From NCBI GenBank assembly GCA_020073265.1, contig JAIQFN010000045.1:1-46058 (forward strand): a stretch of 46,058 bases of DNA, read 5' to 3'. The first letter of the stretch is position 1. Each line of letters begins with the position of its first letter. This document shows, one piece after another, positions 1-46,058 of this stretch. The notes under the pieces were generated by a model. That model had not been told where the DNA came from, ran no database searches, and was given only the letters and a program-made list of their open reading frames with translations. The translations under genes were made by a program, and so were the position numbers. Source of the DNA: Terriglobia bacterium (GTDB taxonomy: Bacteria; Acidobacteriota; Terriglobia; Bryobacterales; Bryobacteraceae).

Positions 1-239
1 GTCAGGCGGCTCTTGTAACGCGCGGCGGTGTTCTTTTTGATGATGCCCCACTTGGCGGAGCGGTCGATGAGGGAAAACGTTGCCGGAAGCGCGGCCGTGG
101 CCGACTTCGCGTCCTTGTGTTCGATGAGACGCCGCAGCGAGCGGATCTGGTGGCGGAGCCGCGTCTTGCGCAGACGGTTCACCACCGTCTTGCGCTTGGT
201 CTGTCGCACCCGTTTGAGGGCGGATAAGGTATTTGCCAT
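1..239 (-). CDS. rpsT: 30S ribosomal protein S20 (3' end cut by window edge)
   Basis: The minus-strand frame starts at ATG 239 and reads [20 protein letters not shown], the hallmark basic N-terminus of S20, a 16S rRNA-binding protein of the small subunit. About 79 residues are visible, rich in Lys and Arg and predicted to be helical. They continue through [20 protein letters not shown], the conserved 'K.G.I.KN.A.R.KSRL' segment, and are cut off by the window start. Only the last few residues are missing. An AGGA motif lies upstream of the ATG on the minus strand. Nothing odd is seen. Confidence 0.95.
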
Positions 240-336
240 TCGCTAACTTGAATCCTTCGAGTAGTGTGCAGTTTCCAGAATAGCCCAGCGCGGGCCAAAA
301 CTCAACGCGCGCAGCCCGGCCGCGCTAGCAGCGCAT

Positions 337-837
337 TCACTCGCCCAGCACCGGCTCGTAGGCTTCGTCGGGCCGCGGCCGCAGGTTCGGATTGCGCATC
401 AGGATGCGCGCGCAGGTGTTCCAGCGCAGCACCGCGTCGTCATTGGACGGCGGATGGATGGCCGCGGCTTTGTCGTAACACTCCATGGCTTGGCGGAAGG
501 CTTCGTAAGCGGTGAAAGCCGCATTGGGTGACGCCTTGCGGAGCTGCGCGTGCGCCGCCCGCTCCCAGATGATGCCGGCATAGTATTGCTGCTCGTATTC
601 GCCTTTGAGGCGCGGCAGGATCTCGCGAGCTTTGGCCGGACCGGCGCCGTGCCCGAATTGGTCCGTCAGCGCCAGCAGCAGCATCACCAGGGCCTGCTGG
701 TTTCCGGGATCGGCGTGCAGCACATCCAGGCAGATGCTTTCGGCGAGTGAAGGCTCATTCAACAGCCGGTATCGTTCCGCTTTCTCGAGCGCTTCGGAAA
801 TGCCGCTCTTGGAAATGGTTTTCAATTCGAACTGCAT
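337..837 (-). CDS. TPR-like small protein
   Basis: A protein of about 166 residues starting MQFELKTISKSGISEALEKA. The ATG at 837 is preceded by AAAAGGAACACGCC, a good ribosome-binding site. An upstream in-frame ATG at 915 would add a basic stretch of unlike composition and was not used. Residues 15-95 look like helical tetratricopeptide repeats (EKAERYRLLNEPSLAESICLD, then a second unit with DPGNQQALVMLLLALTDQ), and a later helix pair carries YDKAAAIHPPSNDDA. There is no signal peptide, so it is probably a cytoplasmic scaffold or protein-interaction module. The partner is unknown. It is divergent from the S9 peptidase gene. Confidence 0.8.
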   Translation of the reverse strand: MQFELKTISKSGISEALEKAERYRLLNEPSLAESICLDVLHADPGNQQALVMLLLALTDQFGHGAGPAKAREILPRLKGEYEQQYYAGIIWERAAHAQLRKASPNAAFTAYEAFRQAMECYDKAAAIHPPSNDDAVLRWNTCARILMRNPNLRPRPDEAYEPVLGE

Positions 838-914
838 GGCGTGTTCCTTTTGGCTTCTATTAGCATAATCGCACTCGGGTTGCCGTCGCGAACGCGCCTC
901 GCGGCGGGCTGGCA

Positions 915-920
915 TACAAT
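915..920 (+). promoter_or_regulatory. -10 box for leaderless S9 peptidase gene
   Basis: TACAAT lies exactly 8 nt before ATG 929 and no Shine-Dalgarno sequence separates them, so the transcript probably starts at or next to the start codon. No convincing -35 box is seen. The same spacing recurs at several other genes in the window. Confidence 0.5.
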
Positions 921-928
921 CGAGTCAT

Positions 929-2980
929 ATGCCGCTGCCACGCTCCTTGTGCCTGCTGTTGGCGCTGGCGCTCAGCCTGAGCGCGCAGAAGCAGCCCTTC
1001 GACGTGCAGGCGCTGCTCAAGATCGCGCGCATCAGCGAGCCGCAGCTCTCACCCGACGGAAAAACGGTCGCCTTCACCGTCCAAACCATCGATCTCCAAC
1101 AGAACAGCAAGCCGAAGCAGATTTACGTGGTGGCGTCCACTGGCGGCGCGCCGCGCCAGATCACCACGCAGGGCACCGGCAACGAGCGGCCGCAGTGGTC
1201 GCCCGATTCCAAGCGAATCATATTCATTTCCAACCGCGGCGGATCCTCCCAGGTCTGGATCATGAACGCGGACGGATCCGAGGCACGCCAGATCACCAGT
1301 CTGGCGACCGAAGCCGGCGGCGTCCTGGTTTCGCCCGACGGCAAGAAGCTGGTGTTCACCAGCGCAGTGTATCCGGATTGCCCGGACGACGCCTGCAACA
1401 AGACGCGTCTGGAAGCCGAGAAGAACAACAAAGTGACGGCGCACAGCTACACCACGCTGCTGTACCGGCACTGGACCGAATGGCAGACCAAGCGCCGCTC
1501 GCATCTGATGTCGGTGGATGTGGACGGCGGCCCGGCGAAGGACCTGACGCCCGGCGATCGCGACGTTCTGCCTTTCTCGCTGGGCGGCCCGGACGATTAC
1601 GCCATCTCGCCGGATTCCAAAGAAGTCTGCTACGTCATGAACGGCGACGCGGTGCCCGCTACCAGCACCAACACGGACTTGTTCGTGGTCCCCATCAACG
1701 GAGGCGATTCGAAAAAGATCACGCTGAATCCCGGCGCCGATGTCAGCCCGCACTATTCTCCGGACGGCAAGTCGCTGGCCTACCGCAGCCAGCAGCGCGG
1801 CGGCTATGAGAGCGACCGCTGGCGGATGATGGTGCTCGACCGGGCCAGCGGGAAAGTCAGCGCGCTGACCGAAACACTGGATCGCTCGGTGGAGAGCTTC
1901 AATTGGTCGCCCGATTCGAACGCGCTTTTTTTCACCGTGCTCGACCGCGGCCGGCAGGCGATCGAGATGATTCCCGCCTCGGGCGGCGCCTCCCGCATCA
2001 TCGCCAGCGGCCCCAGCTCGCTCGACGACATGCAGTTTGCGAGCGACGGCAAGACCATGATCTACTCCGGCCAAAGCGGCTCGGCTCCCACCGAACTTTA
2101 TCGCGCCTCCTCCTCGGGCGGCACTCCGGTGGCGCTCACGCATCTCAACGATGCGCTGCTCTCCGGATATGCGCTCACCTCGCTCGAGGAGTTCTGGGTG
2201 GACAGCTCCGACAAAACGCGCGTCCAGAGCTTCGTCGTCAAGCCTCCTAATTTCCAGGCGAATCGAAAATATCCGGTTCTGTTCTTGATCCACGGCGGGC
2301 CGGAAGGCGAATGGGGCGAGAACTGGACCTACCGCTGGAACGCCCAGATCTTTGCGTCGGCCGGCTACGTGATCGTCATGCCCAATCCGCGGGGATCGTA
2401 CGGATACGGGCAGAAGTTTACCGAAGAAATCAAAGACGACTGGGGCGGCAAGGTGTACGACGACCTGATGGCGGTGGTCGACTACGTGACAGCGCTGCCG
2501 TATGCCGATTCCAACCGCATGGCGGCGGCGGGCGGCTCCTACGGCGGCTACATGATCGACTGGATGCTCGGCCACACACAGCGCTTCAAGGCGTTCGTCT
2601 CGCACGCCGGCGTCTTCGATCTGCGCAGCATGTTCGGCGGCACCGAGGAGCTGTGGTTTCCGCTGTGGGAATTCAGCGGCACGCCCTGGGACAATCCGGA
2701 ATCGTATGCGAAATGGTCGCCCAGCTATTTCGTGAAGGACTTTCATACGCCCACGCTGGTGATCGCCGGCGAGCAGGATTTCCGCGTCCCCTACACGCAG
2801 GGCCTGCAGCTTTTCACCGCGTTGCAGCTTCAAAAGGTGCCGTCCAAGCTGCTCGAGTTTCCGGACGAAGGGCACTGGATCCTGAAGCCGCAGAACAGCG
2901 TGCTCTGGTACAACACGTTTCTCGACTGGATCGGCGAGTGGACGAAAACGTCCGCTCCGGCCTCGCCTCCGGCGCGCTAG
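929..2980 (+). CDS. Secreted S9 family (prolyl oligopeptidase/DPP-IV-like) peptidase
   Basis: A 683-residue serine peptidase. Residues 1-20 form a signal peptide (MPLPRSLCLLLALALSLSAQ), so it acts outside the cytoplasm. Residues 30-420 form a TolB/WD40-like beta-propeller with repeated 'SPDGK/SPDSK' motifs (SPDGKTVAF, SPDSKRIIF, SPDGKSLAY). Residues 450-675 are the alpha/beta-hydrolase domain. The nucleophile is Ser537 in GGSYGGYM, the acid is Asp617 in GEQDFRVP and the base is His649 in DEGHW. HGGPEGEW near residue 455 forms the oxyanion region. The family cleaves peptides after proline or removes acylated or N-terminal dipeptides. The exact specificity cannot be read here. All catalytic residues are present and the length is normal. 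Confidence 0.93.
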   Translation: MPLPRSLCLLLALALSLSAQKQPFDVQALLKIARISEPQLSPDGKTVAFTVQTIDLQQNSKPKQIYVVASTGGAPRQITTQGTGNERPQWSPDSKRIIFISNRGGSSQVWIMNADGSEARQITSLATEAGGVLVSPDGKKLVFTSAVYPDCPDDACNKTRLEAEKNNKVTAHSYTTLLYRHWTEWQTKRRSHLMSVDVDGGPAKDLTPGDRDVLPFSLGGPDDYAISPDSKEVCYVMNGDAVPATSTNTDLFVVPINGGDSKKITLNPGADVSPHYSPDGKSLAYRSQQRGGYESDRWRMMVLDRASGKVSALTETLDRSVESFNWSPDSNALFFTVLDRGRQAIEMIPASGGASRIIASGPSSLDDMQFASDGKTMIYSGQSGSAPTELYRASSSGGTPVALTHLNDALLSGYALTSLEEFWVDSSDKTRVQSFVVKPPNFQANRKYPVLFLIHGGPEGEWGENWTYRWNAQIFASAGYVIVMPNPRGSYGYGQKFTEEIKDDWGGKVYDDLMAVVDYVTALPYADSNRMAAAGGSYGGYMIDWMLGHTQRFKAFVSHAGVFDLRSMFGGTEELWFPLWEFSGTPWDNPESYAKWSPSYFVKDFHTPTLVIAGEQDFRVPYTQGLQLFTALQLQKVPSKLLEFPDEGHWILKPQNSVLWYNTFLDWIGEWTKTSAPASPPAR

Positions 2981-3041
2981 AAGGAATTGAAACACATGCC
3001 TCTTATGCTGCCGTCGAGCAGGTGGATTTCGCTGCGCGGCG

Positions 3042-3060
3042 TGTGTCACAATGTGTCACA
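3042..3060 (+). promoter_or_regulatory. Tandem TGTGTCACA operator with -10 of the toxin-antitoxin operon
   Basis: TGTGTCACA, itself an odd palindrome (TGTG-T-CACA), occurs at 3042-3050 and again at 3052-3060, one helical turn apart. The second copy ends in the A of the antitoxin ATG (3060). CACAAT (3047-3052), 7 nt before that ATG, is a plausible -10 box. Phd/YefM antitoxins are known to autorepress through short tandem palindromes, so this is a likely operator. That role is inferred. Confidence 0.55.
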
Positions 3061-3287
3061 TGAAGCGAGCTACAGTCCGCGAACTTCACCTGCAGACTAG
3101 CGCGATCGTCCGGGCGGTCGCCGAGGGAGAATCCTACCTGATCGAGAAGCTGGGTGTGCCCGTCGCGGAATTGCGGCCGTGCGGGCAATTGCCACGGACT
3201 CGGCGGCTCCCCGACCGCGAGTCGCTCATTTCGAAGATGCGTCGCGTCAAAGATAGCGGCCGAATCCTCGAACAGGACCGCTCTTGA
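3060..3287 (+). CDS. Antitoxin, Phd/YefM type
   Basis: A small protein of 75 residues, MKRATVRELHLQTSAIVRAV followed by AEGESYLIEKLGVPVAELRP. This is the Phd/YefM fold signature: an N-terminal DNA-binding beta-alpha unit, then the 'G..v.i...G.pvA.l.p' strand pair. The C-terminal part (from about residue 45) is charged and likely disordered until it wraps around the toxin. ATG 3060 is chosen over ATG 3051 because the tandem operator and -10 box end there. Its TGA stop overlaps the TTG start of the toxin in a TTGA tetramer (3284-3287), implying translational coupling. Confidence 0.8.
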   Translation: MKRATVRELHLQTSAIVRAVAEGESYLIEKLGVPVAELRPCGQLPRTRRLPDRESLISKMRRVKDSGRILEQDRS

Positions 3288-3715
3288 GGCTTTATTTCGA
3301 TACAGCCTACGTCGCCAAGTGTTACTTGAACGAAACGGATGCCAAAGCAGTGCGAAAACTCGCAACCCGGGCTACCGGCTTGTACTCCTCCGCATGGTGC
3401 ATACCCGAACTGGCCTGCGTCTTCCAGCGCCAGATTCGTGAATCTCGCCTAAGCAAGGCCGAGGCGGCGCAGGTGCGCGCTCTCTTTCTCGAGGACGTGG
3501 GAAACGGGGTGTGGTCTTTGTTGCCCTTGTCGGAGAGCTTCTTGCATCGTGTAGAGTCGCTCGTTGCTTCTTTACCAACATCTCTGTATCTTCGCGCCGG
3601 CGACGCGATTCATCTGGCCGCGGCGCAAGGCGCGGGGTTCTCCGATATCTGGTCCAATGATCGAAGGTTGCTAGACGCTGCGGCCGGTTTCGGTTTGACG
3701 GGCCGCTCGGTTTAG
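3284..3715 (+). CDS. PIN-domain toxin, VapC type
   Basis: A 143-residue PIN-domain ribonuclease. The acidic metal-binding residues expected for the fold are present: Asp6 (LYFDTAYVAKCYL), Glu42 (IPELA), Asp107 (RAGDAIHLAAA) and Asp126 (WSNDRRLL). VapC toxins cleave structured RNA such as tRNA with Mg2+ and are held inactive by the antitoxin encoded just upstream. The start is TTG at 3284, overlapping the antitoxin stop. The region looks lower in GC than its neighbours, which fits horizontal acquisition of the module, though this is only an impression. The length is at the usual size for VapC. Confidence 0.87.
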   Translation: MRLYFDTAYVAKCYLNETDAKAVRKLATRATGLYSSAWCIPELACVFQRQIRESRLSKAEAAQVRALFLEDVGNGVWSLLPLSESFLHRVESLVASLPTSLYLRAGDAIHLAAAQGAGFSDIWSNDRRLLDAAAGFGLTGRSV

Positions 3716-3762
3716 CTGACAGTTCGGCCGTGTCTCCATGAATTTCCGCGGCCTCAATCTGA

Positions 3763-3768
3763 TATACT
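3763..3768 (+). promoter_or_regulatory. Possible -10 box before the Cys-pair protein
   Basis: TATACT sits 25 nt before ATG 3794. No clear -35 box is present. Weak evidence. Confidence 0.3.
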
Positions 3769-3793
3769 CGGCCAAGATTCCGGGTTTTTTCCT

Positions 3794-4108
3794 ATGTCCG
3801 ATTTCCGCCTAGGGGACGTCATCGACGATCACTGCATAAAGTGCCGCCGGATTACCAATCATGCCATCGTTTCGCTGGTGAACAGCGCTCCGGCCAAGGT
3901 CCGCTGCCGGACCTGCTATCACGATCACGACTATCGCCACGAGCAGGCGCCCCCTTCCAAGAAAGACCTGAAGAAGCAGGAATTGTTCAACGAAGTGCTG
4001 GCTTCCGCGGTGCCGGCGCCGGTCGACGGCGGTGACCTGGTCGACGCTGCCCACGCGGAGGAGTCGTCGAAATCCAAGAAAGCCAAGGCGCGCAGCAAGA
4101 AGGCGTGA
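3794..4108 (+). CDS. Small protein with two CxxC pairs (putative zinc ribbon)
   Basis: A 104-residue protein, MSDFRLGDVIDDHCIKCRRI and onward. Cys14/Cys17 (HCIKC) and a second pair in VRCRTCYHDHDYRH are spaced like a zinc ribbon and are followed by a His-rich turn. The C-terminal 50 residues are charged and end in a Lys/Ala-rich tail (SSKSKKAKARSKKA), which suggests nucleic-acid contact or disorder. I do not recognise a named family. It is translationally coupled to the downstream methyltransferase through a GTGA overlap at 4105-4108, so the two are one operon. The function is unknown. Confidence 0.75.
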   Translation: MSDFRLGDVIDDHCIKCRRITNHAIVSLVNSAPAKVRCRTCYHDHDYRHEQAPPSKKDLKKQELFNEVLASAVPAPVDGGDLVDAAHAEESSKSKKAKARSKKA

Positions 4109-4860
4109 CCTCGTCCTCCTGGGATCCGCAGCGCTACCAAGGCAGGCATTCCTACGTGTGGCAGTTCGGCGAGAGTCTGCTCGAATTGCTCCAACCGCGC
4201 CCCGGCGAGCGGATTCTGGATGTCGGCTGCGGCACCGGACAATTGACCGCCGAGATCGCCCGCTCCGGCGCCGAGGTTACCGGCCTGGACAATTCTCCGG
4301 ACATGCTGGCGCAGGCGCGAAAGAATTATCCGCAACTCAAATTCGTGGCCGCCGATGCCGCGGGCTTTCAGGTCCCCGAGCCGTTCGACGCGGTGTTCTC
4401 CAACGCGGCCCTGCACTGGGTCAAGGATCAGCCCGCCGCGGCCGCATCCATCGCGCGCGCGCTTAAGCCCGGCGGACGATTCGTCACCGAGCTCGGCGGC
4501 AAGGGTTGTATCGCTTCCATCATTTCGGCCATGCGCGACGTCTTCGGCGCCGAAGCCGACCAGCGTCGTCCCTGGACCTTCCCCAGCATCGGCGAATTCG
4601 CGCCGCTGCTCGAACAACACGGCCTGGAAGTTCGACAGGCCAGCCTGTTTGACCGGCCGACTCCGGTGGAGGGGGAACACGGCCTCGAGGACTGGCTGCG
4701 GATGTTCTGCTCCAGCTATTTTCGCGGTCTCTCGCCGGAGCAGACTCGCGACGCGCTCCGGGCGCTGGCAGACCGCTTGCGTCCGGCGTTGTACCGCGAC
4801 GGTGTCTGGACGCTCGACTATCGCCGCCTGCGCGTCGTCGCGGTGAAGCCGAACCGCTAG
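4105..4860 (+). CDS. Class I SAM-dependent methyltransferase (trans-aconitate methyltransferase-like)
   Basis: 251 residues with a Rossmann-type methyltransferase core. Motif I is ILDVGCGTGQLTAEIA (about residues 37-52). GLDNSPDMLAQAR supplies the acidic ribose-binding loop, FVAADAAGF is motif II and FDAVFSNAALHWVKD is motif IV. The order and the HWVKD segment resemble Tam/UbiE-type small-molecule methyltransferases. The substrate cannot be assigned. The GTG start overlaps the TGA of the previous gene. Its TAG stop (4858-4860) coincides with the left terminus of the inverted-repeat element. Confidence 0.88.
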   Translation: MTSSSWDPQRYQGRHSYVWQFGESLLELLQPRPGERILDVGCGTGQLTAEIARSGAEVTGLDNSPDMLAQARKNYPQLKFVAADAAGFQVPEPFDAVFSNAALHWVKDQPAAAASIARALKPGGRFVTELGGKGCIASIISAMRDVFGAEADQRRPWTFPSIGEFAPLLEQHGLEVRQASLFDRPTPVEGEHGLEDWLRMFCSSYFRGLSPEQTRDALRALADRLRPALYRDGVWTLDYRRLRVVAVKPNR

Positions 4861-4991
4861 GCGCTTGCTGAAAACCCGCGTTACCACTCCCTAACGGTCG
4901 CGGCTCAGAATGGGCGTTCTGCGTTCATGGCCACTTACAGAGCCGTGACCGTTAGGGAGCGGGTGCGACATATGGTTGCAGCAAGCCGCTA
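4858..4991. mobile_element. MITE-like inverted-repeat element, copy 1
   Basis: A non-coding 134-bp near-palindrome between two convergent genes. The outer ends are TAGGCGCTTGCTGAAAA and, inverted, TAGCGGCTTGCTGC. Inside is a second inverted pair: CTCCCTAACGGTCGCGGCTC (4888-4907) and, inverted, GAGCC.TGACCGTTAGGGAGC (4950-4970). A homologous copy in opposite orientation lies at 45752-45889. Both are bounded by TA dinucleotides, as expected for an element that targets TA. The TA+G ends form the TAG stop of the methyltransferase (4858-4860) and, on the minus strand, of the permease (4991-4989). The strong secondary structure may also act as a two-way terminator. Confidence 0.8.
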
Positions 4992-7247
4992 GGTTTTCCG
5001 CAGCTCGTTCTTCAGGTCCTTGAGCACGTCCTGGCTTTCACCTTCCGTTAAATCACGCTCCAGCCGCCGCAACGCCAGCCCCACGATGTCGCGATGATGC
5101 AGCTTGGAACCGACTTCGTCGGCATCGCTCAATCGCAGCCACAGCTCGTGCAGCCGGTCGACGTCTTCGGGCCACAAGCGCGGCGGATGCGGCCCCAGGT
5201 TGACGAAAACGGAGGGCCGGTCCGGACTGATGATCTCGAGCGAGAAAGCATGGCGCGGCTCCGGCAGATGCTCCCAGGCCAGGCCGATCTTGCGCGCCAG
5301 CTCTTCCGACGTCATGCGCGCCGATACGCCCGTGACCAGCCGCGAGGCCTTCAGCTTGGCGGCCGATTGCACCAGGGCGTCGAAAGGATTCACCGCCGGA
5401 ACCACCAGCAGCTCCACCGGCTTGCCTTCCTTCTCGGCGATCTCCACCACGTGGCTGAACAACTCCTGCTCGTAGTCGCTGAAGATCTGGTCCTCGGACA
5501 AATCGTACTCGCCCGCGCCGGTCGAAATCGTCCGCACCGTCATCACCACGATGTCGTGCCGCCGCAGGTTGGTCTTCTGCAGCACCTTCCGCAGGTGCTC
5601 CATGTTGTGGTAGTCGCGCACCGCCACCAGGACGCAGCCCGTGCGGGCATGAATGGCGGACGCGTTTACCTGCTGCTGATGGTCCAGGTTGAATTCTTCG
5701 AGCGGTTTCGTTTCCAGGTTCTGGCGCCGCCGTCTCCACTCGTTGACGCGGCCCGACACGGTGAACAGCACGAACAGCACTAGCGTGAATGATATGCCGT
5801 AGATGGTGGCGATCTGCTTGGTGAACAGGTTCGCGATCGCGACAAACCCGAGGACTAGAGTGGTGGTTCCCAATCCAAACGGAATTTCCACGGACCCGAT
5901 CCGGAAATTGAACGGGAACTTGTACTCCTGGTCGTGACGCTGGTAGCGCAGCGCCAGCACGCCCAGCGACTTCAAGAAAAAGCTCCACACCACGCCGAAC
6001 GCGTAGGCTTCACCCAGCAGGTAAACATCGCCGCGGCTGGCCACGATGGTCGCCAACTGCAGCAGCGTGATGAGATTGATGATCCGAAAAGTGGTTCCGA
6101 AGCGTTTGTGCGGGCGCCGGAACCAATCCAGCAGGACGCCGTCCTCGGCGACGCGGTTCAAAATGCCGTTGGCCCCGATGATGGACGTATTCACGGCCCC
6201 CGACAGGATCAGAGTGCCGACGATAACGACAAAAATGTGGAAGCCAAGCTTCAATAGCTCCGGGCCCGCCAGTTGCATCGCGAGGCCGCCCAGCAGGTTA
6301 TTCGCATATTTGGTGCGTATGTCGTCGGAGCTGATAATCAACGTCGCCAGCACCGTGATTACGCCCGTGCAAATGGTGGCGTACCAGCAGACGATGTTGG
6401 CGGTGATGCGCAGATTCTTCATCTTGGGGTACGCGATTTCGCGATACACCTGCGCCAAGGTTTCAAACCCGCTCATCGAAAGCAGGGCGTGTCCGAAAGC
6501 GATGAGCATCGCGATGGCGGGAATGCTGGGCCACTTGGTGCCCTTGAGCCAACCGAGCGCATCGCTGCCGAACTGCAGATTGCGCGGCAGCGGGGGCGGG
6601 GGAACATTGACGTGGCCACGCAAGAAGATCGTCAGCGGGCACCAGATCAACAGAGCCACCACCATGACGGTGGTGATTTGCATGATGCGCAGCGCCTTAC
6701 CGCTCGATTCGTGAATGCCCTTGACGTTCATCCACCAGAAGTAGATGGTCACGATGACCGCAAAGAAAGCCGCAAAATAGTTGACGTTGAACGGGAACGA
6801 CTGGCCGAGCATCTTCGCGATCTCGTCCAGCAAATGGCCCAGATACTGGCCCGCGCTGACTACGCTGATCGGCCCGGTGAGAACGTAGTCGAACACCAGC
6901 GCCGATACCGACAGCCGCGCCATGAACGGCCCCATGCTATCCTTCACCACGATGTACACGCCGCCGCGCACAAACATGCTGCAGCTCTCCATGTACACCG
7001 AGCGCACCGCGAAGCTGAACAGCATCACGCCCAGCACGAACCAAGGGGCCGCCGGACCAACGGCGGTCGCTGCAATGCCGCCCGCGTAAAACGACGAGGA
7101 GGCCAGATCCGCCAGAACGATGGATGCTCCCCGCCAGAAGCTGATGAATGACAGCGCTACGGTGGTCGCCACCACGACCTTGGCGGTGTTCGTGGTGGGT
7201 CTGCTACCGTCTGGTGACATCAGCGAGGGACGATTCCCCAGTTCCAT
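4989..7247 (-). CDS. APC-superfamily permease with cytoplasmic USP-like domain
   Basis: 752 residues. Residues 25-500 hold about 12 hydrophobic segments of the amino acid-polyamine-organocation fold. TM1 carries the broken-helix region IVLADLASSSFYAGG, and TM6 is near SMSGFETLAQVYREIAYPK. Residues 500-510 form a positive cytosolic stop (RVNEWRRRRQN). Residues 535-680 resemble a universal-stress-protein/nucleotide-binding fold (TGCVLVAVRDYHNMEHLRKV, then VELLVVPAVNPFDALVQSA). The substrate could be amino acids, or potassium as in KimA-type members of the superfamily. The sequence does not settle this. The ATG at 7247 has a weak GGA upstream. The TAG stop lies in the terminus of the MITE-like element. 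Confidence 0.87.
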   Translation of the reverse strand: MELGNRPSLMSPDGSRPTTNTAKVVVATTVALSFISFWRGASIVLADLASSSFYAGGIAATAVGPAAPWFVLGVMLFSFAVRSVYMESCSMFVRGGVYIVVKDSMGPFMARLSVSALVFDYVLTGPISVVSAGQYLGHLLDEIAKMLGQSFPFNVNYFAAFFAVIVTIYFWWMNVKGIHESSGKALRIMQITTVMVVALLIWCPLTIFLRGHVNVPPPPLPRNLQFGSDALGWLKGTKWPSIPAIAMLIAFGHALLSMSGFETLAQVYREIAYPKMKNLRITANIVCWYATICTGVITVLATLIISSDDIRTKYANNLLGGLAMQLAGPELLKLGFHIFVVIVGTLILSGAVNTSIIGANGILNRVAEDGVLLDWFRRPHKRFGTTFRIINLITLLQLATIVASRGDVYLLGEAYAFGVVWSFFLKSLGVLALRYQRHDQEYKFPFNFRIGSVEIPFGLGTTTLVLGFVAIANLFTKQIATIYGISFTLVLFVLFTVSGRVNEWRRRRQNLETKPLEEFNLDHQQQVNASAIHARTGCVLVAVRDYHNMEHLRKVLQKTNLRRHDIVVMTVRTISTGAGEYDLSEDQIFSDYEQELFSHVVEIAEKEGKPVELLVVPAVNPFDALVQSAAKLKASRLVTGVSARMTSEELARKIGLAWEHLPEPRHAFSLEIISPDRPSVFVNLGPHPPRLWPEDVDRLHELWLRLSDADEVGSKLHHRDIVGLALRRLERDLTEGESQDVLKDLKNELRKT

Positions 7248-7284
7248 TTTACGTCCGGCACAGTTTCTATCCTACGATGAGCAT

Positions 7285-8604
7285 GTGGAGTCTGCCAAAG
7301 CGGTCGAGATCGCCTCCGAGCTTCACTCGCATGGCTACGAGGCCTGGCTGGTGGGCGGCTGCGTGCGCGACCTGGTGCTCGGCCGCGAACCGCAGGACTA
7401 TGATATCGCAACCAACGCCACTCCCGGCGAGCTGTTGAAGCTGTTTCCGCAAGCCCAGTTGGTGGGCGCCCAGTTCGGCGTCATTCTGGTGGACGGCGTG
7501 GAGGTGGCCACTTTTCGCAGCGATCATTCTTACCAGGACGGCCGCCATCCCGCCAGCGTCACTTTTGAAACCGATCCCCGGCAGGACGTGCTGCGGCGCG
7601 ACTTCACCATCAATGCCCTGCTGCTTGATCCCGCCCACTTGGGATCCCCCGCCGCGCACGTGGTGGACTACGTCGGCGGCCTGAGCGATCTGGAGAATCA
7701 CGTCATCCGCGCCATCGGCGACCCGGAGCAGCGCTTCGAAGAGGACCACCTGCGCATGCTCCGCGCCATCCGCTTCGCCGCGCGCTTCGGCTTCGAGATC
7801 GAGCCGGCCACCATGGCCGCCATCCGGAAGATGCACCAGCGGATCACTCGCGTATCGCCGGAGCGGATTCGCGACGAGCTGGTCCGCATCCTGACCGAAG
7901 GAGGCGCGCGCCGCGGTTTCGAACTCCTGGATGCCTCCGGACTGCTGAACGACATCTTGCCCGAGGTGGCCGCCATGAAAGGCGTCCAGCAGCCGCCTGA
8001 ATTTCATCCCGAGGGCGACGTCTGGATTCACACCCTGCTCATGCTGGAAGGTTTGCAATCGCCCACTCCCACGCTGGCTCTGGGCGTCCTGCTGCACGAT
8101 GTCGGCAAGCCCGGCACTTTCCGCGTCGCCCAGCGCATCCGCTTCGATGGCCACGTCGAGTTGGGCGAGCGGATCGCGCGCGACATCCTGACGCGGCTGC
8201 GCTTCTCGAACGCCGTGATCGACCAGGTGCTGGCGCTGGTCGCGAACCATATGCGCTTCACCCATGTCCACCAGATGCGCGAGAGCACGCTCAAGCGCAT
8301 GCTGCGAATGCATCGCTTTGAAGAGCACCTGGAATTGCACCGGCTGGACTGCGCCTCCAGTCACGGCCACCTGGAGAATTACGAATTCGCGAAGTCCAAG
8401 CTCGAGCAATCCCCAAAGGAGGTATTGCGGCCGCCGCGCTTGCTCACCGGCCACGATCTGATCCAGGCCGGGTACGCTTCCGGCCCGGACTTTGCGCGCA
8501 TGCTCGAAGTCGTCGAGGACGCCCAGCTCGAATCGCGCATCCACAGCAAGGAAGAAGCGCTGGAGCTGATCCGCTCGATGTTCGGACTCCCCGCTCCGCA
8601 TTGA
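7285..8604 (+). CDS. cca: CCA tRNA nucleotidyltransferase / poly(A) polymerase family
   Basis: About 439 residues. The class II nucleotidyltransferase head carries LVGGCVRDLVLG (residues 22-33) and the catalytic pair Asp38/Asp40 in DYDIATNATP. RRDFTINALLLD and EDHLRMLRAIRFAARFGFEI are the next family motifs, which hold the base-selecting and tRNA-binding residues. An HD motif (His271-Asp272 in LLHDVGK) marks the C-terminal phosphohydrolase-type domain. The enzyme adds or repairs the 3' CCA of tRNA, and some relatives split the C- and A-adding roles. GTG 7285 is chosen because longer in-frame starts would overlap the divergent permease. No strong Shine-Dalgarno is seen. Confidence 0.9.
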   Translation: MESAKAVEIASELHSHGYEAWLVGGCVRDLVLGREPQDYDIATNATPGELLKLFPQAQLVGAQFGVILVDGVEVATFRSDHSYQDGRHPASVTFETDPRQDVLRRDFTINALLLDPAHLGSPAAHVVDYVGGLSDLENHVIRAIGDPEQRFEEDHLRMLRAIRFAARFGFEIEPATMAAIRKMHQRITRVSPERIRDELVRILTEGGARRGFELLDASGLLNDILPEVAAMKGVQQPPEFHPEGDVWIHTLLMLEGLQSPTPTLALGVLLHDVGKPGTFRVAQRIRFDGHVELGERIARDILTRLRFSNAVIDQVLALVANHMRFTHVHQMRESTLKRMLRMHRFEEHLELHRLDCASSHGHLENYEFAKSKLEQSPKEVLRPPRLLTGHDLIQAGYASGPDFARMLEVVEDAQLESRIHSKEEALELIRSMFGLPAPH

Positions 8605-8630
8605 CACGCGAAACGCCCGAAGGCTATAGT
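8601..8630 (+). promoter_or_regulatory. Sigma-70-type promoter for the PQQ dehydrogenase gene
   Basis: TTGACA (8601-8606), an 18-bp spacer and TATAGT (8625-8630), a near-consensus housekeeping promoter. The TGA stop of cca is embedded in the -35 box. The transcript would carry a leader of about 85 nt before GTG 8723. Confidence 0.7.
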
Positions 8631-8722
8631 GTTACGCATCAATCCTGGCGCGGCTTCCGTTCATACCTCGCGCCCGCCAGGCCGGACCGGGGAGCAGTAT
8701 TTTGTGCGAAGAAAGGAACAAT

Positions 8723-10813
8723 GTGAGCCGAAGATTTTTTGTTCGTCTGGTCCCCGTGGCGGGCCTGCTGGTATGCGCGACGTTGCCGCTGCTGGCTCAA
8801 TCGGGAACGAAGAACGGCGAGTGGACCACCTACGCCGGTGACCTCGGCGCGACGCGCTACGCCCCGCTCGATCAGATCAACGCCTCCAACTTCAACAAGC
8901 TCGAAGTGGCCTGGCGCTTCAAGACCGACAGCCTCGGGCCGCGTCCGGAATTTCAATACGAGACCACGCCGCTCATGGTCCACGGCGTGATTTACGCGAC
9001 CGCCGGTACGCGCCGCGCGGTTGTGGCGCTGGACGCCGCCACCGGCGAAATGCTGTGGATGCACGGCGAGAATGAAGGCAAGCGCGGCCAGGATGCGCCC
9101 CGGCAGCTTTCCGGGCACGGCGTCTCCTACTGGACCGATGGGCGGGAAGAGCGCATCCTCTACGTCACGCCCGGCTACCGGCTGATCGCACTGAACGCCA
9201 AGACCGGCGTTCCGGTTTCCACTTTCGGCAACAACGGCGTGGTGGATCTCAAGCTTGACGACGACCAGGAGATCGATCTCGAAACCGGCGAAGTCGGTCT
9301 GCACTCGACGCCGCTGGTGGCGGGCGACGTGGTGGTGGTCGGCGCGGCCCACAAGGCCGGCGGAAATATACCGAGCTACAGACACATCAAAGGCTACGTC
9401 CGCGGGTTCGACGCGCGCACCGGCAAACGCCTCTGGATCTTCCACACCATCCCCAAGCCCGGCGAAGTCGGCATCGAAACCTGGCTCAACGATTCCTGGT
9501 CCTACACCGGGAACGCCGGCGTCTGGGCGCAGATGTCCGCCGACGAAAAAACGAACACGCTGTACCTGCCCGTCGAGTTGCCCACCGGCGACTATTACGG
9601 CGGCCATCGCCCCGGCTCCGGACTCTTCGGCGAAAGCATCGTCGCGCTGGATCTCAAAACCGGCCAGCGCAAGTGGCATTACCAGCTTGTGCACCACGGC
9701 ATCTGGGACATGGACATTCCCTGCGCGCCCATCCTGGCGGACATCACCATCAATGGCCAGACCGTGCCGGCGCTGGCGCAGCCCACCAAGCAGGCGTTTC
9801 TCTACGTGTTCAATCGCATCACCGGCAAACCCATCTGGCCGATCGAAGAAAAGCCCGTGCCGCAGGGCGACGTGCCCGGCGAATGGTATTCGCCCACGCA
9901 GCCGATTCCCAGCAAGCCGCCGGCTTACGACAACCAGGGCGTCACGCTGGACGATCTGATCAATTTCACGCCGGAGCTGCACGAGCAAGCGGTGCAGGCG
10001 GTTTCAAAGTACAAGCTCGGACCGCTCTTCACTCCTGCCGTGGTGAGCAAGGCCGAGGGACCGCTGGCCGCCATCACCTCACCGGGATCGCTGGGTGGAA
10101 CAAATTGGCCGGGCGGATCCTACGATCCCGAGACCCACACCGTGTACGTGTTCTCGCAGACCACCACGGCCAACCTCGGCCTGGTGGCGCCGCAACCCGG
10201 CAGATCTGACATGAACTTCGTACAAGGCAGCGCGGCCGCGGGACGAGGCGGACGCGGCGGTGGGCGTGGGGGCGCAGTTGCTCCACCTGCTCCGGGCGTC
10301 GGCGAGCCGCCGCCAGCGGGTCGAGGGCCAGCGGCCGGCCGCGGCGCTGGTGGCGGAGGATCGGGCGAGGGCGGCGGCTTCGGATTGAACGTCCAGGGCC
10401 TGCCTTTGCTCAAGCCGCCCTACGGCCGCATCACCGCCATCGATCTCAACAAGGGCGAAATCGCGTGGCAGATCGCGCACGGCGAGACGCCCGATAACAT
10501 CCGCAACAGTGCGGCGCTCAAAGGGCTTACCATCCCGCGCACCGGCCGCCCCGGCATCATCGGCGTGCTCACCACCAAGAGCCTGGTGATTGCGGGCGAG
10601 GCCGGCTTCTTCACCACGCCATCCGGGCAGCGCGGCGCGATGCTGCGCGCCTATGACAAAGCCACCGGCAAGGAAGTGGGCGCCGTCTACATGCCCGCGC
10701 CTCAGACCGGCTCGCCGATGACCTACATGCTGAACGGCCAGCAGTACATCGTGGTCGCCATCAGCGGCGCGGGTTACAGCGCCGAGTTGCTGGCGTTCAA
10801 GCTCGGCTCTTGA
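8723..10813 (+). CDS. PQQ-dependent (quinoprotein) dehydrogenase, periplasmic
   Basis: About 696 residues of the eight-bladed quinoprotein alcohol/glucose dehydrogenase family. It opens with WTTYAGDLGATRYAPLDQIN, which is typical for the first propeller blade. GTRRAVVALDAATGEMLW and GLFGESIVALDLKTGQRKWHYQ are tryptophan-docking repeats, and HHGIWDMDIPCAPIL is the family signature. The N-terminus SRRFFVRLVPVAGLLV is a signal peptide with a twin-arginine-like SRRFF motif. GTG 8723 is chosen because AAAGGAACAAT precedes it, but an earlier TTG 8702 is possible. Residues 504-554 form a Gly/Arg/Pro/Ala-rich insertion. The substrate is unknown. Electrons would pass to quinone or cytochrome c. Confidence 0.92.
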   Translation: MSRRFFVRLVPVAGLLVCATLPLLAQSGTKNGEWTTYAGDLGATRYAPLDQINASNFNKLEVAWRFKTDSLGPRPEFQYETTPLMVHGVIYATAGTRRAVVALDAATGEMLWMHGENEGKRGQDAPRQLSGHGVSYWTDGREERILYVTPGYRLIALNAKTGVPVSTFGNNGVVDLKLDDDQEIDLETGEVGLHSTPLVAGDVVVVGAAHKAGGNIPSYRHIKGYVRGFDARTGKRLWIFHTIPKPGEVGIETWLNDSWSYTGNAGVWAQMSADEKTNTLYLPVELPTGDYYGGHRPGSGLFGESIVALDLKTGQRKWHYQLVHHGIWDMDIPCAPILADITINGQTVPALAQPTKQAFLYVFNRITGKPIWPIEEKPVPQGDVPGEWYSPTQPIPSKPPAYDNQGVTLDDLINFTPELHEQAVQAVSKYKLGPLFTPAVVSKAEGPLAAITSPGSLGGTNWPGGSYDPETHTVYVFSQTTTANLGLVAPQPGRSDMNFVQGSAAAGRGGRGGGRGGAVAPPAPGVGEPPPAGRGPAAGRGAGGGGSGEGGGFGLNVQGLPLLKPPYGRITAIDLNKGEIAWQIAHGETPDNIRNSAALKGLTIPRTGRPGIIGVLTTKSLVIAGEAGFFTTPSGQRGAMLRAYDKATGKEVGAVYMPAPQTGSPMTYMLNGQQYIVVAISGAGYSAELLAFKLGS

Positions 10814-13248
10814 TAACTGGGCCGATCGTTCGCTTCGCCGCGCGCCAGTTGCGGAGGAATCCGCTTTCCTCCGCAGCCGTCATCCTTACTCTGACGCTCG
10901 GCATCGGCGTCAACACCGCGGTGTTCAGCATCCTGGACGGTTTTCTGCTGCGCAAACTGCCGTACGCGCGGCCGGAGCGCATTGCCGCGCTGGTCGTTCA
11001 CAAAGAAGGCCCCGGCCAAGGTAAACCGGCTTCCGAGGAGGACGACAGCTTCGATGGTTCGTCCTGGCAGTTGCTGAAGAGCAGTCTCGGCGGCGTGACC
11101 TTCGCCTCCTGGGGCGGCAGCGGCGGAGTGAATCTCAAGGACGGCGCCGTCGTCCGCTACGCGATCGGCAGTCGCGTCTCGGCCCGCTACTTCGATGTGC
11201 TTGGCATCCCCCTTCATCTTGGCCGCGGCTTCAGCGAACAGGAGGATTTGCCGCACGGGCCTGCCGTCGTGGTGCTCAGTTACGCGTTATGGGCTTCGAC
11301 ATTTAATTCAGATCCGCGGATTATCGGCGAGTCTATCGAGTTGAAGGGCGAGCCGCACACAGTGGTCGGTATTCTGCCGCGGAGCGCCGTGACTCCGGGC
11401 AAAGCCGATCTTTTCACGCCGCTGCGGCCCTCGACAACCGGCGAATGCGGCGGAGAGAATTGCGGCATTCTGGTCCGGCTTAAACCGGACGCCGCCTGGT
11501 CCGAAGTGAACGCGCAGCTCAGCCGCCTGCGTCTGCCCTATTTTTCGGAGCTCGAAGCCAGGCACGGCCGCGCCTGGATCTACGCACGGCCGCTCCAGCT
11601 CGAACTCGCCGGCGACACGAGTGACAAAGCTGTCGCGCTGATGCTCGCCGTGGGATTCATCCTGCTGATCGCATGCGCGAACCTTGCTGGTCTGACGCTG
11701 GCCCGCGTACACCGCCGGGCGCAGGAGATAGCCACTCGATTCGCACTCGGCGCCTCGCGCTTCAACGTGCTGTGCGAACTATGGGCGGAAAATCTGATGC
11801 TGGCGCTGCTGGGCGGGGCCGGCGGCGTCGGTCTTGCGCTCCTGATGATCTGCGTGTTGCGCGGACTCCTGCCTGACTCCATGATCCCGATCGGCGACTT
11901 CTCCGTCGGCGGACGGCTGCTCGCGTTCTCTCTCGGCGCGTCTTTCCTCGCCAGTCTCCTGTTCGGCGCGCTGCCGGCTCTTCAGACGCGCCGCCTCGAC
12001 CTGCGTTCGTCGCTTGCCTCCGGAAGCCGGGCAATTGCGCGTGGATCCAGCCGCGTCCGCCAGGCCTTGATCGGCGCTGAGGTTGCTCTCACCGTGGTCC
12101 TGCTGGCCGCGGCGGGCCTGCTGATTCGCACCCTCATCCACCTCGAGACACTGCCTCCCGGGTTCGACTCGCACAACGTCATGACCGCCACCGCCTCGCT
12201 GGATGACGCGCGCTATCACGACGCCGCCGGGTTCCACATGCTGCTCGACAAAAGCATCGCCGCCATGCGCCGGATCCCCGGCGTGGAAGATGCCGCGGCC
12301 GGTCTCAGCCTTCCTTACGAGCGCGGCCTGAATAACGGGATTACGATCATGGACGGGAAGAAAGCTGGATCGAGAACCGGATCAAGCCTTGGGTACGTGA
12401 CCCCTGGCTACTTCTCCTCGCTGCGAATTCCGTCGCTGGCGGGGCGTACCATCGTCGCGATCGACACACCAAGATCCGAACCGGTCGCAGTCGTGAACAG
12501 CGCCTTCGCCAGACGCTTCTTCGATGACCCTGCACCTGTCGGCTATCACTTCAAAACTGCTAACACCGTTTACACGATCGTCGGCGTGGTCGCCGATGTC
12601 GCCAAATCGCCCGGCATGCAGCGCTCCGCGCCGATCTCCACCGAACCGGTCGCCTATCTGCCGGCTTCCCAAACTTCGCAGGCCCTGGTGAACGTCGCCC
12701 ACATCTGGTTTCAGCCGAGCTGGATCGTGCGCACCCGCGGCCCGGTCACCGGACTTACGGCCTCGATGCAGCGCGCGCTCGCCGAGGCCGATCCCAACCT
12801 GCCTTTCTCCGGCTTCCGCTCCATGGACCAGATCCTCGCCGAGCAGCTCCGGGAGCAACGCATCGAAGTGCTGCTGCTGGCTACTCTGGCCTCGCTCGCG
12901 CTTTTGCTTTCCGCCATCGGGATCTATGCCCTGGTGTCGAACCTGGTGGTTCAGCGCACACGCGAGATCGGGATTCGCATGGCGTTGGGTTCCACAACGA
13001 AGCAAGCCATGCTGCACGTCGGTTCTTCCGGATTTTCCGCCGCCGCAGTCGGACTCGCGGCCGGTCTCGGCCTCTGCTTCTTGACGCTGCGATTTCTTTC
13101 AAACCAGATCTACGGTATCGGCACCTACGATCCGCTGACGCTTCTTGCTGTCCTGCTCATTTTGGCCGCGATCGCCGGCGCAGCCAGCCTCCTACCGACC
13201 CTGCGCATCAGCCGCATCCAACCAGCCGACACGCTTCGATCCGAATAG
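10810..13248 (+). CDS. MacB/FtsX-like ABC permease ('orphan', no ATPase)
   Basis: 812 residues. After an N-terminal QLRRNPLSSAAVILTLTLGIGVNTAVFSIL helix comes a MacB-type periplasmic core (residues 60-250). Three transmembrane helices and an FtsX domain follow (residues 265-410, with LARVHRRAQEIATRFALGASR). A second periplasmic core comes next, then a final FtsX domain (residues 680-805, with VQRTREIGIRMALGST). This duplicated architecture without an attached ATPase is typical of the large orphan permease families of Acidobacteriota. The TTG start overlaps the TGA of the dehydrogenase (TTGA 10810-10813), so the two are coupled. The role, perhaps export or mechanotransmission, is unproven. Confidence 0.88.
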   Translation: MITGPIVRFAARQLRRNPLSSAAVILTLTLGIGVNTAVFSILDGFLLRKLPYARPERIAALVVHKEGPGQGKPASEEDDSFDGSSWQLLKSSLGGVTFASWGGSGGVNLKDGAVVRYAIGSRVSARYFDVLGIPLHLGRGFSEQEDLPHGPAVVVLSYALWASTFNSDPRIIGESIELKGEPHTVVGILPRSAVTPGKADLFTPLRPSTTGECGGENCGILVRLKPDAAWSEVNAQLSRLRLPYFSELEARHGRAWIYARPLQLELAGDTSDKAVALMLAVGFILLIACANLAGLTLARVHRRAQEIATRFALGASRFNVLCELWAENLMLALLGGAGGVGLALLMICVLRGLLPDSMIPIGDFSVGGRLLAFSLGASFLASLLFGALPALQTRRLDLRSSLASGSRAIARGSSRVRQALIGAEVALTVVLLAAAGLLIRTLIHLETLPPGFDSHNVMTATASLDDARYHDAAGFHMLLDKSIAAMRRIPGVEDAAAGLSLPYERGLNNGITIMDGKKAGSRTGSSLGYVTPGYFSSLRIPSLAGRTIVAIDTPRSEPVAVVNSAFARRFFDDPAPVGYHFKTANTVYTIVGVVADVAKSPGMQRSAPISTEPVAYLPASQTSQALVNVAHIWFQPSWIVRTRGPVTGLTASMQRALAEADPNLPFSGFRSMDQILAEQLREQRIEVLLLATLASLALLLSAIGIYALVSNLVVQRTREIGIRMALGSTTKQAMLHVGSSGFSAAAVGLAAGLGLCFLTLRFLSNQIYGIGTYDPLTLLAVLLILAAIAGAASLLPTLRISRIQPADTLRSE

Positions 13249-13294
13249 GCGCTGGGCGGTGCTGAGTCGACTATGATCGAACCAGGAGGGCGTC

Positions 13295-14038
13295 TTGGTT
13301 CGGATCGGGATCATCGGTGATTTCAACCCCAAGCACCACACCCACGTTGCCATCAACACCGCGCTTGAACACAGCTCGGCGGCGCTCGGCGAGGATGTGC
13401 GAGCGCAATGGCTGCCCACGCCTGAGCTGGCCAAGCCGCACTCGGAGAAACTACTGTCGGAATGCGACGCTCTGTGGGCATCCCCGGCCAGCCCATACGC
13501 TAGCGGCGAGGGCATGTTGCGCGGGATCGAATATGCTCGCTCACACAACGTGCCGTTCACCGGGACGTGAGGCGGTTTCCAATATGCTCTGGTAGAGCAT
13601 GCGCGCAATGTGTTAGGGATCGCGGACGCAGACAGCGCCGAAAACAACCGCGCTTCCGCCACCTGGGTCGTCACGCCGCTATATTGCGCGGTGCCGCGCG
13701 GCCCCGGCGATCCTCCCACGCTGCATGATCTCCATCCCATCCGGTTGCAACCCGGCTCGCGGTTGCACTCGATCTATGGCCTGGACACTATTCAAGCCGC
13801 TCACTTCTGCAATTACGGCCTAAATCCCGAGTACCTGCCTCGCTTCCAGGCCGCCGGGATGCGAGTCGCCGGTCTGGGCGATGCCGGCGATATACGCGCC
13901 ATGGAAATTCCGGAGCATCGTTTTTATGTCGCGACCCTCTTCCATCCTCAACTTGAATCGCAACCGGAGCGCCCGAGTCCGCTTGTGACTGCGCTCGTGA
14001 ACGCGGCGCGTGGATGCGCGGACAGTGCGCGTTGTTAG
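13295..14038 (+). CDS. CTP synthase C-terminal-like glutamine amidotransferase, probable selenoprotein (TGA 13568 = Sec92)
   Basis: The 247-residue frame is intact except for one TGA at codon 92. Upstream is VRIGIIGDFNPKHHTHVAIN and, just before the TGA, HNVPFTGT. Downstream is GGFQYALVEHARNVLGIADA, the class I amidotransferase elbow. The TGA sits exactly where the nucleophilic cysteine belongs (G-T-U-G-G-F-Q versus G-I-C-L-G-M-Q in CTP synthase). A hairpin at 13584-13600 lies at SECIS distance. Further on, His217 is in LFHPQLES, where CTP synthase has HPE, so the catalytic Glu is Gln219 here. I recall relatives labelled 'CTP synthase C-terminal region-related (seleno)protein', unverified. 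The TTG start has AGGAGG at 13284-13289. It lacks the CTP-synthase kinase domain, so the reaction is unknown. A pseudogene is the alternative. Confidence 0.8.
13584..13600 (+). promoter_or_regulatory. Bacterial SECIS-like hairpin downstream of in-frame TGA
   Basis: ATGCTCT (13584-13590), loop GGT and AGAGCAT (13594-13600) make a perfect 7-bp stem, extendable by one U-G pair. The stem starts 13 nt after the TGA, and the loop GGU lies about 21 nt after it. Bacterial SECIS elements are short hairpins just 3' of the UGA with a G/GU-bearing apical loop that binds SelB, so both position and loop fit. The stem is within coding sequence, as expected for bacteria. Confidence 0.65.
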
Positions 14039-14041
14039 AAT
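14033..14041 (+). promoter_or_regulatory. Extended -10 for leaderless amidohydrolase gene
   Basis: TG-T-TAGAAT, with TAGAAT (14036-14041) 8 nt before ATG 14050 and no Shine-Dalgarno sequence. The TAG of the box is also the stop codon of the preceding selenoprotein-candidate gene. Confidence 0.5.
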
Positions 14042-14049
14042 GAAGCCCT

Positions 14050-15333
14050 ATGCGCTGGCTCAGTTTTTTCTTCGCCGCCGCGCTTGCATCGGCGCAATCC
14101 GGCCCCATCGTGCTGCGCGCCGCGCGGCTGTTTGACGGCAAATCGGATCGCGTGGTCTCGCCGGCCCTTGTGGTGGTGCTCGGCGACAAGATCCGGAGCG
14201 TCGGATCGCAGTCCGAAATTCCCGATGGCGCCCGCACTATCGATCTCGGCGACGCCACTCTGCTTCCGGGCTTCATGGACGCGCACACCCACGTCACCAT
14301 GCCACACTTCGACGACTACGGCAAGGGCATGATCTACGACATGCGTACCGGTCCCGCCGAACGGGCTTTGAACGCCACCGAAACCCTGCGCCGCACGCTG
14401 GAGGCGGGCTTCACCACGGTTCGCGACGTCGGCGCCCCGGATCTGGTGGACATAGCGCTGCGCAACGCCGTGCGCAACGGAAAGATCGCGGGCCCGCGAA
14501 TGCTGGTGGCCACTCACGCCATCGGCACCACCGGCGGCCACTGCGACGATGCCGCGGGTTTACGCCAGGGCATCTTCGGCCGCGAAATGGGAATCCAGGA
14601 CGGCATCGCCAGCGGACCCCAGCAGATGCGCGAAGCGGTCCGCTACAACGTCAAATACGGCGCCGACGTGATCAAGACCTGTGCAACCGGCGGCGTTCTT
14701 TCGCTCGCCGACGCGGTGGACACGCCGCAATTGACGCAAGCCGAGCTCGATGCGCTGGTGGACGAAGCCCACACGCTGCGCCGCAAGACCGCCGCGCACG
14801 CCCATGGAGCTGAGGGCGCCAAGCGCGCGATTCGGGCCGGCATCGATTCCATCGAGCACGGATCTTTTCTGGACGACGAAGCCCTCGACATGATGAAGCA
14901 GCGCGGCACCTATTATGTTCCGACACTGATGGCGCTGGTGGGTGTCAAGGAAGGGCTGGAACGCGGCGCGTATCCGCCGGAGGTTGCGGTGAAGGCGCGC
15001 GCCGCCGCCGCGGCACTCGACAATACGGTTCGCAAGGCGCTGGCCAAGGGCGTCAAGATCGCGGTCGGAACCGACGCCGCGGTCTACGAACACGGCCGTA
15101 ACGCGGGCGAATTTGTCGAACTGGTGCGCCTCGGCATGCGGCCGATCGACGCGCTAAAGGCCGGAACCTCCGGGGACGCCGACCTGCTAGGAATCGCCGA
15201 CCGCACCGGCTCGCTCGAATCCGGCAGGTTCGCCGACATCGTTGCCGTCGCGGGCGACCCGTCCGCCAACATCAGCGCGGTTCAACACGTGATCTTCGTC
15301 ATGAAGGAAGGGGTCGTCTATAAAGGCCGTTGA
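14050..15333 (+). CDS. Secreted amidohydrolase (imidazolonepropionase/Xaa-Pro dipeptidase-like)
   Basis: 427 residues with a signal peptide (MRWLSFFFAAALASAQS). Metal-dependent hydrolase of the amidohydrolase superfamily. GFMDAHTHV gives the strand-1 HxH (His79, His81). GADVIKTCATGGV holds the lysine typical of the bridging ligand. The strand 5-6 histidines are in AAHAHGAEGAKRAI and SIEHGSFL, and the strand-8 aspartate is in VGTDAAVYEHG. C-terminal GSLESGRFADIVAVAGDP is the usual metal-independent beta-sandwich closure. This subfamily includes prolidases and N-acyl or X-Arg/Lys carboxypeptidases, and the substrate is not decidable here. It may be leaderless. It ends in a TTGA overlap with the next gene. 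Confidence 0.9.
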   Translation: MRWLSFFFAAALASAQSGPIVLRAARLFDGKSDRVVSPALVVVLGDKIRSVGSQSEIPDGARTIDLGDATLLPGFMDAHTHVTMPHFDDYGKGMIYDMRTGPAERALNATETLRRTLEAGFTTVRDVGAPDLVDIALRNAVRNGKIAGPRMLVATHAIGTTGGHCDDAAGLRQGIFGREMGIQDGIASGPQQMREAVRYNVKYGADVIKTCATGGVLSLADAVDTPQLTQAELDALVDEAHTLRRKTAAHAHGAEGAKRAIRAGIDSIEHGSFLDDEALDMMKQRGTYYVPTLMALVGVKEGLERGAYPPEVAVKARAAAAALDNTVRKALAKGVKIAVGTDAAVYEHGRNAGEFVELVRLGMRPIDALKAGTSGDADLLGIADRTGSLESGRFADIVAVAGDPSANISAVQHVIFVMKEGVVYKGR

Positions 15334-16265
15334 CGAGTGAACGCTTCTGCCTCACTCGACTCGCTATAAAGGTTGCCGTGCTGCTTCTACCTATCGTTAG
15401 CATTCTATTCTTTCAGGGCCAGGGCGGCGACTCCGTCCTCGCGGCGCGGATTCGACAACTGCTCCATGTCGTTATCACGACCGACAACGAGAAGCAGGAA
15501 GCGGCGGCTGAAGCGGAAGCACGGGAGATTTTCAGCAAGCGCGGCCTGCCGGTAATCGCGGCCGTCGGCGACGAAGCGGCATACGAATTCGTAGTGCTGG
15601 CCTGTTTGCATGGTCCCGAGGAGTTTCAGAAGCAGGTGCTGCGAAAGGCCCGCGAAGGTGCCAAGAGACACGAGATTCCGCCTGACGCTGTGATCTACTC
15701 CGCGGCGCATGTGAGTCAGGAGATCGTAAAGGCGAAGGCCAGGAAACACGCCCCCGCCGATCCCGCACTGCGAGACGAGATCGAACGGCTCTTCACGGTC
15801 GATCAGGCCGTCCGGGAAAAGAATGGATTCGACATGGAGAAGATGATGCGAACTGACCGCGAGCACGCGCCGGCGCTCGAAGCGATCTTTGAAAAGCACG
15901 GAGTGCCGGCGTACCGGATGGTGGGGCCGCAGGCCGCGTCCGACTTCATCACCATGCTCCAGCACCAGCCACCCGAATTCCGCAGGCGAGTGTTGCCGAA
16001 GCTGAAGGCGAACGTAGACGCTGGACAGGCCGATCCGCGATCCTATGCGCAGATGCTCGACCGTTTGCTGACAGACGCCGGGCAGAAACAAACATATGGC
16101 GAGAACCTCACATGCGACCCCCAGCATCCCAGGCTGCACACCGGCCCGATCGAGGACGGGGCTCAGGTCAACCGACGGCGGGCCGCGATCGGCTTGGTAA
16201 GGCTCGAGCTGTACGCTCAGTTGGTGGTCGAGATGTCCCCGAATTTTTGCGGCGCGCCCAACTAG
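15330..16265 (+). CDS. DUF6624-type secreted protein
   Basis: 311 residues in the longest form. A hydrophobic segment (VAVLLLPIVSILFF) near the N-terminus looks like a signal or anchor. The C-terminal half (residues 145-305) carries the pattern I associate with DUF6624: LFTVDQAVREKNGF, HAPALEAIFEKHGVPAYRMVGPQAA, MLQHQPPEF, QMLDRLLTDAGQKQTYG and PIEDGAQVNRRRAAIGL. The function of the family is not known. Start choice is open: TTG 15330 overlaps the amidohydrolase stop, while GTG 15378 has AAAGG five bases upstream and would put the hydrophobic segment at the very N-terminus. It is co-transcribed with the amidohydrolase. Confidence 0.78.
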   Translation: MTSERFCLTRLAIKVAVLLLPIVSILFFQGQGGDSVLAARIRQLLHVVITTDNEKQEAAAEAEAREIFSKRGLPVIAAVGDEAAYEFVVLACLHGPEEFQKQVLRKAREGAKRHEIPPDAVIYSAAHVSQEIVKAKARKHAPADPALRDEIERLFTVDQAVREKNGFDMEKMMRTDREHAPALEAIFEKHGVPAYRMVGPQAASDFITMLQHQPPEFRRRVLPKLKANVDAGQADPRSYAQMLDRLLTDAGQKQTYGENLTCDPQHPRLHTGPIEDGAQVNRRRAAIGLVRLELYAQLVVEMSPNFCGAPN

Positions 16266-16338
16266 GCGAGCGGCAGATCGATTTCTAGATTAGTCCGCCT
16301 TCGGGCGCACGCCGCGCCAGTTCCGTGAATCCGCGCCC

Positions 16339-16379
16339 GAGACAACTCGCTCCCCGTTCTGCTATCGTACTCTGAGTAC
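16339..16379 (+). promoter_or_regulatory. Putative promoter and small palindrome before PAL-like gene
   Basis: GAGACA (16339-16344), an 18-bp spacer and TATCGT (16363-16368) form a weak promoter. It is followed by a perfect inverted repeat GTACTC-T-GAGTAC (16367-16379) just before the Shine-Dalgarno sequence, which could be an operator. The rest of 16266-16338 shows nothing recognisable. Confidence 0.3.
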
Positions 16380-16395
16380 TCGAAGGAGGTCCCCG

Positions 16396-17520
16396 TTGAA
16401 ACTCTATCCATTGATCGCAGCAGCGTGCTTCGGCGCCATCGCGTTCGCCCAGGAACCGGCCACGCCCGCGCCCGAAATCCCGTTTGAGTCGGTTCCCAAT
16501 CTGCTCAAGCTTCCGCCCAACCTGTACCTGGGCGAAGCCTCCGGCGTCGCCATCGATTCCAAGAAACACATTTTCGTTTTCTCGCGCGGCAACAGCACTG
16601 GCCCGGCCTACGGCGCCACCGCGTCGCAGATCCTGGAGTTCGGACCCGACGGAACCTACATCCGTGAAATCGGCCACAACCTGTATGCCTGGGCCTTCGC
16701 CCACACCGTGCGCGTCGACAAGAGCGACAACCTCTGGGCCGTCGACAAAGGCACCGACATGATCATCAAGTTCAATCCGCAAGGCCGCGTCATGATGGTC
16801 TTCGGCCGCAAGAAGGAAGCCTCGGATGAAGGCGCCGAGCCGTGGAAACACCCGCGCCCGCCGCTGCCAGCCCAGGACAACTCGTTCCGCCAGCCCACCG
16901 ACGTCACTTGGGACCCCGAGGGCAACATCTTCATCAGCGACGGCTACATCAACTCGCGCGTCGCAAAATACAGCAAAGAAGGCGACTGGGTGAAGCAGTG
17001 GGGCGGTCCGGTTCCGCCGGAAGATCGTGCCCATCCCAAGCCCGATCAACTGAACACCCCGCATACCATCGCCGCCGACGCCAAGGGCAACATCTACGTC
17101 GGCGATCGGGGAAACCGCCGCATCCAGGTCTTCGATCACGACGGCAACTTCCTGCGAACCATCCAAATCAACGTGCCTCCCCCGCCGTTGCAGGCGATTC
17201 ATCCGGTCTTTGGACCCTCCTCGCCCAGCGCACAAGCCGTGGCCGGCCAGAACGGCGCTCCCTGGGCCATCTGCATAACGCCCGGTCCGACCCAGTATCT
17301 TTACAGCGCCGACGCCATGCCCGGCCGCATCTACAAGCTGACCCTCGACGGCCAGGTCCTGGGCGTACTCGGCAGTTCGGGCCGTCAAATGAAGCAGTTC
17401 GGCTGGATTCACGAGCTGGCTTGCCCGGCTGAAAACGAGATCTACGCCGCCGAAATCCTGAATTGGCGCGTACAGAAACTCATTCTGCACCCGGGGAAAA
17501 CCAGCACCTCCACCAACTGA
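16396..17520 (+). CDS. Peptidyl-alpha-hydroxyglycine alpha-amidating lyase (PAL)-like beta-propeller
   Basis: 374 residues with a signal peptide ending in AIAFAQ. NHL-type propeller blades span residues 45-365. Motifs match animal PAL as I remember it: ASGVAIDSKKHIFVFSRG (Arg64 = Arg533 of rat PAL), FAHTVRVD (His103 = His585), FRQPTDVTWDP, SDGYINSR (Tyr184 = Tyr654), NTPHTIAAD (His223 = His690), VGDRGNRRIQVF (Arg238 = Arg706) and FGWIHEL (His339 = His786). The Met784 position is Trp337. PAL cleaves hydroxyglycine-extended peptides to the amide and glyoxylate with Zn and Ca. The TTG start has AAGGAGG six bases upstream. The next gene is a PHM homologue, the partner enzyme in animals. The in vivo substrate is not shown. 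Confidence 0.85.
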   Translation: MKLYPLIAAACFGAIAFAQEPATPAPEIPFESVPNLLKLPPNLYLGEASGVAIDSKKHIFVFSRGNSTGPAYGATASQILEFGPDGTYIREIGHNLYAWAFAHTVRVDKSDNLWAVDKGTDMIIKFNPQGRVMMVFGRKKEASDEGAEPWKHPRPPLPAQDNSFRQPTDVTWDPEGNIFISDGYINSRVAKYSKEGDWVKQWGGPVPPEDRAHPKPDQLNTPHTIAADAKGNIYVGDRGNRRIQVFDHDGNFLRTIQINVPPPPLQAIHPVFGPSSPSAQAVAGQNGAPWAICITPGPTQYLYSADAMPGRIYKLTLDGQVLGVLGSSGRQMKQFGWIHELACPAENEIYAAEILNWRVQKLILHPGKTSTSTN

Positions 17521-17540
17521 GTACCAAGCGGCGAACTCTC

Positions 17541-17568
17541 GACGGCCCCACTGAGCGGTGGGGCCGTC
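17541..17568 (+). terminator. Strong hairpin after the PAL-like gene
   Basis: GACGGCCCCAC (17541-17551), loop TGAGCG and GTGGGGCCGTC (17558-17568) form a perfect 11-bp GC-rich stem 20 bases after the stop. It is followed by AAATACCC rather than a U-tract, so it may be a terminator of low efficiency or an mRNA-stabilising structure. Confidence 0.55.
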
Positions 17569-17577
17569 AAATACCCA

Positions 17578-17606
17578 TTGACACCGATTTTTCAAGTACT
17601 TAAACT
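17578..17606 (+). promoter_or_regulatory. Sigma-70-type promoter for the PHM-like gene
   Basis: TTGACA (17578-17583), a 17-bp spacer and TAAACT (17601-17606). The palindrome AAGTACTT (17594-17601) overlaps the spacer and the first base of the -10. The transcript would begin just before the Shine-Dalgarno sequence at 17623-17629. Confidence 0.6.
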
Positions 17607-17639
17607 ATAAGAAGGTGTACCTGAAGGAGGGAATGGGTC

Positions 17640-19043
17640 GTGACAACGAATGTCAGATTCCAATCTGGGATGTGGCGAAGTCTCGGAATGAGCGTGCTCG
17701 CGGCAGGCGCCTTGATGGCCGCCGGCGAGGGCACAGTCGGAACGCAGGCTGCCAAGCAGGCAACTTTCACCAAAGACATCGCTCCGATCTTCCAGGAGAA
17801 GTGCGACGAGTGTCACCGCCAGGGTGCCATGGCTCCGATGTCGCTCGAGAGCTATCAGTCGGCTCGCCCCTGGGCGCGTTCCATCAAGGAACGAGTGATC
17901 AAGCGCCAGATGCCGCCGTGGCATCTTGACAAGAGCGTGGGCATCCAGAAATTCAAGAACGACGCTTCGCTCTCGGACGAGCAGATCGCCATGATCGTGA
18001 AGTGGGTCGACGCGGGCGCGCCGCAAGGCGATCCCAAGGACATGCCGCCGCCCAAGACCTGGCCCTCCGACGACGCCTGGCAGCTCGCCAAAGTGTTCAA
18101 TCGTCCGCCCGACATGATCATCAAGTCCGACGAATACACCATGCCGGCCGTGAGCCAGGATCAATGGTGGAAGCCGGTGGTCGACCTCGGCCTTCAGGAC
18201 GAACGTTGGGTGCGCGCGGTTGAAATGCGTCCCGGCACCGCCGCCGGCCGCAAGATCACCCATCACGCTCTCGCTCACCTGATTCAGAAGGAAACCGATG
18301 CTCTCGCCAACGATCCGGACGACGCCGCCAACGATCAGGGCGGGGTCTTGATGGAATGGGCCGTCGGCAAGAACTATGACATCTACAGTCCGAACACCGG
18401 CAAAGTGCTGGAACCCGGCGCCAAGGTTTGGTGGGACATCCACTACCACGCCGTTGGCGAGCAGGTGACCGATCACGTCGAACTGGGCGTGTGGCTCTAT
18501 CCGAAAGACGAAAAGCCGAAGTACCGGACTTATCTCACCGGCTTCCAGGGCACCAACTCCGGCGCCGGCAGCCGTCTGGACATCGAACCCAACACCATCG
18601 GCGTCAGCCAGGGCTTCCGCGTGTTGAAGGCGCCGGCCATCCTCGGCAACTTCCAGCCGCATATGCACCTGCGCGGCAAGGCCATGTTGCTCGAAGCCAT
18701 CCTGCCGGATGGCACCACGCAAACGCTCAGCTACGTCGACCATTTCAACTTCAACTGGATGACCAACTACATCTACGCCGACGACGCTGCCCCGGTGCTG
18801 CCCAAGGGCACCATCATCCACGTGACCTCGTGGCATGACAACACCACCGCGAATCCGAACAACCCGGATCCGAACCAGTGGGTGGGATGGGGCGACCGCA
18901 CCGTCGATGAAATGGCGCACGCCTGGGTCAACGTGACCTACATCAGCGACGAAGACTACAAGGAATGGGCCGCCAAGCATCAGCCGCAGCGGGGTCCCCG
19001 CACCCGGGCGGCGCTCGCGCCACCGGCCACGCCCAACAACTAA
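17640..19043 (+). CDS. Cytochrome c-fused copper type II monooxygenase (PHM/DBM-like)
   Basis: 467 residues. An N-terminal signal segment is followed by a heme c domain (Cys55-Asp-Glu-Cys58-His59, with Met91 as a possible axial ligand). Residues 150-440 then match peptidylglycine alpha-hydroxylating monooxygenase. The CuH ligands are His208-His209 (KITHHALAH) and His268 (WDIHYH). The CuM ligands are His341 and His343 (QPHMHLRGK) and Met425 (VDEMAHAW), in the order H107 H108 H172 H242 H244 M314 of rat PHM. Such enzymes hydroxylate C-H bonds with O2 and two electrons, and the fused heme could be the electron entry instead of ascorbate. The GTG start follows AAGGAGG. The gene lies directly downstream of the PAL-like gene. 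The substrate is unknown. Confidence 0.85.
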   Translation: MTTNVRFQSGMWRSLGMSVLAAGALMAAGEGTVGTQAAKQATFTKDIAPIFQEKCDECHRQGAMAPMSLESYQSARPWARSIKERVIKRQMPPWHLDKSVGIQKFKNDASLSDEQIAMIVKWVDAGAPQGDPKDMPPPKTWPSDDAWQLAKVFNRPPDMIIKSDEYTMPAVSQDQWWKPVVDLGLQDERWVRAVEMRPGTAAGRKITHHALAHLIQKETDALANDPDDAANDQGGVLMEWAVGKNYDIYSPNTGKVLEPGAKVWWDIHYHAVGEQVTDHVELGVWLYPKDEKPKYRTYLTGFQGTNSGAGSRLDIEPNTIGVSQGFRVLKAPAILGNFQPHMHLRGKAMLLEAILPDGTTQTLSYVDHFNFNWMTNYIYADDAAPVLPKGTIIHVTSWHDNTTANPNNPDPNQWVGWGDRTVDEMAHAWVNVTYISDEDYKEWAAKHQPQRGPRTRAALAPPATPNN

Positions 19044-19060
19044 AGCTTTATTCCAAACAG

Positions 19061-19097
19061 AGGAGCAGCGGTCGCACACGCGATTGCTGCTCTTTTT
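19061..19097 (+). terminator. Rho-independent terminator after the PHM-like gene
   Basis: GAGCAGCGGTCGC (19063-19075), loop ACAC and GCGATTGCTGCTC (19080-19092) form a 13-bp stem with two G-U pairs, directly followed by TTTTT (19093-19097). It lies 18 bases after the stop and before the convergent hydrolase gene. Confidence 0.85.
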
Positions 19098-19109
19098 GTT
19101 TGCGCGCTC

Positions 19110-21044
19110 TCAGGGAATCGCCGCGTGCCTGGCTTCTTCGATCAAGTTCTTGCCGTCCTCGGCGGTGATGACGCGCTTCGAAACCAGCCGGGCGACATCG
19201 TCTGAAACCGCGCGCTCGTAGTCGCTGTGCGTGCGGTAAAGCTCCTGCAAACGGGCGTGATCGAACGCCACCTCGTGTCCGGCGATCATGCAGAACGATT
19301 CTCCCGTGGAGTTGCCGAACCACGTGCTGGTGGGCACGTCGACATATGGCGAGCGCAGGCCTCCCTGCACGTTGCCGAACTTGTCGAGCACTGCGGCGCC
19401 ATTCTCCACCTGGATCGGCTCGCCCACCGGCGGCGCGATGCCTTTGCGAACCCACAGGTCGAGATTCTGGAAAATCGCATCGAAGGCGACGCTGTTGGGA
19501 AACCGGCTGCGCGGCCCTTCTTCGCAGCTCATGGGCGGAACTGTCCGGCCGCCCTTGACCAGATCCGCCGGAGCTGCGGCGAAGTTGAGTTCATCCGGTG
19601 TGGCGTGCGCAGACCCCGCAATCTCGTAGTTCCTGTACAGATCCGGCGCGGTGTCGCCATCCGGCCGGCGGGCGGCGATCGTGCGCAGATAATCGGACTG
19701 GCTCATCACCCGGATCACCGGCACGCCCGCGTTCTTGATCATCCGGCGCGGGTCGCCGTTCGGAATCTGCGCGGCGCACTGATTGATGGCCGAAGGTCCG
19801 CTCGCCACCGCGATCAGATACCCGTCGAACATCGGCTTGCCAGAGGCCTGGACATCCAGCGGGTGAATCGCATTGACGTAGGTGTAGAGGTACGACCCGG
19901 TCTGCGAATAGCCCCAGGCGTACAGGTGCTGGACGCGATCCGCGAGCGGGTTGGAGGCATCGCGGCTTCGGAGCCACGCCCCCACTTGCCGGTACATGTC
20001 CCACACCAGCCCGTTCTCGGTCGAGCGATCGCTGTCGCGCGGCACCGTGCTGCAATTTTTGGGGTCGTCGAGCGGCAGCGGGTTGGCCCACGACAACGCC
20101 TGATAGCGCGACGGGTTGAAGCTCTTCAGCGTCGCCACCGTCACCGGCTTGGCCGTGATGCCCACCCAGGCGTCGCCATCGCGGACGAACTGCTTGTGAG
20201 AGATGGCCCAGCCCAGATTCAAATCGAAGAGATTCGACGGGTTCAGCATCTCCACCGCGACGTTCCCGCTGAAGCGTGCCCGATCCGCCGGCCGGCGCAC
20301 CAGAACTCGCGTGGCGTAGGGCGCGTTCGCGGTCCGCACCACCGCGGGCCCCGGACCTGGCCAGTCATAGACATTCGCCAATCCACTGACGAAAAACTCT
20401 TCTTCGACGTAGCCGTCCTTGCCGAGATCCGTGGGAACGCGCGTGTGGTCTGCCGCTCCGAACGGATACGAATCGGCGCTTGCCGCCAGCGGGCCGGTCA
20501 CTTTCGGCACCGGGATACCGGCAGCGGACGATTCTGCCGCCCCGGAATCGACCACGAAGATTTGCATCGCAAGCGAAACATGCCCCTCGATGAGATGTCC
20601 CCCCTTGGTGCTGCCATCCGACAGAGCGACCACGCAGTGCGCATGCACAAACGGCCGGCCATTCTGAATGGCAATGTTGCCGGAAAGCGAAACAACTTCG
20701 GCCTCCTGGCTGATCGGGATCTTCTTATAGGCCCGCTTCTCGGGATCAAACCACCCCAGCACGCCCGCGTCGATGGCGCCGACTGCGGTGAAATGCGCCA
20801 GCTTGATGTGGTTCTGCTCGGCGAACTCGGTCAGCCCGGCCAACACTTCATCGCCGCGCCGCATGGTTACCTCGAAGGTGCGCCCGGTATTGGCGAGCGC
20901 GGTTACCTTCATGCCCGGCGCCATCCCGCGGGCGGGAGGCTGCGCGCGGACATATCCGTCCTCGAGCGGAGGCAGTTGCGATTGCGCGGCCAGCGGCCAA
21001 CCGAGGCCCACGGCCAGGATGCAGACGATCGGGATTCTGCGCAT
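19110..21044 (-). CDS. PPC (DUF296) domain - alpha/beta hydrolase (Abhydrolase_10-like) fusion
   Basis: 644 residues with a signal peptide (MRRIPIVCILAVGLGWPLAA). Residues 45-175 are a PPC/DUF296 domain: TFEVTMRRGDEVLAGLTEFA, FTAVGAIDAGVLGWFD, and the metal-type histidine cluster HAHCVVALSDGSTKGGHLIEGHV. Residues 200-640 resemble the 'alpha/beta hydrolase domain' family of large secreted hydrolases (YVEEEFFVSGLANVYDW at the start). The likely nucleophile is the Ser in WGYSQTGSYL, and a late AGHEVAFD could supply the histidine. PPC domains are known as AT-hook partners in plants and as stand-alone bacterial proteins. Fusion to a secreted hydrolase is unusual to me. The substrate is unknown. 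Confidence 0.8.
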   Translation of the reverse strand: MRRIPIVCILAVGLGWPLAAQSQLPPLEDGYVRAQPPARGMAPGMKVTALANTGRTFEVTMRRGDEVLAGLTEFAEQNHIKLAHFTAVGAIDAGVLGWFDPEKRAYKKIPISQEAEVVSLSGNIAIQNGRPFVHAHCVVALSDGSTKGGHLIEGHVSLAMQIFVVDSGAAESSAAGIPVPKVTGPLAASADSYPFGAADHTRVPTDLGKDGYVEEEFFVSGLANVYDWPGPGPAVVRTANAPYATRVLVRRPADRARFSGNVAVEMLNPSNLFDLNLGWAISHKQFVRDGDAWVGITAKPVTVATLKSFNPSRYQALSWANPLPLDDPKNCSTVPRDSDRSTENGLVWDMYRQVGAWLRSRDASNPLADRVQHLYAWGYSQTGSYLYTYVNAIHPLDVQASGKPMFDGYLIAVASGPSAINQCAAQIPNGDPRRMIKNAGVPVIRVMSQSDYLRTIAARRPDGDTAPDLYRNYEIAGSAHATPDELNFAAAPADLVKGGRTVPPMSCEEGPRSRFPNSVAFDAIFQNLDLWVRKGIAPPVGEPIQVENGAAVLDKFGNVQGGLRSPYVDVPTSTWFGNSTGESFCMIAGHEVAFDHARLQELYRTHSDYERAVSDDVARLVSKRVITAEDGKNLIEEARHAAIP

Positions 21045-21049
21045 GGCAA

Positions 21050-21991
21050 CTAGTGTGCCACACCGGCCGGCGCGCTTTGCCAGCGCTGCCAGGCCTCGCC
21101 TGCAAGCCTCGGCTGGAACACCTCCGGATGCAGGATCTCGGCCAGAATTTGAAGCGACTCGACGATGCGCGGACCCGGCCGGTTCATATACTGATTGCCG
21201 TCCACCAGGTACACCTCGCCGCTCCGAACCGCGCGCAACTCGGCCCAGCCCAACCGATCGGCGAGCCAGTACATCTCACGGCGCGTTCGTTCCAGCTCGA
21301 ACCCGCACGGCATGATCACGACCACGTCCGGGTCTGAGGCGGCCAGTTCTTCCCAGGTCATCCACGGCGAATGCGCGCCGGCCTTTCCGAACAGGTTCCG
21401 CCCCGCCGCCAGCTCGACCAGCTCCGGAACCCAATTGCCCGTGGCCATCAGCGGCTCCAGCCACTCGATGCAGGCCACTCGCGGCCGGCGCGCCGCGCCA
21501 TGAGACCGCTCGGAAATGGCCCGCATCCGGTCCCGCAACGCCTGAACGACCTCAGCCACCTTCGACGCCACGCCGCACGCCTCGGCCACCCGCCGGATAT
21601 CGCTCCAGATGTCTTCGAGGGCGTTCGGTTCGAGCGCCACCAGCCGCGGACGGCTTGAGACCGAACCCGCCAGCGCGCGCTCCACATCCGCCAGGCTCAC
21701 GGCACAAACCCGGCACTGCGTCTGCGTGATCACGTGCGTGGGCTGCAACCGTTCGAGCACGTCTTCGAAGACCTCATAGACCGAGAGCGCGTTGGCCACG
21801 CGTTGTTTCACGCGAGCGTCCACTTCGGCGCTCGACCCGTCCACTGGGAAGCTGGGCGTGGTGCACACCGGCAGCGCTCGGATCTGCTCCGGATAGTCGC
21901 ATTCGTGCGAGCGGCCCACCTGATAGGGCGTGAGCTCGAGCGCGTGGACGATTTCGGTTGCGCTGGCGATCAGCGACACGATTCGGAGCAT
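21050..21991 (-). CDS. Cobalamin-binding / BtuF-like periplasmic-binding-fold protein
   Basis: 313 residues. It starts MLRIVSLIASATEIVHALEL, the opening strand-helix of the BtuF/FepB type III binding fold, but without a signal peptide, so it may be cytoplasmic. VGRSHECDYPEQIRALPVCT and THVITQTQCRVCAVSLADVE are conserved in the subfamily usually labelled cobalamin-binding protein. The C-terminal lobe has WMTWEELAASDPDVVVIMPCGF and RPGPRIVESLQILAEILHP. The role in corrinoid uptake or salvage is family-based only, since no btuC/btuD lies nearby. It runs 5 bp upstream of the hydrolase fusion, so the two are probably one transcript. Confidence 0.82.
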   Translation of the reverse strand: MLRIVSLIASATEIVHALELTPYQVGRSHECDYPEQIRALPVCTTPSFPVDGSSAEVDARVKQRVANALSVYEVFEDVLERLQPTHVITQTQCRVCAVSLADVERALAGSVSSRPRLVALEPNALEDIWSDIRRVAEACGVASKVAEVVQALRDRMRAISERSHGAARRPRVACIEWLEPLMATGNWVPELVELAAGRNLFGKAGAHSPWMTWEELAASDPDVVVIMPCGFELERTRREMYWLADRLGWAELRAVRSGEVYLVDGNQYMNRPGPRIVESLQILAEILHPEVFQPRLAGEAWQRWQSAPAGVAH

Positions 21992-22386
21992 GTTTCCACT
22001 CTACCCAAGCGCCAAGAAATTGTCAGTGGCGAATAGTTGTCAGACTTTTGTCAGCGGGCCGGCCAGAAGGAAGACTCAAGGAGCTGGCCGGGAGGGATTC
22101 TCAAGTAGGGAGATTCGATGGAAGCTATTGGTTTGGAGAGACTACAGTCGGGGAACTGAGAGGAACGGCCATTGCTCCTTGAGTTTTGCTTGATTTCATT
22201 CGCCCTCTCAAATGCAAGCGCCCTTCCAAAGCGCAAGCGGCTGATTTGTATGCAGATCGGCCAGAAGCCCGCACGCAAAAATTACCGGATCGGCACGCCG
22301 GACGTTCAGTTCCGGTACTTACAACCGTTATGAACGGCGCGGCAGGCTGAAGCTGACGCGCCCGGAGGTTAGAAGAAGCTTGTAAC
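21992..22386. other. 395-bp intergenic region without recognised gene
   Basis: This lies between the TolC stop and the start of the BtuF-like gene (both minus). It must hold the promoter of the latter. A small perfect repeat CCGTT-ATG-AACGG is near 22325-22338. Short open frames in it have no recognisable motifs. No convincing terminator with a T-tract was found. Confidence 0.5.
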
Positions 22387-24393
22387 TTAACGCGCGGACG
22401 GCGACGCGGCGTTTACGACGGGCTTCCCGTTCGGACCGCTCGCGGCGCCCTGCGGCGCATTCGGATCGAGCACCGGTATCGGCGTCGGAGGCGTCGAAAC
22501 CTCGCCCCTGAAGGCTTCACCCATGTCGACCTTGTTGGCCGCCAGAATCTGGCCGGTGACAAAGTCGAGATTGGCTCGCGCCTTGATGTAGTTGCTCTCG
22601 GCGGTCACCTCGTTGCCCAGGGAGGTCAACAGGTCGCGCTGGATCAGAATCACGTTATAGATGGTGGAAGCGCCTAGCGCGTACTTCTTCTGCTCGGCGT
22701 CCAGGGTTTGTTCTTCCAGCACACGATTCTTGACCGCGGCCTGATAGCGGGCGCGCGCCTGCTGCAAAGCGATCACGCCGTTGGAGACGTCCACGCGAAT
22801 CTGGTTGGTCTGCTTTTGCAGTTGCAGCTCGGACTGGCGCATGTTCAGCGTGTCGCGGATGTAATCGGCCTCGGCCGCGCGATTGCGTAGCGGGATGTTG
22901 AGCTGGACGCCCACGCGGTAGTCTGGAAAGTTCCGGCCGAAGATCTGACCCAGGTAACCCCCGTAGCCGCCGATGAAGAATGGATCGGGAGTGTGCGGGA
23001 CGTTCACGAGCGGCTGCCCGGTGCTACCGAGTGGCGCCAGGTCGTTGACCGGCCCACTCTGCCCGTTGTTGGTGAGCGTGGCGAACGCGCTCAACTGCGG
23101 CAGCAGGTTGCTGCGATCTCCCCTGATGCTGAGCTTGCTGTTCTCGATGTTGAGGCGGCTGGCGGGCAGTTCGGGCCGGTCCTGAATCGCCTTGGCGATC
23201 AGATCCTGGATGGGTTGGATCGGCTCGACGTCCGGTACGCGGATCTTGTCGAGCGGAACGATGTGCGCATCGGCAACAGTCTGGTTGGCGACTCCGTTCT
23301 TGCTCAGAAAGTTCTTGATGATGGTCTCCTGCTGGAGGACGTTGGTCTGCGCCACCGTCAAGTCCTGCTGACGGCTGGCAACCTCCGCTTCAGCCTGGAC
23401 GATGGCGATCTGCGCCAGGGTGCCGATTTCCACCTGCTTCTTGTTGTCTTCGTACAGCTTTTGCGACGTGGCCATCGCCTGCTCGGCAACCTTGACCTGC
23501 TCGTTGAAACTCACCAGGTCCCAGTACAGAGAAATGATGCTCGCAACCGTGGTCATAACCTGTTGTTTGAACACCAGGTCCTGCACCTGCAGCGAGTTCT
23601 TCGCCTGCGTGATACCGCGGCGGTTCACCGCCAGGCCGAAGCCGGCCAGAAGCGGCTGGGTAATGGTGGTGGAGAGGTTGCCGGTCTGGAGCGGGTTCAG
23701 ATCGGGACGGCCGGAGGTCAAAAAGGTGTTTTGGTTGTTGAATCCTAGTGTCGCTGTCGCCCCGGAGGCAAATCCCTGGCTGATTTGGAAGTTGGCAAGC
23801 TTGGTAGTAGTCACCAGCGACGTGGTGCCGTAAAGGAAGCCCGTGCTTTGAGGAGAGCTGGTGTGGCCCCACGAGATCACGCCCGTGACAAACGGGTCAT
23901 AGTTAGGGATCGCGGTTCCGAGCTGCGATACCAGACCGTTCACGCCGGTGCTCACGCCGGTCCCGATGTTCGCGCTTCCGTTGCTGAAGGCGTTGAGCGA
24001 GAGCCCGCCCGCGGCGCCGGCTGCACTGGCAGGCCCCTGGGTAACGGCCTGGCTGACGCCGCGTAATGCTCCACCGGCCTTGGCGCGCTGCAGGTCCGAT
24101 TGCGCCTCCGGCATACCGTACCGCGAGATGGCGATGTCCAGGTTGTTCTCCAGAGCCAACGCGATGGCATCCTGCAGCGACAGGTACAGGTTGCCGGCGC
24201 GCAACAGCGAGTCGATCCGCGTAGAGTCCCGCAGGTCGATGGGCGCCACCACCGGGGCGTTGTACTTGCGCGCGCCCAGGATTCCTCCCGGCTCGCTGAT
24301 TTGCGGCGTCGGCGTACGTTCCTGCGCGCTCGCTAGCGGCGCCAAAGTCAGAACGGAACACAGCACGGCGAGCCAAGACTTACAGCATTTCAT
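22387..24393 (-). CDS. TolC-family outer membrane efflux protein
   Basis: 668 residues with signal peptide MKCCKSWLAVLCSVLTLAPLASA. The two outer-membrane-efflux repeats are visible: LYLSLQDAIALALENNLDI (about residues 69-87), and the second repeat from about residue 405 with IAKAIQDRPELPASRLNIEN. Long coiled-coil helices (VKVAEQAMATSQKLYEDNKK and YQAAVKNRVLEEQTLDAEQK) form the periplasmic barrel. A Gly/Ala/Ser-rich insertion (residues 105-165) makes it longer than typical TolC. It is the exit duct for the adaptor and ABC pump encoded upstream in the same direction, 141 bp away from the permease gene. A GAGGTG motif precedes the ATG. The Pro-rich C-terminal tail is of unknown role. Confidence 0.92.
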   Translation of the reverse strand: MKCCKSWLAVLCSVLTLAPLASAQERTPTPQISEPGGILGARKYNAPVVAPIDLRDSTRIDSLLRAGNLYLSLQDAIALALENNLDIAISRYGMPEAQSDLQRAKAGGALRGVSQAVTQGPASAAGAAGGLSLNAFSNGSANIGTGVSTGVNGLVSQLGTAIPNYDPFVTGVISWGHTSSPQSTGFLYGTTSLVTTTKLANFQISQGFASGATATLGFNNQNTFLTSGRPDLNPLQTGNLSTTITQPLLAGFGLAVNRRGITQAKNSLQVQDLVFKQQVMTTVASIISLYWDLVSFNEQVKVAEQAMATSQKLYEDNKKQVEIGTLAQIAIVQAEAEVASRQQDLTVAQTNVLQQETIIKNFLSKNGVANQTVADAHIVPLDKIRVPDVEPIQPIQDLIAKAIQDRPELPASRLNIENSKLSIRGDRSNLLPQLSAFATLTNNGQSGPVNDLAPLGSTGQPLVNVPHTPDPFFIGGYGGYLGQIFGRNFPDYRVGVQLNIPLRNRAAEADYIRDTLNMRQSELQLQKQTNQIRVDVSNGVIALQQARARYQAAVKNRVLEEQTLDAEQKKYALGASTIYNVILIQRDLLTSLGNEVTAESNYIKARANLDFVTGQILAANKVDMGEAFRGEVSTPPTPIPVLDPNAPQGAASGPNGKPVVNAASPSAR

Positions 24394-24534
24394 AAAGGGG
24401 CACCTCGAAGACTCTCAAAAGGTCGATAACGGCAACGGAATCAATATCGTTCCGGCGATTTCTCATGTTAGCACTTGTAGAATTGGCGGGGCCGGAACGA
24501 GCGAGGTTACAGGGGTCTGTCGCCTCGTTCAGAG

Positions 24535-25770
24535 CTATTCGTAACGCAGGGCGTCAATGGGATCCAGCAAGGCCGCTTTTCGAGCCGGGTAGAAGCCGAA
24601 GAAGACCCCCACCAGCGCCGAGAAGATAAACGCCAGCAGGATGGCTCCCGGTGACACCAGGGTGGACCACTGCGCGAAGATCGAGATGAGCTTCGAGGCC
24701 AGAATGCCCAGCAAAATGCCCACTACGCCGCCCAGGATGGAGAGCGTCACCGCCTCCACCAGGAACTGCGTCAGGATGTCCTTGGTCTTGGCGCCCACGG
24801 CCTGACGCAAACCGATTTCGCGCGTACGCTCGGTCACCGAGACCAGCATGATGTTCATGATGCCGATGCCGCCCACGATCAGGGAAACCGATGCGATGGC
24901 GGCCAGCAGAATGGACATCACGCGCGAGGAAGTTTCCTGAGCCTGGAACACTTCCTCCAGGTTGCGGATGGTGAAATCGTCGTCCTGGCTGGCTTGCAGG
25001 TGATGGCGCTGGCGCAACACCGCGCGCATTTCATCCTGCGCGGCCTGGATGAATTGCGGGCCGCGCGCCTGAACCATGAGCGATCCCACGGAATTCGCCC
25101 GCGCCTGGTTGACACCGAAAACCTTCTTCTGCGCGGTAGTGATCGGCAGGATGATGATGTCGTCCTGGTCCTGCCCGGTGGGCGATTGGCCTTTCGGCAC
25201 CAGCGTTCCAACTACCGTGAACGGTACGCGTTTGATCCGGATCACTTGACCCACCGGATCGGCGCCATTGAACAGATTGTTGACCACCGTTTGTCCCAGC
25301 AGCGCCACCTTGGCGTCCGAATCCACGTCCTGCTGGGAGAAAACGTTCCCGCTCTGAATGCCAATGTCTCGAATGGTTAAGTAATCGGGAGTGGTGCCGT
25401 AGAGGGAAGTGGCCCAATTGTTGTTGCCGTAGACCACCTGTGCGCCGCTCCGGCTACTGGGTGCGACGGCCTGCACGGACGGGCAATCGCGCGCCAGCGC
25501 CTTGGCGTCGTCAATGGTGAGCGTGACCGCGTTCCCGGAGCCGAGCCGGATACCAGACGCGGTGATGCTGCCGGGCATCACGATGATCACGTTGCTGCCG
25601 ATGCTGGCGATCTGCTGCTGAATGCGCTCGGTGGCGCCCGAGCCGACCGCCACCATGGCGATCACCGCGCCCACGCCGATGATGATGCCCAGCATGGTCA
25701 GCGCGGATCGCATCTTGTTAATGCGCAGCGCCCGAAAGGCGATCTTCATTGCGGGTAGAATCTTTTTCAT
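24535..25770 (-). CDS. MacB-like ABC transporter permease
   Basis: 411 residues with four transmembrane segments. TM1 is in SALTMLGIIIGVGAVIAMVAVGSG, followed by a periplasmic MacB core (residues 45-260). The FtsX domain has TM2-4 and the coupling motif ERTREIGLRQAVGAKTKDIL. It couples ATP hydrolysis in the cytoplasm to substrate movement in the periplasm as part of a MacAB-TolC-type tripartite pump for peptides, macrolides or siderophores. The start ATG overlaps the ATPase stop by ATGA (25767-25770). Unlike E. coli MacB, the ATPase is a separate polypeptide. Confidence 0.92.
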   Translation of the reverse strand: MKKILPAMKIAFRALRINKMRSALTMLGIIIGVGAVIAMVAVGSGATERIQQQIASIGSNVIIVMPGSITASGIRLGSGNAVTLTIDDAKALARDCPSVQAVAPSSRSGAQVVYGNNNWATSLYGTTPDYLTIRDIGIQSGNVFSQQDVDSDAKVALLGQTVVNNLFNGADPVGQVIRIKRVPFTVVGTLVPKGQSPTGQDQDDIIILPITTAQKKVFGVNQARANSVGSLMVQARGPQFIQAAQDEMRAVLRQRHHLQASQDDDFTIRNLEEVFQAQETSSRVMSILLAAIASVSLIVGGIGIMNIMLVSVTERTREIGLRQAVGAKTKDILTQFLVEAVTLSILGGVVGILLGILASKLISIFAQWSTLVSPGAILLAFIFSALVGVFFGFYPARKAALLDPIDALRYE

Positions 25771-26534
25771 TGCGTCACCGCCTCGGCTTCCTCCGGCTCC
25801 TCGGCCGGCAGTGTTTCCAGCTCACGCTTGGCGTCGCGAGGCGCCAGCACCGGCTGGTCGCTCACCAGATGGCCGTCCTTGAAACGAATGATGCGATCGG
25901 AATATTCCGCGATATCCGGCTCGTGCGTAACCACGATGATCGACAGGCCGGATTCGCGGTTGAGCTTTTGGAACAGCGCCATGATCTCGACGCTGGTGCG
26001 TGAATCGAGCGCGCCGGTCGGCTCGTCGGCCAGGATGATCTGCGGGTCGTTGATCAGCGCCCGCGCGATGGCGACGCGCTGCTGCTGGCCGCCCGAGAGC
26101 TGATTGGGATGGTGCTGCTCCCGGCCCGCCAAGCCCACCCAGTCCAGCGCGCGCAGAGCCTTTTGATGCCGGTCCGCGGCGGCTCGGCTGCTGTACAGCA
26201 GCGGCAGTTCCACATTTTCGGCGGCGGAGGTGCGCGCCAGCAGATTGAACTGCTGGAAAACGAACCCGATCTTCTGGTTGCGGATCTCCGCCAGTTGATC
26301 GCGGCTCAGCGTGCTCACGTTCACGCCGTCCAACACGTAGGTTCCCGAGGTCGGCTTGTCCAGACAGCCGACGATGTTCATCAAGGTCGACTTGCCGGAG
26401 CCCGACGGACCCATGATGGCGACAAAGCTGCCGCGCTCGATTTCGAGCGAGACGCCCCGCAGCGCGTGCACGGTCACGTCGCCGAGCTTGTAGATCTTCG
26501 TGATCTGATCGATCTCTATGAGCCGTTCGGCCAT
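25767..26534 (-). CDS. MacB/LolD-type ABC transporter ATP-binding protein
   Basis: 255 residues. Walker A is in MGPSGSGKSTLMNIVG (residues 41-56), the Q-loop in VFQQFNLLARTSAAENVELP, the signature in NQLSGGQQQRVAIARAL, Walker B in IILADEPTGALD, and the H-loop in IIVVTHEPDIAEYSDRII. All catalytic residues are present. The C-terminal 25 residues (ELETLPAEEPEEAEAVTQ) are acidic and variable. It forms the engine for the permease encoded immediately downstream and is preceded by the adaptor gene 13 bp upstream, so the order is adaptor-ATPase-permease-TolC. Confidence 0.95.
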   Translation of the reverse strand: MAERLIEIDQITKIYKLGDVTVHALRGVSLEIERGSFVAIMGPSGSGKSTLMNIVGCLDKPTSGTYVLDGVNVSTLSRDQLAEIRNQKIGFVFQQFNLLARTSAAENVELPLLYSSRAAADRHQKALRALDWVGLAGREQHHPNQLSGGQQQRVAIARALINDPQIILADEPTGALDSRTSVEIMALFQKLNRESGLSIIVVTHEPDIAEYSDRIIRFKDGHLVSDQPVLAPRDAKRELETLPAEEPEEAEAVTQ

Positions 26535-26547
26535 GGCACCCTGCTTT

Positions 26548-27924
26548 CTAGAAACGCGGCCCTTGCGGCGCTCTCGGGGCGGGCGATGCGCCGGGGTTCT
26601 TCACCAGGCTGGCCGTGATCACTCGTTCGCCTTCCATCAGATCGCCCGCTTGCACGGCGGTGTACAATCCGTCGGTGATGCCGAGCGTCACTTTGACTGC
26701 TTTCGGCTTGCCGTCCTGATCCAGAACGTACAAGGTCGTGCCGGAGTCCTGCCGCTTGCCCGCCGCGTGAACGCGCGTGTCGGTGGCGGGGGTGGCGTCA
26801 ACCGGGTGGAAGCGGAGTGCCGCGTTCGGAATCTTGAGAATGTTGTCCGCCTCGCTGGTCAGGATCTTCACGTTGGCCGTCATCCCCGGCAGAAGCTTCA
26901 AGTCTGGATTCGGCACCCCGACCACCACGTCGTAGGTGATCACGTTCTGCACGTTGATGGGCGCCTGGCGGATCTGCGTGACGACGCCCTGGAACGTGGT
27001 GCGGGGATAGGCGTCCACGGTGAACTTCGCGGGCTGTCCCATCTTCACCTGGCCGACGTCCGCCTCGTCCACGTTGGTGTCCACCTGCATTTTGGTCAGG
27101 TCCTGCGCGATCTGAAAAATGGTCGGCGCCTGGAACGATGCCGCCACGGTCTGGCCCACGTCCATCTGGCGCGCGATCACGGTGCCATCCACCGGCGCCA
27201 CGATGCGAGTGTGGTCCAGGTCGAGTTGCGCCTGTTCGAGCGTGGCTTGCGCCTGCTGGATCTGCGCCTGCGCGGCAGCAAGCTGAGTCTTGGCCACCTG
27301 GAACATCGCTTGCGCCGACTGTACCTGGTGATTCGCGGCGTCTAGCTGCGCTTCGGCGGCTTGTTGTTCCGCCACGGCCTGATCGTAAGTGGATTGGGCG
27401 GTATCCAGGTCGTCCTTGGACATGATGCCCTGCTGGAACAGGATCTTGCGCGAGGCCAACTTGGTGTTGGCGTCCTTGGCCGCTGCCTTGGCCTTCGCAA
27501 TGGCCGCGTTTTGATTGGCCACCGCCGCGCGAGCGCTGGCGATGTCCGCGTTGGATTTTTCCTCCTGCGCCTGCGCGCTCGCCACCGCCGTCCGGGCGCT
27601 ATCGAGACTGGCCTTGGCCTGATCTACGCGCGCTTGAAAAACCTCCGGATCGATGAGCGCAACGAGCTGGCCCTTCTTCACCTTGGTGTTGAAGTCCGCG
27701 TACAGCGCCTTGATGTTGCCCGATACCTGCGCGCCCACTTGAACCGTCACCACGGCGTTGCAGTTTCCCGTGGCCGAAATGCTGGCCTGCACTTTTCCTC
27801 GCTCGATGGCCGCTGTCTGATAGGCCGCGTCGTTCCTGCTGCTGAAGTAATACCAGAACCCGACGCCGGCAGCCATCAATACCGCTGCCCCTATCAGAGA
27901 CTTGTTTCTAGTTAGCTTGATCAT
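26548..27924 (-). CDS. MacA/HlyD-like periplasmic adaptor
   Basis: 458 residues. An N-terminal membrane anchor (LIGAAVLMAAGVGFWYYF, residues 10-27) is followed by a lipoyl half (SISATGNCNAVVTVQVGAQVSG). A very long Ala/Gln-rich coiled-coil hairpin spans roughly residues 90-245. The second lipoyl half (LDHTRIVAPVDGTVIARQMDVG) and a beta-barrel/membrane-proximal domain (PNPDLKLLPGMTANVKILT) follow. It bridges the ABC pump and TolC. The hairpin is longer than in E. coli MacA. The start ATG is preceded by GGAGACAGGAAA, a good ribosome-binding site. It is the first gene of a four-gene operon reading leftward, and its upstream region contains tandem TGTAAG repeats. Confidence 0.93.
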   Translation of the reverse strand: MIKLTRNKSLIGAAVLMAAGVGFWYYFSSRNDAAYQTAAIERGKVQASISATGNCNAVVTVQVGAQVSGNIKALYADFNTKVKKGQLVALIDPEVFQARVDQAKASLDSARTAVASAQAQEEKSNADIASARAAVANQNAAIAKAKAAAKDANTKLASRKILFQQGIMSKDDLDTAQSTYDQAVAEQQAAEAQLDAANHQVQSAQAMFQVAKTQLAAAQAQIQQAQATLEQAQLDLDHTRIVAPVDGTVIARQMDVGQTVAASFQAPTIFQIAQDLTKMQVDTNVDEADVGQVKMGQPAKFTVDAYPRTTFQGVVTQIRQAPINVQNVITYDVVVGVPNPDLKLLPGMTANVKILTSEADNILKIPNAALRFHPVDATPATDTRVHAAGKRQDSGTTLYVLDQDGKPKAVKVTLGITDGLYTAVQAGDLMEGERVITASLVKNPGASPAPRAPQGPRF

Positions 27925-28010
27925 TTTCCTGTCTCCATTTGTATTGACGTCACGCGTTCTCTTCGAATTACCTTCCTGCTAATTTTGATTTCTTTTGTTT
28001 TGCAAAGGGA

Positions 28011-28026
28011 TGTAAGGCTTTGTAAG
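28011..28026 (+). promoter_or_regulatory. Tandem TGTAAG direct repeats between efflux operon and pyrE
   Basis: TGTAAG at 28011-28016 and 28021-28026, exactly one helical turn apart, lie in the divergent region between the adaptor and pyrE genes. Spacing and form are like binding sites of OmpR/PhoB-type response regulators. The regulator is unknown. Confidence 0.35.
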
Positions 28027-28041
28027 CCACCGCGAACGAAC

Positions 28042-28050
28042 TGTTATAGT
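28042..28050 (+). promoter_or_regulatory. Extended -10 for pyrE
   Basis: TG-T-TATAGT, with TATAGT at 28045-28050, 7 nt before GTG 28058. A weak TTGTAA at 28020-28025 could be the -35. The box overlaps an alternative GTG at 28049, arguing that translation starts at 28058 on a leaderless mRNA. Confidence 0.5.
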
Positions 28051-28057
28051 GGCCTTT

Positions 28058-28663
28058 GTGACTGAACCATTTGACGCGGTTCTGGCCGCGTTTTTTGAAA
28101 CCGGCGCTTATCTAAAAGGCCACTTCCGGCTGACCAGCGGCTTGCACAGCCCCGAGTACTTGCAGTGCGCGCTGGTGTTGCAGCACCCGCGGCACGCCGA
28201 GCATTTCGGCCGGTTGCTCGCCACCGAGTTCCGGCGGATCGAGCCGGCGTTGAACATCGGCGTCGTGGCGTCGCCGGCGATCGGTGGGCTGATCATCGGC
28301 CACGAAGTGGCGCGGGCGTTGGGCGCGCGGTTCGTTTTCACCGAACGCGATGCCGGCGGAAAGATGGTCCTGCGCCGCGGGTTCTCGGTGGAGCCCGGCG
28401 AGACCGCGGTGGTGGTGGAGGATGTTGTCACCACTGGCGGCAGCTCGCGCGAGGTGATCGACATTTTGAAAGCTGCGGGCGCGCGCGTTCTCGCGGCCGG
28501 GTCGATCATCGACCGCAGCGGCGGCGGCGTGGATCTCGGAATCCCGCGCGTGGCGCTCAAGACGCTGCAGGTGGTTTCCTACCGGGAAGAAGATTGTCCA
28601 CTGTGCCGCGCCGGAAGTCCGGTCGTCAAGCCGGGATCGCGGCCCGTTCATGCGGCGAATTAA
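28058..28663 (+). CDS. pyrE: Orotate phosphoribosyltransferase
   Basis: About 201 residues from GTG 28058 (204 from GTG 28049). It converts orotate and PRPP to OMP in pyrimidine synthesis. HFRLTSGLHSPEYLQCALVL is the N-terminal orotate-binding strand pair, and ASPAIGGLIIGHEVARAL precedes the catalytic loop (FTERDAGGKMVLRRGF, with the mobile-loop Lys). VVVEDVVTTGGSS is the 13-residue PRPP-binding motif with both acidic residues. A C-terminal pair of cysteines (EDCPLCRAGSP) is typical of long bacterial PyrE. The gene overlaps truA by 14 bp. Confidence 0.93.
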   Translation: MTEPFDAVLAAFFETGAYLKGHFRLTSGLHSPEYLQCALVLQHPRHAEHFGRLLATEFRRIEPALNIGVVASPAIGGLIIGHEVARALGARFVFTERDAGGKMVLRRGFSVEPGETAVVVEDVVTTGGSSREVIDILKAAGARVLAAGSIIDRSGGGVDLGIPRVALKTLQVVSYREEDCPLCRAGSPVVKPGSRPVHAAN

Positions 28664-29393
28664 AATCCAGGTCGCCTACGACGGGACCGACTACCACGGC
28701 TGGCAGGTGCAGCCGGATCTCGCCACCATCCAGGGCATGCTCGAACAAGTCATCGGCGAAATCGAGGGACGGCCGGTGCAGGTGGCGGGATCGGGCCGGA
28801 CCGATGCCGGCGTGCACGCCTTGGCGCAGGTGGCGGCGTTCACCATCCAGAATCCGATTCCGGTGGAAAACCTGCAGCGGGCCGTGAATCGCCTGCTTCC
28901 GCTCGACATTCGCGTGACGCGCGTGGAAGAAGTCGCGCTCGAATTCAATCCGCGCTACGACGCCAAGGCAAAAACCTACGAGTACCGGATCTTCCGCGGC
29001 GAGATTTGCCCGCCTTTCGAGCGGCGCTACGTCTATCATCATCCTTATCCGCTGCGCTTGGAGGAGATGTTGCAGCTGGCGCCGATGCTCGAAGGCGAGC
29101 ACGATTTCACCGCCTTCGCGGCCGCCGATGAGCGCGATGAACTGGGCGCGTCCAAAGTGCGGACCATCTTTTGTTCGCGTCTGTCCGAGGAAGGCGACCG
29201 GCTGATCTACCGGGTCACCGGCAGCGGATTCCTGAAGCACATGGTGCGCAACATCGCCGGCGTGCTGCTGGAAGTAGGCAAGGGAAATGTCGACCGCGCC
29301 GGCCTCGTGGCGCGTCTGGAGCCAGGCTGCAAGATTCCCCCCGGCCCCACGGCCCCGCCGCGCGGCCTGTTCCTGATCTCCGTCGAGTACTGA
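28650..29393 (+). CDS. truA: tRNA pseudouridine(38-40) synthase
   Basis: 247 residues. It isomerises uridines 38-40 in the anticodon stem. The catalytic aspartate is Asp52 in GSGRTDAGVHALAQ. Other family motifs are VAYDGTDYHGWQVQP at the N-terminus, FNPRYDAKAKTYEYRIF, HDFTAF and GSGFLKHMVRNIAGVLLEVGKG. It is full length. The 14-bp overlap with pyrE implies co-transcription. A double hairpin follows the stop. Confidence 0.96.
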   Translation: MRRIKIQVAYDGTDYHGWQVQPDLATIQGMLEQVIGEIEGRPVQVAGSGRTDAGVHALAQVAAFTIQNPIPVENLQRAVNRLLPLDIRVTRVEEVALEFNPRYDAKAKTYEYRIFRGEICPPFERRYVYHHPYPLRLEEMLQLAPMLEGEHDFTAFAAADERDELGASKVRTIFCSRLSEEGDRLIYRVTGSGFLKHMVRNIAGVLLEVGKGNVDRAGLVARLEPGCKIPPGPTAPPRGLFLISVEY

Positions 29394-29397
29394 GTGG

Positions 29398-29433
29398 GGC
29401 AGCCAATCCTGGCTGCCGCCGGCTTCAGCCGGC
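29398..29433. terminator. Double hairpin between convergent truA and amidase genes
   Basis: GGCAGCCA-ATCC-TGGCTGCC (29398-29417, 8-bp perfect stem) is immediately followed by GCCGGC-TTCA-GCCGGC (29418-29433). The loop of the second hairpin contains the amidase stop codon (29427-29425, minus strand). There is no U-tract. It is likely a shared two-way termination or 3'-end structure. Confidence 0.55.
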
Positions 29434-30849
29434 GCTCGTTGGTAGCGCTCGCTCGAACCCATGCCCCATCTGCAGCAGCCCCCAGTCGTCATGATGCCGC
29501 CCCACGATCTGAATCCCCACCGGCAGGCCGTCGGACGTAAAACCGCACGGCACCGACATCGCCGGATTGCCCACCAGCGAAATGAAATAACACGACTTCA
29601 TCCAGTCGATATAGGTTTCCATCCGGACCCCCGCGATCTCCACCGGGTACGGCTGCTGCACGTCGAACGGCGGCACCTGGTTCACCGGCAGCACGAAAAA
29701 TTCGTAGCGCTCCATGAATTGCCGGACTCGATGGTATATCTCCGTGCGCTTCATCTCCGCCAGACCAATTTCGGCCGCCGTCAGCTTTTCGCCGCGATCA
29801 ATTTCCCACAGCACCGTATCCTTGACCAGGTGCCGATTGCTCTTCAGCTCCGGTCTCGCCCGCGCCGCGAGAGCAGAGTGCCAGCAGCGCAGCGTCTTGA
29901 AGCACTCGTCCGCGCCCGAAAAATCCGGCTCGGCCTCTTCGACCACGCAGCCCAGTGATTCGAAAACACGGTGCTGCGAGTTGACCGCGTCCCGGACCCG
30001 CGCGTCCACCGGCAACCCGCCCAGATCTTTCCACCAGGCCACACGCACGCCTTTGAAATCGCGGCCGAGCGGACCGGCGAATCGCGCGCCCGGCTCATCA
30101 ATCGAAATCGGCGACCGCGCATCCGGTCCCGCGATCGCCGCGAGAAAAAAGGCCACGTCAGGGACACTGCGCGCCATGGGCCCCTCGACCGCGAGACTCG
30201 ACCAGCCCATTCCCACGGGCCACGCCGGCACGCGCCCAGGCGACGGCCGGAACCCGACCACATTGCAAAAATTCGCCGGATTCCGAAGCGATCCCCCCAG
30301 GTCGCTGCCATCGGCGATGGGCAGCATTCCGCACGCCAGCGCTACCGCAGCACCGCCGCTGCTGCCGCCGCAGGTTTTGCTGGTGTCATAAGGATTCAAC
30401 GTCGCGCCGAAGACTTCGTTGAAGGTCTGCGACCCGGCCCCGAACTCGGGCGTGTTGGTCTTGCCTAGCAGGATGGCGCCGGCGTCGCGAATGCGTTCCA
30501 CCAGCAGCGCATCCGTCGATGGCACGAAATCTTTGTAAATCCGCGAACCGAACGTGGTGCGGACTCCCTTGGTGATTTGCAGATCCTTGTGCGCGATCGG
30601 CAGCCCGTGCAGCGCGCCAGCCGGCTTGCCCCGCGCGAACGAATCATCGGCGTCGCGCGCCCGCTCCAAAGCCTGCTCGGCAGCCAGCGTCACGATCGCG
30701 TTCACCCGAGGGTTCACCCGCTCGATCTGCTCCAGATGCGCGGTGACGACTTCGCGCGCCGACAGATCCTTGGCCCGAATGCGCCGCGCCATCTCCACCG
30801 CACTGAGCTGGCAAATCTCAGAAGCCGCGTCTCGCTCGGGCTGAGTCAC
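29425..30849 (-). CDS. Amidase signature family hydrolase
   Basis: 474 residues of the Ser-cisSer-Lys amidase family. The catalytic Lys88 is in LPIAHKDLQI, cis-Ser163 in TCGGSSGGAAVALA, and the nucleophile Ser187 in ADGSDLGGSLRNPANFC. The spacings (75 and 24) equal those of known members such as fatty acid amide hydrolase. C-terminal GNPAMSVPCGFTSDGLPVGIQIVG is the usual family end. Substrates range from short amides to aryl acylamides and are not predictable here. There is no signal peptide. The start is GTG 30849, with TATAAT 8 nt before it and no Shine-Dalgarno, suggesting leaderless translation. Confidence 0.92.
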   Translation of the reverse strand: MTQPERDAASEICQLSAVEMARRIRAKDLSAREVVTAHLEQIERVNPRVNAIVTLAAEQALERARDADDSFARGKPAGALHGLPIAHKDLQITKGVRTTFGSRIYKDFVPSTDALLVERIRDAGAILLGKTNTPEFGAGSQTFNEVFGATLNPYDTSKTCGGSSGGAAVALACGMLPIADGSDLGGSLRNPANFCNVVGFRPSPGRVPAWPVGMGWSSLAVEGPMARSVPDVAFFLAAIAGPDARSPISIDEPGARFAGPLGRDFKGVRVAWWKDLGGLPVDARVRDAVNSQHRVFESLGCVVEEAEPDFSGADECFKTLRCWHSALAARARPELKSNRHLVKDTVLWEIDRGEKLTAAEIGLAEMKRTEIYHRVRQFMERYEFFVLPVNQVPPFDVQQPYPVEIAGVRMETYIDWMKSCYFISLVGNPAMSVPCGFTSDGLPVGIQIVGRHHDDWGLLQMGHGFERALPTSAG

Positions 30850-30857
30850 GTTGTTAT

Positions 30858-30863
30858 ATTATA
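30858..30863 (-). promoter_or_regulatory. -10 box of leaderless amidase gene, overlapping divergent promoter
   Basis: TATAAT on the minus strand ends 8 nt before GTG 30849. On the plus strand the same AT-rich stretch offers TATATT (30855-30860) as the -10 for the DUF1326 gene, whose AGGAG (30869-30873) and ATG 30882 follow. The two genes share a 32-bp divergent control region. Confidence 0.55.
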
Positions 30864-30881
30864 GGAACCAGGAGCCTGAAC

Positions 30882-31568
30882 ATGAGAACTATCCTCTGTG
30901 CGGCGGGTGTGCTGTGCATCTCCGCGTCGTTCGCTCTGAGCGCGAATCTCCCCTCCACACACCTTCGCGGCGACTACATCGAAGCCCGGACCGCCGATGT
31001 GTACACCGGCCCCTGCTTCGCCAACTCCGAAGTCGGTCTCACCGGCGACCTGGCCGTGATGGGCTGGAAAATCCAGCAGGGCAGCTTCGAAGGCGTCAAT
31101 CTGGATGGCCTCTCCGTGATGGGCGTGATCCACGCCAGCAACACCCTCGGCGACGTCACCAATTCGGTTTATCCCGTCAAGTCGGTTCTGGTGATCGACT
31201 CCAGTGCCAACGCCGAGCAGCGGCTCGCGCTGAAGGATTTCGCACAGAAAATGGCCGGCAAGCTCCTGGCCGACGTCGTGCGCGTTGAATATCAACCCAT
31301 CCAGTTCTCTCTGGAAGGCGACAGCATCCATAGCGCTAAAGCGGCGATGAGCGCGGGCAACCTGGTGAAGCTCGAAACGCGGCCGCTCGCTGAGACCGAC
31401 GAAATCTGCCACAACGAGGCGGTCTGGTATCAGCCGCTCACGCCGGTCGACCACGCCATGCCGGCCTTCACGGTCGCCAACCACTACTCGGGCCACGACC
31501 TCGGCACTGTCTGGAACTACAGCGGCAACCGCGGATCTTTCGTCGGCACCTTCCAGGTGAACGAATAG
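30882..31568 (+). CDS. DUF1326 secreted protein
   Basis: 228 residues with signal peptide MRTILCAAGVLCISASFALSA. THLRGDYIEARTADVYTGPCFANSEVGLTG is the characteristic start of DUF1326 proteins, and the domain continues with VMGVIHASNTLGDVTNSVYPVKSVLVID. The biochemical function of the family is unknown. Cysteines at CFAN and EICHN may form a disulfide or bind metal. A good AGGAG ribosome-binding site precedes the ATG. Confidence 0.87.
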   Translation: MRTILCAAGVLCISASFALSANLPSTHLRGDYIEARTADVYTGPCFANSEVGLTGDLAVMGWKIQQGSFEGVNLDGLSVMGVIHASNTLGDVTNSVYPVKSVLVIDSSANAEQRLALKDFAQKMAGKLLADVVRVEYQPIQFSLEGDSIHSAKAAMSAGNLVKLETRPLAETDEICHNEAVWYQPLTPVDHAMPAFTVANHYSGHDLGTVWNYSGNRGSFVGTFQVNE

Positions 31569-31586
31569 GCGGGCGGTTCACACCAC

Positions 31587-32744
31587 TTGGTCTCTAAATT
31601 AGGGCGGGGCATCCTGACTGGGTTCGGATGCACCGCCTTAGTTTTTTTCTGGCAATTTCTCACTGTTCATTACAATTACCAGGGTCGCTGGAACGCATTG
31701 TTTTGTACCGGCCAGGAAAACGCGCAGCCGCCGCAATTGGCCGGCGAGAACATTTACATTTTCCCCGCCACCAAAGGCTACGATGGCCAGATGTACCACT
31801 ACGTCGCGCACGATCCTTTCATGGCGCGCGGCTTTGACGGATATGTCGATGCGCCGCGCGTCCGCTATCGGCGCATTCTGATTCCTCTGGCGGCGCACGC
31901 GCTCGCGCTCGGCCAAGATGACCGAATCGATCGAGCGTTTCTGGGCGTGACGCTCTTCGCGGTCTTTTGCGGCGGCTATTGGCTGAGCGTTTTTTGCGCG
32001 ACCGCCGGATTCAGCGAGTGGCTGGGCTTTGCGTTCCTGCTGATTCCCGCAACCTTGGTATCCATCGACCGCCTGACCGTGGATGCCGCCCTGGCCGCGC
32101 TATGCATCGCTTTTGCGTATTACATTGCGAAGGACTCCGAGTGGCGTTTGTATGGCGTGCTGCTCGTCGCGCCCCTGGTGCGTGAGACCGGGCTGCTCCT
32201 GCTGGCCGGATATGTGATCGCGCTGCTGTGGAAGCGCAGGCTTCGCGCCGCGTTGATCTTCTCGACCGCGGCCCTGCCCACTCTGATCTGGTACGCCTAC
32301 GTTCAGCTTCAAACAGCTCCGGAAGACATCACCGGATTCTCGCGCATCCCGTTCCAGGGCCTCGCCGCGCGTCTGGCGACGCCTTATCACTATCCGTTCG
32401 GCGCCTTGGTGAGCGGCGTCTCCACCCTGCTGGATTACGCCGCCTTGATCGGAATCATCCTCGCGGTGGCGCTGGCCATTCGTATGGGGTGGCACAAATT
32501 GTGGGGACCGGTGGAGTGCAGCATCTACGTCTTCACGCTGTTCGCGGCTTTTCTTTTTTCTCCCGGCGCCTGGGAAGAGGTCTACGCCTTCGGCCGCACG
32601 CTTTCCCCACTCCTGATTCTGGTGGGCCTGTATGGAATGCAAAAGCGCAACTGGATCAGCGTGCTTCCGCTTCTGCTGGTGATCCCGCGCACCGCGATCC
32701 AATTCGGCCCGCAAGTGAGCGGAGTCTTGCGCGGCGTGTTGTGA
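31587..32744 (+). CDS. Polytopic membrane protein (cell-surface glycopolymer/GT-C-like)
   Basis: 385 residues with around nine hydrophobic segments. After TM1 comes an extracytoplasmic segment with KGYDGQMYHYVAHDPF and APRVRYRRILIPLAAHALAL. The 'YDGQ.Y...A.DP' and 'YRRILYPL' pattern resembles membrane proteins implicated in surface glycopolymer formation and polyprenol-dependent glycosyltransferases. A function cannot be assigned. The start TTG 31587 has no clear ribosome-binding site, so the N-terminus is uncertain. It follows the DUF1326 gene by 18 bp and converges with the M28 peptidase gene, 7 bp away. Confidence 0.72.
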   Translation: MVSKLGRGILTGFGCTALVFFWQFLTVHYNYQGRWNALFCTGQENAQPPQLAGENIYIFPATKGYDGQMYHYVAHDPFMARGFDGYVDAPRVRYRRILIPLAAHALALGQDDRIDRAFLGVTLFAVFCGGYWLSVFCATAGFSEWLGFAFLLIPATLVSIDRLTVDAALAALCIAFAYYIAKDSEWRLYGVLLVAPLVRETGLLLLAGYVIALLWKRRLRAALIFSTAALPTLIWYAYVQLQTAPEDITGFSRIPFQGLAARLATPYHYPFGALVSGVSTLLDYAALIGIILAVALAIRMGWHKLWGPVECSIYVFTLFAAFLFSPGAWEEVYAFGRTLSPLLILVGLYGMQKRNWISVLPLLLVIPRTAIQFGPQVSGVLRGVL

Positions 32745-32751
32745 TCGCTGG

Positions 32752-34401
32752 CTACTTCGTCCCTACGCCCGATTCCTGCGCTTTCGGCAGCGGCTTGCGC
32801 GGAAGCATCTCCGGCCGGGTGGCCGCGTCGTAGACCACCGACGCGATCACCGCCGCGGCCTGCATCAGGTCGCCCGCGACGGCGTGATCGTACACGTCCA
32901 TGCTGGAGTGGTGCGTCACGCTGGAATAGTCCAGCGGATCCTGGATGAACTGGAAGCCCGGCAGCCCCACCGCGTCGAACGACAGATGGTCCGTGCCGCT
33001 GGTGTTTCGTATCGTAATGGTCGACACTCCCAGATCGCGGAATGGCTCCAGCCAGTTCTCGAACAGCGGGCGCATGGCGTCGTTGTCCTGCAGATAGACG
33101 CCGCGAATCTTGCCGCTGCCGTTGTCGAGATTGAAGTAACCGGACAGCTTGGCTTGCGCCGCCGTCAGCTTCATGGTCTTGGGATCGCCGAAATGCTCCT
33201 GGACGTAAGCCTTGGAACCCAGCAGGCCCTGTTCTTCGCCGCTCCACAGCGCGATGCGAACGGTGCGGTCCATTTTCAGATTGAGCGCCTTCAGAATGCG
33301 CATCACTTCCATCATCACCGCGCTGCCCGCGCCGTTGTCGGTGGCGCCCGTTCCACTGTGCCAGGAATCGAAATGCGCGCCCACCATGATGACTTCGTCT
33401 TTTTTCGCGCCGCCCGGGATTTCGGCGACCAGATTGTAAGCGTCCACCGCGTTGTCGGAGATGCGCGCCTTCAAGTTGGCCTGGATCTCCACCTTGGTCT
33501 TGTTCTGAAGCAGCCGCACGATGCGGTTGTAATGTTCCGAAGTGACCACGAACGTGGGCGGCGATAGCGGCTTCTTAGAGTCGTAGGAGCCGGCCGACTC
33601 GGCGAAATCGATGCCATCGCGCGCGCGCCGGTCGTCCTGGATCACCGCCAGCACGCCTTCGTCCACCAGAAATTGCGTGCGCTTCATCGCCACCTCGTCG
33701 CGCCGTCTCCGCAGTTCATCCTGAATCGAAGGTGGAATGCTGGCGTAGAACGCGATGCGTCCATCCAGATCCTCGGGCACCACCAGGTTGCCGGGATCTA
33801 TCGTCATCTTGGGCACGGGCGGAGGAGCGATGGCCAGTTCCTTCAGCTCGGCGTCGGTGTAGCGGCGCAGGTCGGGCCTGGATTCCGAGTCCGCGATGTT
33901 GCGCACGGGTTCTGAAATCAACACCACCTTGCCGCGCAGCTTGCCTTTGTATTTCTGGATGTATTGATCGAGATCCGACTCTGCCTTGGCCGGTGTTTGC
34001 GAGGACGCCAGCGGAGCGAAGATCGGCTCGCCCGAGGCCGGGCCGTTAGTCGAGGCCGACCACGCCAGCGGCGCCGCCGCCAGCAGCGAGTAGCGCGGCT
34101 GCGTCATCTCCAGCGCGAATTTCTCGAGCGACCAGCTTCGGCCGAACGGCCCCCATTTCTCCAGGTGCGCATTCTCGAGACCGTATTCCTGCAGCCGCTT
34201 GAGCGCCCAATCGGCGGCTTCCTTGAATTCGGCCGACGCGGTAAGCCGCGGACCGTAGCGATCCGTCAGGTTTTCCAGTTGCTCCATTACCTTGGAGCGC
34301 TCGAACGCCTCGGCTTTGATGCGGTTGACGACCGCCAGATCCACCGGGTCGGCGGCGAAGGCCGGAATCAGAAAAGCAAGAGCGACAATGGTGGCGCGCA
34401 T
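32752..34401 (-). CDS. Secreted M28 family zinc peptidase, copy A
   Basis: 549 residues from ATG 34401 with signal peptide MRATIVALAFLIPAFAA. A longer in-frame extension to 34536 runs into the neighbouring gene and is Arg-rich, so it was rejected. The N-terminal part and a protease-associated insert (EPIFAPLASSQTPAKAESDL) precede the catalytic domain. Zinc-site motifs are VGAHFDSWHSGTGATDNGAG, WSGEEQGLLGSKAYV and HHSSMDVYDH. The family comprises aminopeptidases and glutamate-carboxypeptidase-like enzymes. It is a paralogue of the next gene, 40 bp upstream in the same direction. CATAAT lies 6 nt before the ATG, another possible short-leader start. Confidence 0.9.
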   Translation of the reverse strand: MRATIVALAFLIPAFAADPVDLAVVNRIKAEAFERSKVMEQLENLTDRYGPRLTASAEFKEAADWALKRLQEYGLENAHLEKWGPFGRSWSLEKFALEMTQPRYSLLAAAPLAWSASTNGPASGEPIFAPLASSQTPAKAESDLDQYIQKYKGKLRGKVVLISEPVRNIADSESRPDLRRYTDAELKELAIAPPPVPKMTIDPGNLVVPEDLDGRIAFYASIPPSIQDELRRRRDEVAMKRTQFLVDEGVLAVIQDDRRARDGIDFAESAGSYDSKKPLSPPTFVVTSEHYNRIVRLLQNKTKVEIQANLKARISDNAVDAYNLVAEIPGGAKKDEVIMVGAHFDSWHSGTGATDNGAGSAVMMEVMRILKALNLKMDRTVRIALWSGEEQGLLGSKAYVQEHFGDPKTMKLTAAQAKLSGYFNLDNGSGKIRGVYLQDNDAMRPLFENWLEPFRDLGVSTITIRNTSGTDHLSFDAVGLPGFQFIQDPLDYSSVTHHSSMDVYDHAVAGDLMQAAAVIASVVYDAATRPEMLPRKPLPKAQESGVGTK

Positions 34402-34441
34402 GAGGCCATTATGGCACCGCCACCACCGGCGCGTGGGGTTG

Positions 34442-36058
34442 CTAGTCCGTCGCGCCCGGCCGGCGCGGCGCGGGCTGCGGCTTCGGAAGCGGCTTGCGCG
34501 GCAGCATCTCCTCGCGCATCGCCGTGTTGTACACAAACGATGCCATGATGGCCGCCGCCTGCATCAGGTCGCCCGGCTGGATGTGATCGTACACGTCCAT
34601 GTTGGAGTGATGCGTGCGCGTTTCGTACTCCATCGGATCCTGAATGAACTGGAAGCCCGGCAGTCCCACCGCGTCGAAGGACTGGTGATCGGTCCCGCCC
34701 GTGTTGCGGATGCTCACCACCGACGCGCCCAGGTCGTGGAACGGCTCCAGCCAGCTTTCGAAAATCGGCCGCGCCATGTCGTTGCCTTGCAGATAAATTC
34801 CGCGGATCTTGCCGGTGCCGTTGTCGTAGTTGAAATAGCCGGCCAGCTTGGCGTGCTCGGCGCCCAGCTTCATGGTCTCGCGATCCCCAAAGTGCTCCTT
34901 CACGTAGGCGCGCGAACCCAGCAGCCCTTCTTCTTCACCGCTCCACAGGGCCATGCGGACAGTCCGGTCCATCACCAGGTTCAGCGATTTCAAAATGCGC
35001 ACGGCCTCCATCACCACCGCGCTCCCGGCGGCGTTGTCGGTGGCTCCGGTCCCGCCGTGCCAGGAATCCAGGTGCGCGCCCAGCATGACGATCTCGTCTC
35101 GCTTGCGCGTGCCCGGAATCTCCGCGATCACGTTCACCGAATCCAGATTGTCCTCGTACAGCTCGTTCTGAATGTTGAACTGGAGCTTCACCGGAATCTT
35201 GTGCTCCACCAGGCGCGCGATGCGGTTGTAGTGCTCGGAGTCGAGCGCGACCGACGCGATCCCGACCGGCCTCTTCGGATCGTACGGTCCGCCGGACTGC
35301 GCGAACACGGTCCCGCCATCGCCTCGGGCGCTCGAAACCTGAACCAGCGCGCCTTCTTGCTTCAGGAACTCCCCGATCCGTTCCTGCAGCCGGCGCTGAC
35401 TCTCGCGGCGCTGGCGCGCTTCCTCGGGAGTAGCGGGCGGCTGGCCGCCGTTGCCGCCCGGCCCGATGCGAAATCCAAAAGGCGCCCGGGGCAGAGGAGC
35501 GGTGGCTTCCTGGGCCAGCTCCTCGGCGGTGTAGCGATGGCCCAGCGCGTCGGTGCGGAACGGCAGCGGCCGCAGTTCGCTCATCATGAGCACCTTGCCG
35601 CGCAGCTTGCCCTTGTACTTCTCGAAATCCGCCTCCGTGCGTATGGTGACGAAGATCGGCTCGCCGGTCACGGTTCCGTCCGTGCTGCCGGTCCAGGCCT
35701 GCGGCACTCCGATGAGCGGCTGATATTGGGGATCGATCATGTGCGCCTCGAAGTGCTTGCTGGCCCAGCCGCGCCCGAACGGCCCCCATTTTTCTTCCTT
35801 GGCCGCGACGCCGTACTCGGTCATTCGCTCGACCACCCAGTCCGCCGCGCCTTTGTACGCGGGCGACCCGGTCAGGCGAGGCCCATGCACGTCCGTCAGG
35901 TAGAACATGTGATCCATCACCTTGGAGTTCTCGAAGGCTTCGGACTTGATCCGATGGATGACCGAGAGATCCAGCTTCTCGCCGGCCGCGAGCAACCAAA
36001 GCGGAACGCCAGCCAGCGCCAGAGAGAGCAACGCGCGCGTCAATGTGCGTCTGGACAT
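34442..36058 (-). CDS. Secreted M28 family zinc peptidase, copy B
   Basis: 538 residues with signal peptide MSRRTLTRALLSLALAGVPL. Same architecture as copy A, with the same opening (HRIKSEAFENSKVMDHMFYL versus NRIKAEAFERSKVMEQLENL). Zinc motifs are LGAHLDSWHGGTGATDNAAG, WSGEEEGLLGSRAYVKEHFG and THHSNMDVYDH. Pro/Gly-rich linkers (GPGGNGGQPPATPEEARQRR) differ from copy A. The two are clearly a tandem duplication, probably with diverged peptide specificity. The gene is divergent from the DtxR-like regulator (80-bp gap). Confidence 0.9.
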   Translation of the reverse strand: MSRRTLTRALLSLALAGVPLWLLAAGEKLDLSVIHRIKSEAFENSKVMDHMFYLTDVHGPRLTGSPAYKGAADWVVERMTEYGVAAKEEKWGPFGRGWASKHFEAHMIDPQYQPLIGVPQAWTGSTDGTVTGEPIFVTIRTEADFEKYKGKLRGKVLMMSELRPLPFRTDALGHRYTAEELAQEATAPLPRAPFGFRIGPGGNGGQPPATPEEARQRRESQRRLQERIGEFLKQEGALVQVSSARGDGGTVFAQSGGPYDPKRPVGIASVALDSEHYNRIARLVEHKIPVKLQFNIQNELYEDNLDSVNVIAEIPGTRKRDEIVMLGAHLDSWHGGTGATDNAAGSAVVMEAVRILKSLNLVMDRTVRMALWSGEEEGLLGSRAYVKEHFGDRETMKLGAEHAKLAGYFNYDNGTGKIRGIYLQGNDMARPIFESWLEPFHDLGASVVSIRNTGGTDHQSFDAVGLPGFQFIQDPMEYETRTHHSNMDVYDHIQPGDLMQAAAIMASFVYNTAMREEMLPRKPLPKPQPAPRRPGATD

Positions 36059-36138
36059 ACGTCTACAGTACTAAAAGCCATCGCCCCGCGTCGCGGCCAA
36101 CGTGCCTTTAGCCGCGCACGCTACAATCGGGTTTTGGC

Positions 36139-36816
36139 GTGAAAATCACCATCTCCAAGGAGAACTATCTCAAGACCATCGCCGAAGCGGAGAGCGAGGG
36201 CGAGCCGGTCATCGCCGCTACTCTGGCGCGCTGGCTGAAGGTTTCGGCGCCCGCGGTGACCATGGCGATCAAGCGGCTCAAGCGCGACGCCCTCATCCGC
36301 GTCGGACGCGACGGCCAGATCTCGCTCACGCCCGCCGGACGCGACATCGCCAACCGCCTGCTGAACCGCCACCACCTGATCGAGCGCATGTTGACCGAAA
36401 TCTTCGGCATGGAGTGGTACAAGGTGCACGACGAAGCCGAACAGCTCGAGCACGCCGTTTCAGCCGACTTCGAGCGACGCCTGGCGGACCGGCTGGGCAC
36501 CGGCGAAGCCTGCCCGCACGGCAACCGCGTGGAGCGCGACACACCGCAGGACCGGCGCAATCGCGGCTGGAAACCGCTGGATGAGATTTCATCTGAAACC
36601 GAGGCCACTGTCGTCAGCGTCTTCGAGCGCGATCGCCGCCTGCTGGAATATCTGAACGGAATCGGAATTCACCCCGGCGCGGCCGTCCGCCTGATGACCT
36701 CCAACTACGACGACACGCTCACCCTGCGGATCGACGGGAAGCCGGTTCAGCTCGGCCGGGGCGCGGCCGCCAAGGTGTGGGTGGAAGTGCGCGCGGCCAG
36801 CCTAGCCGCGCGCTAG
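36139..36816 (+). CDS. DtxR/MntR family metal-dependent transcriptional regulator
   Basis: 225 residues. Winged helix-turn-helix in residues 6-65 ([45 protein letters not shown]). A dimerisation/metal domain follows with [31 protein letters not shown], the usual spacing of ligands for Mn or Fe. A C-terminal FeoA/SH3-like domain is at residues 150-220. It would repress metal-uptake genes when metal is plentiful, but no transporter is next to it, so its targets are elsewhere or it is autoregulated. The GTG start is at 36139, with TACAAT at 36122-36127 as the -10. Its 3' end overlaps the convergent SDR gene by 15 bp. Confidence 0.9.
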
Positions 36817-37752
36817 CGCCGGCGATCCGATCCGTTCGAAATACTCGATGGTCTCGCGCAGCCCCTCTTCCAGACGGACCTTCGGTTCCCATCCCAGCAC
36901 GCGCTTGGCCTTGCCGATGTCCGGCCGCCGGCGCTGCGGATCGTCTTCCGGAAGCGCTTTGAATTCCAGCGTCGCGCTCGTGCCGGTGATGCATCGAATC
37001 TGCTCGGCGAACTCCAGGATCGTCATCTCCCGCGGATTGCCCAGGTTCACCGGATACCGTTCCTCGGAAAACATCAACCGGTAAAGGCCGTCCACCAGGT
37101 CGCGAACGTAACAGAAACTGCGAGTCTGCGATCCATCTCCGAACACCGTCAGCGGCTGACCTTTGAGAGCCTGATCGACAAACGCCGGCACCACCCGGCC
37201 GTCATCCAACTGCATTCTCGGCCCATACGTATTGAAGATGCGCGCGATGTTGGTGGCCAGGCCGTGTGCCCGATGGTAAGCCATGGTCAAAGCTTCCGCG
37301 TAGCGCTTGCTCTCGTCGTAGCAGGAGCGCACCCCCACCGGATTCACATTGCCCCAGTAGGTTTCCACTTGCGGATGCACCGCGGGATCGCCGTAGCATT
37401 CCGAAGTGGACGTCAGCAGGAAACGGGCCCGATGCCGCAACGCGAGCTCCAGCATATTGCGCGTCCCGGCCGAACCCACATCCAGCGTCTCGATGGGATG
37501 CTGGAAGTAGTCCGTGGGACTGGCCAGCGACGCCAGGTGCAGCACCCCATCCACGGGACCCTCCACTTCCAACGGTTCGCACACGTCCCATTCGCGAAAC
37601 TCGAACAACGGATTCCCGCCAAGCTGCTCCAGATTCCGGGCCGCGCCCGTGATGAAGTTGTCCAGGCCCAGCACGGCATGGCCTTCTCCGATCAAGCGGT
37701 CACAAAAATGAGAGCCGATGAACCCGGCGGCCCCCGACATCACGAATCGCAA
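36802..37752 (-). CDS. NDP-sugar epimerase/dehydratase (UDP-glucuronate decarboxylase-like SDR)
   Basis: 316 residues from TTG 37752, chosen because GGAG lies five bases upstream and the protein then begins [20 protein letters not shown], as the family should. The Rossmann GxxGxxG is at residues 6-12. The catalytic SDR triad is Ser/Thr in [10 protein letters not shown] with Tyr145 and Lys149 in [20 protein letters not shown] and [19 protein letters not shown] are typical of UDP-xylose synthases and related decarboxylases. It would make a nucleotide sugar for polysaccharide or glycan synthesis. The exact product cannot be proven from sequence. Confidence 0.88.
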
Positions 37753-37780
37753 TTGCACTCCAACCCATCTATCGTAGTTA

Positions 37781-37809
37781 TTGGGCGTCCGCTTTAGAGC
37801 TACGCCCAA
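37781..37809. promoter_or_regulatory. Inverted repeat in divergent SDR/Fe-S promoter region
   Basis: TTGGGCGT (37781-37788) and ACGCCCAA (37802-37809) are a perfect 8-bp inverted repeat with a 13-bp centre, directly upstream of a minus-strand -10 (TACGAT, 37776-37771) for the SDR gene. It may be an operator or an RNA hairpin. Confidence 0.4.
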
Positions 37810-37853
37810 GGCCCCGGCAATCTGACCACGCGTTTCGCCACGCGAGCCTGCGC

Positions 37854-37859
37854 TACACT
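37854..37859 (+). promoter_or_regulatory. -10 box for leaderless Fe-S oxidoreductase gene
   Basis: TACACT ends 8 nt before ATG 37868, and the intervening CGCAGTTT has no Shine-Dalgarno. No clear -35 box. Confidence 0.45.
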
Positions 37860-37867
37860 CGCAGTTT

Positions 37868-39733
37868 ATGGTTCAACTCTCCTGGCCGGAGACGGCGCTG
37901 CTTCTGGTCTTGGTTGCGGCGTCCGCCTACGGTTTCTGGTGGCGATTCGGAAGAGTCTGGCGCATCGTGCTGTCCTCCAAGAAAGACCCCGAATTCCATA
38001 TCCAACCGCTCGGCCGGCGGATCCGCGACTTCACCTGGGAAGTCCTGCTGCAGGGCAAAGTGATCCGCCAGCGCCCGCTTCCGGGCCTCGCGCACGCCTT
38101 CGTGTTCTGGGGTTTCTGCGCCTTCGCGCTGGTCACCATCAATCATTTCTCCCAGGGCCTGCACCTGCAGCTTTTCGCGCGCGACGGCATTTTCGGCCGG
38201 TTCTATTTCACGCTGGCGGCGATTTTCGCGGTGGCCGTGGCGGTGTCCATCTCCGGACTGGCCTTCCGCCGCCTGGTGATCCGGCCGAAATGGTTGGGGG
38301 CGGTATCCTACGAGTCCGGCTTCATCGCGTTGCTGATCTTCCTGCTCATGGCGACGTATCTCATGACCTTCCTGCCCGGCGGCGAGGAGAGCCGGCCCCT
38401 GTGGTGGGCTCACACCCTCACCATCCTGGTGCTTCTGCCGCTCATCCCGCACACCAAGCATCTGCACCTGGTCTTGAGCCCGCTGACGGTCTTCCTGAAG
38501 CGCGACACTTTCAGCAAGATTCCGCCGCTGGTGGGCGACGAGGACTTTGGCCTGGACACCGGCAAGGATCTTACCCAGCTTGTTTCGCTCCAAGCGTTTT
38601 CCTGCGTCGAGTGCGGACGCTGCACCGAGCACTGCCCGGCCGCCAACACCGGCAAGGTTCTCAACCCCAAGGAAATCGCGCTGGGCGTCCGCAGATACCT
38701 CAATGAATTCGGTCCCGCCAGCGAAGAGCCGCTGCTCGGCAAGCATCTTTCGCAGGAGGCCGCCTTCCAGTGCACCACCTGCGGCTCCTGCGAATTCCAG
38801 TGCCCGGTGGGAGTACAGCACTTGCCCGTCATCATCGGACTGCGGCGCGGCGCGGTGAACACCGGCAAATGGGAAGACGACTACGGCACCAAGCTGTTCC
38901 TGAATCTCGAGCGCAACGGCAACTCGCTGGGCTTCTCCTCCACCGAGCGCGACAAGTTCGTCCAGAAGCAGGAATTCCCCATCTACGACGGCACGCAGGA
39001 ATACTGCCTGTGGCTGGGATGCATGGGCGCCTACGATCCGCAGGGCCGCGAGATCGTCGCCGCGCTCGCGCAAGTGATGCGGCGGCTCAACGTCAGCTTT
39101 GGCGTCCTCAGAAAAGAGAAGTGCACCGGCGATCCGGCCCGCCGCCTGGGCAACGATCTCGCCTTCGGCCAGCTCGCCGAAAACAATCTCGAGACGCTTC
39201 AGCAGAACAAGGTGAAGAAAATCGTTTCCATCTGCCCGCACTGCGTCCGCACCATCAGCACCGATTGGTCTGAATACGGCCAAGCCCCTCCCATCGAGCA
39301 TCACAGCGAATTCCTGGCGCGGCATCTCGACCAGCTCCCGGCCCGTACGGCGGCGGGCGAGACCATCGTTTACCATGACCCCTGCTACCTGGGACGCTAT
39401 CGCGGCGTGTACGACGCGCCCCGCAGCGTGATCGGACGCTTCGGTAACTTGATCGATCCCCCGCGCGCCCGCGAGCGCTCTTTCTGCTGCGGCGCCGGCG
39501 GCGGGCTGGCGTTTCTGGGAGAGGAAAAAGGCCAGCGCGTCAGCGTCACGCGCGCCCAGGAACTGGTCGCTACCGGAGCCACCGTGGTGGGAGCCGCCTG
39601 CCCGTTCTGCAACACCATGTTCCGCGACGCCCTGTCGGGAATCTCCACGACTCCGCCCAGGCTGATGGATATCGCGCAGATCGCCGCCGCCGGCCTCGCC
39701 TCAGTAGATGGTCCAGCAGCCCGGGCTGACTAG
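37868..39733 (+). CDS. Heterodisulfide-reductase-like (HdrD/GlpC type) membrane Fe-S oxidoreductase
   Basis: 621 residues. Residues 5-215 contain about five transmembrane helices of a NarI/HdrE-like cytochrome b module ([20 protein letters not shown] carries the first histidines). Two 4Fe-4S clusters follow: Cys246, 249, 252, 256 ([12 protein letters not shown]) and Cys302, 305, 308, 312 ([12 protein letters not shown]). The C-terminal half has two cysteine-rich CCG domains, with [11 protein letters not shown] and then KCTGDPARR in the first, and [18 protein letters not shown] and [10 protein letters not shown] in the second. It probably moves electrons between the quinone pool and an unknown partner. 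Such stand-alone proteins are found next to electron-transfer flavoprotein genes, which are not seen here. Confidence 0.9.
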
Positions 39734-40114
39734 CTCCAGCAGGTGCCCGTCGGGATCGCGGAAGTACAGGCTGAATCCACCGCGCGGCCATTCGACGCGG
39801 CTCTCGATCGCGACATCGTGCGCCCGGAGGTGCTCCCTCCATTCCTGCTCGGAATCGAGCGGGATGGTGAACGCCAGGTGCGTCGTTCCCTCGCCATCGT
39901 GCGGCGGAATCACGCCGCCCGGGATGGTAATGGGTTCCGTAGTGCCATGCTTGCGGAACAACAACAGCACCTGCTGACCGGAGACGTTGAAGGCGCAGAA
40001 CCGTTCGTCGCAGACCAGTTTCTGGAAACCGAACACGCGCTCGTAGAAATCGGCCGAGCGCTGGATCTGGTCGACGTACAGCGACGTTTCGAGCACCCGT
40101 CCCAGCGGAGGCAT
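39701..40114 (-). CDS. VOC (glyoxalase/dioxygenase fold) family protein
   Basis: 137 residues with paired beta-alpha-beta-beta-beta modules. TSLYVDQIQRSADFYERVFG is module 1. The second module has GTTHLAFTI (His ligand) and [20 protein letters not shown] (Glu ligand). The usual N-terminal His of the metal site is Thr/Ser here (ETSLYV), so the metal site may be changed. Functions in the superfamily range from fosfomycin resistance to glyoxalase and ring-cleavage, and no choice can be made. It overlaps the convergent Fe-S protein gene by 33 bp. Confidence 0.85.
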   Translation of the reverse strand: MPPLGRVLETSLYVDQIQRSADFYERVFGFQKLVCDERFCAFNVSGQQVLLLFRKHGTTEPITIPGGVIPPHDGEGTTHLAFTIPLDSEQEWREHLRAHDVAIESRVEWPRGGFSLYFRDPDGHLLELVSPGCWTIY

Positions 40115-40126
40115 GGCAGAGCCGAG

Positions 40127-40636
40127 TCAGTCCTCTTCCAGCAACCCGAGCGGCACTTCGATCCCGGTGCCTTCGATTCTTAGAACGCCGTCCTCTAACG
40201 TCCGGCCGCCGGACATGGTGTGCAGTTCGCTTTCGAGAGTCTGGGGATCGATCACCCAAACGTAGGGCACGCCGAAATCCAGAACCTCGCGCACCTTCTG
40301 ATTGATGCGAATGGTGCGATCTTCCGGCGACAGAATCTCGATCCAAATGAGCGGCGGGGACGTCAAGACTTGCTCGGCGGGCCTCTCGCCGGTCACCACG
40401 CACAGGTCCGGAATCAAGTATCTTCTGGGACCGACGCGGACCCTTTGCTCGGGGTACACGTGAATATCCCAGCGCTTGCGTCTATTGAACAGGTAGGCAG
40501 TCAGCGCTGCCTGGAGCCGGCTATGATCCTGAGTTCCCACATTGCGCTCGATGATCGCGCCATCCGCGTACTCACAATCCGGCTGGTACGCGGTATGCAG
40601 GTATTCCGATTCAGAAATCTGAGAACCAACGCCCAC
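40127..40636 (-). CDS. Uma2 family (DUF820) putative endonuclease
   Basis: About 169 residues from GTG 40636. The PD-(D/E)xK-like Uma2 fold has YQPDCEYADGAIIERNVG, then the catalytic Asp in LIPDLCVV, the Glu in PPLIWIEILSPEDRT, and GVPYVWVIDPQTLESELH at the end. The domain is common in cyanobacteria, Planctomycetota and Acidobacteriota, and its biological role is unknown. An Arg-rich longer form up to 40747 overlaps the kinase gene and was rejected. It follows the kinase stop by 4 bp, so it is likely co-transcribed. Confidence 0.82.
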   Translation of the reverse strand: MGVGSQISESEYLHTAYQPDCEYADGAIIERNVGTQDHSRLQAALTAYLFNRRKRWDIHVYPEQRVRVGPRRYLIPDLCVVTGERPAEQVLTSPPLIWIEILSPEDRTIRINQKVREVLDFGVPYVWVIDPQTLESELHTMSGGRTLEDGVLRIEGTGIEVPLGLLEED

Positions 40637-40640
40637 GCCC

Positions 40641-43054
<2,414 letters not shown>

Positions 43055-43058
<4 letters not shown>

Positions 43059-43582
43059 TTCCTGACTACTTGAGACAGGCTCAAAAGCTTGGAGCTGATG
43101 CGCAGACCCTCTTGCTCGGCGGCGTCCACGTTGATCTCAAAACGCAGCCGGTCCCCCTCGAACTTGAAATTGATCACCCCGCCCTCGGCCGCGAATCCCG
43201 GCGTTTCGCCGACCGTCAGAATCGCGGTTCCCCGCAGACCTCCGGCCATCGACCGGAAGCGCCTGCGCTCGGAAGACGCAACAAATAGAATTTGGCAATC
43301 GCACCTCAGCGCGCCATCTTCGAGCTCGCGGACGGCGAACTTGCGGCCTTCCACCGCCTTCCCGCTGACCGCCTCTTCCAGAGTTTTTCGCAACGAGCTC
43401 GGCCCCAGCACTCCGATGACGATGGGGTCCTGCGGAGTTTTGAAGGTCTGGGGCGGCCACTCCACGAATTTCGCGAAATTGTAGAGAAACGCCGCCTTTA
43501 CGTGGTATTCGTCGAATTGCCCCTGTAATGCCAGGACCAGCGTGAGTCCCGCCAGGGCCGCGAACCGGAGGCGCTTCAGCAT
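43055..43582 (-). CDS. YfiR-like (DUF4154) periplasmic protein
   Basis: About 175 residues from ATG 43582, preceded by GGGAGGCGGC. Signal peptide [20 protein letters not shown]. The hallmark of the family is [20 protein letters not shown], with [58 protein letters not shown] and [20 protein letters not shown] following. In Pseudomonas YfiR binds the periplasmic CHASE8 domain of the cyclase YfiN. Here the next gene encodes a CHASE8 histidine kinase, so this protein probably regulates that kinase. Only one pair of cysteines (CDC) is present. Confidence 0.9.
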
Positions 43583-43604
43583 GCCGCCTCCCATGTGTTC
43601 CTGG

Positions 43605-45668
43605 TCAGAATCTCCACGTCACGCTTCCATAGACGCTGCGCACGGCTTGCGTTCCGACAATGCCAAAGCTGTCGCCGTATTCCACCGTCCGCGGCCGCAG
43701 CAGGTTTTGCCCTACCACGCTGATTTCAGCTCGCTCGCCGAGCTTGCGCGCCAGCCGGAGATCCACCCGCGCGTGGCCCGGAAGGCTCGCTCCGGGTAGC
43801 CGCGCCGTGTAGTACAGCGACTGGTCGAATTCGGTCCTGCGCGTCAGGTTCAGCAGCGAGCGGACCTGGAACATGTTCTGGGGAAACCCGCTCCACAGTG
43901 CGAATCCGGCCAGGCCTTGGGACACCGGACCGTCCCGCAGGGTGGCATGCAGGTACGAATAACCCGGGCTGATCCGCCAGCGGGAAGTTGCATTCCAGTT
44001 CAGAGACAACTCGCCGCCGTAGTCCACGGCGCTCGCGTGGCTTTCGAACAACAGCGGCAGGAGCACCTGCACCGGCGAGCCCGGCAGGATCCGCGCCGGC
44101 TGCAGTTCGGTGTCTTCCAGGTGCCGGTAGAAGCTCAGGAATGCAGTCGCGTCCAGCGAAAGCGTTCTCGTCAGCTCGGACCGGTAGCCCAACTCGTAGT
44201 CCCGCAGTTCCTCATCCTGGATCCGCGGGTTGCCGTACAACCGCACCACCTGAACGCTGTCCGGACCGTCAGGCAGTCTGGCCACCTCCGCCTCAATGCC
44301 CGTATCGGTCCGAGCCGGTTGGCGCAGGGCCTTGGAGGCGGCCGCCCAAACCGTGTGCCGGCTGCCGGCAGGGTTCCAGACCAGACGTACGCTGGGCTCG
44401 GTTTCCAGGCCGGTGTAGGGGTTGTGCTCCAGCTTGACGCCCAGCGTGAACCACCAGGAGCCGGAGACCTGGATTTCGTCCTGCACAAATGCGCTGAATA
44501 GGTTGTCGGTTTGTGAGGGCGGCGAGAAGGCCAGCGCATAACCCTCCGAAAGACTGGAGCGGTTTTCCCGGTAGCCCAGCCCCCACACCAGGTCGTGCCG
44601 TTCCCCCAGGGCAACGTGATGCTGGAAATCCAGGTCGAAGGTTCTCAGCACCTCCGGCACTCCCATGTCGGTGCGGCGGTAGGTATCGAAATAGGTCTGC
44701 AAGGAAGTCTGCGATCCCCCGGCCAGCGTATGGTTCCAGCGCGCCACCAGATCGCCTCCGGCAGCGTCGAAATTTGAGTTGAAGAAAGTGTTATACGGCG
44801 TCGCCATGAAGTTGCTACGGCGGGTCTGGTTCTGTTGGTTCGAGAACAGATCGCCTTCCACCATGAGCGTGTCGCTCGGGCTGAGGTCCCAGTCAGACCG
44901 GAGTCCGCCGTGCATCCTGGCCCAATGGTCGTTGGCTTCCGAACCGCCGTAGGTGGCCGCGTTTCCGGTATCCACGTACTTGCCGAACACCCGGTAGGTC
45001 CCGCTCTGCCCGGCCGCTCCGCCGTACTGCAGCAGGCCCAGCGCTTTGGTCTGAGATCCCGTCCCGGCGGTCGCCAGCCCGCCTTGGGTCTCGCGGGACG
45101 ATTTCGTGAATATGCTGATCACTCCGTTCACCGCGTTCGCACCCCAGATGGTGGCTCCCGGGCCCCGGATCACCTCGATGCGATCGATGTTCTCCAGCGG
45201 CATGTCCAGATGCTCCCAGAACACGCCCGAAAAGGAGGGAGTGTAGACCGTCCGGCCATCGATCAGCACCAGAACCTTGTTGGAGTAGCGCGCGTTGAAT
45301 CCCCGCACGCTGATCGCCCAGGCATTGGCGTCGATCTGTTCCACGTCCACGCCCGGCGCCATCCGCAGCAGGTCGGCAATGTTGGTGGCGCCCGATCTGC
45401 GGATGTCCTCCTGGCTGATCACGAAGACCGCCGCGGCGGTCCGCGCCAGGCTCTGCTCTCTCTTCGAGACCGACGTGACCCGGACATTCATCAAATCTTC
45501 CAGGTTCGCCTGCGTCAGATCGATCCGGCGTGGATCGCTGGACTGTCCCGCCGCGCTGAGAGCCAAACCTAAGACCAGTGACAATGGGATCCACAGCCGG
45601 CGGCCGTTCCTGGCGGCAGCGCGCGCTGAGCTGCTCAGCCTGGTCCCGAAGACGATTAAAGTACTCAC
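43605..45668 (-). CDS. TonB-dependent outer membrane receptor
   Basis: About 687 residues from GTG 45668 (a TTG at 45728 would give 707). The signal peptide region is RRLWIPLSLVLGLALSAAGQ. It is unusually far from either start, so the N-terminus is uncertain. The plug domain has LEDLMNVRVTSVSKREQSL, VFVISQEDIRRSGATNIADLLRMAPG, RGFNARYSNKVLVLIDGRTV and IDRIEVIRGPGATIWGANAV. A 22-strand-type barrel follows and ends in an aromatic residue (GSVTWRF). The ligand is unknown, and it lacks the long carboxypeptidase-like N-terminal domain common in Acidobacteriota. It is first in an operon with the YfiR-like protein and the hybrid kinase (22-bp gap), and may be part of the signal path. Confidence 0.88.
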   Translation of the reverse strand: MSTLIVFGTRLSSSARAAARNGRRLWIPLSLVLGLALSAAGQSSDPRRIDLTQANLEDLMNVRVTSVSKREQSLARTAAAVFVISQEDIRRSGATNIADLLRMAPGVDVEQIDANAWAISVRGFNARYSNKVLVLIDGRTVYTPSFSGVFWEHLDMPLENIDRIEVIRGPGATIWGANAVNGVISIFTKSSRETQGGLATAGTGSQTKALGLLQYGGAAGQSGTYRVFGKYVDTGNAATYGGSEANDHWARMHGGLRSDWDLSPSDTLMVEGDLFSNQQNQTRRSNFMATPYNTFFNSNFDAAGGDLVARWNHTLAGGSQTSLQTYFDTYRRTDMGVPEVLRTFDLDFQHHVALGERHDLVWGLGYRENRSSLSEGYALAFSPPSQTDNLFSAFVQDEIQVSGSWWFTLGVKLEHNPYTGLETEPSVRLVWNPAGSRHTVWAAASKALRQPARTDTGIEAEVARLPDGPDSVQVVRLYGNPRIQDEELRDYELGYRSELTRTLSLDATAFLSFYRHLEDTELQPARILPGSPVQVLLPLLFESHASAVDYGGELSLNWNATSRWRISPGYSYLHATLRDGPVSQGLAGFALWSGFPQNMFQVRSLLNLTRRTEFDQSLYYTARLPGASLPGHARVDLRLARKLGERAEISVVGQNLLRPRTVEYGDSFGIVGTQAVRSVYGSVTWRF

Positions 45669-45751
45669 ATACGACTTATCGTTTCCGGGTTCGCGATGCT
45701 TAGCCGCAAGTCTCTGCGAGGCATCCAATCACGGATCTGAGGAGCTGCCTT

Positions 45752-45889
45752 TAGGAGCTTGCTGGAAAACCTCTGTAAAAACCCGCTCCCTAACGGTCGC
45801 GGCTCTGTAAGTGGCTGTGGACGCTAGAACGCCGATTCTGAGCCGCGACCGTCAGGGAGTGGTTGCGCGCGTTTTTCAGCAAGCTCCTA
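45752..45889. mobile_element. MITE-like inverted-repeat element, copy 2
   Basis: A 138-bp relative of the element at 4858-4991, in opposite orientation. TAGGAGCTTGCTGGAAAA (45752-45769) and, inverted, TAGGAGCTTGCTGAAAAA (45889-45872) match at 17 of 18 positions. The inner inverted pair CTCCCTAACGGTCGCGGCTC and GAGCCGCGACCGTCAGGGAG is almost perfect. The centre (GTAAGTGGC...GAACGCC.ATTCT) matches copy 1 reversed. It is bounded by TA on each side and carries no gene. Its right TA abuts an IS630-type transposase gene and supplies that gene's TAG stop. Confidence 0.8.
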
Positions 45890-46058
45890 GTGTCCTGAGT
45901 CAGAAGTTCGCATACAAAAGCGGGCGATCTTTTTGAGGATGGAGTCAGCGTCCGCGGTCCAGGCGAAGGGTTTGGAGTTCTGGTTGTGATGAGTCAGGTA
46001 TTCGCCAATCGCGGTCTCCAGTTCACGAACGCTGCCGAAGGTGCCGCGCCGGATACGT
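45887..46058 (-). CDS. IS630-family transposase, C-terminal part (cut by window edge)
   Basis: The minus-strand frame reads RIRRGTFGSVRELETAIGEY, then LTHHNQNSKPFAWTADADSI and LKKIARF, ending in SDSGH and a TAG at 45889-45887. This is the C-terminal DDE/RNase-H tail of IS630/Tc1-mariner-like transposases (pattern 'FRSV.EL..AI..Y...HN..PKPF.WT..AD.IL.K'). Only 56 codons are inside the window, and the rest, with the catalytic residues, lies outside. GTGTCCTGAGTCAGAAGTTC at 45891-45910 is probably the terminal inverted repeat of the insertion sequence, directly after a TA target. Confidence 0.8.
   Translation of the reverse strand, partial: RIRRGTFGSVRELETAIGEYLTHHNQNSKPFAWTADADSILKKIARFCMRTSDSGH

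Follow-up and report, generated by a model that had tools for sequence, protein, structure and literature searches.

The gene at positions 13295-14038 of the window (the whole stretch of 46,058 nucleotides of Terriglobia bacterium DNA that was analysed; all features given here lie on its plus strand) is predicted with high confidence to encode a full-length selenoprotein of family NF004836, a stand-alone protein of 247 residues resembling the glutaminase domain of CTP synthase, with selenocysteine (Sec) 92 specified by an in-frame TGA at 13568-13570. A probable selenoprotein had been proposed in an earlier note on this DNA, and the proposal is now supported by the selenocysteine machinery of the genome, by homologues with Cys at the same position, and by a hairpin downstream of the TGA that sets relatives with TGA apart from those with Cys or Ser. 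The predicted Sec92 falls at the nucleophile elbow in the alignment of the family, and its selenolate is probably the reactive group of a re-purposed site, not a glutaminase nucleophile.

Reading frame, hairpin and selenocysteine machinery

The frame opens with a TTG codon, 5 nt downstream of a probable ribosome-binding site (AGGAGG at 13284-13289, as read from the sequence), and closes with a TAG after 247 residues. Its sole internal stop is the TGA of codon 92, in agreement with the earlier description of a single open frame interrupted at that codon alone, and the peptides on either side are as described (HNVPFTGT before, GGFQYALVEHARNV after). TGA was the normal stop of four of the eight window ORFs examined, and it has therefore not been reassigned. 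On the same strand and with short gaps, the selenoprotein gene is preceded by that of a MacB/FtsX-type permease (10810-13248) and followed by that of an amidohydrolase (14050-15333); together with a PQQ dehydrogenase and a DUF6624 protein, these and the selenoprotein gene make up five close same-strand genes at 8702-16265. When neighbours were clustered over 22 loci (the window, L017 and 20 further stretches), no gene, the family itself excluded, was common to more than three. One of the widest clusters was the FtsX/MacB-type permease (window, L124 and L131), the adjacency of which is not constant, and another, also of three loci, was an SDR-type gene, so named by eye, next to L114, L116 and L117, which are copies of one genus. 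A shared operon was accordingly rejected as a functional clue, the widest clusters spanning 3 of the 22 loci.

Downstream of the TGA lies a SECIS-like hairpin (13583-13601), in which 13583-13590 pair with 13594-13601 (8 bp) around a GGU loop at 13591-13593. Both the hairpin and its loop had been pointed out earlier, and both stand; the distance of 13 nt given for it does not, as its first base lies 12 nt after the TGA. With a 3-nt loop, an 8-bp stem and a UGA-to-loop distance of 20 nt, the hairpin conforms to the rules for bacterial SECIS elements set out in main-text passages of a 2026 review (loop of 3-9 nt, stem of 4-16 bp, G in the first two loop positions, 16-37 nt from the UGA; PMC13188914). 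When the same place was compared across the family (columns 16-23 with 27-34 after the codon 92 position), all eight pairs were formed in 11 of 11 TGA rows, as against none of 34 Cys or Ser rows (best 7 of 8). The first set consisted of nine TGA rows, all fully paired, and 30 Cys/Ser rows, none of them so; the TGA rows added, L158 and L159, formed 8 of 8 pairs each (L160 is the same locus as L017, and was counted once), and the Cys rows added, L157, L058, L061 and L134, formed 4, 7, 5 and 5, respectively. The structure paired 100% of cells in the TGA alignment (nine rows) versus 45% in the Cys/Ser alignment (30 rows), and the loops in TGA rows were GGU or GUU. In one Cys row, a helix of 9 bp lies at another place within its 54 nt.

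When the window peptide was recoded synonymously 20,000 times, a hairpin appeared at the same place in 18 of the sequences, and one of at least 8 bp by loose bacterial SECIS rules, at any place, in 907. The folding energy of the window hairpin was not unusual (z 0.33; four other TGA rows, -1.04 to -1.97), pair covariation in the nine-row TGA alignment was weak and not significant (equalled in 135 of 500 shuffles), and no Rfam family was matched in the window at gathering scores. Given the window z and the covariation result, a thermodynamic proof of the SECIS element was given up, and the case for it rests on the contrast between TGA and Cys/Ser rows. By homology, SelB on the hairpin at 13583-13601 would deliver Sec-tRNA(Sec) to the UGA. 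The Cys row with seven pairs, L058 (genome G433; the 45 nt from its TGC codon), comes from a genome with a tRNA-Sec, and its seven pairs may be left over from an earlier Sec codon.

The window's genome, G000 (6.41 Mb in 131 contigs, 98% complete), was searched for selA, selB, selD and tRNA-Sec, as the earlier note had suggested, and all were found: selA at 442.6 bits, selB at 384.6 bits, selD at 376.5 bits, and one tRNA-Sec (selC) at 76 bits, called SeC with anticodon tca by ARAGORN. The selD gene (L049, G000:C85:8028-8939) carries an in-frame TGA as well, after which comes a hairpin of 7 bp with a GGT loop at nt 24-26 from the T of the TGA, the same register as the loop of the window hairpin; because of this TGA and the hairpin in register, SelD of this genome is probably also a selenoprotein. 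Across the genomes with TGA rows, selA was over the cut-off in nine of nine (G778 and G782 are outside this count), and selB in 10 of 11, the eleventh, G212, having selB fragments across several contigs. As selA was also over the cut-off in 22 of 32 genomes without TGA rows, its presence alone does not decide the matter. A tRNA-Sec was confirmed by ARAGORN in G000, G211, G212, G210, G043, G520 and G650, and candidates were found by score alone in G778 (75.4 bits) and G782 (73.4 bits). Two TGA genomes yielded no tRNA-Sec, G238 at 81% completeness and G282 at 95%; the latter has two equal over-cut-off matches, of which the one run through ARAGORN, L111, is a tRNA-Ser. In G197, of the window's genus, there are two tRNA-Sec matches (C223:77646 at 71.5 bits and C96:28018 at 62.6 bits), the second of them a candidate.

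Relatives with selenocysteine, cysteine or serine

The family set comprised 45 rows (11 Sec, 25 Cys and 9 Ser), the window's own row and L017/L160 being counted once each. Codon 92, which the earlier note had put at the nucleophile position of CTP synthase, aligns with Cys in 25 rows; Ser stands there in nine rows and TGA in ten others besides the window. Searched at the protein level, 257 genomes from the same order yielded at least 28 stand-alone relatives (L018-L045, own included), with TGA in at least six, stand-alone relatives being matches that score above the long CTP-synthase-like frames (a cut set by us). With NF004836 as the query, 396 genomes of the phylum gave, by the same cut, at least 13, own included, with TGA in at least three (own, G282 and G520). 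A further 257 genomes, of the order of G650, which carries the Desulfobulbaceae locus L017, gave four, with TGA in three. L017 is included in the 45 rows, as is L134, a Cys copy on a viral-labelled contig (IMGVR_UViG_2711768183_000004), where it sits amid genes that look, by eye, like ordinary bacterial ones. By tblastn, L134 was 96.5% identical to one Enterobacter plasmid record and 72.8-73.7% identical to five Klebsiella records; the annotation of these L134-like records as 'CTP synthase' is probably wrong. The nine Ser rows (L033-L035, L037-L041 and L043) read GTSAGFQ at the Sec/Cys position, and all nine have Lys in place of Glu116.

The part of the gene beyond the TGA remains under purifying selection: in six family pairs, of which one includes the Cys row L064, pN/pS was 0.31-0.50 downstream of the TGA versus 0.37-0.54 upstream. 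This bears on two other explanations of the TGA. UGA-Sec decoding is commonly inefficient, and the UGA could on that ground be taken for a true stop that yields a regulated 91-residue fragment, with read-through as a minor product; such a fragment would stop at the nucleophile, short of the remaining 155 of the 247 residues that make up the predicted fold, and with the conserved, selectively constrained part of the gene left out, which makes this account very improbable. A recent nonsense mutation, with the gene a decaying pseudogene of a Cys homologue, would fit the nearest relative in the tree (L064), which has a TGT Cys codon at the place of codon 92. It is a still fainter prospect, given that the TGA and its hairpin occur in 10 other genomes, that coding constraint persists past the TGA, that the frame has no frameshift, and that the window protein is 45-50% identical over its whole length to five other TGA rows. 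Further inactivating mutations, which the earlier note had named as a mark of a pseudogene, were not seen in the gene.

In a tree of the 45 family rows and four CTP synthases, the selenoprotein of the window is sister to the Cys copy L064 (support 99/88), and the two lie inside a group (98/95) in which seven rows have Sec and L064 alone has Cys. L017, L158 and L159 form a separate Sec group (99/96), the Sec row of G282 is isolated, and the Ser rows form a single clade (100/100). A single clade of the 11 Sec rows was rejected (AU p 0.0002), and a clade of the Sec rows together with L064 was borderline (p 0.046). The tree needs four changes of the Sec label, at least two of which are forced by well-supported branches, and is consistent with gain or loss. 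L064 itself (genome G340; TGT), lying within the Sec group and lacking the hairpin (3 of 8 pairs), is on its sequence and position a Sec/Cys switch in which the SECIS element was lost or gained.

Fold and active-site residues

AlphaFold2 modelling (window protein with 17 other rows) gave a mean pLDDT of 91.5 and a pTM of 0.90, and the model has the glutaminase fold of class I glutamine amidotransferases of the CTP synthase type. All 50 matches listed by Foldseek against the PDB were CTP synthases (best 3nva, E 1.1e-25), the best 48 of the 50 ranging from 1.1e-25 to 1.8e-18 with TMq of 0.80-0.88. The Pfam GATase profile was matched at 33 bits (cut-off 22.8), and Peptidase C26 (PF07722) remained below its gathering cut-off (18.9 versus 20.5 bits). 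The product would thus be a stand-alone CTP synthase glutaminase fold, sharing fold and nucleophile position with the glutaminase domain of PyrG (3nva, 2v4u, 1vco), with Sec in place of the nucleophilic Cys. Unlike PyrG, it has no N-terminal synthetase domain; a second match in the same genome, a 607-aa frame on contig C119, has the length of a CTP synthase and is putatively one.

The family also differs from PyrG in that the catalytic His and Glu and the glutamine-site Arg are not kept throughout. In CTP synthase the triad is Cys-His-Glu; the window protein has Sec92, His217 and Gln219, codons 217-219 (His-Pro-Gln, 13943-13951) aligning with the His-Pro-Glu site. That Gln219 takes the place of the glutamate had been noted earlier, and the FHPQ of the sequence bears it out. 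At the catalytic His position, the 44 rows with a letter have Gln (32), Val (7), Leu (4) or His (1, the window), and at the catalytic Glu position they have Glu (25), Gln (18) or Pro (1), Gln being found in the window and in 10 of the 11 Sec rows. Position 173 is Arg in 4 of 4 CTP synthases, presumably the glutamine-binding Arg470 of the E. coli enzyme, and in the family is Asn (26, window included), Ser (14) or Arg (5). Other residues are specific to the family: His17 (13343-13345; His in 44 of 45 rows, Tyr in 4 of 4 CTP synthases), Cys172 (13808-13810; Cys in 45 of 45, His in 4 of 4), Arg201 (13895-13897; Arg in 45 of 45, Glu in 4 of 4) and Tyr68 (44 of 45), the last being, like Thr91 (45 of 45) and Cys131 (41 of 45), absent from the CTP synthase rows.

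The suspicion, voiced in the earlier note, that the chemistry may not be glutamine hydrolysis at all is strengthened by the loss of the catalytic His from 43 of 44 rows, the window being the exception. If the protein were nevertheless a working glutamine amidotransferase, Sec would replace the catalytic Cys, form a selenoester with glutamine and release ammonia to a partner. The glutaminase fold and the GATase match speak for this, as do the retention of Gln96 (45 of 45) and Glu116 (34 of 45) in the family and of the triad His in the window row, and the name glutamine amidotransferase used in the literature. It is judged unlikely in the light of the His kept in a single row, the Glu-to-Gln replacement in the window and nearly all Sec rows, the Asn at the glutamine-site Arg, and the want of a widely shared partner gene among the 22 loci. 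A re-purposed site in which Sec92 is not a glutaminase nucleophile is preferred because the family has lost the His (window excepted) and the window protein the Glu and the glutamine-site Arg, and because the family has fixed residues of its own (Cys172, Arg201, His17, Tyr68 and Thr91). Since the window row alone keeps the triad His, its protein may still have residual glutaminase chemistry. Within the non-glutaminase reading, Sec92 could act as a covalent nucleophile on some other substrate, which is marginally favoured, or, at somewhat less than even chances, as a selenol/thiol redox centre paired with Cys172; the covalent role is held the likelier of the two because the Ser clade retains Cys172 with no redox partner at position 92.

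Relation to the known family

Read through with TGA as U, the protein passes NCBIfam NF004836 (266.8 bits; cut-off 260), and in a six-frame search the window gene came just below it (258.7 bits). It is a full-length match to this profile (NF004836/PRK06186, 'CTP synthase C-terminal region-related (seleno)protein') with U at codon 92, and shares the GxU motif region, listed as GxUxG in the review (PMC13188914). Unlike the rows of NF004836 in general, it is a divergent member that keeps His217, which the other 43 rows lack. A glutamine amidotransferase (COG0504, PyrG) selenoprotein was described in 2025 by deep-Sep in Desulfosediminicola ganghwensis, with TGA- and Cys-containing homologues and downstream SECIS-like elements (PMC12013277), and the 2026 review ties it to NF004836 and the motif GxUxG (PMC13188914). 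By the passages of these papers, the D. ganghwensis protein likewise has Sec at a PyrG-like site, Cys homologues and a downstream SECIS-like element, and its assignment to the same family follows the table of the review. On that footing, the window gene is a further member of a selenoprotein family already proposed computationally. Neither the loss of the His nor the Ser clade was seen in the main-text passages of PMC12013277 and PMC13188914. Relative to these passages, the present comparison contributes the difference in hairpins between TGA and Cys/Ser rows, the clade with Ser, the replaced active-site residues and the members from the window's phylum.

The analysis provides independent comparative support for the proposed family, and adds members in the window's group besides those in the order of a Desulfobulbaceae genome. 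The family is probably misnamed both as 'glutamine amidotransferase' and, in public records, as 'CTP synthase'. Among its members, Sec, Cys and Ser form a natural series at a single catalytic position, with which the question of what selenium adds to a nucleophile could be put directly. A bolder reading, and a rather doubtful one, is that NF004836 constitutes a new enzyme class derived from the CTP synthase glutaminase domain, in which Sec, Cys and Ser are interchangeable at the elbow and the His/Glu dyad has given way to His17, Tyr68, Cys172 and Arg201. Were this so, the catalytic role of Sec would be that of a covalent nucleophile without redox chemistry, which to our knowledge has hardly been described for natural selenoproteins.
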